Shown here: one piece after another, positions 1-64,000 of the stretch
Position numbering within the stretch: the stretch's first letter is position 1
Layout: each line of letters starts with the position of its first letter
Origin: Panorpa germanica
Lineage: Eukaryota; Arthropoda; Insecta; Mecoptera; Panorpidae
DNA length: 64,000 bases
Direction: 5' to 3'
Assembly (NCBI GenBank): GCA_963678705.1
Contig: OY783205.1
Span: 28,697,034 to 28,761,033, forward strand
Translations under genes and position numbers: made by a program
Notes under the pieces: generated by a model
What the model was told of the DNA's origin: nothing
Database searches by the model: none
The model's input: only the letters and a program-made list of their open reading frames with translations

Positions 1-214
1 TCGGACCTTTTTACCCAAGATTTTGAAAATGAAAGACTTTTAAAAATATCTACAGTTATTGGATGCCATTAAACAGTTAGAACAACATAGAGTTCCTTGT
101 ATTTAATTGCATTTTTAATTATAACAGACTTTCCGTTTTTAAATTTGTCATTGTCCTGTCCTACCTTGCAGGCTACTCCCATATGGAACCACGATTAGTT
201 CTTATGTTTGTTAA

Positions 215-330
215 CGATGTCCGCGGTTTGAAAGTCCGCGGAGGAGTGTGTGCGGACTCCGGAGTCCGGAGTATCGTACCGCGGTCTCCACCGACTCCAT
301 ATGGTGTATGCGACTGGAAAACAAGTGGAC
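215..330. other. GC-rich island with palindromes
   Basis: A short CpG-rich island in otherwise AT-rich DNA. It contains three CCGCGG sites (near 221, 236 and 289) and a perfect 16-bp palindrome, CGGACTCCGGAGTCCG, at 253-268. The island lies just upstream of an initiator-like TCAGTC and 4 kb upstream of the tetraspanin coding exons, so it may be promoter DNA for that gene. That link is inference; no coding exon was recognised here. Confidence 0.45.
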
Positions 331-372
331 AGTGAATAAAGTTGGAAGTGGTGGCTGCACTGGATGTGGAAT

Positions 373-398
373 TCAGTCTTTGAGAATCGTTACTCGAA
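373..398 (+). promoter_or_regulatory. Candidate start site and 5' UTR exon of the tetraspanin gene
   Basis: TCAGTC at 373-378 matches the arthropod initiator consensus TCAKTY. It is followed at 399 by a good 5' splice site (GAA|GTAAGA). The first tetraspanin coding exon begins at a splice acceptor (4286/4287) with 18 nt before its ATG, so an upstream non-coding exon must exist. This spot is one candidate. No TATA box is seen. Confidence 0.25.
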
Positions 399-925
399 GT
401 AAGATGAGTTAACAACTGAGATAGACGCCACGCATTACCTAGAGAACATAATTACAACGAACACGACTACAGCAATAAAGAAAGTGAAATTATTTAAATT
501 GAAAATAGTGATTAGACAACTTTCTATAAATAAGTGTTAATACATTTTTGTTTAATTCATAATTTACCGGATAAAGAATAGAAATTTCTTTTGTTGAAAT
601 ATTATTTACATTGTGTGCGAAGCGGGCGGTAGTGTCGTCATTTTTACAACAGGTATTTATAAGTACGGCTTATTCATTAATATTACAAACAAATGTAACT
701 GCCGCTTTTTTTATTACAATTCTGAAAATACATCTTTTTACCTATTAAAAACGAAGCTTTACGTAATATTTAGTTATAAATGTACTACTTGTATAATCAT
801 ATATAAAGTATAATTCTTACTGGTACAATTATTATGATTCATTTACTCAATGAAAATGACTAACATCAAGGAGAATGCAAATGCATAATGTTGTTGAATT
901 AGTCTTACGTTTTGTGTTATTGGGC

Positions 926-942
926 AGAGAGAGAGAGAGAGA
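926..942 (+). repeat. (GA)8 microsatellite
   Basis: A run of eight AG/GA dinucleotides. In insects such runs can bind GAGA-type factors; here it lies about 550 bp downstream of the candidate tetraspanin start site. The function is inferred only. Confidence 0.8.
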
Positions 943-1788
943 ATGCAGGTAACATGGATGCAATCGCAAAAATAATAATAATGCAAATTTACAATGTAAC
1001 AAAGATACATTCCACGTCACGTAAACACTAGGAAAAAATATTGAAAAGATTTGTTGTTAAAAAATGTTGCGTATTTGGTAAAATCGGTTATGCAACAAGT
1101 AATTTTTGTTATTTTAGTTTATTTCACTTTTTATGACTGCATTCTTATGTCTACATATAGATTCAAGAAATAATTTTGAATGTATTAAATGCTCTTTGGG
1201 TTTTTCATCGAGGGAGTAGGTAAACAAATTTATGTTGAGGTAATACAGTTAATTATCAATGGGTTAGCGTAGAAATAAACGTATCAAAATTAATTGAAAT
1301 ATACAGCCTAGAAAGTACACAACTTGGTATTGTTGTTCAGATCATATCTTCTCTTGGCAAGGTCATAAATGATTATTATTATTTTTTATGGTAATATAAC
1401 TCAAACACGATGTTAATTGTTTGTTTACCTGAACAATGTGACCGACACACGGTAGCAAGTCATTCATTAACAATATGTTATTTATCGACTTAGAATATTT
1501 GTAACAATTTATTTAACTATTTTATGTGTTAATTATTATTTATCAATTGTTTTGAAAATATTCAAGGTATTTTCTTGTTGTTTAATGAACAAGGAGTTCA
1601 TTCAATACAGGTAATAAATGTTTCTGTTTTGAATATTGTCATAAAATTATAAACCGCACCTTTAAAGGTACTAAGTGGTCTAAAACAAATAAAATAAAAT
1701 AACGTTAAAAATAGAAAACAACCCAATCCATTGGTTCTGTTATTAATTTCAAAAATTTGATTCAGTTTTGAGTTGACATAATAACTGT

Positions 1789-1942
1789 TATGTGTATTTA
1801 AGGTTGATTTAACATGAGTGTTTAAAGTTAACGTTTTAAGACTTCTTTTTGAAAAATAAATCTCTTTTAAAATAGCTATAAAAAATACCTTTTCAAATTA
1901 AATATTACGTGAATGTAAGCTAGCATATATGTTTTGCGTTTA
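1789..1942 (+). repeat. Degenerate MITE-like repeat (TGTTTTGC family), copy 1
   Basis: It shares its start (GTGTATTTAAGGTT) and its end (ATATTACGTGAATGTAA, then TGTTTTGCG) with stretches at 7381-7645, 8095-8300 and, inverted, 48560-48830. In the best copies the ends look like GCAAAACA / TGTTTTGC inverted repeats. Divergence is high, so these are old non-autonomous copies. I see no coding capacity. Confidence 0.45.
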
Positions 1943-4304
1943 GTGGTAATATTCACTTACATGACTCTTACTCCCTTCGCAACAGAAATGTACAGGTGTT
2001 CCAAAACAAAAACATTGCTTGTTGCTAGAAGGGTGACTACCTTCGACAGGGGTAGAATGACAATTGTACAGATAGTAATTAAGTGCGTCCCCTTAACAAC
2101 CAATATATGAATGTTGTCGCTGAATTATAGATTTCTATCTATTTTAGAAATTTGTTTCATGTACAGAGCGGGATTGAAACTGCATTTTTATTTATTATTA
2201 TCTTCACTCTAACTCTACGTTCGCTATATCTTTATCTCGAGCCCTATGTAAATGTTATGTAATAGATGGCAATTTACTATTTATGTATGGCTTGGAGCTA
2301 TTACGGATATTTTGGCAATGCCACCAAATAAATTGAATCTGATGTGAATCTCATGAAATTATGTTCTACATTGCGTGCTTGATAATTAACCTTCGAATGT
2401 TAGGACATCACTACCATTTGTGCCTCATCATTTTAAGTGCGCAATTCGCATAATTTATTCCCGTATACAATGTGAGGTCGAGTTACGAGTACTTATTATT
2501 TAGTAGGAGGCTTTCATTTCAACGTTGGTCACATAGTGTAATTACACAAATATCAAACAGAAATGGTCAACGAGGTTAATCGTTAATGATACAATCGAAA
2601 TACATGGATGGCATCAGTAGCAAGTTAAACCGAAAATCGTAAACTTTAATCGTCGCTTCTCTCATATTTTCTATTCATAAATAATATATTACTGCTTTAT
2701 GTTATGTACATTACTAGCAGTAATTCAAGTACTTAGTCATTGAAACCCTCGTAAGCATTGTATTGTGAATTCCTTAAGAGAAAGTGGATTTCAAAGCACG
2801 TGTTTAATATTCCGAACTTATGATATTTCTTATTCAATTTTTGTTATTTCCTTATCCTTTTGAAGCATGCTCGTATTTAATAATGCTGTACACACTAGCA
2901 TTACATTTACGTAACTTTTATAATATTCTGTGCTTATCTACACTCTCAAAAAAAAACTGTATAAATTTTAGAACAGTTCTAAAGCATATTTTATAACCAG
3001 GTATTAAAAAAAATTCAGATCCCAGAATATTAATTTTCAGAACATCAGTGCATTTTCAAAGAATTCTAAAAAAAAAATTAATAATCAGTTCTTAATTTTA
3101 ATACGCATTTGTCTATTAAATTTGTATTAAAATTAGGAATATTTTTAACAATGTACGCTTGCATTGCCAGATATTATTTTTCAATGAGAAATTGCGATAC
3201 GAATCTCTCTTAGTCAGTGTCATATTGAACGGCAAGCGCGCTCCTGTCACAATGGGCCGTTATATCTCCCTCTCCTTTATATAGATAAAGACGTAGTTTA
3301 TGCATTATTAGATGCGTTCTTAGTAAAAAATTAATTCTATGTTTCAACATGGATTAATGACAAATGATCTTTTGGTGTACACGCAGCTTTAGGACTAAGT
3401 ACAGTGAGCAATCTTCCATCAACTTTGTTAACTGGTTTTATTCTTGTTCAACATAATATTAGTGAAAGTTTTATATCTTTCGGAGTTTGAAATGCCCATG
3501 CGTTATGGACAAATCTTTAGTTTGTTGCTCTGCAAACTGCAGCTATAAAACTATATATTGTTTGTTGGTGGTAAGATTACCTTCTACCACTTCTCTAATA
3601 TGTACGACATTAATAACTTGTTTACTAACAAATGAAAATATCACTGCGATATTAATTGCTTTCCAAGCCGAGATCCCAGTTGTACTTTTGTTGAAATAAT
3701 TACCAGTGGCGGATTAGTCAAGGCACCGATCCGGGTTCCACTTTGCTGTCCCAGTGAGTGGATTCGTAATATTGGAATAATGATGGGATACCAATAAAAT
3801 TGTTTTAAGTCTTTGTACCCAATGCGTCACTGCTAATTTTGTACGAGTAGTGTTTCATGAAACAATGCTGGTTGCGTACAACTGGGTCAAGGCGGTCTCT
3901 CCACATTCGAAAGACTATGTGTACAACTCTAGCATTGCAGAGGTGCTTAACAAGTCCAATCATTTTTAACATTAATCTGATATGGTTTTTATTTAATAAT
4001 ACTAATCACTATTACTATTTATAATGTCGTCATTAGTTTATATTCTAATGCAAAGTCGCATTGACACACGGGTTAAACGAACCAACAGTTCTGATATTTA
4101 AAGTGGTAACAACACAATTGTGTATTTATGTTGTGTTCTCAACCTTGTGCAACTAGTAAACAAGAGCACCTTGATATTTAATGAACAGAATTGTTTATAA
4201 TTAATTGCGATTTTGAGTATTTGTTGTTTAATTATAGTGATGTATATTAATTATTAATGTTTTGTTTAATTAATTTGTTTTTGCAGACAAAACCGGACTT
4301 CGTC

Positions 4305-5464
4305 ATGGGTTTTGGCCAAGAGATGGACGGCTGTGGCCAATTTATGAAGTACAGCATGTTTATTTCTAATTTCATTATTTTTGTAAGTATACATAATTTA
4401 TGTTTTAATTAAGTCTGCAACTAGAACGTTTGAAACTTTGCTAATAAAGTACTTCATTTAATTTCAGATAGGCGGCGCTGTAGTCTTCGGGCTGGGCGTA
4501 TGGACTCTGGTAGACAAATCATTTATAAACGAGCTTCTGAGCACAAATTTGTTCCTCGGAGCAGTTTACGTGCTAATTGTTACAGGTGCTCTTGTCTGTG
4601 TAATTGCATTCTTTGGCTGCTTGGGATCAGTGAAAGAAGTTAAATGCATGCTTCTAACAGTAAGTAACAGTAAGCTTCTAACAGTAATTTTATTCATATA
4701 AAAATTTATTTTTTGTTTCCAGTATTTCATCGTTGTGTTTTTGATATTTGTGACCATGCTGGTTGGTGGGATTCTCGGATACGTCTTCCGTGAGAAAGTG
4801 TCTGAAACGATGGAACAAGAAATGCAGTCATCTCTCCGTCTTTACGGAAACAAACGAGAAGTCACATTAGCATGGGATACAACTCAAGAAACTTTGAAAT
4901 GTTGCGGGGTAAGAAGCTACCGGGACTGGATCAACCATATTCCTAAATCCTGCTGCAAAGATGGACCTGGAGGATCGGTAAATACCCCAACTTAAATCCT
5001 TACAGAGAGACTATTCGATTGTATTTGTGAAATGAGAGATGATAATTTATCGGATATTTTTCAGAAATTACCTTGCCAGGAATCTCCGACCTCGACCACA
5101 ATTTATACTCCAGGGTGTCTCAATATTACAACAACTTTTGTGAAACAACATGCTGCAGTTATAGGTGGTGCAGGAATTGCTGTTGCGTGCCTCATGGTAA
5201 TTATTTATGTGTTCTTCATGTTTAGGCAGAATCTAGATACAGATTCACATTTATGTAAGAAAGTAGCTAGATTCATTTTTTCTCGTAACAAAGAAAGAGG
5301 TGACATACATAAAAAGGAAGAGAGTAGAAATCGAACATGACTGCGATTTATTTTCTTTGCATTTTAACTTATTTTATTCCACACCTTATAAACTTTATTT
5401 ATGTAATTTCTTTCAGATATTTGGAATGATCTTCTCCTGTGGACTCTTTAAAATGATAGAATAA
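4305..5464 (+). CDS. Tetraspanin, CD151/CD9-like, five coding exons
   Basis: A four-pass membrane protein that organises receptor and integrin microdomains at the cell surface (family knowledge). Exons are 4305-4382, 4468-4659, 4723-4977, 5065-5196 and 5417-5464, all GT-AG and all in phase 0, giving 234 residues. The N-terminus (MGFGQEMDGCGQFMKYSMF) with juxtamembrane Cys, TM1 and TM2 are typical. The large extracellular loop carries the CCG signature (TLKCCGVRSYRDW), then PKSCC, PC and GC, so six loop cysteines. TM4 ends in GMIFSCGLFKMIE. The stop codon overlaps an AATAAA. An in-frame read-through of the last intron (from 5197) would replace the end of TM4 with a different tail ending at 5340. 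It is the only gene in the first 11 kb. I am sure of the family, less sure of the subfamily. Confidence 0.92.
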
Positions 5465-6449
5465 AGATTACTGTTTTATCCCATGATTTCATTTCATCAA
5501 TAATAATAACATGTTTTATAATTAGGTATTTCTAATAGTTATGAACAAAAGTACGTGCCTTCTGTAATTTAAAAAGAACATTTTTGTCACCAGTTTTTGA
5601 TTGTTAATATTACATTATTTGTGGTATTGCAATTGTTAATTACATATCAAAATGAAATACTTCACAACATCTAATATTTACTTAAAACTTATGTCTAAAT
5701 GTATCTGCTACATAATGTTACGTTCGCGTTTAAGGATCACATTATTTTTATTAGGGTGGCATAAACGTTTATTTGTGATAAAACATTAATAAGTGAAATC
5801 AATATATTTTATAAATAATTAATCATAAAGTTCATTTTTTTCATGTATATGTAGTACTTAACATTCCTTAAAATAGTTACGTAAAAATTAGATATAACTT
5901 TATAATCATGTATTTTTTAATTTAAGATAATATCATATTATTAAATTATTATGAATATAAATACATTTTATCTATTACTTATTAAACTATTCATGTATTT
6001 GATTTATCATATATACATACATTGTTTCTCTCAGATTATTTATATAAAGATTTATTCACTTTTTTATAGAATTATGTAATTCTCATAAACGCACGTTGTA
6101 AAAGTATTTGTGAAATTTTTTTTTAAATAGTTCATAACTCGGATAACGATGTTTATTACTTAAACATCGGATTAGCCCATTTCTTCTCGAGAACTTATGT
6201 TTAGATTTTTCGGTAAATGACAACTTGCAAGATTTTTATGTTGGAGCTACAGATCGACGCATTCTGAAGAAAAAACTGTCTAAAGAAAGTCTTCTCTCCA
6301 ATCTTAACGGTTCTGGTTTATAGTTGTATGTTTGCAATAACAGTTGATAATAGTAAATTTGAGAAAAATACGTTTTAAGTTTAAACGCTTCTCGCTATAT
6401 CGCTTTAGAAAACAATCATGCCTTTATTAGGGTTGTGTAGCCCCCTTAA

Positions 6450-6700
6450 ACATTGTAGTACTTAACGAAACACCGTGCAAGCGCCAATTGCGCGGTAAAG
6501 TTATTTTGAAAGCACTTTCTAGCGCTGGCGTCCCTTTGCGTCTCTCTACCCTTGTAAGCGTCCCTGTCACCCGCTAAGAGCCCTCGAGCGCGAAGCCACC
6601 TAGCGGCAAAAGTACCTACGTTAACCACACAAGCCGCTCCACTCCCGTCTGCTCCCGTCAGTGTTTGTGGAGTTTTGCTGCTCGTAGATTGCAGCTGGTT
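6450..6700 (+). promoter_or_regulatory. GC-rich island, candidate neurotactin promoter
   Basis: The stretch at about 6470-6700 is far richer in G+C and CpG than its surroundings. It contains an initiator-like TCAGT (6659-6663). The next gene on this strand is neurotactin, whose first coding exon starts at an acceptor at 11174/11175, so an upstream UTR exon is expected. Assignment to that gene is inference. There is no convincing ORF in the island. Confidence 0.3.
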
Positions 6701-7380
6701 CAACGGACATTTTGCTCTTAATATACACACAAATAGTATTTTTTTAAATATACATGCCTGTAGTTTTTTTATATTCGTAAGTGATATTTATAAAAATATA
6801 GAAGTACGGATAATACATTACTTAAACAGGTATGTTGTTTTACACTTATCATTCATTAAATTTTAGAAGTAAACCTATTTTACATTTACGCTTTCTATTG
6901 TTTGGCGAATTCTAAACAACTAAGCTATATAATGTCTGAATTAAATGAGCATTTTATAAAAATTCTTATTAGTTTTATTATCCAGATCCTATTTAAAAAT
7001 ATAGCTAATATGAATTCTTTTTAGTCAAAAATATTTGAAGTATAATCAAATTATAGGTGCACTCTAATGCTGCGTTCTAATTATTTTGGACGTTTACACG
7101 AATTTAAAAATAATTTTTGTCGTACTGATGTTATTGATTTTGAAACTGCGTTGTTCTTGAATGGACCACGTCTCTTGCTTCCCTAACAATCGTCTGCCGT
7201 GTTTTTTGTGTTGACGAGTTTCAAAAACAAAAAACCTTTCTCAAATGTTGCACCTGCCCCTTTTGCCATTGTATATATGTATGTAGTTCTTAACATTGTC
7301 AAAATATTTATTTACCATTATTAAGAATACTATTTATGTGAGGTTTCAATTACTTTGACATTTTCACTAATTGTTGTATA

Positions 7381-7645
7381 TTAATTTGACGCAAAATACA
7401 ACTATGTGTATTTAAGGTTTATCTAGCATAACAAAAGTTAACTAATTCATAAACAATAATGTGGCCTACCTGTTCACCCATTAATATAATCATAAAACCT
7501 CTTTTATGGATTAAAGAATTTAAAAAACATCCTTTTCAGGGTTTAAGTAATTTAGAATAGCGATAACATAAGACCCTTTTAAATTTAATATTATTACGTT
7601 TTGTTTTAGTAAAATATTACATGAATGTAATGTTTTGTGTTTAAC
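7381..7645 (+). repeat. Degenerate MITE-like repeat (TGTTTTGC family), copy 2
   Basis: It starts with GCAAAATACA and GTGTATTTAAGGTTTAT followed by CATAACAAAAGTTA. It ends with TAGTAAAATATTACATGAATG followed by TAATGTTTTGTG. Both end blocks recur, inverted, at 48560-48830. It is non-coding. Confidence 0.5.
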
Positions 7646-8094
7646 GGATATTTTATGAATAATTATAAATTGTGTAATCTGTAATTATGGAAAAAAATCT
7701 CAATTATTTTCAAAATTTTATACATTATGTTTAGCAAAATTTAAACATACGGGTCAATTATCTCATACAAAATATGTATACTGCCGGAACACAATTCAGC
7801 TTTCATGAGACAAAGAATATATAAAATAACAATTTTTTTTATTGTATTGTATAGCTTACCAACATAATTCCCACATTCTATTGTTCTACTAACTTCCGGT
7901 AAAACGAATATTTTTGCTTTATCTTAACCAGATTATTTGTTATAAATAATTTATAAATTTTAGGTTAAACAATGAAATATTTATACTTCTACAGCCTTAC
8001 GCCCTATGCCGTTTTAAATTTGCGTTAAAAGTAGAATAATAATATGTTTTTATAAGTAACTGTTGCCGGCTTTTCTATACTAGATATAAATTAA

Positions 8095-8300
8095 TATAAA
8101 AGTTGTTAAAAATAACCTGTTGCGTAAATAATTTTACCTAATAAACAACGTTTTGTGACCTATTTATTTTGCGCCTAAGCATACACATAATACTTCTTAA
8201 AAATAACTTTTCAAAGATTATAAAATCCTAAGAAATCGTTTTCAGGATTAAAACCTTTTAGGAGAGCTATAGAATAATACATTACATTCATGTTTTGCGG
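8095..8300 (+). repeat. Degenerate MITE-like repeat (TGTTTTGC family), copy 3
   Basis: It shares an internal block (CCTAATAAACAACGTTTTGTG followed by ACCTA) with the inverted copy at 48.6-48.8 kb, and it ends in ATTCATGTTTTGCG. The 5' end is eroded. Confidence 0.4.
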
Positions 8301-9689
8301 AATAATCATTATCGCGTTAACTATCTCAAAAGAATATTAATGACGGCATTATAGAAAAATAAAGTGAAATATTCTTAATTGCAATTAATGCAACTTTAAT
8401 CTAAAAAAATTGACACATCGGTGCAACATCACAGGCATAATATTACTGAATAACGAATAATACTGAATTACTGAATAATATTACTTTAACTGAAATGTTT
8501 TTTTTTGAATTGAATTGAAGTAATGAAAAACGTGACTCTACACGCTTAATGTTCTTAAGCAGTTGTTGACACGAAGCACGAAGTATGATTCATACCATTG
8601 GATGCAGCCCAGCATCCAGTGTTGGTACCTCGCCCCACTGCACCCTCATCTTTTATCCCTGTATCTCCAGCTATAGTTCCAGTGGACCAGCGAGATGCAG
8701 TCTCAAGTGTCGGAATTTGTCGGTACTCCCTAATACTCGGGTTTTATCGTTAGTTAATCCTGTTCATGAATTTATTCAGTTATTATAATTTCTTCAATCC
8801 TCAGTTAATTTCAGTTAAGCCATAACTGAAAGTTCTAATTCCAATTCTAGTTTTTTCATAGACCAACCACAGTTAACTAACGTAATTTTGCTTGCTACAG
8901 TTATGTTTGACTAGAAAAAAAATTAACAAAACTACAGGTTAAATTCAACATAGGTTTATAATAATCTTCAGTTATTGATAATTGAAAAGTTGTCAATGTA
9001 GTTTAAAGTTATAAAAATTGATGTTGAATGGAAATGATATTTTCTAAAATGTGTTACTTAATAACTTCATTGATTTCAAGAGCTTTGTCAGTAAAGGAAG
9101 TAGGATCCCTCTATACAATAACATGCGTCTTTAAATAATGAAAATGCATCCGTATCTTCAATCTAAAAAATCTGTTCAGATGATACAGCGTGCATTGGTT
9201 TGTTAGTGTCACCGTAAATTATAATTTAATGCTTATCCAGTCTGTTAAACACATTTAACGCATATTAAACAAAAATTGGACACATTACAAGAATTTTATA
9301 AGACTACTAAAAAAATTATTTGAAACCTATCATGTCTATTGTTAAAATTTTGAGTTCGGCGCTTTTTATTTTTTTTAAATTCCATTTTTTTTTTAGCATA
9401 CTTTCATTTTAGCTCAGAACACATTGGTGGTTTTTTAATTAGTAGCAGAATAGATCTGCAAATTTATATTACGATATAGGCCATCGATTAATTTAACCGA
9501 TGTAAACAAAGTGCAAGTATTGACCTATTGTAGGTTGTTACTATAATAGGGTAATCTACATTCTCAGACGACGTTCCATAAAACATTTCACATAGAAATC
9601 TAATTAAAAGAATCCATAGTTATGCAAAAGGTCAACATAAATAGCATTATATTACACCTAGTTTATTAACGTAGTTAGAACTTCCAGTG

Positions 9690-9782
9690 TGGCTCTAGAA
9701 CTGGTCGTAAAAACTCTCCATGCCACTTTCTTAGACTAGCGCCACACTGCCATTATTTTTGTGCAGCCTTAGTCTAAGAAAG
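9690..9782. repeat. Two overlapping inverted repeats
   Basis: A perfect 13-bp inverted repeat, CTTTCTTAGACTA at 9726-9738 and its complement TAGTCTAAGAAAG at 9770-9782, has a 31-nt loop. A second, 11/12 inverted repeat pairs AGTGTGGCTCTA (about 9690-9701) with TAGCGCCACACT (about 9736-9747). The two stems overlap, so as RNA they would be mutually exclusive. No repeat family or RNA gene was recognised. Confidence 0.6.
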
Positions 9783-11179
9783 AGGCGTCTAAAGCATTTC
9801 TTTGACATACGTACATCAATTTTATGTTAGTAAAAATTGAAGACTGGTGTAATACATGTACATAATAAAATGATAATGTTATTAATAATATTCTACTGAT
9901 AAGGCTTATTTTATAGTTAATATACTATAAATATTTCTATTTCTTTGATCGATACAATTTACGCACAACCCCTATTCATCACATCATGACGGCTATGGAA
10001 ATTCAATTGATTCATATCGCGTGATATCACCAGTCGTCGACTTTCTTATTAACCCTTTAACAATTACTAAAATAACATTTCATTCACATTTAAAACCCTA
10101 CACAAATTTTGCGCCAATGTTCAATTCTAAGGGAAGGGTATATAATTTTAGATCGATTTTGTCTGGATTTCTACTCTATTCTACGCACTCTGTTTCTTCC
10201 CCTCGTGTCGAGTACATACGAGCATGTCCATCCCTTCCCAGCAGTTGTGCACTGGCAGGATAATATGCATCCCTTTGTGACGGTCGGAGGGGATACTACG
10301 ACGTTACTCATTGTTACAAATGATTTGGCTTTGAACATGAACCCCTAGTTATTTCGCAATGCAGTCTACAACCGACGTATAATGGTTTTTTGCATTCACA
10401 ATTGGTCATTCTTTGTGTGCTACTATAATTTTAGTTTAAGTTATGGGATATTAAAAACAATTTATGTTTTTTAAATATAAAATTTGAATTTCTTTGTTAC
10501 CGCCTCATTTTTAACTACCTTCTTACGTCATCTGGACAAGTTTATATGCAATAAAAATAAAGTCTCTGTTGTATAAAAGAGATGGATTTCATCCCTTCAA
10601 TGATTGAAGAAACCAGACGTTTTTAGTTGTTAATATCTCATATAATATTGCGATTTGTAAAAAAATAACTTTATACCTAATAATCAATGAAGTACAGCTT
10701 TGAATACTTTTTTTTTATGGACTTGGTTCACAAGATAAAAGTGCGGGGCATTATATATAATATACCAATTTCACATATATTTTACTAGCAGAACCATTAC
10801 AGATTTTCTTGCTCCATTTTAACAACCACCTGGGGAAGAAACAGATGTGCTCTTTTCAAATTCTTTGTTTCCTGCACTGTATGATTTTTAAAAGACTTAT
10901 TTCAAACGACCCTTACGTACAGTCAAACCAATAATTTTTGTTTTGTGAATGTATATTAAATATCTAATACATTAATGTGATTTCATAAAAGAATTACACA
11001 CAAAATGTAAATATTACATTATAGAAAATACGTTAATTTTATGTAACATACATTATTTCACAATTTTAATAAATTAGTACTAAAGTTTAATAGTGAATGG
11101 TCATAGATAAAGAAAGTCTAGCGTTTTATTTAACATTTATGATAAATAAATATATGTATTTTCATTAATTTTAGATATA

Positions 11180-14100
11180 ATGAGTGAAAAAGAAGAAAAA
11201 GATAAAAAAAGCTCTGATAAAAAGGAAATAGAAGTTGAAGAACGTGAAAAAATGTTGAACGCAGAAAATAAATCTCTTGATGATAAATTAAAATATGTTG
11301 TGGACCAAAAAGATAGCGAAGAAGTAATAAATATTGCACCAAACCTCAATGTAACAGAAGAAGGCCGTGAAGTTAAACCGAAAAAAATTCCTATAGGTGG
11401 TATTAAAATGCCTGGATTCTTTACAAGGAGCAAATCAAAGGAAAAGTGCAAGGTAGAAAACAGGAGAATGTTCAATACGAGTATGTGCCATGTGTATTAT
11501 GAGTATAAATCTTTTTATAGGATGGTGAAACTGACGGCGCAGAAGGTGAACTCCTGGAGGATGCTCCTTGTGTAGATGCCACATGTACAGAAAAAGCGCC
11601 TAAAGAATTAGATGTAAAAAAATCAAATCGCTTATCGCTAAAATTAACAAATCCGTTCACTAAAAGACCGAAATCACATGTAGGAGAAGACGAAGTTAAG
11701 ACACCAGAAGGTATAAACATCTATCTATAATCCAGTTTTCTTTTTGTTCAAGAAAATTGTAATTAATTTTAAAATGAAAATATTTAGAAACAGATAATCC
11801 TCCCCCGAAGAAAGGTCTTCTAAATGCAATAAAACTTCCGCTGGTAAATATGATTCCACGAAAATTGAAACCAGTTGGAGGAGATGTAGATACAGAGTTA
11901 GGACTTGGACCTCAAGGAAGGGCTGGTCTTGCTTCAATGGAAACATTAGATGATTCCAAAGAAGAGAAAGTGGAGACACCTGGTGGAGAAGACGGAATGG
12001 AAACTGTTAAACTAGATATTGAGGTAAGTTATTAATTCATATATTATTCACAACTTCTCTGAAATGGAAATGTAACTATCCAGCGGCATAAAAAAAATAT
12101 TTCGTTAAACGACCGTTTATCACAAAACTCAGGGATACGGACCTAGCTAATATTTGTCATTGCTGCAATGAATTCAGTACGTCTGAGGCATTTGTTGTTC
12201 ATTCTTTATTAGTGAAGATGTTATTTATTCAAATCCTAATAACAAACTTTATTTTAGGATAAGACTGATACGAAAAAAAAGGATTTGGAAAAGAAATCAT
12301 TATGCGAAAATATACGGAAATATCGATGCATTATAGGTACGGTAAAAGTTATTTTTCTGTTTGGCATAACTTTTTAATTCATTTAATATCTGATGACGTA
12401 GCTTCCTCGGAATTAATGCTAGGGTATTCTAAATATATTCAGTTGTAAATGCACACAAACAATTAAATAAGTATAAAGCAGCATGTTGCTTTTATATCCG
12501 TCACACCTGTAGACAAAAGATACGACGCGTGACGAAACTCATTTGTTGGTGCATGTAAAAACGGCAAATGCTTTGGAAAATAATTTTTGTTCATATTTTA
12601 TGAATTATATTCATACTATTAGAAAAATTTCAATTTCAATTAAATAAATTATTTCTTTTTATATAAAATAAATTGTTTCTAGTATTTTTTAAGTCTGCAT
12701 GCTCTGAAATTTCTTGTTCCTCTTAAACTCATCTTCAGATGACATGGTTATAGCAGGAGGTATTTTGCTGTTTCTTCTGAAGCTGTGTATCATCATTATC
12801 GTTGTTGTATATGGACTTAAGAAAGATAACACAGAAGCTCCAATCAAAGATGGAAAATATGTAGAAGCTGTAACTTCCTGTGGACCAGTTGAGGGGTAAT
12901 AAAAACATTTCTCTTGTTCACATTACAATAGGCGATAAAAAAAAACTCCAAAAATCTAATATGTATATTATATTTTTATAGAGTTTTAGAAGATTCTGCG
13001 TTTGCGTTCCGTGGAATACCATACGCTGTTCCTCCGATTGGAGAAAACCGATGGCTGCCTGCACAACATCTGAATAACATAGATTTATGTTGGAATGGTA
13101 CATTCCTGGCCCATAATGGAACACCGACTTGTATGCAGATTTATGATAATGGTTCCAAAGACGGCGACGAAGATTGTCTGACCATTGATGTTGTTACACC
13201 CCACATAAGATATGACACCCCATTACCAGTTGTTGTTCTTATCGGATCTGAATCATTGACAGGTTACTTGGACATTACCAATCTTTTCTCAGTATAGTTT
13301 AAAAGAAAGTCTTACAGGACCTAATTCTAATTATTCCAGATTATATATTATTATACTTCTTGCAGTACAATTTCAATGTTTCAAATGTATTAAATTTTCA
13401 GGCGGATCACCAGGTATAATGCGTCCATCCGCCAGATTCGCAAGAGCAAAAGATGTAGTTTTTGTAAGGCCAAACTTCCGAGTTGGTGTTCTTGGTTTTC
13501 TGGCCCTGGAGACGCTTTCCAAATCAACTCATCCTCCAACTTCAGGGAATTATGCCCTTTCTGATATAATAGTGGCTCTAGAATGGATTCAGTTAAATAT
13601 AATACACTTTGGAGGAGATCCGGAAGCAGTTACTGTAGTTGGTCATCGAGCTGGTGCAACACTTGTTACTCTCCTAACAACCTTAAATAATGCTAAAAAA
13701 TTATTCGCAAGAACTTGGGTAACTTCTGGTGCTGCCATCTACCCAGGAAAAGATTTAATTGAATCAGAACGAGCAAATGAGCGCTTCTTGGATCAAATAC
13801 AGTAATTGCTATTTTTTTCTATTATTATATTATAGGTTCTAACTACCCTATGTTTCCTGTAAAAACATAGTAAGTATCTTTTGAAAATTTAGCTATTTAA
13901 AGAAATTGAAATACATAGATCTATGTATAGGAAATAAATAACCAGATAAGAATAATAGTTTTTGTGTATGTTCAGTTCAACAGTGTACATAAAATTAGAC
14001 TCACAAAATAATATTTTAATATAATGGATATCTTATCAATACGCAGATGCAAAGACGAACTTTGTCTTCGTGAAAAGGACGCGAAAGACCTTATTGATGC

Positions 14101-14848
14101 TGTTCCAGATACGTGGAGGCGTGTTGTACCTGATCTTCCAAGCGTGCTTGAAGAAGCTGATAAACGACACGAATGGCTTGTTTTGGATGGCCGTATCCTA
14201 CAGACACATCCGGCAGATGTTTGGTCGGAAATGAAGAGTCAACCACTAAAAATGGTAATTGGAACTACAGCCCATGAAAGTTACACGGAAAGTCTGTATC
14301 AAAAGCATGCAGAATGGACACCGCAGATTGTGGCCCAACATGTCAGAGAAAGTAAGATTGGTCAATTGGGATTAGCTGACGATGCATTAAAAATGTATAA
14401 CAGCACTTTTCAAGGCCTCGTGGCTATGATTTCGGATATCAGAACAGTTTGCCCGTTACTGATAGTAGCTCAAAAACAATCTCTGCCTTTTTATGTAGTT
14501 ACACAACCACGAGGTAAGATACGAATGTGTTTGATAAATCTTAAAAATTATTTCAAATATAAAAATAACAAAATAATTTTAGGTGATCTAGATTTGGCGG
14601 ATGTTGATGTGGATATTTTAGCAATTTTGGGCCGCTATGAACCCAAAACACCAGAACAAAGAAGATATCTATCAGCCATGCAACAACTTTTTTATCATTA
14701 TGTTTGGCATGGTGAAGTTACACAAGTGGAAGATAGTCGCGATCGCATTTTTGAAGTTGGCCAAGATGTTCTACCAAAGCTGAGTAACCCTAATTGTGAT
14801 TTCTGGATTAGCAAGGATGTTGTACCTAGATACGGAAGATTAGATTAA
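11180..14848 (+). CDS. Nrt: Neurotactin, cholinesterase-like adhesion protein, nine coding exons
   Basis: A single-pass type II membrane adhesion molecule of neurons and epithelia; in flies it is the receptor of amalgam (family knowledge). Exons are 11180-11452, 11521-11710, 11788-12023, 12258-12336, 12739-12895, 12982-13262, 13402-13801, 14047-14513 and 14583-14848, with phases joining cleanly to 782 residues (fly protein about 850). Residues 1-260 are a highly charged cytoplasmic region. A transmembrane segment (VIAGGILLFLLKLCIIII) spans about 263-286. The extracellular alpha/beta-hydrolase domain starts near 304 (AFRGIPYAVPPIG) and runs to the C-terminus. The nucleophile elbow reads GHRAG instead of GESAG (Arg488 for Ser), so the domain is catalytically dead, as expected for neurotactin. 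The first coding exon opens at an acceptor, so a 5' UTR exon lies upstream. Confidence 0.9.
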
Positions 14849-15995
14849 AAAATGATTTTATATTCAGTAAAACATGAATGTGAATTTTGTTTTTATGAAT
14901 GTGAAATTTATTATTTGCAATTTTAAAATATACAATTTTCATAACAGAGAAGATAATTCAGCTTCCTACAATTAAAATCAACATTTTGTGTTTCAGTATA
15001 TACCACAAGAGATTTCAATTTTTAATAGATTTCAAATTTATAACAATAAATTATATTAACAACACTTTTGCACACAAAGTCATAATTAATTTAGTCTTGC
15101 GTAATTAAATAATCTGGAAAATAATTTTAAATTTCCAAATTAGAATAATAAACTGTATTTTTTAAGATCAAGATCAGAAATTATGAACAAAAATGAATAA
15201 TATATTTATATACCAATCTTATGATCTCCCGAATGTTTGATATAAAATAGTTTATAAAAACTGATATTAATTTAATACTCAAAAATAGTGCGCAGATTTG
15301 ATAACAATTTCCATAAGTTAAGTTGGTTTTAAGACTTTATGATATAATGCTGAGAATACATCTACATTTTTGCATTCCGAATTCTAAAAAAAAATTACAA
15401 TGCAACATTAAAATATATCATAACTAACTCATTGCATATTTAACTTTCATTATATAAAAATTGTATTCGCCAAATTCATTTAAGTAGCATTTACGTAACA
15501 TTTTCTTGTAAACGTATCTGCTACATAAATGCTATAGATAAACTACTGCGTTAATGTAAAATCATAGAATTATTATTTCTTTATCTCTGTCCTATTCTCT
15601 ATTATTTATTATTATATATGACTGTATTAACGTTTAGAGTCATTTTAAATATATAACAATTTGTATCGTATATCGTAATATATCATAGAATAGAAATTCA
15701 TTAAAAAATGTAAGCCATTTTTGTATTATATCTTATAAAATTATATACGAATAATTGTTTTTTAATAAGCATATCCCAAAAATAGTAAATAGAACTTTTT
15801 ACAAATAAAATTTTAATTGAATTTTAAAGGATAAGATGAGAAATTGGTAGGTGGAAACCAAAAAATTTTCCACCTAATTATTTGGTAGCAAATGAAATAT
15901 GAATTTTTCATTTAATTAAATTTGAATTATTATGCACATCAAAAGTACTGCACGTCAAAAAATATTTTATTATATATTATTTTTATTTAAAAAGT
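14849..15995. other. AT-rich intergenic stretch
   Basis: No coding exon is seen between the neurotactin stop codon and the HSF-type gene. Around 15483-15537 is a small imperfect foldback (TAGCATTTACGTAA ... CTACATAAATGCTA). Its core, ATCTGCTACATAA, recurs near 5703, and a variant occurs near 58500; these are likely remnants of a short repeat. Confidence 0.5.
15848..15876. repeat. 10-bp perfect hairpin upstream of the HSF-type gene
   Basis: TAGGTGGAAA (15848-15857) and TTTCCACCTA (15867-15876) are perfectly complementary arms with a 9-nt loop, about 120 bp before the start codon at 15996. It could be a bound palindrome or a chance foldback. Confidence 0.5.
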
Positions 15996-17039
15996 ATGGA
16001 CAGAAATCGTAATGCCGAACTAATAAATGATACTAATATTTCAAGATTCCCTTTTAAACTTTGGAAATTAATTAATCGCTCTAATAAACACGTAATATCT
16101 TGGGGAAATGAAGGTAGGACTATTCTTTTGAACTATATAAGGTTGGAAAAATATCTAAAAAGTGAAATATCTATATTTAAAACTAAAAATATTGCAAGCT
16201 TCGTGCGACAGTTAAACTTATATGGTTTTCAAAAAGTACCAACTCAATTACGGGATGCAATTTGTAACAGCAAAAATCCTCATATGCATGAATTTCGTCA
16301 CGAGCATTTTCAAGCTAGGCGTTTCGATTTAATTCACAAAATTAATAGAAAGGATGGCGGTGTCAGAAAACAAAAATTTTACAAGACCACCAGTCCTCAT
16401 TTACATGCATGTCGATTGGCGTTAAGAGGAGCTTTACACCGTGCTAGAATGGAAAACATCCGAAAAATACCAGTTAGTGAAAATGTAAATTCCAATATCA
16501 TACACAGAAACATCACAGGAGAAAGTGAAAGTAGTTTACCTGTGCCTAATTATGAAGAATATTTTGTGCAGAGGAATATGGAAACTCCTTTTCATGAAGT
16601 TCCAGTCACTGTCTCTTTAGGTAATTTTAGTTGTAAAAATGTTTTAGTAGTTAGCATTTTAACTATGTATTTGAATAAAAAAATTGTGTTTCTGTAGAAG
16701 AACAAGAAGCGATCCAGTCTTCAGATATAACAAGTTGTTCCGATCCACATAATACGCGGTACGTTTACCTTTAATTATTATTTAAACCTTTGCTTTTACG
16801 ACATATTTCTTTATTACAGAGACCAGGAAGAGAAAACTTTTTATTCATCACTTTACAACAATAAGAAGACGAAAAATAGCAAATTTTACTGGGAAATTAC
16901 TACAGAAAAGCTAACACATACAAATCCAGGGTTGTGGTTCAACCTTTCGCCTTCACCCATAGAATCAGTATCAGTAGATAGAACCCAAACTGAACTATCT
17001 GAGCTAATTTCAAATACTATTGAAATATTAAATGAATAA
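15996..17039 (+). CDS. HSF-type DNA-binding domain protein, three exons
   Basis: Exons are 15996-16620, 16698-16758 and 16820-17039, giving 301 residues. Residues about 14-115 form a heat-shock-factor-type winged-helix domain (ISRFPFKLWKLINR at the start). It has the hallmark recognition-helix region SFVRQLNLYGFQKV and a downstream FRHEHFQARRFDLIHKI segment. The rest is polar. I see no leucine-heptad HR-A/B trimerisation region after the domain, so this is not a canonical heat-shock factor; HSFY/HSFX/HSF5-like orphan proteins are the closest type I can name. Such proteins are mostly germline-expressed (family knowledge), and a testis role here is inference. The ATG follows AT-rich DNA and is the first in frame. 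Confidence 0.8.
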
Positions 17040-17386
17040 TATATTTCTGTAGAACTATTTTAAATATTATGTAGAATTAATTTATATAAAATTTTGAAAA
17101 CTATAAAACTTCTACAGAAGTATAAAACGTGATACCATATTCAAAAAACTTTTATGTAATTATGCTTATTTATTAAATGAAATTGTAAAGTATACCTAAA
17201 TATTATATATCATTAGATAAATACAAAAATCATGTTAATATGTTGTGATAATAGTGGAAACACATTTAATAAAAAAAAAGAATTTAATCAAACTTCAATG
17301 TTTCGTTATTAATAATAATTAATTTCGTATAAAATTATTTATTTAGAGAAAATTTTAAGCACTTTCACAACTAATTATACATCATT

Positions 17387-18647
<1,261 letters not shown>

Positions 18648-19038
18648 ATGTCAATTCCAGCAAAATTAACTTTAATTTCATCATGTGCTGTAAGTTTAGG
18701 TATTGTTGGTTATGTTCATTATAAACAAGGATCAGACAGGTATTTATTTTTACAGATGAAAAACTTAGGCGCAAAGGGGTGTAAGTGATAAAATAATATT
18801 TTTTTGTCACGTGGACCACTTTGCTAATAAGTGCTTCATATTTAGAAATATATTAATAATAACAAAACATTAAAGGAAATATTATTTTATGTAATTTAGA
18901 GATAAATTACACGAAGGTGTCATTCGCGATGTCGAACGTCAAGAACGAAGAAAACGAGAAAACACTTATCAATTACAACGTCAAATTGATTTAACTAAAA
19001 AGTTACAGAAGAACATAGACGACAATGATAACAAATGA
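18648..19038 (+). CDS. PET117: Cytochrome c oxidase assembly protein PET117 homologue
   Basis: A small mitochondrial inner-membrane-associated factor; in yeast and human it couples haem A synthesis to complex IV assembly (family knowledge). Exons are 18648-18739 and 18900-19038, giving 76 residues. The N-terminal hydrophobic segment (LTLISSCAVSLGIVGYVHY) is followed by the family pattern DKLHEGVIRDVERQ and then charged RRKREN. Length and layout match the family (human 81 aa). It is head-to-head with PSMA7 and tail-to-tail with the metallophosphoesterase gene (about 180 bp apart). Confidence 0.88.
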
Positions 19039-19221
19039 TGCGAAAAACTACAAATGATAACTTGTATTCAAAATGTTATTTAGTCTAGTTATATTTTAGT
19101 TCGTTAATGCTAAAGTTATACACAATTTGTTTTACAAACAAACTATATTTTCAGATTAATCGTTTGTGAGGAAGAATTTATAATAATTAAACTACTTGTT
19201 TTCTTTAAATTTGTTTATTTA

Positions 19222-20290
19222 TTATAATAATAACAAATCATTGATTTTTCTGAAAACATTTATATGTAATGAAGGAAGAACATAAAATATTACAACTATA
19301 ATAAAAACCATCACTGCGAAAATGCCATATATTCTGAGAGTCGGAAATCTTGATGGAGACCAAAGGATTGTATAATTAAAGTGGACTTCATTTGGAACAA
19401 AAGTAGCAGCACCAAAACCTATTTTAGGTACCCCCATTCTATAAGAACAAGTTGGAACATTTATGCAATGTATATCATATAAACTCCCTCGATAAATGTT
19501 ATAACCCATTAACTCCCGAGTGTGTTTAACATATCCGGTATTCTCAACAACAAAATTTCTTAAGGTGGAATTATGCGTATGTCCTGTAAATATGACCGCA
19601 GGTTGAATTGAAGGTGTATACTTTGAAATAATTTGTTCCACTAACGCATCAGAAATATCATGTGCTATAAGTATTCGGGTGTGATATGTTAACTTAAACG
19701 TATCCTGCACTAAACTAAAATCTACAATTTCCAAGTTATTATAATAATGTACGTATGTTTCGTTTTTATTAAAAAACGAATTGTACAAGTCTCGCAGACG
19801 ACTGCTTCCTTGGCCTATGTCATTATCGCCATAAGTATAAATAAATTTCATATAGTCGTTAGGCGGAAATATCTGTTGAAAGGTATTGACATATCCTTCA
19901 AAATCATCCATAGTTGATATATAGCCTTCATCAAAAAGATCACCTGAGTAAACGGTATATTAAATTTGTAAACTTCAAGTATTATTTTATTACAAACTGA
20001 TACTTACCTAAGAATATAACAATGTCTGGCCTAAAGAAGTTGAAGGCAATTTTATAAGTTTTGCCTAAATACCTAGCACAATCCCATCGAGAAATCGGTC
20101 CATACCATTTTGGTTCATTGAGCATACCTATTATTTGCGGATCGGCAACAAATAATACTCTAGTGCAGGTCATGTCCTTCTCACATTTTAATTCAGACCA
20201 TTTTGATGTTTGTAAATAGTAAACAAGAAATTCACAATAGAAAATGAATATTAGGATGAATGCTAAGAACAAGCGATATCTTTTCTTCAA
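19222..20290 (-). CDS. Cdc1/MPPE1 (PGAP5)-family metallophosphoesterase; start exon not found
   Basis: Members remove ethanolamine phosphate from GPI-anchor glycans in the ER/Golgi (family knowledge). Minus-strand exons are about 20290-20008 and 19943-19222 (334 residues from 20290). The segment opens with a signal-anchor (FLAFILIFIFYCEFLVYYL). It then shows VADPQIIG, FLG-DLFDEG (GD motif rebuilt across the intron), YTYGDNDIGQG, LIAHD and FTGHTHN, and it ends with a C-terminal TM segment. The usual GNHD block reads GDND and the usual DxH reads DPQ, so two metal/catalytic histidines are replaced. There is no ATG before the TM segment: the frame continues upstream to possible acceptors near 20291-20310, so the initiator must be in an unseen 5' exon. 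Confidence 0.75.
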
Positions 20291-20814
20291 CCTAATATTA
20301 CTAAAATAAAATAATTCGAAATTATTAATAAATCAACTATTGCATAAATTATTCATACCAACACGTCCTTTTTTTCTTTAGTCTAAAGAGTGTTGTACAT
20401 TATTATAAAATACTTGCCACTTTCTAATTTTCAATTTCCAAGCAATTTTATTATATAGCATTGTTAAAATTGTCCAGCGTTAAATAGATTATTTCTATTG
20501 TTATTATTAAAATACTTTTACAACTGCAGTCAATTTTTATTCTCAGATAGCAGGTTTTCTAAATAATCGCAGTATGTTTATGATTGGAGTAAAATATTCA
20601 GCTTAAAGTAATTTAAGAATATTTATCTAATAGAGGATTACTTCTTGATATACAGAATATATAAGGTTTTTCTAATTCTATTTCTTTCTTTAGGAAACTA
20701 TTTAATTATTTTAGAACGGCGGGAAATAATATTTGAAGACAGCCCCTGCAGAAAATAATACATCTACTCAACAATAGAGGGCTGACATTTTCTTTTCTTC
20801 CTTTCCTTATCAAA
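20291..20814. promoter_or_regulatory. Region between divergent metallophosphoesterase and FAN genes
   Basis: About 520 bp between the 5' part of the minus-strand phosphoesterase and the FAN start. It should hold both promoters and the missing 5' exon of the phosphoesterase. On the minus strand a donor-like GTGTTG|GTATGAA lies near 20360, so a 5' UTR exon may end there. Confidence 0.35.
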
Positions 20815-25266
<4,452 letters not shown>

Positions 25267-25488
25267 CAAATTATTCTTTATAATAATTACTTCTATAAAT
25301 ACTTTGTGATATCAATATGCATATTATTGTTTTTTTTTTATAGTTATTATAAGTTAAATTAATCATTACTATAGATAGAAAGATGTTTTATTAAAACTAT
25401 CCATTCAAATAATTTAATACAATTTAAGACAAATGGAAACTTAAAACAAGAAATTTCATTAGCTAAGGTACATATTAATAAAGTAAAT

Positions 25489-25854
25489 CTATTTGCTTTC
25501 TTCTACATCATTATCCAAGTTCTCCTCAGCTAAAAGCTGAGATTTAATCTTGTGCAGAAGTTCTTTTTTAACAGTATCCGGAACTAGTGCTCTTGCCTTT
25601 GGAGTAATCTCTGAGGCTAATTTGTCAACTGTTATGTTTGAATCTTCATTATCCCTAACAACTTGGCGACATAACAGTTTAACTTGATCTCTCCAACCAC
25701 ATTCTACAAGACGTAGTTTTAACAGTTCTCGAAATCTATAACAGGGATGTTTACATTATCCATATTATATTTATAATATAAATATATTTATTACTGACCT
25801 TATATTATCGCCAGTGAGTACTAAATTTTGAGTTGCTATTGTTTTAATTGACAT
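25489..25854 (-). CDS. e(y)2: ENY2 / Enhancer of yellow 2, SAGA and TREX-2 subunit
   Basis: A small nuclear protein shared by the SAGA deubiquitinase module and the TREX-2 mRNA-export complex (family knowledge). Minus-strand exons are 25854-25799 and 25735-25489, giving 100 residues (human 101). Key runs are GDNIRFRELLKLRLVECGW, DQVKLLCRQVVRD, ITVDKLASEITPKARALVP and DTVKKELLHKIKSQL, which match the whole helical family fold. The start codon at 25854 is the first ATG in frame before the exon 1 donor. It is divergent from the zinc-finger gene, with 353 bp between starts. Confidence 0.95.
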
Positions 25855-26207
25855 GTTTTCAGAATTAATATTGTTTTTGTAATTATTGTAAAGATGCAAC
25901 GGAGCAACCAAGTTAAATGAAGCAAAACATGACATTTGCATGAGATGAATGACAATAATTCTATGGCGCCGTTGTGAACCAACTTCGCCTCTGGTTGCAA
26001 GTGTCATATCTACACCGTCTCTGATTATCTTTGATCTACACGACTAGTCTTTGGTAACCACCACCAACTCTCTGGACCAAACTTGACAAGAATGACCACG
26101 GTTTAACCCAGTCTAACCATTCAAAATGGTTGTCAGTGCTTACATTGTTATGCCGATTATTAATAAATAAATTCCCGATTAAACAATAGTTATAAAGTTA
26201 ATTAAAC
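25855..26207. promoter_or_regulatory. Bidirectional promoter region, ENY2 / zinc-finger gene
   Basis: 353 bp between divergent start codons, with a locally GC-richer stretch (25960-26120). An open frame crosses it on the minus strand (25771-26007) but shows no protein character. Confidence 0.45.
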
Positions 26208-29200
26208 ATGGGCATCGAGTATAACCGAACTGAAATTGTTGAACAAAATCAAAATCAAGATTTATATTGTGTTACATGTGGAAGTATTAAAAGTTTTAAG
26301 TATTGGTGTTTAGATAGCCAAGAAGTTTTTCCAATTGTTAAAAAATTATTAGAAATTATTGTAAGTAAAATTTTAAAATTACATTTATATATGTTTAATA
26401 TATCGTGTTACTTCATCTTCTTTAAGTTTTTTTGTTATTATTATTGTTGGGATCGTCCTGGGGGTATTATTAAAACTGATATAAGCTACGTATCATATAG
26501 AACGTCAAGTATAAAAGAAGTCATTCTTTGTAACACAATATTAAATGTAGCAATTTCAAGTAGTTTAATTAACTGAAATAAATACCATTGCAAGAAGATA
26601 CGAATACTGAGAATTAATGAACAAATACAAATTGAACATTATTATTAGTCATAACTTTTATGTTTGTTTTAATTGTTTTATATAATGAAATAATGACATT
26701 TTCATATTTATGCCTTTATCGTTGTAAACTATATGTAAATAAGTCTTGTAATCTAGTGAATCTGTTAAAAAAGTTCTTTCTTATAGCCAGAAGACACCAT
26801 ATTTTCAAGAATTTATTCCCTATTATATATCTGTGAGGCTTGTAAAAATTTCACGGATAGGATAAAAAGTTTCTGTATGAGAGCGAAAGAGGAAATAAAA
26901 GAACAAAGTTTTAATTTCGGGCTGAAAATTGTATCAGTCGAATCACAAAAGGAAAATCAGCAGGCCGACATTTCTATTGAAACCATTGAACATAAAGTTT
27001 TAACAGTGGATGAAGAGGAGTCTTGCAGCAGAAGGTATTCTTTCATCCAGTATAAATCAGATTAAAATCTTGTTTACTATTATAATTGAAATGTACAAAA
27101 TGCTTAAATCAGCTTTATGTTGGAAATTACACAATAGTAACTTTTAATGTAAGATTATCCTAAATGCATGTGATGTAGGCATCACAGTTTCAGCAGTAAA
27201 ATACGATTAACAAATGTATAATATCAGTTGATTTCTTTCTCAATATTCTATTTAAATTTAACGCACCAACATATTTTAATTTAAGTAGACTTTGTTTCAT
27301 AATTTTTAAATGTTCCTCTGCATATTTTATTCTTATACATAAGAATAATTACAAAATAATAGCGTTAGGCATAATATTATTCTGATACTTATTTTAGTGC
27401 TGCGCAAGGCACATCTGCTCTGGTCGAACCAAAAATCGAATATGACGAAAATTTGGATATACACAACTCGGATTATAAAAGCATCATGCGAAATACATGG
27501 GAAGAATTTTCAAACGCAATTGTTCCTAAGGTACTTTATTGTTAAATGTACTAGATTATATTATTACCGTAATGGTAATTTAATAAAACAATTCTTATTT
27601 CAGATAGAATCAGATGCAATAAATGAGGATGATTTTCAGTATAACAGTTTGCCAGTTTATGACTTGACAAGAACAGAAACAGACACACCTTCAAACACCA
27701 AAAATTGTACAATGCCGGAATTAAGGATTATGCGGGAAGACAGAATGGAATCCGTTTTAGAGACAGAATCAGGTGGAATAATATGTGAGACAGACGGCCG
27801 GCGTAAAAGAAAACGTCAGTTTTGCACCGTATGCAACATGAAGTTTGTCAATAAGAAAAAGCTTAACGAGCATGTACTGACACACTTTTCCGATAAACGA
27901 TTCAACTTACGAAAGCGGCAACAAGCTCTAGCAAAAGATGCAGATTTCAGTTGTAAAATTTGTAACGAAGTCTTTAATACAAAAAAATTGTTAGATAAAC
28001 ATGCCAAGTCACATAAAAATAAAAATACCTGCAATTTATGCCATGCTGAGTACTTAAATATAAAAGATTTTGATTGGCATAAAACAAAAACATGCTTAGG
28101 AAGAAATCTACAAGACGTTAATACAGATAAAGGTGGCAGAAATAGATCAGGATCAAGAAGTAAAAATATTAAACAGGTAGAAGAAAAATCTCAAAATATT
28201 AAAAACAGGTAAAATATTTAAATAAAATGTATTATGAAATGTACAAATGTAAATTTTAATCCCGACAAAAATATTTTAGTGTTCGAAAAGGAAAACCGCA
28301 TTTGCAAAAAACACAAAAACAGATGACAGATACCAGAACATCACGTAAAAGATCACGATCGCAAGTCCTTTTTAGTCATTCTGCAACACCTGTTATTGTT
28401 AGTGGTGTGAATACGTCAATTCCAATGGATGATGACGCGCAATCTATAAGGACAAATACTAGCAGCAGAAAATCGTCACATAAACGATCACAATCGCAAA
28501 CTCCAAGTAGTATTAATACTAGCCGTGCAAATACGCCAATATCAATGGACGATGATAATATGTCCATTTCGTCTAACATTAGCAGGAACAGCAACTATTC
28601 GCGTGTATCTGAAAACAGCGGAACATCTTCACGAAATCAATCACGATCGTCAACACCTATTAATGGAAAATCATTCGACGCTAATTCTTGGTTCCATCGT
28701 CCACGCACACCTGCTTTAATGGATGATGATAATGTGTCTATCACATCTACAATGACTAGATACACCAACAACTCATTGGCATCTCAAATAACAGAAGCAG
28801 AATCTATTATTAGTTCATACTATGGAACCAATAAAAGGCGAACAAGATCTAATTCTAGAAATTATAATACAGCGTTAGAATTTCTTAGAGTCGTACAACC
28901 TGAAGAGAAAGTCGAAGATTTTCTAGGTTTGATTTTGATTGTATAACATACAAATGATTTATTTATGATTATGACTTTATAATTTTTTTTTCCTATTTCA
29001 TTTAAGCCAAAAGTAAAACCAAGCGCAGGGTACGGAAAAAATCATGTAGTCACAATTCTTGCAAGTATAAACGTTGTAGACTTGAATCCCAAGTGCCTGA
29101 CGAAGTAATGCAGCATCACTTGAGATTATTTTCATGTAAAGAATGCCGCAACCGATATTCAGATTCGTAAGTATTTATATAAATTGACTTAAGTGATATA

Positions 29201-30413
29201 ATTAATTAAAAATCTCATTTTCGAATATTTTTTGTCTGTCGAAGTTCTTTTTTATTTCATTTTGATTTATTGATGGTAATATAACTAACACTAGACAAAT
29301 GTGTGTAGTGTTCAATGCTATTAATATATGCATCATGTAATTTACATAAGTTAACTAATGATTATTTTCTTTTTTAGAGAACTTCTAGATCACCATCATT
29401 ATGACGTTCATAGAGTGTTAAGTAGAGTTAATTGTCCCCTATGTGATTTATATTTTTTCGACCAGCATATTGTGGTTGATCATTTGGAGAAGCATTTGTT
29501 CGAAAAGTCTGTAAAATGCAAATATTGTGAGAAATATTTTGCAGTACCAACATTGTTACAGACACATTTACAAAAGTGTCATCCAAGGAAGGACCATGAT
29601 CTTACATTTTATAAATGGCAAACCTTTTATACTAAAGAACCTCCAGCTTCACAAATCGTTTCAATATTGCAAACACGATCCGGAAATTCGAAAATAAATG
29701 ATTGTAATATTGCTTCAGAAACAAATTTACAACCTGATTCATTAGGTAAATCGTCGATGTCAAAAGTAGCACCAAAACGGAGTCATAGTGTCATTGCATC
29801 AGAAACAAATACTAGAATACATCATTCCAGAAAACGAAGGAAAAAATCGCATTTTGATTACAACGAATTTTTATTTGAAATTCATTCAACGCATAGTAAT
29901 GGCGGATTTATAGATAGCGAAGCTGAATATGGTGATGATTACAATCAGGAAGAAGTAAATGTTACCGCCGATGAAATTGTTGAGAATAATGAAACTATAT
30001 ATTCATCTTTGGAAATTCCGAGTAATGTTTATTCAAGCTGCGAATTATATTTGGATAATGAACATCTAAATTTTGTGTATCGAGATCTATTACCCGGAAA
30101 AACATATGAAAAAAAAAGAAAGGTTTTTAAAAATGATTACAGTTTGTTTCCTCTAGTCGAACTCGAATCTTTTGATAAAGACACAGACATATCATTACTC
30201 AGCAGTAATGGTAGTGTCCGCAGTAGCAAAAGGAGGTCAAGATCCATTAATTTGGTGTATAGAAAACTTAGCAAAGATAATGTTCTCCCACCATTAGAAT
30301 TTGAAAAGAATGAATACGAAGCACCCAAATACTCAGATATCTGCACCAGTGACAGCACGGGGCGTAATGCTAGTAGCACTAAGCTAGACGGCCCGTGGAG
30401 GGTAGGATACTAA
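26208..30413 (+). CDS. ZAD-type C2H2 zinc-finger protein with Ser-rich repeats, seven exons
   Basis: A putative transcription factor, not assigned to a named gene. Exons are 26208-26360, 26787-27034, 27398-27530, 27604-28208, 28280-28926, 29007-29166 and 29378-30413, giving 993 residues. The N-terminal ~80 residues form a ZAD-like domain: CVTC early, then YICEACKNFTDRIKSFC, i.e. paired CxxC motifs split by the first intron. Three C2H2-like fingers follow (FCTVCNMKF, FSCKICNEVF, and NTCNLCHAEY, which ends in Cys instead of His). A Ser/Thr/Arg-rich linker carries three copies of an S/T-P ... MDDDxxSI element. Three more fingers come from exons 6-7 (FSCKECRNRY, VNCPLCDLYF, VKCKYCEKYF). The C-terminal 260 residues are acidic/polar without a domain I recognise. 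ZAD proteins are an insect-expanded family. Confidence 0.85.
28418..28745 (+). repeat. Coding repeat: three MDDD-x2-SI units
   Basis: Within exon 5 of the zinc-finger gene the protein repeats an element of the form TP-x-x-MDDD-x-x-SI followed by a Ser/Thr/Arg-rich spacer. The cores are SIPMDDDAQSI, TPISMDDDNMSI and TPALMDDDNVSI. The nucleotide sequence is also similar (ATGGA(C/T)GATGA). It looks like a diverged internal duplication and a possible short linear motif. Confidence 0.7.
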
Positions 30414-32325
30414 CAAGTCAGTTGTTATATGTTCCAACCAAAAAGTGAATGTATTTCTTCCATGTGAAGGAATACAAAGGAATTGTTTAAAAATAACAAT
30501 CCTTAATTTATTGTGTTAAGTTATATATTTCATATTTTAAAAATATTTTATCCTTCACAAATTAAAAGTATATTAAAATCAAATGATAATATTAGGTCAT
30601 ATCATATATGAATTATAAATAATTATATCATATATGAATACGTTATTTTTTAAATTTTAGTTAGTTTTCTTAGTGTTGTTTTAAACTCAAATTTTATTTT
30701 TCTCATTATTTATTGATTTTGTTCAAATTTTTTTTATTGTACGCTTCTGAAAATGTTCTTTCGTAGACATTGTATTGAAATCAATGTACATTAGAAAAAT
30801 AGAACACCGTTTTACTTTTCTGAAAATGGAATTATCAAAAGTTATATATTATTATTACTTTTAAGTATCGGACTTGCAATTTTAGTAATTTAACTACAAG
30901 TAACAATTCAACCTCAAATGCAAAGAGCACATGGGGTTTGTTTCTTGAGCTTTACCAATACAAATAGAAAAGATTAATGTTAACGTTTAATTAAACCCAA
31001 GTAAATCAAGTATTTTATACCTAGACTTTTAATAAGTAACGTTTAGGAAATTTTAGTATTCTTAATTTGTACGGATGTAAATAGGAGTACGTATTCATAA
31101 TTTTACGGTTAGACAAATGTATGTAAAATTAGTAATAATGCACTTTGCTTATTATGTGAATCCACTTAAATGTAAAATTGTAAATATTTACCTTAAAATA
31201 CAAAATATAAGGAATCGTTATTTGATCCTCTCTACTTATCCTGTAATCCATCTTACCATCTTACATTCACCATCATTCTATATTTGTGTTATTCACTTAG
31301 GTGTAGATCTGATATTCGTACGTTGCTTAAAATTAGACCCTCAGCAAATATATCAAAACCAAAACTTTCACACAATCGATTTTATATTAAGAAATTATAG
31401 TTCTAATAACTTACTTATGTTATTATATATAAGTATTATAATTCAAATTTAAGATTTACTTTAAAAAATAATATCTTAGAAAAAATAAAATTGATAAATA
31501 AGTGCATTCATTAAGTTTTTTTTTTCAATATTTTAATATTTCTTTGTGAAAATTATTTTAGAATAAAAATCCATTTTCTTTAATTCTGTATACAGTAAAC
31601 CTTTTTATCTCAAATTCTACTCTTTCTAGTTGACAGAATATTCGAATATTCCTAATCGTTAAGCTCTCACATCTGCCATTCCCAAGGCTTCATTTTCTAT
31701 GTTGGAAAAAATAGAATTTGAGATAAGACGTCAAAGAAAAAAAAATCATCACTCGCAAATAAAGTAGATATCTGGTCGGGGGAAGTGTTATTTGATAAAA
31801 TAATTTAGCTCGAAATCGCTAACTATCAAATAATTATTTCATCAGGCCAGAAAATTAATCTTCAATCAAAAAGGTCAATTAAAGCTTATGATTTTATAAT
31901 GTTTGCAGTTAAGATTGTTGATATGCAGACCCCTACATTATTCTACGTCACTGTTACATTAAATTGATATTAATTTCTGTAATAATCGATAGAAGCTTTG
32001 AATTTATCAGTGTTCTGAAACAGATTTTGCTCTTTTTTGCATCGTCTTATTCAGGTTTATATCTGATTAAATCTTTATATTTGATTCCAGTAAAGCATTT
32101 ATAATATTAGTGAATTGCTAATATTATAAAACTCTATAATTTTTTCATTAATTAGAAGTACAGTATAATATTCTGTTTACTTACAACTTTATGCGCTTAC
32201 CATTTTACCCAAAATGCGCTACCCTATTAAAGAAATCAGCCAATGACTGAGCTGCTTTTGTATCTTACAAATTTTAACGGTTAAATAACGTACAAATATA
32301 GTTTTAAAGCGCTGATGGTGATCAC
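30414..32325. other. AT-rich intergenic stretch
   Basis: Between the zinc-finger gene and HMMR. Only AT-rich DNA was seen, with a frame at 31117-31452 that has no domain character. A repeated half-element (ATATCATATATGAAT, near 30599 and 30627) is a local duplication. Confidence 0.5.
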
Positions 32326-32331
32326 TCAGTT
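32326..32331 (+). promoter_or_regulatory. Candidate initiator of the HMMR gene
   Basis: TCAGTT matches the arthropod initiator TCAKTY. It would place the start of transcription at about 32328, giving a 71-nt 5' UTR before ATG 32399. There is no TATA box about 30 bp upstream. Confidence 0.4.
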
Positions 32332-32398
32332 CGCAGCTATTGACATTACAAAGCTCGCTGTCTTTAAGTTTTAAATATAAGTTCTATATGTGTATAAA

Positions 32399-35300
32399 AT
32401 GTCTTTTTCTAAAGCTAAATATTCTAGATTTAACGAAGTACCATGTGAGTAATTATCTACTTATTAATTTAGGAGTAATTATTGTTTTAAAGAACTTGTT
32501 GTTCTTCGTATTATTGCAGTTAGTGTACCAACTGATTTCTTATTTTGGGTAAACAGCTGTCTCGGTACTTTGAGGGCGGGAGGTTAGCGCCAAAATATAT
32601 CCAAACATCTGTTGTATATTACATAATAATAATTAAAATTATAATATGTATCTATCTACCTTTCTAATTTAATTTTAATTAAGAAAATTATAACTTGTAT
32701 ATATTATAATTTGTATATTATACACATTTTAGCTGAACACCAATTGGTTTTCATTTACAAATTTTAAGGACAATGTATCAAAACAAAAGGAACAGATCAA
32801 TTAATATTATTTAACGTTAAATGCAATTAAAGTTTAAGAAGCACTAAATTAATGTATTAAAAAAATGCTCCTAAGTTTACAATTTTTAAATTGCATTACT
32901 TATTACAGTTCTTAAAATGTTCGCAATAATTACTTCTTAACATATTTGGTACATCAATTTTATGTAAATGCTACATTTATAAGTGAGTGGTTAAATATGT
33001 ATTTTATTTTCTAGTGGGTTGCGGTCCCGATGTAACGTATAATGTAACAAAGAACCATAAAATTATAAATGCTGGTGTTGTATTGGAATCAAAGATTCCA
33101 AGATTTCCAAATATTTTAGCTGTTCCATCACGAAACACTGAGGGGTCCGATACTGGCTCAGTACATAGCGTACAGTCTGCAAGATGTTTTCGAACGGTAG
33201 GTTGCCGTACATTATGTCATGTCTCAGAAAACATAGTTGTTACAAGATTTTTGTTTTCCATATTTAGCCACAGCCTCCAAGACGACCAATATCAAGAACA
33301 CCATTATCCTCAAAATGCGCCCGAACAAAGAACATCCTTACACAAGACTTAAAAATCGATAATGCTCCACATCATGAAATCGTACAAGCAAAACTTGTTG
33401 AAATACGTAACAAAGATGAGACGATTATGGAATACGAACATCAAATTGAAGAATTGAAGAATAAGATACGTGTTCTGCAAGAGCAGTTAGTTAATGCTTC
33501 AAAGGAGTTCGATGAATTACAAACAAAGCATCAATTCAAAATGATAGAAGAAATCCAAATGGATTACGATGTTCAACTTAGTGATCTAAATAAAAAGATT
33601 GAGGAACATGAGAATGACGCACTTCAATTACAGGAGAAAATTTTGAACTTAGAAGACAAACTTGCAGCAAAAGAATTAATAGCAATAAAACTACAAGAAG
33701 AAAATTTAGATGCAAAAAATATTCTTGAAGAAAAAAAATGTCTTGAAGATATTTTGAAAAAAACTAATTTAGAGTTGGAAGAATTGAAAGCTAAATTTTA
33801 TAAAGAAAGAAGTGAATTAAATGCAGAAATAAAAACACTGACAGAACGTGTTGGAAAACTTTCAGATAACTTTGAAAACCTTATGAAGCAAAATGAAGAT
33901 GATATGTTGAGTTATGTAGAAGAAAATCAACGATCTGCAAATATCATAAATTCTCTTGAGGATTGTAAGTCAGAATTAAGCAATCAATTGAAATCCAAAC
34001 AACGGTTAATTATTAATTTACAAAGTGAACTAAGCGAAAAAATCTTAGAATTAGAAACCCAAAAGCATGAGCTTTCTAAGCAATTATCAGAGCAAATAGA
34101 AGCCTTACAAAATGAACATCTTGTCGAGCTAAAAGAAAAGAATGACACCGTCGAAGAATACCAGAAAAATTTAGTAAAAGTGAAATCTGAGCTGACTCGG
34201 GAGATAGACCTGATGCGAGAATTGCACGATATGAAAATAAAAGAAATGGAATCCATCAGAGAAGTGGAGAAAATGAATATTGTTAAAGAATATACAGATA
34301 AGATGAATGAAAGGGAAAACAAAGTAAAAGCTGAATTTGCTCACATGCAAGAGACTGCTGAAGAAAAAATTAAACTAGTGGAAATATTATCAGAAGATAA
34401 ATGTAGACAAATCGAAATTTCTTGTCAAAATAAACTGGAAATGGAGAAATCGCGCTGGGAATCAGTTTTTGATAAATGCCAAAAAATCGCAGAAACGGAG
34501 GTTATCCAATGTGAGTTAGAAAAAATCGATCTTCAGGCCATTGTACATTCTACAGAGAGTAAATTAGAAATAGCCGAAAAAGAAAAAAGTATGCTGAAAG
34601 AAAATATAGAAGCTTATTTATTGGAAATATCCGATTTAAAAGTGAAGCTTTCAAATTTTGTGAAAGAATACAATTCTACAAAATGTAAGTTTGAACACGA
34701 GTTGAAAGAATTGCGCTCGGAGTGTGAGAAGGTACGTTCCGAAAAGTACAAATATGAACTTACCTTGGGCACCACTCGCAGTACTGTAGCTATTCTAAGT
34801 GAACGGTTGAACCATTCTTGTAAGTACATGGACAGCTTGAAGGAGGAAGTAGATTATGTAACAAAGGAAAAGCTAGATTTAGAAAATGATAATATCTCTT
34901 TAAAAACTGAGAACGAAAAGTTAAATCAAGTTTTGGATTCATTGAACATTTCTTTAAATAATGTGTCGAACGCATCCAGAAAATTATTGGCCTTGAACGA
35001 GTGCATGGAGAAAGACAATGAACTCCTTTTGGAAGAGATGTCCGCGGTTGAAGAAAAAACAGAGCAAAAAATTAATACCGTCCGGAAAGAGTTACTACAA
35101 AAATGCGATGTGCTGGTTGCAGAGAATTATAAAAATGAAGAATTACTCAGCCAAGCGAAAGCTCAGTTGGCGGAGACACTAGAAGCCCTAAGTAACACAA
35201 CCAATGTTGTTTCAGACCTAACAAATAAAACCATTGAGAACGACAGAGAAATTGAAGAACTAAGAAACGAACTAGATCAATTAAACATAATTGTTAAAAT

Positions 35301-36027
35301 TAAAGACAAGGAAGTAACTTCCTATATGAAAGAGAGAGAATTAAATAAATTAGAATTGGAAAGTAATAAGGAAAAATTGATTGAGAAAACATTGTGCCTG
35401 GAATCAAAAGATGAAGATAATTTAAAATTACAAGAAAAAATCAAAGAACAAGAAATTCAAATAAATTCTCTGAATGAACAGGTGAGTTATTTAGGAGTAT
35501 TAAGAAAGTTGTTGTACAATGAATGTAAATTATTTGTTTTGTGCATAGGTCGCAAGTTTAGATTCGTTGATTGGTCCATTCCGAAAACAATTGGAGGAAT
35601 TCGATTTGGAAAAGAAAGCATTAGAACTTAAAAAGAATGTCGCTGTTGATGAATCCCGCAAAACTGCTCTAAAATACGCTGAACTCCTAGGCCATCAAAA
35701 CAACAAACAAAAAATAAAGCATGTCATTAAGATAAAAAATGAAAATTTGGAGCTTAAACAGGTAAATATATGAATGTATTAATTAGTACAGGCGTTTACA
35801 GTTAGTTGATGTTCTTTTTCTCTAACTAACAGGAGATTACAAATTTGGAATTAATCGTTGAAAAACAAAAACGTACTATCGAAAATTTGAAGAAAACATC
35901 TTTAATCAAAAGCCCGAATGTAGCAAGGAAAACGTTAATAGCATCTACACCACGAGGAAAGGAAAATCGAAGCCCAGCGAACAGCCCAATACGATCCAGC
36001 CCTGCTCTGAGAGACAGAAATATTTAA
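32399..36027 (+). CDS. HMMR: Hyaluronan-mediated motility receptor (RHAMM) homologue, coiled-coil spindle protein
   Basis: In vertebrates a spindle-pole and microtubule protein that acts with TPX2 and Aurora A (family knowledge). Exons are 32399-32444, 33015-33196, 33268-35481, 35549-35761 and 35833-36027, giving 949 residues. The start MSFSKAKYSRFNEVP and following GCGPDVTYNV match the family N-terminus. The central ~750 residues are continuous coiled coil. The C-terminal signature KYAELLGHQNNKQKIKHVIK is nearly identical to vertebrate HMMR, where it forms the basic/microtubule- and centrosome-targeting region. The last exon has a KEN box in TPRGKENRSP and several S/T-P sites. Exon 3 has two in-frame acceptors 6 nt apart (33268 or 33274). 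Intron 1 carries E2F-like sites. Confidence 0.93.
32574..32595 (+). promoter_or_regulatory. Paired E2F-like sites in HMMR intron 1
   Basis: GGGCGGGA at 32574-32581 and GCGCCAAAA at 32587-32595 (complement TTTTGGCGC, a full E2F consensus) lie 13 bp apart, about 265 bp downstream of the presumed start site. They sit in the only GC-rich spot of the intron. Vertebrate HMMR is a G2/M cell-cycle gene, so E2F/DREAM control is plausible. Function is inferred. Confidence 0.45.
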
Positions 36028-36982
36028 TCAAATTATTGGAAATTCTTTGAATGTTTATAGTGTATATTTAATTATTTTTATTTTATTTAATATTTTACAA
36101 CACATAGTTATTTTTATTATTATTTATCATAGATGACGAGTATTTCACCGCATGTGGTTTCATTAAATGCATATATTTATTAAATATATAGAATTATTGT
36201 TATTTACTTAATATTTATTCACATTGTTTTCAAAATTCTTTCTACTTATAATCATTTATTTTGTAGATATACAAATGTTTACCTACTATTGATCTAATGA
36301 TTAAATTAAGTGCAAATTTATTTTAAGAAGAAACTGGTAAAATCTAATTTTAACATTTCAGAAATCTCATTTAATATATTTTTTAAACTTTTATCATTAA
36401 GACTTTTCAAATTTCATGTTATTTTATATTTAAGATTTTAGATTTAAGTGAATGAGAAGTTAAATGGAAGACGATATTTGTACTAGCTGGTAATATAATG
36501 TTCATTAATACTTTGTCTATCCAAATAAAATGAGCAGATCTCATGGAATTTCGTTGTCATGATTTTAAATTCAGTTTACATGGTACCGAGGATGAAAACA
36601 CTTCCACAAATTAACTGCGCTTTTTAATAAATTGTCTTGTTTATAGGATTTACGCTATAAAGAAATTATTTAATTTGTTCAAAATACCAAAAATTAAGTC
36701 TTGTCTATTACATAAAATTGTTTGTTTGAAATAAATAAAAATAATTCCTAAAATATTCATTAATTTTATTTTCATGTAGGTTCGGTTATTACGCTGAGTG
36801 GATCTTCACTGGTTTATTATGAAAATAAATGAAAATCTGCAATTCTTTTATTTTATTTATCATTAAGGTTAGTTTAGAAATGTTTGAACACTAAATTATA
36901 AAACTCTTAACAATTTTATTAAAAATATTTTTATAAATTATTGATGTGGTATTTTTAGAAACTGTTTAGACAAAAATAAATT
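36028..36982. other. AT-rich intergenic stretch
   Basis: Between the HMMR stop codon and the CFAP276-like gene. Only AT-rich DNA with several AATAAA-type signals is seen; no exon or repeat was recognised. Confidence 0.5.
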
Positions 36983-38040
36983 ATGTTGTGTGAATTTACC
37001 AGGTGTGTATAATTCACAAATGCATTTCGAAATATGAATATGGAGGTTGACTTTTGCGTGAGATAAATTACTAGATACGCTTTGTTTGCAACAACCAGTC
37101 TCGATTTCCTATGAGACTTAAACTTAAAACTTCTTCACGTTTTAAAAATTAAAGTTGTTTTACATATATTGTATAAAGTATTTTATGAATTAATTTTTTA
37201 ATAATAATAATTTTCTTTCAATGATCTGTAGTCAGACTGTTTCGAAATCGCAATTATCAGCTTTTCAAACATATAAATTATAAGAGATACTTAGCGATAG
37301 CTTGTCTGCTAAATAGATTAATATTTTAATGATTTATAGGGCTGTTCCTTTAACGGAACGAATCAAAAATCGCGGATGGCTGCCTGTAATAGAAACCGAG
37401 GGTGTGTTTCTAAAGCAACCTCCCAAACCACCCAGAAAGTGTCATCCTTGGTACAAGGATTTATCTGTGTACGAGAGATTGGGGCAGCATCACACCCTAG
37501 CTAGCATTCGCCAAGGTTCAATATTTCTAAATCTGAGGTGAGAAATTAACATACCTGTTTAACATATGGTATATATAGATAACGTTACACATTAAATTAT
37601 TATCAATGTAGGTCTCCAAAAGATTCATTAGATTTAAAATTGATGGCTAATTACGATCACGGCAATGAAGCATTTCCGGATCCCTGCGACGTCGTCTTGC
37701 AGCGTGATACGATGTGCAATTACAATGATTTAGCGCCACCGTGCGTTTTGTACTCTAATAATTTTACTAGAGAACCGTTCAGAAGATTGTCAAATACCAA
37801 GGAATTGAAAAGAGAAATGGCTATACCTATTGTAAGATTTGTACAACGGATTAGTTCATTATTATGTTTGCACTATATTAATTAATAACATTTTTTTAGG
37901 GTCATCCGTTATACGTCGGAGGAATAACTGAACGACTCTCTCCTTTCCAACCGAAGATGATGTGCAGTTCCTCCCATTCTCCACTGACTAATCCTGGTTA
38001 TTCCAGGCAACCTATGTATGGAACAATGTTCCGTTATTAA
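36983..38040 (+). CDS. CFAP276: CFAP276 (C1orf194) homologue, ciliary microtubule inner protein, four exons
   Basis: In mammals this is a protein inside the doublet microtubules of motile cilia and sperm flagella (family knowledge). Exons are 36983-37002, 37340-37537, 37612-37831 and 37900-38040, giving 192 residues (human 169). The first exon (MLCEFT, then R across the junction) parallels the family start, and the phases fit. An alternative unspliced start at ATG 37329 would give MIYRAVPLTE. Matching blocks to the human protein are ERLGQHHTLASIRQGS, then PKDSLDLKLMANYDHGNEAF, VVLQRDTMCNYN and the C-terminal NPGYSRQPMYGTMF. Proline-rich KQPPKPPRKCHPWYK precedes the first block. In insects the only motile axonemes are in sperm and sensory neurons, so testis expression is expected (inference). 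Confidence 0.82.
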
Positions 38041-38322
38041 CTACTGCAACATATCTTCATTTTTATTAGGGGAAAAAGAAATATTTCAAATATATTTGCA
38101 TGTATTTTACTTATTTCAGCATTTCTGATTCTATTTGAGTAAAAAAATATATTTATTAAAAAAAGGTCACAGTGTTTTAGAGGATTGCAAAGAAAGGTTT
38201 AGGATCTATTTACCGTTAGCCCATTTTGATCTTTCAAAGTCAAGGTTTCAATTCGTCTAGATATACGTTTTTTTTATATTTATTTATTTGCCTTGACTTT
38301 TATTCGTCATAGCCACCATTTT

Positions 38323-38875
38323 TTATACATATTTTACAATTTGTAATTCAATTTTACAAATTTCTAAATATTTAAATAATTCACTAATTAATTTTGAATC
38401 CCTTAACAAAAATTTAGTATTAAAAGGAAAAGTTTTAATTACATCTAATATTTCACTATTGAATTTCGATCTTTCTAAACTATAATTTATGCATTCAATT
38501 ATAATATCATCCAAAGTTCCTTCTTCACTACATTGACATCTATCGTCAGATTTAATATTAATTTTGTACAGGTGAGCTGGAGTTTTACAATGATTACTTT
38601 TGATTGTGATTATAGTTGATATAATTTCACGGGACTCATTTCTAAACCCTCTTTTCTTACTTAAATTTGGATGTAACATATAATAATCTCTTCCTTTTAA
38701 CTGACTTTTGTTAATGAAATCTTGGTTTCTCAAATTGAAGTTTAATTTTTTGATTATATTAAACATTTTATATGAAGATAATTTCACTTTCATCTCAATT
38801 TCCAAATTTATTGATTCCTTTTTTTGGAAATGGAGATGAAAAAAAAGGAAATACGTACCGAGTACAGTTTCAATG
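38323..38875 (-). mobile_element. Decayed non-LTR retrotransposon, C-terminal fragment
   Basis: On the minus strand an open frame of 160 codons (38805-38323) matches the region after the reverse transcriptase of Jockey/R1/I-like LINEs: HCKTPAHLYKINIKSDDRCQ followed by CSEEGTLDDIIIEC. In active elements this block reads Cys-x-Cys ... LDHI ... C; here the His is Asp (LDDI), pointing to decay. The RT core is absent, so this is a 5'-truncated or eroded copy. The exact ends are not visible. Confidence 0.7.
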
Positions 38876-39760
38876 ATTTCTTTTTATATAACATTTTGTA
38901 CTTATTACCGGGATATACTTTTTCATACATTTATAACTTCACATTAAAATATGAAAATCTAAGTCCATCAATCATAATGACAAACGAACGCGAAATAGAA
39001 TGAATTCAGTGTCCTTAAATTCGCTCAAGGTAGAGAAATATTCAATTTGGCTAGCCTACCGTTGTATCGATATCAAGTAGGTGGTAATTGGAATTCAAAT
39101 GTGGGCGACACCTATCACGAAGAAGCAATAAGGAAGCCAGATTTACATTGAAGCCATTTTAAAAACACATTCAATTGTAAATAATAAAAGTAATAAACAA
39201 TTTGAATGTTTTCTAGTGCTAACACTTCTTCAGATTATTAATAACATTTGTAAAGTGAATTCTTTTTAAAATCATTGCGAACTCCACATGAATTCAATTT
39301 CGCCTATCAAAAATAATTGTGTGAATATGACTTGTTGGTATACATGTAACTATAAATTTAGTGTGACTTTATTTTATGAATTCTTATGGCAGAGTTGATA
39401 TCCGTAAAAATTTAGTTGTGTGATTTTGTAAATGGCAATCCAATTATGGCAGTTATGGGATCGGCTTAGAAGGTTGCAAACTGGTTTACATGGTGTTTAT
39501 TTTAGTCATCCATTTATTTGCTACAAAACTGGAATCGAATTAATTAGTTATTTAAATTTTAACAGCATTTTCAAAATCATTTTATGTTTCTAAATTTATT
39601 AGGAAGATAATTAAATATATTTATAGAGTAGTGGAGTAATATAGAGTTTAAGATTAATTTAAAATAAAAAAGTTTACCTGTAACATTTCTTTTACGTTAA
39701 TATAATTGTTACATATTATATGAATAATTAATATAAAAATTTTAATGTCTATGTAACATA

Positions 39761-40269
39761 ATGGGCTTGTGTCCTCATTTTTTAGTGGTCGATTTTTCAA
39801 TTGTTGATTGATGTTAATAAATGTGTATTGGCGTGTCTATTTTATTAAATATCTAAATGTTGACGGAGATATAGCAATTAAAAGTTTGAATTGTAATTTT
39901 AACGCTAGAAATGGTCGGCCATATTTGTATGACGTGAAATGCATTTTAACGTGAGTTATTTGTTGAGTAGGTCAGTGCTGTGGTAATGTTTTGTAGCTGT
40001 TGGTGGTCGAAATAATCAAGTCAAGTCGAAGAATAATAAGTTTTTATTTTAATTAACTCTGTTACAGCTGACATAATATTGGAATTTTATTATTCCTTGA
40101 AATAGCTGTAAATAATATTTGATATTTTGATATGTAAATACATATAGCAGAGATTTATGAGCTGTAAGGATGTTATTAAAAAATAATTGAACATTTGAGG
40201 TTCTAGTAACCCACTTTATCAATATATAGTACACTTTTATAGAAATTAAGACATAGGACACAAGTCCAT
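39761..40269 (+). mobile_element. MITE, GGGCTTGTGTCC family, copy A1
   Basis: It begins ATGGGCTTGTGTCCT and ends AGGACACAAGTCCAT: near-perfect 15-bp terminal inverted repeats, flanked by TA on both sides, as for Tc1/mariner-type target duplications. It is non-coding, 509 bp. Compared with copy A2 it lacks about 95 bp of the right half. Confidence 0.8.
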
Positions 40270-41749
40270 TATGTTAAACATGGGTAAATTACAAAAGGCG
40301 TTTACGTTTTGTGTTTATCTGCATTTCAATTTTGTATGGTAGCATTTACTCAAAACTGCTGATTCAACTCAAATTGCAAGTTCTGAGATATCTGCCTAAT
40401 GAACTGAACGAACGCATAACTGCAGAATTCTAACGTACAAGCGGTTGCACCGTGCAGTGATATTTTTTAGCTTTTATAAATATAAAGTCTCTGCTATAAT
40501 GCAGCCACACCTAAAGAGTTTTTTAAGGGAATTCCAACACACTAGCGAATGTCTTCCCATATATAAAATATAAACAAGTCTCCGTGGGATGCGGATCAGG
40601 CGACCAGGGTCAAACTGGTTTTGCTATTAGTTTTGAGCCCGTTTCTTTGCAGTATAAATTCCAATAAACTGTATTCTACTATATGATATATATTCTCGTT
40701 CTAATAAAACCTGTTCCAGTACGGTCCTGTGTTCTTCGAACTCTGCGAGGCGTACTAGCGTATGCCATGCAAGGACGTTCTTCTCAGCTATATTCATTTA
40801 AATATTCAGATTAAAATCTAATAATAATAGCGCTAAACAGCTGAGAATGTACTAATTATTTATCATTCATATCACGGAAGCAGATAAGATGAAACAATAC
40901 TTGGGGATAAATTTTATAACCTTTATTTATGACAAACCCTTAAAAATGTTACCAATAATATAAAAATTGGAATTTAACTAGAAAATATAGCAATGTTAAT
41001 TTTCAAAAGTTATTTTTGCGGTTCCAACTCATTAAAAGTCAGTGGAAGAAAGCTTAAAGTGTAGATACGTTATTCATCTAACTAATTGCAGCTTTAGATT
41101 TTGATTCGTGTTTATAGTTACTTACATAAAACGATTTAAATTTAAAAAGACATGCTTTATAGTATCGCCATCTATATTTCGCGAGAAAAAATGACCAGGT
41201 ATCGTTTCACCTTAAGAAGAGGACCTTAAGGTAAACCAAAAATTTATACTGCTGCAAAAACTTTCGCACGTATTTAATAAATTATTGAATTATTCAATTA
41301 CTTATTTAACTTTTCAATTAATTAAATGGAAAAAAAACATCATACAGCTAAAACATGTCACATAAATTTTTTTCCCAAAACACAAAAACAATTAATGATT
41401 CTATGTAGTAGTGTGCGTTGTCCATATTCCATTCATCGTTTCGTTGTGAACAGAAGTGAAGGGAAGTATACACTACGGCTGGAGCTGGAGCTGGAACTGG
41501 AGCCAAAGAATTGAGTTGGACAGCTGGCAAGGGCAAGTTGTATTCGTTGTGCGATCTTATCTTTGAAGCATTAGTCAATACATTAACTCATGAATGGGTT
41601 TCCAAGCAGTTTCCAAGCTTTGCAACGTCATAAAAGATACAATATATTTAATGTTAACCAAATATTTGTAGAAACTTCTTCTATTACACATTAAATTAAC
41701 AATACTTTAATTATGCTTCAGGCTATTGATAGAGATGGTAATATTTCTT

Positions 41750-42125
41750 ATATATGTATTTATATATCAAATATTATTTACAGCTATTTCAAGGAACAAT
41801 CAAATTCCAATATTATGTCTGCCTTAGCAGGGTTAAATAAAATAAAAACTTATTATTCTTGACTTGACTTGATTATTTCGACTACCAACAGCTACAAAAC
41901 ATTACCACAGCACTGACCTACTCAACAAATAACTGACGTTAAAATGCATTTCACGTCATACAAATATGGCCAACCATTTCTAGCGCTAAAACTACAATTC
42001 AAATTTTTAATTGCTCCGTCAACATTTAGATATTTAATAAAATAGACACGCCAATACATTTATTAACATCAATTTCAATCAACAATTGAAAAATCGACCA
42101 CTAAAAAATGAGGACACAAGCCCAT
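41750..42125 (-). mobile_element. MITE, GGGCTTGTGTCC family, copy A3 (truncated)
   Basis: An inverted copy of A1. Its terminus AGGACACAAGCCCAT is at 42111-42125. The other end is truncated: similarity begins at about 41750 with TATGTATTTATATATCAAAT, so one terminal repeat is missing. Confidence 0.75.
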
Positions 42126-42856
42126 TTGGTAGAATATGGAATGAGAGACAGTAAAGGCACTAGCTATTAAATTAAAATAATTGCTTTCCGGTAATAACGT
42201 TATAATGCAAAATATGAAAGGCGTAGGAATGTGGCGACCCCATCGCCCGGTGCTATAAGTATAGTATCGCAATTAGCCAGCCCCTTAAGGGATTAACTAT
42301 TTAGGATTTCTTTCTAGATATTATTGTAAAAAGGGTTGTAAACCAGCATTATATTTCAACTAAAATTCATTTGTATCTAGTCAATATTGTACTTTTTTGT
42401 TAATTCAAAATATATATATTAATGTTATTATTACTTACAAGTACATTATTTTAATTTTGACAGGGTATAAATATCTTTCCTTTTAAACTTATTATTATTT
42501 CTATCTCAACAATCTTATAATACTGTCTCACTCTAGCAAACATGAAAGTGATATTAACAACTTCCCACTGTCGAAAACACAAATAACCTCAATAAACTGG
42601 AAATGTCCCCATACTAGGATAATCAGAGAACTGTTTAATGTAAGAGGTCAGATTCAGTAATATTAACAATGCAAAATAGAAATATTTAGTGCTAAGTTTA
42701 TATTATTTATTTGATGTCTTTATTTAAATATTCTTTTCTTCAAGCGACCTTTAGTAATAAATTTCCCCAAAAGGTTTACTGCGATTTATTGATACATCTA
42801 GGGAAATAATTGTGATAGCAATATTTAAGTTATAGAATTCCAGTGAAGGTAATGCC

Positions 42857-45800
42857 ATGCGAAACTGCGGTTGCGACCCAATCAACGATCAGCGGAGCGC
42901 CCTGGGGTCTGCGCCCACGCGGACAGGTACGCTTTATAATTTGTTCGAAATAGAAACAACAGAACATTCTTATATATTTTCTTTTTTATTTCTATTTAGG
43001 GCACTAACCTCACAATTTGAATGTATTTTTCAAGTTTCATCATGTTTTAATACTGTTTTGCAATTCCGTCCTATTGCTTTAGGTCTCCCTAACTTGCTCT
43101 TTTCTTTTAGGTTAGGTCTCCCTAACTTGCTCAATAACTTCTTTTTTCTTCCAGAAATTTAATTTATATGACTTTTTATTAATTTCAAAACTTTGCAATC
43201 GATTTTTAAACTACTTGTTAATAAGCTATCGAGCTCAAATTTTTTACAAACACTCTTTGTGAATGACAATGCGATGTGATGCAATAATACTTCATTAATT
43301 TTAAATTTTAAATACATAATCTACGTTTTTATAATCTTTTATTTCTAAATGAGTTAGGGGCCAGGAACTCAATACGAATTTCAAACATATTTTTTTAATT
43401 TGAACAACGTATAAGTTGATTTCTTGATTTGAACGAAACACCACCAACGCATTTCCTAAGCCAATGGGCAATGAAATGAACAGGCTCAGCAAGCTAGTGC
43501 TAGTGCTAGTGTTGTTATTCGTTATGTGTTATACGTTATACTCGTACATTATGTAGTTGTTGTAGTTGTTGCAATCTGACGACTACGACCACGCGGTCCT
43601 CAGATATCCCGCAGAACACCATGCGAACAACAGACTCTGTGGATATGCAAAATACTTCCAAATGGTGTTTGAGATTCTTGTATTGGATCTACACAAAAAC
43701 TCATATGATTTTAATAAGATCTGAGGCTATGAATCAAGGTGCGACTTTTACACCTGTGATTTTGTATTTTTATATGTAGTATCTGTCAAATAAACGCGGT
43801 CGCGTCACGTCGTATTGTTATTAACTAAATAATTATTTAAATTTTATTAAGTGTCATATTAAGAGGTATTTGCAAATGTTATTTAAAAATTAGTGATTTC
43901 AAATTGTTGTTATAGTTAAAAAAATTAATATATTACATTTATTAAAGTGTTTGTGTCGAAAACGTGTGTAATTTGTTGTGATTTATCATATAAAATTACG
44001 TAAATATTCTTCCCTTTTTGGCAATTGTGATTAAATCAATATAATGAAAATTTGACATTTTTATTAAATTATTTTAACAATCATTGAAGAGTGATAATTA
44101 TAATTTTTCGGATGTTACTTAGAACATAATTGTAAATATTTAAAAATTCACTGAGTTTTCGTTTTAATTTTAGGTTTTAACCTAAAAGCTTTATCATGTT
44201 TTAGCTTGTGAAATCATGTTTCGTTTGTCAGTAATATAATTTATTTAATATCCTACATACTACATTATAATGTTCCAGGTGTATATTTATATGTATATTG
44301 TTCTATATTGTATGTGTATTGTCCTATATGATAATTACCTTACCTTAGTTTACTTTACCTTACCTTCCTTTCCTTACCTTATCTTACGTTGATGTTACGT
44401 TGACGTTGACGTGAGCTTGACGTTACGTTGATGTGACGTTCCGTTGACGTGACGGTGACGTTCTGTTGGCGTTGACGTGACGGCGGCGTGACGTTGACGT
44501 TCCGTTGACGTGACGGTGACGTGACAGTGACGTTCCGTTGACGTAACGTTGACGTGACGGTGACGTTCCGTTGACGTGACGTTACGTTGACGTGACGGTG
44601 ACGTTCCGTCGACGTGACGTTGACGTTCCGTTGACGTTCCGTCGACGTTCCGTCGACGTGACGGTGACGTTCCGTTGACGTGACGTTGACGTTCCGTTGA
44701 CGTGACGTTGACGTGACGGTGACGTTCCGTTGACGTTCCGTTGACGTTCCGTTGACGTGACGGTGACGTTCCGTTGACGTTACGTTGACGTGACGGTGAC
44801 GTTCCGTTGACGTGACGGTGACGTTCCGTTGACGTTACGGTGACGTTCCGTTGACGTTACGTTGACGTGACGGTGACGTGACGTTGACGTGACGGTGACG
44901 TTACGTTGACGTTCCGTTGACGTTACCTTACCTTACCTTACCTTGCCTTACCTTACCTTACCTTACCTTACCTTACCTTACCTTACCTTACCTTACCTTA
45001 CCTTACCTTACCTTACCTTACCTTACCTTACATTACCTTACCTTACATTACCTTACCTTACCTTACCTTACCTTACCTTACATTACCTTACCTTACCTTA
45101 CCTTACCTTACCTTACCTTACTTTATCTTACCTTACCTTACCTTACCTTACCTTACCTTACCTTAAGTTTCCTATAATAATTTACTTAATTTACCATACT
45201 TAACAAACTTCAAAATATAAATCATTTGGGCAATGAAATATATTTTGGGATATACTAAAAAGTTCTTCGATCCTTAGAGGACTGTAGGACTTAGATCCTT
45301 TGTGTAGATCAGTAAAATCAGTACACAAATTAAGGCTTAGCCTAGCTATCATACTCGTACTGTGATATTAAAAGTTGTCGTCTTGTATTTGAACAAATTA
45401 TGCAATCTAGAAGTCAAGATATTTGTTAAGAAATATCTTATAATAAATTGTTGATTAATAATTCTCGTAGCATGATGTTTTGACATGATTTGTAAACCGC
45501 GAACACGGATCTGTTCTGTCTGTGCGTTTGTCCGTCGGTCACTTCACTGTACTTACCTGTGTACACACCTGTGCACCGTCGCCCACGTGGATTTTGAAAT
45601 TCAATTTTTAATGATTTATGAATGTGTATATAAAATATGTATGTATTATAGCATATATATTTAAAACACCGATAAAAGAATTATAATTGAGAAAAAATAA
45701 ATATGTACTTCGAACTTTTACGAATTAAAAGTTATAGACCAAAAAGTAAAAATTACGGGTTTTCAGAAAATTCAGAGAAAAATTCGAGTACGCCAAAATT

Positions 45801-48800
45801 CTTATAAGTTTTTTCTCTACAAAATAAGCAATTTTCAAGAAAATGGGATGAGCCGTTTTCGAGCCACCATACGCTGGAGCATATAATCATATAAATATAC
45901 ACTTGGAAAATTATAATATAGGATATTTCTATTAATGTAAATGTGTTCTCAGTATGATCTTCAAATTTCCTTATCACTAACCGTAGAATTATAATTCTAT
46001 ATCATTGACGACTACATAAACTTTGTATTTTTTCAAATGGATGACAGGACAGGATGATGCTGTAATTAACGTAATGGACTATCTGTTGAGATAAATGAAC
46101 CAGAAAAGTAGGAGAGGGAAAATATGGATACCGTCTTATTGGTGAGTTTGTCACGATTGTTGTAAACCTTACCTGAATATCTCTAAAACTGTATTACATA
46201 TTGGTATTGTTGACTGTCAGTACCTTAGATGACAATTTATTATCATTAGTCACAATATTTTATGACTTATTAAGGTAGACATTTTTGTTCGAATCATCAT
46301 CGAATGTTTATTTAGACCTTCCCGGCTACAAATTAACATTTCTCTTATATAACAGAGTGTAAATGAAATGCATAATCAAACGTCAGATGCTACTTACAGC
46401 TGCCTCGAACAACAAATAATGTTTTGATAATATAAAGATGGTATACAAAGATAAATCAAATCGATTACTTATTGTTCTACAGATTTAATATTAACATTGT
46501 GACGACGATATAAGTCGTAAACAAAAATTCTAATTTTAAATACGAAAAAAAAGAACGACAAATCCACTGATAAAATTACGCAGACTTTCTTCATTTAAAC
46601 TGCAGTTTTCTGCATTGTTTTAGCTATACCCTATACAGTTGTCGGTAGATTCTAATCTTAATTAGAATCAAAATAAACGATTCTAATAAAGTTTTTTGTA
46701 ATTATGTATTATAATACAAGAACGAAGACTCGAATATAGTCGTAGTTTGTTATGCAAACACATTGATCATGCTACTGTTTTAGTATACATTACATTATTA
46801 CAACAGCCACGCCTAGTGCAGCGATAGAAATAGTTACAAAAACCTTGTTATTGTCTAGAAATCCTAGAAAAGAATACGAGTATACTGAAACAGTGCGGAA
46901 GCTGTATAGTTAGTATTGTATATCTAAATACCAGGGGGCAGAGGGGGGAAGCTGAGCTGAGTAACTGAGTAAAGGAAGGAGATGGATTTAGGATTGAAAA
47001 AATCCCCACCCGCAAGTTCCGGCGGAATGACTTTCAGCGTTTAGCTTTTGAGGAAGATGTCAATGAAGTCAACAAGAAATAAATTCAAGTTATTTTAAAT
47101 GGGCTTATGTCCTCATTTTTTAGTGGTTGATTTTTAATTGTTGATTGAAATTGATGTTAATAAATGTGTATTGGCGTGTCTATTTTATTAAATATCTAAT
47201 TGTTGCCGGAGATATAGCAATTAAAAATTTGAATTGTAGTTTTAGCGCTAGAAATGGTCGGCCATGTTTGTATGACGTGAAATGCATTTTAACGTCAGTT
47301 ATTTGTTGAGTAGGTCAATGCTGTAGTAATGTTTTGTAGCTGTTGGTAGTCGAAATAATCAAGTCAAGTCAAAGAATAATAAGTTTCTATTTTATTTAAC
47401 CCTGTTACGGCAGACATAATATTGGAATTTTATTGTTCCCTGAAATAGCTATAAATAATATTTGATATATAAATACATATAGAAGAGATTTATGAGCTGT
47501 AAGATTGCATATGCATTTGGAATGTGTACAACGTTAAATCCTTTTAATAATTAAAGAGAAAAAATGACTTTTTTAATTATTAATATCTCCTGAAATATAA
47601 GGAGTTATTAAAAAATAATTTGGACATTTGAGGTTCTAGTAACCCACTTTATCAATATATAGAACTGTTTTATAGAAATTAAGACATAGGACACAAGCCC
47701 ATTGTATCAGTAGTTCAATGTTTGCTCGGGTGAAATATATATTCTTTTCAACTTCAGTGTTTTTGAAACTTAGTCCATCAAGTTCATCTAATGCGTAACA
47801 AGACTCAATTTCTCAAGGCATCAGAGCTACTCGTACAAATCGTAGTGAAGTGTAGTCTATATTTCTATAGTTAGAATAAAGTAAAACCTCTTAGCGCCTA
47901 TTGCTATCTACCATCTACCATCTACAACTTGTATTAACAAAATCCGACGCCGACGGTTTGTGTAGGTTAAATATAGAAGGGAAGAGAACCGCGGCGCGAT
48001 ACTCGCTGTTCGTTGTACGTTGTACGTTGTACGTTGTACGCTGGGAGATGAAGAGGGCCAACGCGGTGGCCGTCTACTACCAAATAAGGTGCAATCTCAA
48101 ATTTCTAGCGGTCCGCCAAATTAAGAATATGTACCACTGTAAACGAAAAGTACGCTCGCACGCTAGCAGTCACGTTGTGGCTTCTTGATTCTTAAATCCT
48201 ACGATATTCACCATTTAAATAAACGTAACAAGTTTAAAAAAGGACAGAAGCACAACGAATTTCATGATTTCAAGAGAAACGGATAATTCGATCTGATTGA
48301 ATAAATAAGTATTCGCCACGGAAGCAAAGAATACAATCATTTGGAACATTTGGAAAGTGTTCACTGTACTAATACGTTATAGAAAAAACACAAAACATGG
48401 AGTTATAGTTCAAATTACGAGAGTTCGGCGGCGACTCATACTTAAAACAAGTTGTGGGGTATAAACTGCCGATATAACTAAAAAGCACTGACTTACTTAT
48501 TTTTCTATAATGTATATAGAAAGAAATAAGATAAAAATCATGTTTTAAGTATAAGTCGCCGCTGTACTATCGTGATTTGGATTATACCTTACATTCATGT
48601 AATATTTTACTTAAGCAAAACCTAACAATAGTTCATGATCTCAAATCATTTAATACTTCAAAATGGCTTTCAAGACCCTATAATCGTGTGTTGGTAATGC
48701 GCAAAATGGTTGGCTTATTTCTCAATAAACAGTAAAGTAGGTTACAAAACGTTGCTTATTATGTAAAATCCTTTACGTATAGGTAACTTTTGTTATGTTT

Positions 48801-51800
48801 GATAAACCTTAAATACACGTACGTCTGTGTTTTGCTAGTACTATTTTAATCCTACCACCACAAAAATGTGTGGATTATAATAAAGTTCCTATAAACATAA
48901 GCAAATAATTTACGTAAAATTTAAGTAGCACATACGTTTCTGTGTTTTGTGGGAAAATTGAAAATAAAATGAATGATCAGTACTCCGAATATCTCAACAT
49001 AAATATCCTTTGGTTTTTTGAAGCTGTTAGCCGAGCGTTGGTATGTAATAATATGGGTGCGGGCGACGCCAATATTAGACGTTCTCGGCTATTACTGTAA
49101 CCAACAATCGCCTTGTATGGGAGGTAGGCATCATTTGTATCCGCGACGTCCAAAGCCGTCTAAAGCCGTCTAAGCCGTCTAAAACGTACCAAAACTTGCA
49201 TTATTTCAACTATCAACAATAAAACGCTACGCGCAAGACGAAAAAATTTCTTTGGAAATTATAAAAAAAAGTGATTTTCTAATTATCATTTTTAAATCGA
49301 GTTTGAAGTGAAATGTTGATATTTTTTAATAAAATGAAATCTCAATAAATGCCTTTTGAGTTTGTTGTTTGTTTGTTAAAATTGTTGTTTATGTAAATAA
49401 ATTATTGTTATTATTTATTTATTTCATTCATATGTGATTTTATTTTTAAAATATACATTAATTTAAAGTGTGGTTAATAATTGTGCTGCTATTAGTTAAA
49501 TTTTATATAAATGTTGCCGGAAACCAATTTCGAAGGTGAATATTTTTATAATTAAATTAATAAATAGTTTTTCAATTATTTGAAATATTTGTTGTGTATT
49601 TATATTTCCATGTTAGTTCTATATTGAAATTCGTTCTTAAAATTTTATTACGTTTATTACACAATAATTTAGCTAACATTTAATTACATATGTATCATAA
49701 ATAATAATAGATATTTGATGTAACTAAAGTATATCTCAAACATTTCATCGTCCGGGTTATTTACAAATGCATTAGACAAATTATACACGCAATATATATT
49801 GAAATCTTTGAGTTTATGTAACTTTAAAATAACATTTCTTTTACAATTTTGAATTGATTATATAATAACTTTGATATTTTTTTATTATTTAATTAAATTT
49901 CTCATTTTTATGAGAGAAATATTATTTTACAATTAGTTTATCTATTCTATTATTTTCCATAGAAGAAATTAATTTTAGTTTTAAACACTTTTGATATTCA
50001 TTTTGTAAATTATGGGAATAAAATGTAAGTGACGTAATACAAGTGGATAAAATATGCTTTTAATAATGACGTAATTAAATCCAGTACTTATATAACATCT
50101 TCATTCGCGTCTTCGATTAGCTTACCCCAGAAATTCGAACCAGACCACTAACTTCCAATAGAGACAGCATTGCTATATGAAAAACTATACAACAATTTAT
50201 TTGGTTTTTCAGCTGTGGTCAGTATGCAGGATCCACGTGAAGAGTTTGGTCCCCCAGGAGGTGATGATGACGGAGGAGGTGTTGGAAATAACAGCACTAC
50301 GAAAGAAGACAACACAGATGTAACTCATATAAAGATTGGAGAAAAAAAATTAGATCATCCCTCAAGCATTATTATTAAAAGCGAACCTGAAGATCATGTT
50401 GAACTGAGACCAGTTTGGGAAGATAATATCAAATATCCAACGTAAGCACTCTACCAATTACCAAATAATTTGACAAAATCTATCCCCCCAATGTGTACTA
50501 AATCAAACCAAACATGATAAGCATTCAATAATTTTTTTTTTGTTGTTTATAGTAAAATGTATGTTAATTATTACTTTAGCATTAATATGACAAATGCTAA
50601 TTGCACAGTACGAGTAACGTGTACCTGTTTAATCTATGCATATTTCGTAACACTTTATTAAAATCGGACCTGAGCTGTTTTTACTCGTGAGTTGCTATAA
50701 GCTAAACGACTGTCGACTCCACTAAACCAGTGCTTTGTTATCAGCCTGATATATTTGTTTACGATTAAACTTTAACACGTTGTTATTTAATTCATTTAGA
50801 AAGTTGAAAATCCATCCTACGCATATTGGAGAACAATCTTCGCTTATTGACGTAAATCATAGAATATATCAAACTAATAATCAATCAAAAATGTCACATA
50901 AATTTGACTACAACTCAATATCTACTTTTGCAGAGCTAAAGTGGAAGATTGCAATGAAGATTTTCCGCCAGCAACACCGGGATATTTAACGCCGGATTGT
51001 TCCGAATGGCCGACAGCAGTACAGCTGACAGCACCGGTGTCACCGCCAAAACGCAAAGCATCACGAGGCAGAAAACGGGGGCAATGGAAATTAAGGTTTC
51101 ACCATCAAGCGCTTCCACCAGAATATTTGGATCATTATGAAGCTTCCCAAAATGCGGCAGCCTCAAAATCAATAGAAAAAAAATCAGATAAAGTAAGCGA
51201 GTGATTGGTAACTTATTAAAATATTAAATAGTTTATATGATTGATATACTATAGAAATGTTTGATTTTTTAGCCTGTGAAGCCAGAGTTGTCTCCAATGC
51301 CCTCAATAACGGAAGCTACTGGTGAATCCGTTAGAAATTGGCTACAAAGGATGACCGCGATGCAGCAGGACAGCAATGCCGTGCAAGCAGCGGCCGCAAT
51401 GGAAACTGATAGGGAGAGTCCCGAATCAGAGAGGAAACGACGTCCAATATCGCGAGTTGTAAATTACAGTGATTTGCCTTACATGGGGGAGATGACTTTA
51501 GATAATTCTAAACCAAGAAGGGGGCGCAAACCGAAGAAAGCAGATATTTGCCATTTAATTTACAAAAACTATGGCACAATTTTTCCCGGTACGCCAAAAG
51601 GTTTAATGGAAGATGAAAAGAAAAGTTCGAGAAATTTAAGGTATGTTTAACCTGAAGGTAGAATTATTTTTAAGTAGAATTTGTATTTTAAGCGATGTGT
51701 TGTTTTCATAGATCAGAAAATGTTGCCAGTGCCGCACAATCAGCGGCCGCTAGAAGAACAGATGTTCAACACCGTATAATCAGTAGTTTATTAGAAAAAA

Positions 51801-53125
51801 GGTTAACACAAGAATCTCGTCTAGCACAAACTAAAGTTCAACTTCAGGCAAAGGTACCAACAGTCGAAAACGAACCCTTAAATTTATGTGTTCGCGATTT
51901 AAACCTTAGGGTAACCCCACCAAGTCCAAGTTCAAGCAGTGAAGATGACATTCAAATCCTTCGCGATTCCCCAATAAGTACAACTCCTAGAGTTACTTCC
52001 CCAGAAACTGATCAAATGTTAGTAAATAATTTAAAGATTGCATTACCCCAATTCGATTCATCTTTACTAATGCACAAGAAGACAGGCAGCCCGGACACAG
52101 CTCATTCATCCATATCCGGTAGTGATGCAACCACCGGAGCAAGCGGGTATGTCTATTGGCCGGGGGCTAATGTATTCATGCACCCCATGGCGCTATACTA
52201 CCACAAAATGGCTGCAGCAGCTTCATCAGCTTCAGGAAAGAGCTCCCCGTCCTCCCCAACAATACCGTCCCCCCTCACACCGCCAAGTAGAGAACACCAG
52301 AGAATATTAATTCCAAAGCAAATGTCTCAGTTGATGGATTCGGATAAACAAACAGAAACCACAAGTGTTTCCCCAAGCGCAAAAGTTGTAGCTACTCCAC
52401 CTGTGAAACGGAAACGCTCCGCCATCTTTATTCCGCCAATGCCTACGGAAAACAACACGAATCCAGCAACGGAAGTCAGCATTTGTAAGTTTAAATTCAC
52501 TGGCGGTGCAAAACCAAGTTTGCAAGAAAAGAAAATGCTATCAGTGGACTCTGGCGGTAATTTTAGATACTACAGTGGAACTGGTGACAAATCAATGCGT
52601 GGTTATGAATTCTTTCCAAGAGAATCTCTTCAACAACAAGCTGGTAAAGCTGGATCGTCTAATTCCGGTTTATTCTTAAATGCAAGTGGGGAAAAAGTAT
52701 GTACAAGTAGTATAGAAAACCCGGGCCAAGTTACGAACACTATGCCTGTAGAAGTTCCCGTTCCGGTTCCGCTTCCGGTGCCTACGAACCACACACAATC
52801 ACGACAAAGCGATTCAAGCAGACGGAAACGGAAGTCTAGAAGATCGTTGCAGCGGGAAAAACTTGAACAAACGTTTAAAGAAAAGGGTTTTCTGATTCAA
52901 ACGCAGCAGCTGGAGTCTGCGGAAGGAGCTACGTATTGTAAATTTCGTCAATTAAGAAAATTCACAAGATATTTGTTTAGAAGCTGGAAGGATTATCTTC
53001 CTGGAGAGTTACAGGGAATGCCTGGAAATCCTGAAATGGAAATTGGTAATCCAAATATGCCTTCTAGTAGTTTAACACCTGTGCCACAAGATGGCGCATT
53101 GTCAGCATCGCCATCTTCTTTGTGA
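42857..53125 (+). CDS. Uncharacterised nuclear protein with AT-hook-like and CtBP-type motifs, five exons
   Basis: I do not recognise a named gene. Predicted exons are 42857-42926, 50213-50441, 50934-51192, 51273-51640 and 51712-53125, giving 779 residues. The first exon is inferred: a GC-rich 70-bp stretch starting MRNCGCDPINDQRS, ending at a consensus donor (CAG|GTACGC) in the phase that exon 2 needs. Without it, ATG 50224 (MQDPREEFGPPGG) gives 752 residues. Visible features are an acidic Gly/Asp start, VIIKSEPED-like sumoylation context (IIIKSEPEDH), and the basic AT-hook-like runs RKASRGRKRGQWK and PRRGRKPKKADICHLIYKNYG. A CtBP-type motif EPLNLCVRDL, a Ser/Pro-rich middle and a C-terminal block KLEQTFKEKGFLIQTQQLES followed by CKFRQLRKFTRYLFRSWKDY complete it. 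A transcriptional co-repressor is a reasonable guess only. Confidence 0.7.
43079..43132 (+). repeat. 21-bp direct repeat
   Basis: TTAGGTCTCCCTAACTTGCT plus C occurs at 43079-43099 and again at 43112-43132 (33-bp period). Each unit also contains TTAGG facing CCTAA. It looks like a local duplication. Confidence 0.8.
44335..44390 (+). repeat. Degenerate TTACC-type repeat, left flank of the satellite
   Basis: Irregular ACCTTACCTTAG, TTTACCTTACC and TTCCTTTCCTTACC units precede the 11-bp array, so pentamer-type sequence lies on both sides of that array. Confidence 0.65.
44391..44923 (+). repeat. GC-rich 11-bp tandem satellite, GACGTKMCGKT
   Basis: About 48 units of an 11-bp repeat in three interleaved versions: GACGTTCCGTT, GACGTGACGGT and GACGTTACGTT. 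Each unit has two or more CpGs, and TGACG (a CREB/ATF half-site) recurs at nearly every unit. G+C is near 55% against about 30% around it. The array changes abruptly into (TTACC)n on the right. Confidence 0.9.
44924..45165 (+). repeat. (TTACC)n pentamer array
   Basis: About 48 nearly perfect CCTTA/TTACC units with a few CATTA, CTTTA and CCTTG variants. The frames through it encode only Tyr-Leu-Thr-Leu-Pro repeats and are not taken as genes. The unit differs from the insect telomere repeat TTAGG/CCTAA. Confidence 0.95.
47099..47702 (+). mobile_element. MITE, GGGCTTGTGTCC family, copy A2 (longest)
   Basis: It starts ATGGGCTTATGTCCT and ends AGGACACAAGCCCAT. At about 604 bp it is the most complete copy. 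It includes a middle block (TTGCATATGCATTTGGAATG onward) that is missing in A1. Flanks are not a clear TA duplication, so the insertion is old or the flanks have mutated. It is non-coding. Confidence 0.8.
48010..48041 (+). repeat. 7-bp tandem repeat CGTTGTA
   Basis: Four copies of CGTTGTA in a CpG-rich spot (about 47960-48180). The surrounding frame 47901-48188 has no recognisable domain. It may mark a promoter-proximal region inside the large intron. Confidence 0.75.
48560..48955 (-). repeat. Degenerate MITE-like repeat (TGTTTTGC family), inverted copy 4 plus end fragment
   Basis: Read on the minus strand, 48830-48560 starts AGCAAAACACAGACGTACGT, continues GTATTTAAGGTTTATC and CATAACAAAAGTTA, and ends TAAGTAAAATATTACATGAA followed by TGTAA: the same end blocks as the copy at 7381-7645. 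A second, similar end (CAAAACACAGAAACGTATGT) sits at 48915-48955. Confidence 0.5.
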
Positions 53126-54655
53126 CTGTGATAAGAATATTTAGAAAATTAATTTCTTTAATTACTATACGAGTACTTAACTTATAAAAAGTGTGTTTGT
53201 GTTTTAGTAATGTATGTTTATTACTTATTACTTATAATTAGTAACAAAATAATGAAATAATTGCACAGAACATTTACACCTGACATGGGACCAAACATTA
53301 TAAAATAATTTATTATCCCAGATGCAAGAGTTTAGTTTAATAAATGTCGACTTTGCAATTGAAGGAGCAAATAAAACAGTATTAATTGCATTCTTCTCGC
53401 TAAGTGAAAGTTGCTAATTAATATATATGTGTATTTATTGATTCATGTGAAAAAATTGTGAACTCTTGAAAATAATTCATAAAAATACCAAAGATTATCA
53501 AAATTATATTTTATAATAAGAACTGTTTACGAATTATATGAAATCCGACAGAAATAAAGTACAGCATTTATTTATTTTGATTTATTGGATATTAATGTTG
53601 TTCAATTAATTTTTCAGGTTGCCCTCTGTCGTTCCTACTATTAACAAATTATCCAGACTAACAATAACAAGTAAATTAAACTGAAAAACTAAATTTCCTA
53701 GTGGTAAGGGAGGTTTCAATCAATGAGGTATGTATTATAATTAATTAAATGTATATATAATTAATAATTAAATACGTCCGCAGACAACGGTAAAAAAAAC
53801 AGCATATCGAATATGCTATATTACCATTTTAATCTCACTTATGTATTTTCAATTCTTATATAAAATTAAATCAAAAATTGTTTTTATATTTTTACGTATA
53901 TAAACTAGTGTCATTACAAATTCTACCAATATTTTTCTATAAATAAGTTTTATGTACTCACACAGGACTTGTATGATAAGTCAAAGTTTAAGAATATTCT
54001 ATTTTATATTTACTTATTCTAAATTAATAGTTGCTGTTACGTCATCATTCAAATCAGTCATTTACGATTAAAATTAATTACGTATTTAAAAAGTTTTATA
54101 ATTTAGGCTACAAAGAAATTGTACTAAAACTAAAACAGCCGTTGTTACTTTAAAGTGTAATGTTTGTAATTTTGTTTAGCGAGGCTATTTTGTCTAATTA
54201 ATACGTATTTTACTAATTATGTTTTAGGTCAATAATTTCAAGTTACATGTTCAAATATTACTCTAAATATTTAATTATAAAATTGATTTGTCTTAAACTA
54301 ACAACCCAGTAAACAATTTGGTGAAGTGCCCTATTTAGTGACGTTTCTATAACTATTTCACTTCAATTATTGTTCGCATCAACTTTATCTTCATTTGTAC
54401 TCCGACAGGTGGAGTAATTTCGCCATTTGTAGGCGATAAAGTAGACATTTTATATGAAAAAATGTGAGAAACTGAACTATAAATGAACTCTTTCATGACA
54501 AAAAAATCATACGCATCTTCAATATGATGTCAAAGTGACTCCAAAATGTTTACTGGGAAAATAATATGATTTCACTAGATAATGAATATTATTTAATGAA
54601 AATTGAAAACCATTTTATCAATGCAATGGTTTCTAATGGTTACTAATCTGTTTTT
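53126..54655. other. AT-rich intergenic stretch between convergent genes
   Basis: 3' flanks of the CtBP-motif gene (+) and the exuperantia-like gene (-). No exon or recognised repeat was seen. Confidence 0.5.
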
Positions 54656-55966
54656 TTATCTAACGTGGTTAGTCTTAAAATACTGAGTGACAAGCCTCGC
54701 AATATTCAAAGGACGCGCGTCCTTTGTGTCCGTCAGGTAATTATTGAACCTATCATTAGCTGCGGCAATAGTTGTGTGTAAATAATTTTGGAAATCATTT
54801 AATGTTTTATTATTAAATTCATTCAAAAGTTTTGCGTAAGTAAAATTACATAAAATTAAACAATTGATTAAAGTTTGTTTCTTTTTTCTAGAAGTTATAA
54901 GTAAGGAATCCGGAATTCTTGCAAGATCCGCTCTCAACGGCTCCTTTTCGAGTTTCCAATTCACGTAGTAAGACATACATTCAGGACTAAACGTGGAGTT
55001 TGCTAGCTCGGGAATTGCAAATGAAAGTTGTCTAAAAAGAAAAAATAATATTACTCTTTCTTTTTTAAATATTTGTTGAATTATGAAATATTTTGAACTC
55101 ACCCATTAAAATGTTTTACAAGGAGATCGTGCAAATCTTTTGCATCGTCGTGACCTCGATGCTCCACGTTTTTTCGTCGTCCGATAATTTGGGCGTATAA
55201 TTCATGAAGACTAACTTTAGGGAAGCTTGGATTGTTCAAAAAAACTGCATTTGTATCGGTGAATCCTTTAACAACCTAAAAATAACGAACCTTAAGACAT
55301 TTAAATTTAAATTTAAAAAATTCTTTTGAAACCTACACGAAAGAAATCTTCTATAAGATTATGCTGCCTATACGCCGTAATTAATAATGGAATGTCTAGG
55401 AAGATAGCACCATGGCTCATAATGATAACGCCATCAGATTCCCCGCAGAAGAACTTCAACCACTTTAGAAACAGCGCAAGCCCATCGCGTTCGCTGACAG
55501 TGCTTAAATAATGTCCTGTCCTAGGGAAATTTCAAAAAGAGTTTTCAACATTTTTAAAAGGAATCATTAACTGAAAGTTAAACAACAAGAACCTGAGATC
55601 AATTAGTTGTCTGGTGTTGCCATCGCTGCACACTTGCATGCCAATCATCATCGAAGCTTGAGGATGAATTTCCCGTTCGTCCGGAAGGATATATTGAGAG
55701 AATTGCCAACTCTGACCGCGGTAATGACAATAAGCACCCAGCTGCACTATGCGATCCTCCACGAGGTCCAATCCTGTAGATTCCACGTCATAGCAAACGA
55801 GCTGGTAATTGCCAGGCCCCACTAATTGAACTGAAGGAGGTCGACTGCCCTGAAAGAGAACTGTTATTTGAGACTGAATTATAGAATTGTATATAATTTG
55901 GCTTAACATACTATGAATTCAACGAAATAATCACAGGAGTGCAGCGTGCTGGTTTGGAAATCGAAC
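54656..55966 (-). CDS. exu: Exuperantia-like protein with DEDDh exonuclease domain; 5' end incomplete
   Basis: Fly exuperantia binds RNA and localises bicoid/oskar mRNA; its exonuclease fold has lost the catalytic residues (family knowledge). Minus-strand exons are 55966-55912, 55849-55593, 55520-55337, 55275-55103 and 55031-54656, giving at least 347 residues. GPGNYQLVCYDVESTG, followed by DRIVQLGAY and FSQYILP, aligns with the Exu N-terminal region. Unlike fly Exu it keeps all DEDDh residues: DVE, SHGAIFLD and HRGHDDAKD. The last exon encodes an all-helical region (SFAIPELANSTFSPECMSYY onward) of the kind seen after the Exu nuclease domain. The initiator is not located: exon 55966 begins mid-codon. 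ATG 55909 in the next intron is an alternative start. A TREX-like nuclease is the main alternative identity. Confidence 0.65.
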
Positions 55967-56864
55967 CTAAAAACACAGCAGTCTACGCCATCATGTGATC
56001 GTAAGATTATACAAATTTATACTAGATAGAATGAAATCTCAAAATTCAGAAAGGTGATATAAACATTACGTTTTATAAAACATTACGTCAAATCTAAATA
56101 AGGCGGATATGTATTATATATTAACAATTAATTAATTAATTAACAAATATATTAACAACGTAAATAACACGCCTATGAAAAATAACAGAATTAATCTTTC
56201 AAATATTAGTTTCAGTACGTACAATTCTTTTTTCAAAATGTATTTAATTAATTTTTCAAATTGAGTGACCACTAAGATTTTAGAATAAGGTGAAAAATAA
56301 TTGTAAAATTACAGGTGGTTGTTTTAAGAAACAAAACATGACACACCCCTATTGAAAATAATTTTAAACATACAAATAAAAATGACATACCATATTTAAT
56401 TATAAAATAGTTACGCCACACATTGGATGCGTGCAGGACAAATGTATAGGTAATAAATTAATTCCGTAAATGTTAATTATGTTTCTCACAAAAAGGACAA
56501 ATTATAAATGACAAAAAATTCAAACAATTCATATTAGTGATTAAGCAGCTATAGTTTTAGTTTGTGAATCATAGCCACGGTGAAACTCGGCCATCGGGCA
56601 CACCACACAAAGCACACAAAGCACACAGTGCACAGCATACAGTAAGACAGCTCACAATACAAACCACACACCACGGCACATACACGGCCCATGCTACGTA
56701 GAGGTAGAATATTGTTTATTGAATTCTTTTGTTTATAAACTTACAAATATTTATTATTTCTGATTAATTCAGTTCAAACAATAGTGAATAATTTTAGTAT
56801 GAGTTTTACTTTAACGTATGTATTTGTTTAAATTTTGAACAAAAATTTGAAATGTTTTGTGAGA

Positions 56865-57346
56865 ACGGGCTTGTGTCCTATGTCTTAATTTCTATAATTG
56901 ACAAAGTGGGTTACTAGAATCTCAAATGTTCAATTATTTTTAAATAATTCCTTATATGTTAAGAGATATTAACAATTAAAAAAGTCATTTTGTTTCTTTA
57001 ATTATTAAAGGGATTCAACGTTGTACACATTCCAAATGCATGTGACATAACAACCGCTGCCAACCTTACAGCTCATAAATCTCTGCTATATGTATTTATA
57101 TATCAAAATATCAAATATTATATACAGCTATTTCAAGGAACAATAAAATTCCAATAAAGACCAATATTATGTCTGCCTTAGCAGGGTTAAATAAAATAAA
57201 AACTTATTATTCTTTGACTTGATTATTTCGACTACCAACAGCTACGAAACATTACCACAGCACTGACCTACTCAACAAATAACTGACGTATACAATGGCC
57301 ACTAATGGACAAAAATCGATCACTAAAAAATGAGGACACAAGCCAA
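56865..57346 (-). mobile_element. MITE, GGGCTTGTGTCC family, copy A4 (internal deletion)
   Basis: Both ends are present (CGGGCTTGTGTCCTATGTC and GAGGACACAAGCCAAT), but the block that carries GGCCGACCATTTCTAGCGCT in other copies is deleted, leaving AACTGACG joined to TATACAATGGCC. Confidence 0.75.
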
Positions 57347-57865
57347 TTTAAGAAACGCAGTGAGCGTGATGAGTCTGGACTTATAATCATAAACTAATTA
57401 GGCAACGGTGGAGTTACACACGAGTATATAAGGCTTCGACGCTAATATAGTAGGAAATTCTTTGTGATAAGTCTAGTCTCGAATATAGGCTGACGTGAAA
57501 TAAATTGATTTACCTATTTTTGCAATAAACAATAATCGATAAAAGGGTGAGCGTGACTCGATAGAAGCAAATACTAAATACACTTGTACTGGCATATATT
57601 GCAATTTGTCCTTGCCAATAAATGTTGTTGTTTCTTTTTGTATTAGTTTTCATAATTATCAATTGTTATTCTTTCAATATTTGTAAATAATATTGCGATA
57701 GGGTTATGCAGGTGTTGTTTGTAAAATTCTTCGTGCGATACTTTCATCAATAAACATAAAGAATAAAAAAACATGTGATATTTAAATCGTTTCCAATATG
57801 TTTTTATATACATGAATTTGTGAATAAAAACCTAATTGTGAAAAATGTATCTGTTATACGCAGTA

Positions 57866-58198
57866 AAATATCAAATATTATTTACAGCTATTTCAAGGAA
57901 CAATAAAATTCCAATATTATGTCTGCCTTAGCAGGGTTAAATAAAATAAAAACTTATTATTCTTTTACTTGACTTGATTATTTGACTACCAACAGCTACA
58001 AAACATTACCACAGCACTGACCTACTCAACAGATAACTGACGTTAAAATGCATTTCACGTCATACAAATATGGCCGACCATTTCTAGCGCTAAAACTACA
58101 ATTCAAATTTTTAATTGCTATATCTCCGTCAACATTCAGATATTTAATAAAATAAATCAATTTCAATCAACAATTGAAAAATCAACCACTAAAAAATG
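57866..58198 (-). mobile_element. MITE, GGGCTTGTGTCC family, copy A5 (both ends missing)
   Basis: Similarity runs from ATATCAAATATTATTTACAG to ACCACTAAAAAATGA. Both terminal inverted repeats are lost. Its left break falls at almost the same internal point as in copy A3. Confidence 0.75.
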
Positions 58199-59714
58199 AT
58201 TACTGGATATTCAGTTGAAATGTGCAATCATATAAATGATGAAAATTTTCATTTTTTATGAACTTTTATGTCTCATTACGACACTCATTTCTCAATTGCC
58301 AATTAACAGAAATATTTTATCTAAAAACCACATCGTTTTCATTGTTGTGAGATATATTAAAAAGTAAGATTAATCGACGTTATCATCTAACGATTATTCA
58401 CATCATTACACAATCACATCAAAATTAAATAGATCTTCGATAAAAACAAAGAGGCGCAAATTTTTTTCAATTATTTAATTCCACTATGTACGTCTAAATG
58501 TGTCTACTACATAAATGTTACATTTGTGTTTACAGGAGGTATATTATAAAACCTTAAAATACTATCGAATTATTAGTATGATTTATTAGAACATAAAAGT
58601 ATAAAAAATAATAGGATCTATATCTCCAGAGAGCTTGAAATTAAAAATTACCTCGAAAAGAAGGTCCATAACTTTAAATAACCCACAAAAACCAAGTCAC
58701 TGTGAATAATTATAATGAATTTAATGACTGTTCTACTTCTAATGACAGTTTTGTTCGTATCAAAATATACATATCTGATGAATCTTATCAACAAAACAAA
58801 AAATTGCAAGTTCCTATGAAGTATACTCGAAATTCGATATCATTAAAGATAGTTACCTAGAAACATCGCCATTGAGGTTATCAGGAAGCGAAAAGCGAAA
58901 ATAAGGAAAATGGCTAATTAGAAACAGAAAAATAATAATAATCTAGGCTCTAAAAAGACAATTTTCGTAAAATATATGAGAAATAATCATTTTTATGACA
59001 GAATTCTATAATTTTACATCTTGTTCCACTTTCCAGTAAAAAGTTTACTTTTCCAATTCTGAAATAAATTCAATAATCTGTAAATAAATACAGATCTCGC
59101 CTATGTGCATGCAACCACTACTACACTACAGTGGTTAGCGGTCATAATAAGATTACGAAGTTTGAACTTATATTCCACATAATGTTTCATAGTTAATTTA
59201 AAGTCTTACAACTTCATACATTTAATAGAATTTTCTAATCATACATCACTCAATCAAACCATACTCCATATCAACTATATTTTTATCAATTCAACTAATT
59301 ATTACGAATGCGGCTCTTACTTCATGTACCGTGTGTGCTGCGAGTTACTGCAATCTACAAACGGCTACACGAATTTATGTGGCTTATCGAATTTATATCA
59401 TTTAGTAGCTGCTATAATTCCTAGAAATATGTATTTACTTTTCATTAGGTTTTTTATTTTTTGTTACAATACAGCTTAAGTTATATATCTATTAACATAT
59501 ACATGTTTTAATTGCTGTTATACTAAAATTACAAGAATAATATACAAGAAAAAGTTGCAAAATTAATTTTGGGAAAGTGTAAAATTATTGTAATTGTGTT
59601 TTGTATAGAATTTAACACGATTGTTTCTCGTTAATTTGTATTTTACAAATAAGAATTTAATTATAATTTAAAAATATGACTCAGACGGACAAATGTAGTA
59701 GTTTGTATAACGTG

Positions 59715-59728
59715 TCACTAGATGGCTC
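59715..59728 (+). promoter_or_regulatory. CTCF-like site upstream of the tricistron
   Basis: TCACTAGATGGCTC matches 12 of 14 positions of the CTCF core CCASYAGRKGGCRS. It lies about 145 bp before the first start codon. The match is by recall of the consensus; function is inferred. Confidence 0.3.
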
Positions 59729-59872
59729 TAGCTGATATATTTTTCATCTGCGCCTGGTATGGCTGCTTCCAGCCCGCTATTCCATCTAATTGATGGTAAT
59801 ACCTTTTATTTTACAAAATGGTGTAGACGGTGTCTGTTATTATAAAGTTTCATTGAATTTATAAACTACGTT

Positions 59873-60273
59873 ATGTTACAGAAAAATCCTAAACCAGCAT
59901 ATAGGAGATACTTCAAAACTGGTGCAATTATATTCTTTGTCGCTGAAGCTATTGGTTTTGCTGTATCTTATGGAGTTTGGCATCGTATGAATACAAATAG
60001 AGGTGGGTTAGGTTATATTTTATAATAGGTGTGTTCCAGAACATTCGATTCGTATTTTGACAGTTATGTAATAAAATAAAATACAAAATTATTCATTGTA
60101 TAATACAAGCTATGTCATCTATTACAGATTTTCGTCTTTATATGCATAATAACTTTCCTTGGGCTTTGGAAGGTTTTTATAAATTTGGAGAGTTTATGTC
60201 AAGCGAAAATAAGTCACGTCAACTTGATTCAACTGTGTGGTCTCAAGAACAAAAATTACCAAGAAATAATTAA
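59873..60273 (+). CDS. CEBPZOS: CEBPZOS-like mitochondrial micropeptide; first frame of a tricistron
   Basis: Exons are 59873-60002 and 60128-60273, giving 91 residues. Layout matches the CEBPZOS family of small mitochondrial single-pass proteins: basic start (KPAYRRYFKTG), a transmembrane helix (AIIFFVAEAIGFAVSYGVW), then RMNTNRDFRLYMHNNFPWAL and a short polar tail (human about 80 aa). The DFR motif is rebuilt across the intron. Molecular function in the family is poorly known. Its stop codon is only 16 nt before the next start codon, with no splice acceptor and no room for a promoter, so it almost certainly shares an mRNA with the following frame. Confidence 0.8.
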
Positions 60274-60289
60274 ATAATCGAAGTAGTCC

Positions 60290-60538
60290 ATGGCATATAT
60301 TAAGTCTCTCTTTTGGCTAGTAGGATTTAGCGGTTTGGGATTTGCATTATTAAAAATTACAACGCCTGACGTTTCACATAATCAATTTTCCTCATCACAA
60401 TTAGACGAAACACACAAAAGACGTGCAGCATTTTTAAAAATTCTAAAAGAAGCAGCAGATGAGAAGAGTCCTATATATAGAAAAACTAAAGAAGAAATAG
60501 AAAGTAAGGTCAAGGATAAAAATTCATTCAATAAGTAG
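60290..60538 (+). CDS. UQCC3: UQCC3-like complex III assembly factor; second frame of a tricistron
   Basis: 82 residues in one exon. UQCC3 helps assemble ubiquinol-cytochrome c reductase in the mitochondrial inner membrane (family knowledge). It has the family pattern: an N-terminal transmembrane helix (SLFWLVGFSGLGFALLKI) ending in TP, then a basic, helical segment (ETHKRRAAFLKILKEAAD). The assignment rests on this layout and weak similarity. The start CCATGG is in a reasonable context. It sits 16 nt after the CEBPZOS-like stop and 20 nt before the TBCC start. Confidence 0.7.
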   Translation: MAYIKSLFWLVGFSGLGFALLKITTPDVSHNQFSSSQLDETHKRRAAFLKILKEAADEKSPIYRKTKEEIESKVKDKNSFNK

Positions 60539-60558
60539 TCATTTAAATAAGCTCGAGA

Positions 60559-61560
60559 ATGGATGTGATAGAGAAAAACCGTGAGGTGATGACTTACCGA
60601 TTGGAAAAGCGTGAGGAACTAAGACAAAAACAAATTGAAAATGTTAATAAACAAAAGGAACAAAACGTTGCAAAAACCGAAGGTATTGAGTATTTTCAAT
60701 ATGTCTTTAACGATAGGAGGCAACAGATAACAAATCTTTTGGAGGAGAGTTCCAATTTAAAACCTATTGAAATTCCTGCCCATTTTAATATTATCAATGA
60801 AAAAATTCAAGAATTACAAAAATATGTTTCAGCATCTACATTTTTCTTAACCGAATTTAAAATTAGGAATTCCCAAGATATTGTAAATACTTTGAAGAAT
60901 CAGCTACACGAATTGGAAATAAAGTTACTACCAAAAAAAAAGTTTGGTTTCAAAAATAAAAAGAATATAACACAAGAAATTGTGACCAAAACTGTCGACA
61001 TAGTCGATTATAAGGATAAATCGGACGACGATGATTTAATAAAATGGGATGCAGTAACATGTGGAATAAACTCAAAACAAAATGAAACTTTAACGCTATC
61101 TTCTGAAAGAATAAATAAAGAAGATGTAACGTTACATAGTTTAGAAAATTGCGTTATCTTTATTCACGGCACTCCGTCTACTCTGCATATGTCTAGATTA
61201 AATAAATGCACTGTTCTTTGTGGTCCAGTCAGTACTTCAATATTCGCTGATAAGTGCTCAGATTGTACATTTGTCATTGCTTGCCAACAGCTTCGTCTAC
61301 ACTCTTCTAAAAATGTAGATATATACTTACATGTTACTAGCAGAGCAATTTTGGAAGACTGTTCAAAAATAGAGCTAACTTCTTATAATTACAAATATGA
61401 AGACATAGATAACGATTTTAAAATAGCTGGATTGGATAAACATATTAACAACTGGATGGATGTAGGTGATTTTAACTGGTTGTCTAACGAGCCATCACCA
61501 AATTGGAAAATAATAGATGATAAGAAAGTCATCAATGATTGGAGTGCATATATAAAATAA
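60559..61560 (+). CDS. TBCC: Tubulin-folding cofactor C; third frame of a tricistron
   Basis: The GTPase-activating cofactor of the alpha/beta-tubulin folding complex (family knowledge). A single uninterrupted frame of 333 residues (human 346, also intronless). Residues 1-120 form the helical spectrin-like tubulin-binding domain (YFQYVFNDRRQQI, HFNIINEKIQELQKYV). The C-terminal beta-helix C-CAP/TBCC domain starts near 165 (LENCVIFIHGTPSTLHMSRL, CTVLCGPVSTSIF). It retains the catalytic Arg-finger block IACQQLRLH. No promoter or acceptor fits in the 20 nt before its ATG, so translation is expected from the same mRNA by reinitiation or leaky scanning. An AATAAA follows at about 61614. Confidence 0.95.
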   Translation: MDVIEKNREVMTYRLEKREELRQKQIENVNKQKEQNVAKTEGIEYFQYVFNDRRQQITNLLEESSNLKPIEIPAHFNIINEKIQELQKYVSASTFFLTEFKIRNSQDIVNTLKNQLHELEIKLLPKKKFGFKNKKNITQEIVTKTVDIVDYKDKSDDDDLIKWDAVTCGINSKQNETLTLSSERINKEDVTLHSLENCVIFIHGTPSTLHMSRLNKCTVLCGPVSTSIFADKCSDCTFVIACQQLRLHSSKNVDIYLHVTSRAILEDCSKIELTSYNYKYEDIDNDFKIAGLDKHINNWMDVGDFNWLSNEPSPNWKIIDDKKVINDWSAYIK

Positions 61561-61670
61561 TATTAAGTTAAATGCTATAACAAACTTGCTATATTTTTAT
61601 GATATTTTTTTTCAATAAAAATTTAATTTGTAGTTGCACATTATTTCTCGCATATATAAGCTTTTAAAAT

Positions 61671-61769
61671 ATGAAACGTTGCCTTTTTATTGTTGCATTA
61701 GTTATTCTATGTTCATTGAGACAGTGTTTTTCTATTACAGAGCACAATGTGAGAGCAGAACTTTTTTAA
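61671..61769 (+). CDS. Possible secreted 32-residue peptide ORF
   Basis: ATG AAA CGT ... encodes MKRCLFIVALVILCSLRQ-CFS, a textbook signal peptide, then only 11 residues (ITEHNVRAELF) and a stop. A TATATAAG box lies at about 61653-61660, but too close to the ATG to serve it in the usual way. The 32 codons may be chance or the first exon of a larger gene (donor-like AAT|GTGAGA at 61749). No family was recognised. Confidence 0.2.
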   Translation: MKRCLFIVALVILCSLRQCFSITEHNVRAELF

Positions 61770-62676
61770 AAAATGCTCCATGTGCGAAGTACTGCTGTAG
61801 TTAAAACATTCAATGCTGAGCATAATGCCGCATTGCATTGCGCTCTAATAATTGAAATTGGAAAACAGCCAATATTTCGTCAATAGAGAACTTTTAGTTT
61901 AAAGGAGTAAACATTTTATCAGAAATATATATTTCTAATTTAGAAAACTTGGAACAGAACAGATCAACAGAAGTAAATGCTTTGTTACTTCGAAATTATA
62001 TGGTGATATTTATTTCTTTATCATCATACTAAAAATGATTAAGCAGAAAAATAAGTCAATAAAGGGATTCAAGTGTTGATCAATTAAAGAGACGATAATT
62101 ATGAAAATTGCAATTCTCAATGAAAATATGTAACTAGAGTATATAAATGAATCTTGAATTCTTTACTAACAAAATCATTTAACTACATATTCAACAATAT
62201 ATGGTACGTACGTATTGTGAAATGAAATAATTTTGTAATAGTTTTATTAAAAAAAACCATTTTATTATTTTTAGAGATTCTCATTACTATTACAACTTAT
62301 TAACAAATCTAATTGAATTGTTTCCATTTGGACAAGAAAAATGTTAGAAACAAGGAATGACGTCGCTTTCCGCAAATCCACAATACGTTAGAAGGATATG
62401 AAAAATTGTGATAGTGCTACAGGTATAAAAACCATAGTATTTTAATAGGCTATTTAATATTACAATTATGATTATATACCAAGAATTTAATATTTTGTTA
62501 TCTCATAAAAATATTCCTTAGTTTAGTAATTATTCATATAATTAAAAATGCACCAATAAAAATTCTTACAATATTTATTAAGAAAAAAGAAAGACATATA
62601 AATTGCACAATAAAGATGTAAAAGCTAAACAAATCAAAATTAATAAAAAATAGTATATAAAATAAAATTGAACTCG
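61770..62676. other. AT-rich intergenic stretch between TBCC and PLK4
   Basis: The 3' flanks of convergent TBCC (+) and PLK4 (-). Nothing further was recognised. Confidence 0.5.
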
Positions 62677-64000
62677 TCATCTGAGTCCTTGTCGTGCTGA
62701 ATTTGTGGGTTGAGTCATTAAATGTTTCAAAACATAAGGCATCTCTGATAATCTTGATCTTACTAAACTAGGTAATTCATCCACATTTTTAACTGAATAA
62801 TTATTGAAAGTACCATCAGGCAAGCTGTAATTAATTCCATCACCCGACAGGACGGTTAAACGTGCTCCATCCGAATAGGTAACTTGAACTTCCCCCGAAG
62901 AAGACTAAATTTAAATGAAGAAATAAATTATTTTTTAGTAACACTTACATTAAGTATATATGTATAATCACAAAATGTTATACCTGGGTTGCAGTTCCAA
63001 TTCCAGGGACATTTACGCGTCTTGCAAATTCAAAATTCTGATGATTAGGCTTATGCGGTTTTAAAATTTGAGGGTTTGAAGACAATCCAGTCATTGAAGA
63101 AATACCAAATGAAAGCATCTTTAAAAATAAGTTATTGAATATTAATATTTATTTAAAAAAAGTAAAACAAAAACTTGTATACGTAAACATACTCGTGGTG
63201 TTGAATTTTGCGAAATATTTTCTTTTCCTCGACCGCTATAGGTATCATTTTTTGGAAAAGGTCTTCGTCCTACCGTGACAGGAAAGAAAGTTGCATCATG
63301 TGCCAACTGTGAGATGGTCTTTTCCACGATTCGGCATTTTTCCAAACACTACAAATATGGAAAAGTTTTGTCATATTTTATTCATTTAGAATGTTTAAAA
63401 CTCTATCTATTTACCTGTTGATAGTGTTCCCACATAGTCCTTGTTTCGCTAGTGTGTAAATCCGAATTTTGTGGATTAGGAGGCGAAACTGATCGACCTT
63501 CTCGATCAATTAAACGAACTCCTGAAGCTTCAGAATGCGTTACTTTTCCTCCTAAAGCAGATAAAATTGTATCACAACAAATGATTCAATTTGAATAGTT
63601 ACGAGGAAGTATTCACGAACTCACCGTCATAGAAACCTACTTCAAAATCTTCCATGGTTTCCATCAGTTGACATTTAGCTAGTTCGGTGTACAACGTAAT
63701 TTTCGGTGTTTTGGCACGAGATAAATATACGAACCTGGCAGCATAGATGTATTTTTTGGAGTGCTTAGCTGGTAAGCTCTCATAACTGTATATTTCATCG
63801 GCTCCTTTGAATGGTGTAGATGGGGGACTATTTTCCACAGGCACCCCGCTAAAATATTGATCATGTATTTATTTTCAGGATCATGTTTTACAAATTTTCA
63901 TTTATTCAAACATACCGTCCTTGCTCAGGCTGATATATTATAATTCTAAGTCCATCTTCAGTTATTCTGCAAACATCAACAACGCGTTCTTCTTTAGAGT
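62677..64000 (-). CDS. PLK4: Polo-like kinase 4 (SAK), C-terminal part, cut by window edge
   Basis: The master kinase of centriole duplication (family knowledge). Only the C-terminal half is in the window. Minus-strand exons are 64000-63916 (partial), 63848-63625, 63551-63415, 63348-63193, 63118-62984 and 62904-62677, all joining in phase. The cryptic polo-box region is clear: [59 protein letters not shown] and DFEVGFYDG. The third polo box is [19 protein letters not shown], followed by [20 protein letters not shown] to the C-terminus. The linker has a KEN box ([10 protein letters not shown]). The kinase domain lies beyond 64000. Convergent with TBCC. Confidence 0.93.

Follow-up and report, generated by a model that had tools for sequence, protein, structure and literature searches.

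A shared mRNA carrying a CEBPZOS-like cistron, UQCC3 and the tubulin chaperone TBCC is the likeliest and simplest reading of a compact locus in Panorpa germanica, and we assign this reading a probability of roughly 0.55. The locus lies in the window, by which we mean the whole 64,000-nucleotide stretch of DNA analyzed here. Frame analysis places the three cistrons head to tail on the plus strand with gaps of 16 nt and 20 nt between them. Recomputing the frames confirmed the coordinates of the three complete same-strand frames, and of both gaps, reported in a preliminary description of this DNA. The features of the locus are as follows.

59873-60002, plus strand: coding exon 1 of the CEBPZOS-like cistron, predicted from frame, splice joint and similarity to human CEBPZOS
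60003-60127, plus strand: predicted GT-AG intron of the CEBPZOS-like cistron, 125 nt, from frame, the joint lying inside the stretch aligned to human CEBPZOS
60128-60273, plus strand: coding exon 2 and stop codon of the CEBPZOS-like cistron, predicted from frame, splice joint and similarity to human CEBPZOS
60274-60289, plus strand: intercistronic gap 1, 16 nt, without a pyrimidine tract plus AG
60290-60538, plus strand: UQCC3-like cistron, 82 aa, intronless; PF15141 at 38.6 bits, sole match in its own assembly
60304-60323, plus strand: acceptor-like NAGNAG within the UQCC3 frame (AG ends at 60320 and 60323; 11/14 and 10/14 pyrimidines)
60524-60544, plus strand: two initiator-like TCAKTY matches (+1 at 60526 and 60541), marking a candidate independent start for TBCC
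60539-60558, plus strand: intercistronic gap 2, 20 nt, without a pyrimidine tract plus AG
60559-61560, plus strand: TBCC cistron, 333 aa, intronless; PF16752, PF07986 and PDB 9m1m, sole match in its own assembly
61614-61619, plus strand: AATAAA, the first 3' of the TBCC stop

The sequences of the two gaps are ATAATCGAAGTAGTCC (gap 1) and TCATTTAAATAAGCTCGAGA (gap 2).

The gene names given in the preliminary description hold, by Pfam for UQCC3 and TBCC and, for the CEBPZOS-like protein, tentatively by similarity to a human sequence entered by hand. The UQCC3-like protein scored 38.6 bits against PF15141, where the cut-off is 33.6. Judged by its domains, the third cistron is full-length TBCC: both an N-terminal TBCC_N domain (PF16752, 98 bits) and a C-terminal domain (PF07986, 135.6 bits) are present above their cut-offs, and residues 8-324 match PDB chain 9m1m_C with an E value of 8.3e-66. 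The first protein, of 91 aa and encoded by two exons, had no match in Pfam, NCBIfam or PDB. We call it CEBPZOS-like for its similarity to human CEBPZOS (33% over 64 aa, E 5e-11) in a single BLASTP comparison for which the human query was entered by hand. Its predicted intron likewise derives from frame and similarity. Eight donor/acceptor pairs keep the frame, and 60003/60127 is the one that fits the human CEBPZOS alignment; because this alignment crosses the splice joint, it supports intron and name alike. In the passages cited here, two mitochondrial inventories (PMC5404111 and PMC7066081) list CEBPZOS as an intermembrane-space protein, and one of the two concerns mitochondrial orphans of unknown function. 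Cited passages of a study of cytochrome b assembly (PMC8719881) have UQCC1, UQCC2, SMIM4 and C12ORF73 acting together at an early stage and UQCC3 at the next step.

Packing as close as that of UQCC3 and TBCC occurs once on the plus strand of the window: theirs is the one pair of ATG-initiated frames of at least 80 aa each with a gap of 0-30 nt. Sixty 64-kb sequences generated by a first-order Markov model contained no such pair (at least 80 aa, gap 0-30 nt), under an 80-aa threshold that was set post hoc with the 82 aa of UQCC3 already known. The two-exon CEBPZOS-like frame is too split to be counted in this comparison. Both gaps fall within the range of -34 to 319 nt that the cited part of Crosby et al. 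(2015, PMC4528330) gives for exclusively polycistronic fly loci, which favors a polycistronic locus here as well. Across its own 464-Mb assembly, the window locus was the sole match for TBCC (E <= 0.001) and for UQCC3 and the CEBPZOS-like protein (E <= 1), the search with the last returning two exon matches, both at this locus. Given no second match for any of the trio, each must be expressed from here, so far as the assembly is complete. Scans for TBCC in prokaryote and viral contig collections and for UQCC3 in viral contigs gave no match.

Elsewhere in the window, a minus-strand frame at 55535-55918 resembles the Exuperantia RNase H-like domain (27.2 bits against a cut-off of 27), in keeping with an insect source, and a minus-strand exon at 63682-63864 had no meaningful Pfam or PDB match. 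At 44379-45203, stretches are open in more than one frame and translate into repeats of the TSTERHRHVN and LTLPY types. Arrays of the telomere repeat TTAGG, a taxon marker, were absent from the 6 contig ends examined.

The arrangement that we infer, a polycistronic locus of housekeeping genes such as insects have, combines a shared mRNA with leaky scanning and an additional route to TBCC. One promoter upstream of 59873 would give rise to a capped RNA, from which one intron, within the first cistron, would be spliced out and which would be polyadenylated 3' of TBCC. The first AUG would direct synthesis of the CEBPZOS-like peptide. UQCC3, with a weak AUG context of its own, would be started by scanning ribosomes that had passed the CEBPZOS AUG and a few weakly placed internal AUGs. 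A minority of ribosomes would continue to TBCC, where the AUG context is the best of the three, and TBCC would probably be aided by a second route, by way of an internal start or of alternative splicing.

Start contexts and intervening AUGs bear on this scheme in both directions. CEBPZOS starts with G at -3 and T at +4, UQCC3 with T at -3 and G at +4, and TBCC with A at -3 and G at +4. Four AUGs follow the start within the CEBPZOS cistron, three of them in frame and one opening a 6-codon frame, and one AUG within UQCC3 opens a 13-codon frame. At all six AUGs between the CEBPZOS and TBCC starts, counting that of UQCC3, position -3 is a pyrimidine; from the 48% seen over all window ATGs, the chance of this pattern, spotted post hoc, is about 0.012. 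AUG depletion relative to synonymous shuffles was not significant for CEBPZOS or UQCC3 (P(<=observed) 0.34 and 0.49, respectively). The purine at -3 means that the CEBPZOS AUG is not clearly weak, which argues against leaky scanning, and the intervening AUGs in CEBPZOS and UQCC3 would make access to TBCC through scanning alone inefficient. Overall, leaky scanning is a plausible route to UQCC3 and a weak one to TBCC. Five more AUGs lie at 59693-59818, and their membership of the leader depends on the transcription start site. A structured IRES was rejected as an explanation. RNA folding at both junctions was no better than that of shuffled sequences (z 1.69 and 0.89), with 194 of 200 shuffles folding at least as well at junction 1 and 157 of 200 at junction 2, which gives no hint of a structured site for internal entry.

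TBCC may instead have a start of its own. A tentative alternative, to which we give appreciable but clearly lesser weight, holds that CEBPZOS and UQCC3 are dicistronic while TBCC is expressed mainly from its own short-leader mRNA, starting in the UQCC3 tail or gap 2. The preliminary description allowed no room for a promoter between the frames, a view that proved too strong: a TBCC promoter could sit in the upstream frame, and initiator-like sites do occur shortly before the TBCC start. The plus strand of 59600-61700 contains only two TCAKTY matches, with +1 at 60526 and 60541; these positions precede the TBCC ATG by 33 and 18 nt. At the window density of 0.00184 per nt, 0.066 would be expected in 36 nt, and finding two has a Poisson probability of about 0.002, for a motif that is short, degenerate and spotted post hoc. 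A start near TBCC is also favored by TATATATA at 60472-60479, 87 nt upstream of the TBCC ATG, in a region where TATA-like words are common (9 TATAWA matches in 2.1 kb), and by fly data, in which a 3' frame with monocistronic transcripts usually owes them to a downstream or external promoter, according to the cited part of Crosby et al. (PMC4528330). Against it, neither initiator-like site has a TATA or DPE at a fitting distance. A bacterial promoter scan returned chance numbers only and is irrelevant to an insect. Splicing is a further possibility. The acceptor scan confirmed that neither gap contains a pyrimidine tract plus AG, yet the further claim that splicing cannot separate the cistrons went too far, since it considered the gaps only. 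Within the UQCC3 frame, acceptor-like AGs end at 60320, 60323 and 60404, each with 10-11 of 14 pyrimidines. Such sites are frequent by chance in the window (about 0.9 per kb with at least 11/14 pyrimidines and about 2.5 per kb with at least 10/14); the NAGNAG ending at 60320 and 60323 is a possible alternative splice site. Together with the initiator-like sites before TBCC, the acceptor-like sites make a separate TBCC transcript possible. As candidate splices, the CEBPZOS donor at 60003 and the acceptors at 60320 and 60323 would give in-frame fusions of 115 and 114 aa.

Complete independence of the genes appears unlikely. In this arrangement, three packed genes would be transcribed separately, with overlapping promoters and 3' ends, and read-through mRNAs would be minor. 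Potential poly(A) signals fit such a picture: ATTAAA at 60269 overlaps the CEBPZOS stop region, and another ATTAAA lies at 60349 inside UQCC3. With two AATAAA (60070 and 60075) in the CEBPZOS-like intron, they make early poly(A) sites possible, to the detriment of the one-mRNA reading. Precedent also exists in the fly, where both genes have monocistronic transcripts in 45 of 159 dicistronic loci, as given in the cited part of Crosby et al. (PMC4528330). However, gap 1 is without a TCAKTY match, and UTRs would need to fall almost entirely within neighboring coding frames. Animals that use a spliced leader have operons with tight gaps, which the spacing here resembles. An operon resolved by spliced-leader trans-splicing is nevertheless highly improbable, for both gaps lack the acceptor expected immediately 5' of a downstream start, a pyrimidine tract plus AG, and in the T-rich gap of a UQCC2/methyltransferase pair in the same assembly (below) the AGs precede rather than follow the T-rich tract. 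The shared mRNA, with TBCC probably helped by a second route, remains our preferred reading.

Tight same-strand spacing recurs elsewhere in the assembly. Frames for SMIM4 (UPF0640) and DUF4516, which we take to be C12orf73, lie 7 nt apart (L017:1492-2030) and constitute the counterpart of fly sloth1/sloth2. This gap was measured from the second exon predicted for the first gene, the tail of which matches UPF0640 weakly (15.5 bits, below the cut-off). A UQCC2-like gene of two exons (34.4 bits) is followed on the same strand, after 44 nt, by an intronless MraW-type methyltransferase of 359 aa. TBCA, picked as a control, is followed by PDCD7, at 27 nt if its first in-frame ATG is taken as the start and at 75 nt if the second is. 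The positions of the latter two pairs are:

L020 (G000:C4), around 12879282-12879652, minus strand: UQCC2/methyltransferase, dicistronic candidate
L031 (G000:C9), around 14809963-14810256, minus strand: TBCA/PDCD7

No tight same-strand neighbor was found for SURF1 (340 and 544 nt, from inferred ends), for UQCC1 on the upstream side, the one side seen (335 nt from the inferred first exon), or for COX20 on the downstream side, likewise the one seen (678 nt). Tight neighbors were thus present at 4 of 7 loci of this assembly (the window, SMIM4/DUF4516, UQCC2/methyltransferase and TBCA/PDCD7), in a sample that was hand-picked and includes two one-sided negatives, so no rate can be claimed. Tight linkage as a peculiarity of complex III factors became less likely with the control, since TBCA and PDCD7, too, lie close together.

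Three further arrangements, examined because they are known units, do not enter that count. MOCS2A (ThiS) and MOCS2B (MoaE) are 106 nt apart. Two loci with Tim10/DDP domains resemble Tim10 and Tim9b. At the Tim10-like gene, 53 nt separate the start from the upstream terminal exon of a small basic peptide (L008:1270-1471), and the Tim9b-like gene is followed 242 nt on by the frame of a KTI12-type kinase, which is also what we take fly CG12788 to be. The latter arrangement resembles the fly Tim9b-CG12788 pair in the cited part of Hayden and Bosco (PMC2276209). Separately, a Peroxin-3 frame lies 168 nt downstream of a Tim10/DDP-type exon frame and shares its strand (L007:1483-2940). We also considered that fly CG42497, the neighbor of Tim10, might be UQCC3. 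This idea was dropped because the small frame before the Tim10-like gene is unlike UQCC3 by eye and the window contains the sole UQCC3 match. Published passages describe a joint relocation of CG42497 and Tim10 in the course of Drosophila evolution and do not equate CG42497 with UQCC3.

The preliminary description did not know this trio as described, and among the open-access papers listed, judged by title or by the opening of the abstract, we too found no account of CEBPZOS-UQCC3-TBCC linkage. If the mRNA is tricistronic, an unrelated trio joins the known insect units and provides a clear test of third-cistron access. Linkage with UQCC3 is also a cheap lead on CEBPZOS function, and the locus is a warning for annotation, as insect gene sets may contain fused UQCC3 and TBCC models or omit them. 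A bolder and rather improbable proposal is that CEBPZOS is a partner of UQCC3 in cytochrome b/complex III assembly, that this lineage expresses most small complex III assembly factors (UQCC2, UQCC3, SMIM4 and DUF4516/C12orf73) from shared mRNAs, and that leaky scanning at the present locus couples CEBPZOS and UQCC3 to TBCC in one tricistronic message.

The polycistronic arrangement is already well known in insects, and the particular trio is probably new to it, as far as we found. The statement in the preliminary description that such mRNAs are rare in insects was too strong: D. melanogaster has 159 dicistronic pairs, 7 tricistronic sets and 2 tetracistronic sets, together 2.5% of its protein-coding gene models, by the cited passages of Crosby et al. 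(2015, PMC4528330). The trio shares with these fly loci complete same-strand frames, comparable gaps and small polypeptides, which are over-represented there. The fly loci have transcript evidence, whereas the unit here is predicted from sequence. UQCC, CEBPZ, TBCC and tubulin are absent from the main text of that paper. Among conserved peptide uORF units of Diptera, mitochondrial import proteins are enriched in the cited part of Hayden and Bosco (2008, PMC2276209), and in those units, as here, small conserved peptides lie upstream of another frame. The MOCS2, Tim10-like and Tim9b-like arrangements of that study also occur in the Panorpa assembly; its main text contains no mention of UQCC, CEBPZ or tubulin. 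Green algal bicistronic genes, in the cited passages of PMC11291117, combine a weak first AUG context and few AUGs before the second frame with leaky scanning, and differ from the present locus in lineage and in having two cistrons. Drosophila sloth1/sloth2 are expressed from one transcript with a 5 nt gap, and their leaky scanning is backed by reporters in the cited part of Bosch et al. (2022, PMC9681215). The likeness to our locus lies in small mitochondrial peptides, of complex III assembly in the fly, separated by a gap of a few nt. In the Panorpa counterpart of sloth1/sloth2, a predicted intron interrupts the first cistron, and the second is intronless. Sloth1 and sloth2 are considered distantly related paralogs, whereas the window trio joins unrelated families, the last of them a tubulin chaperone.
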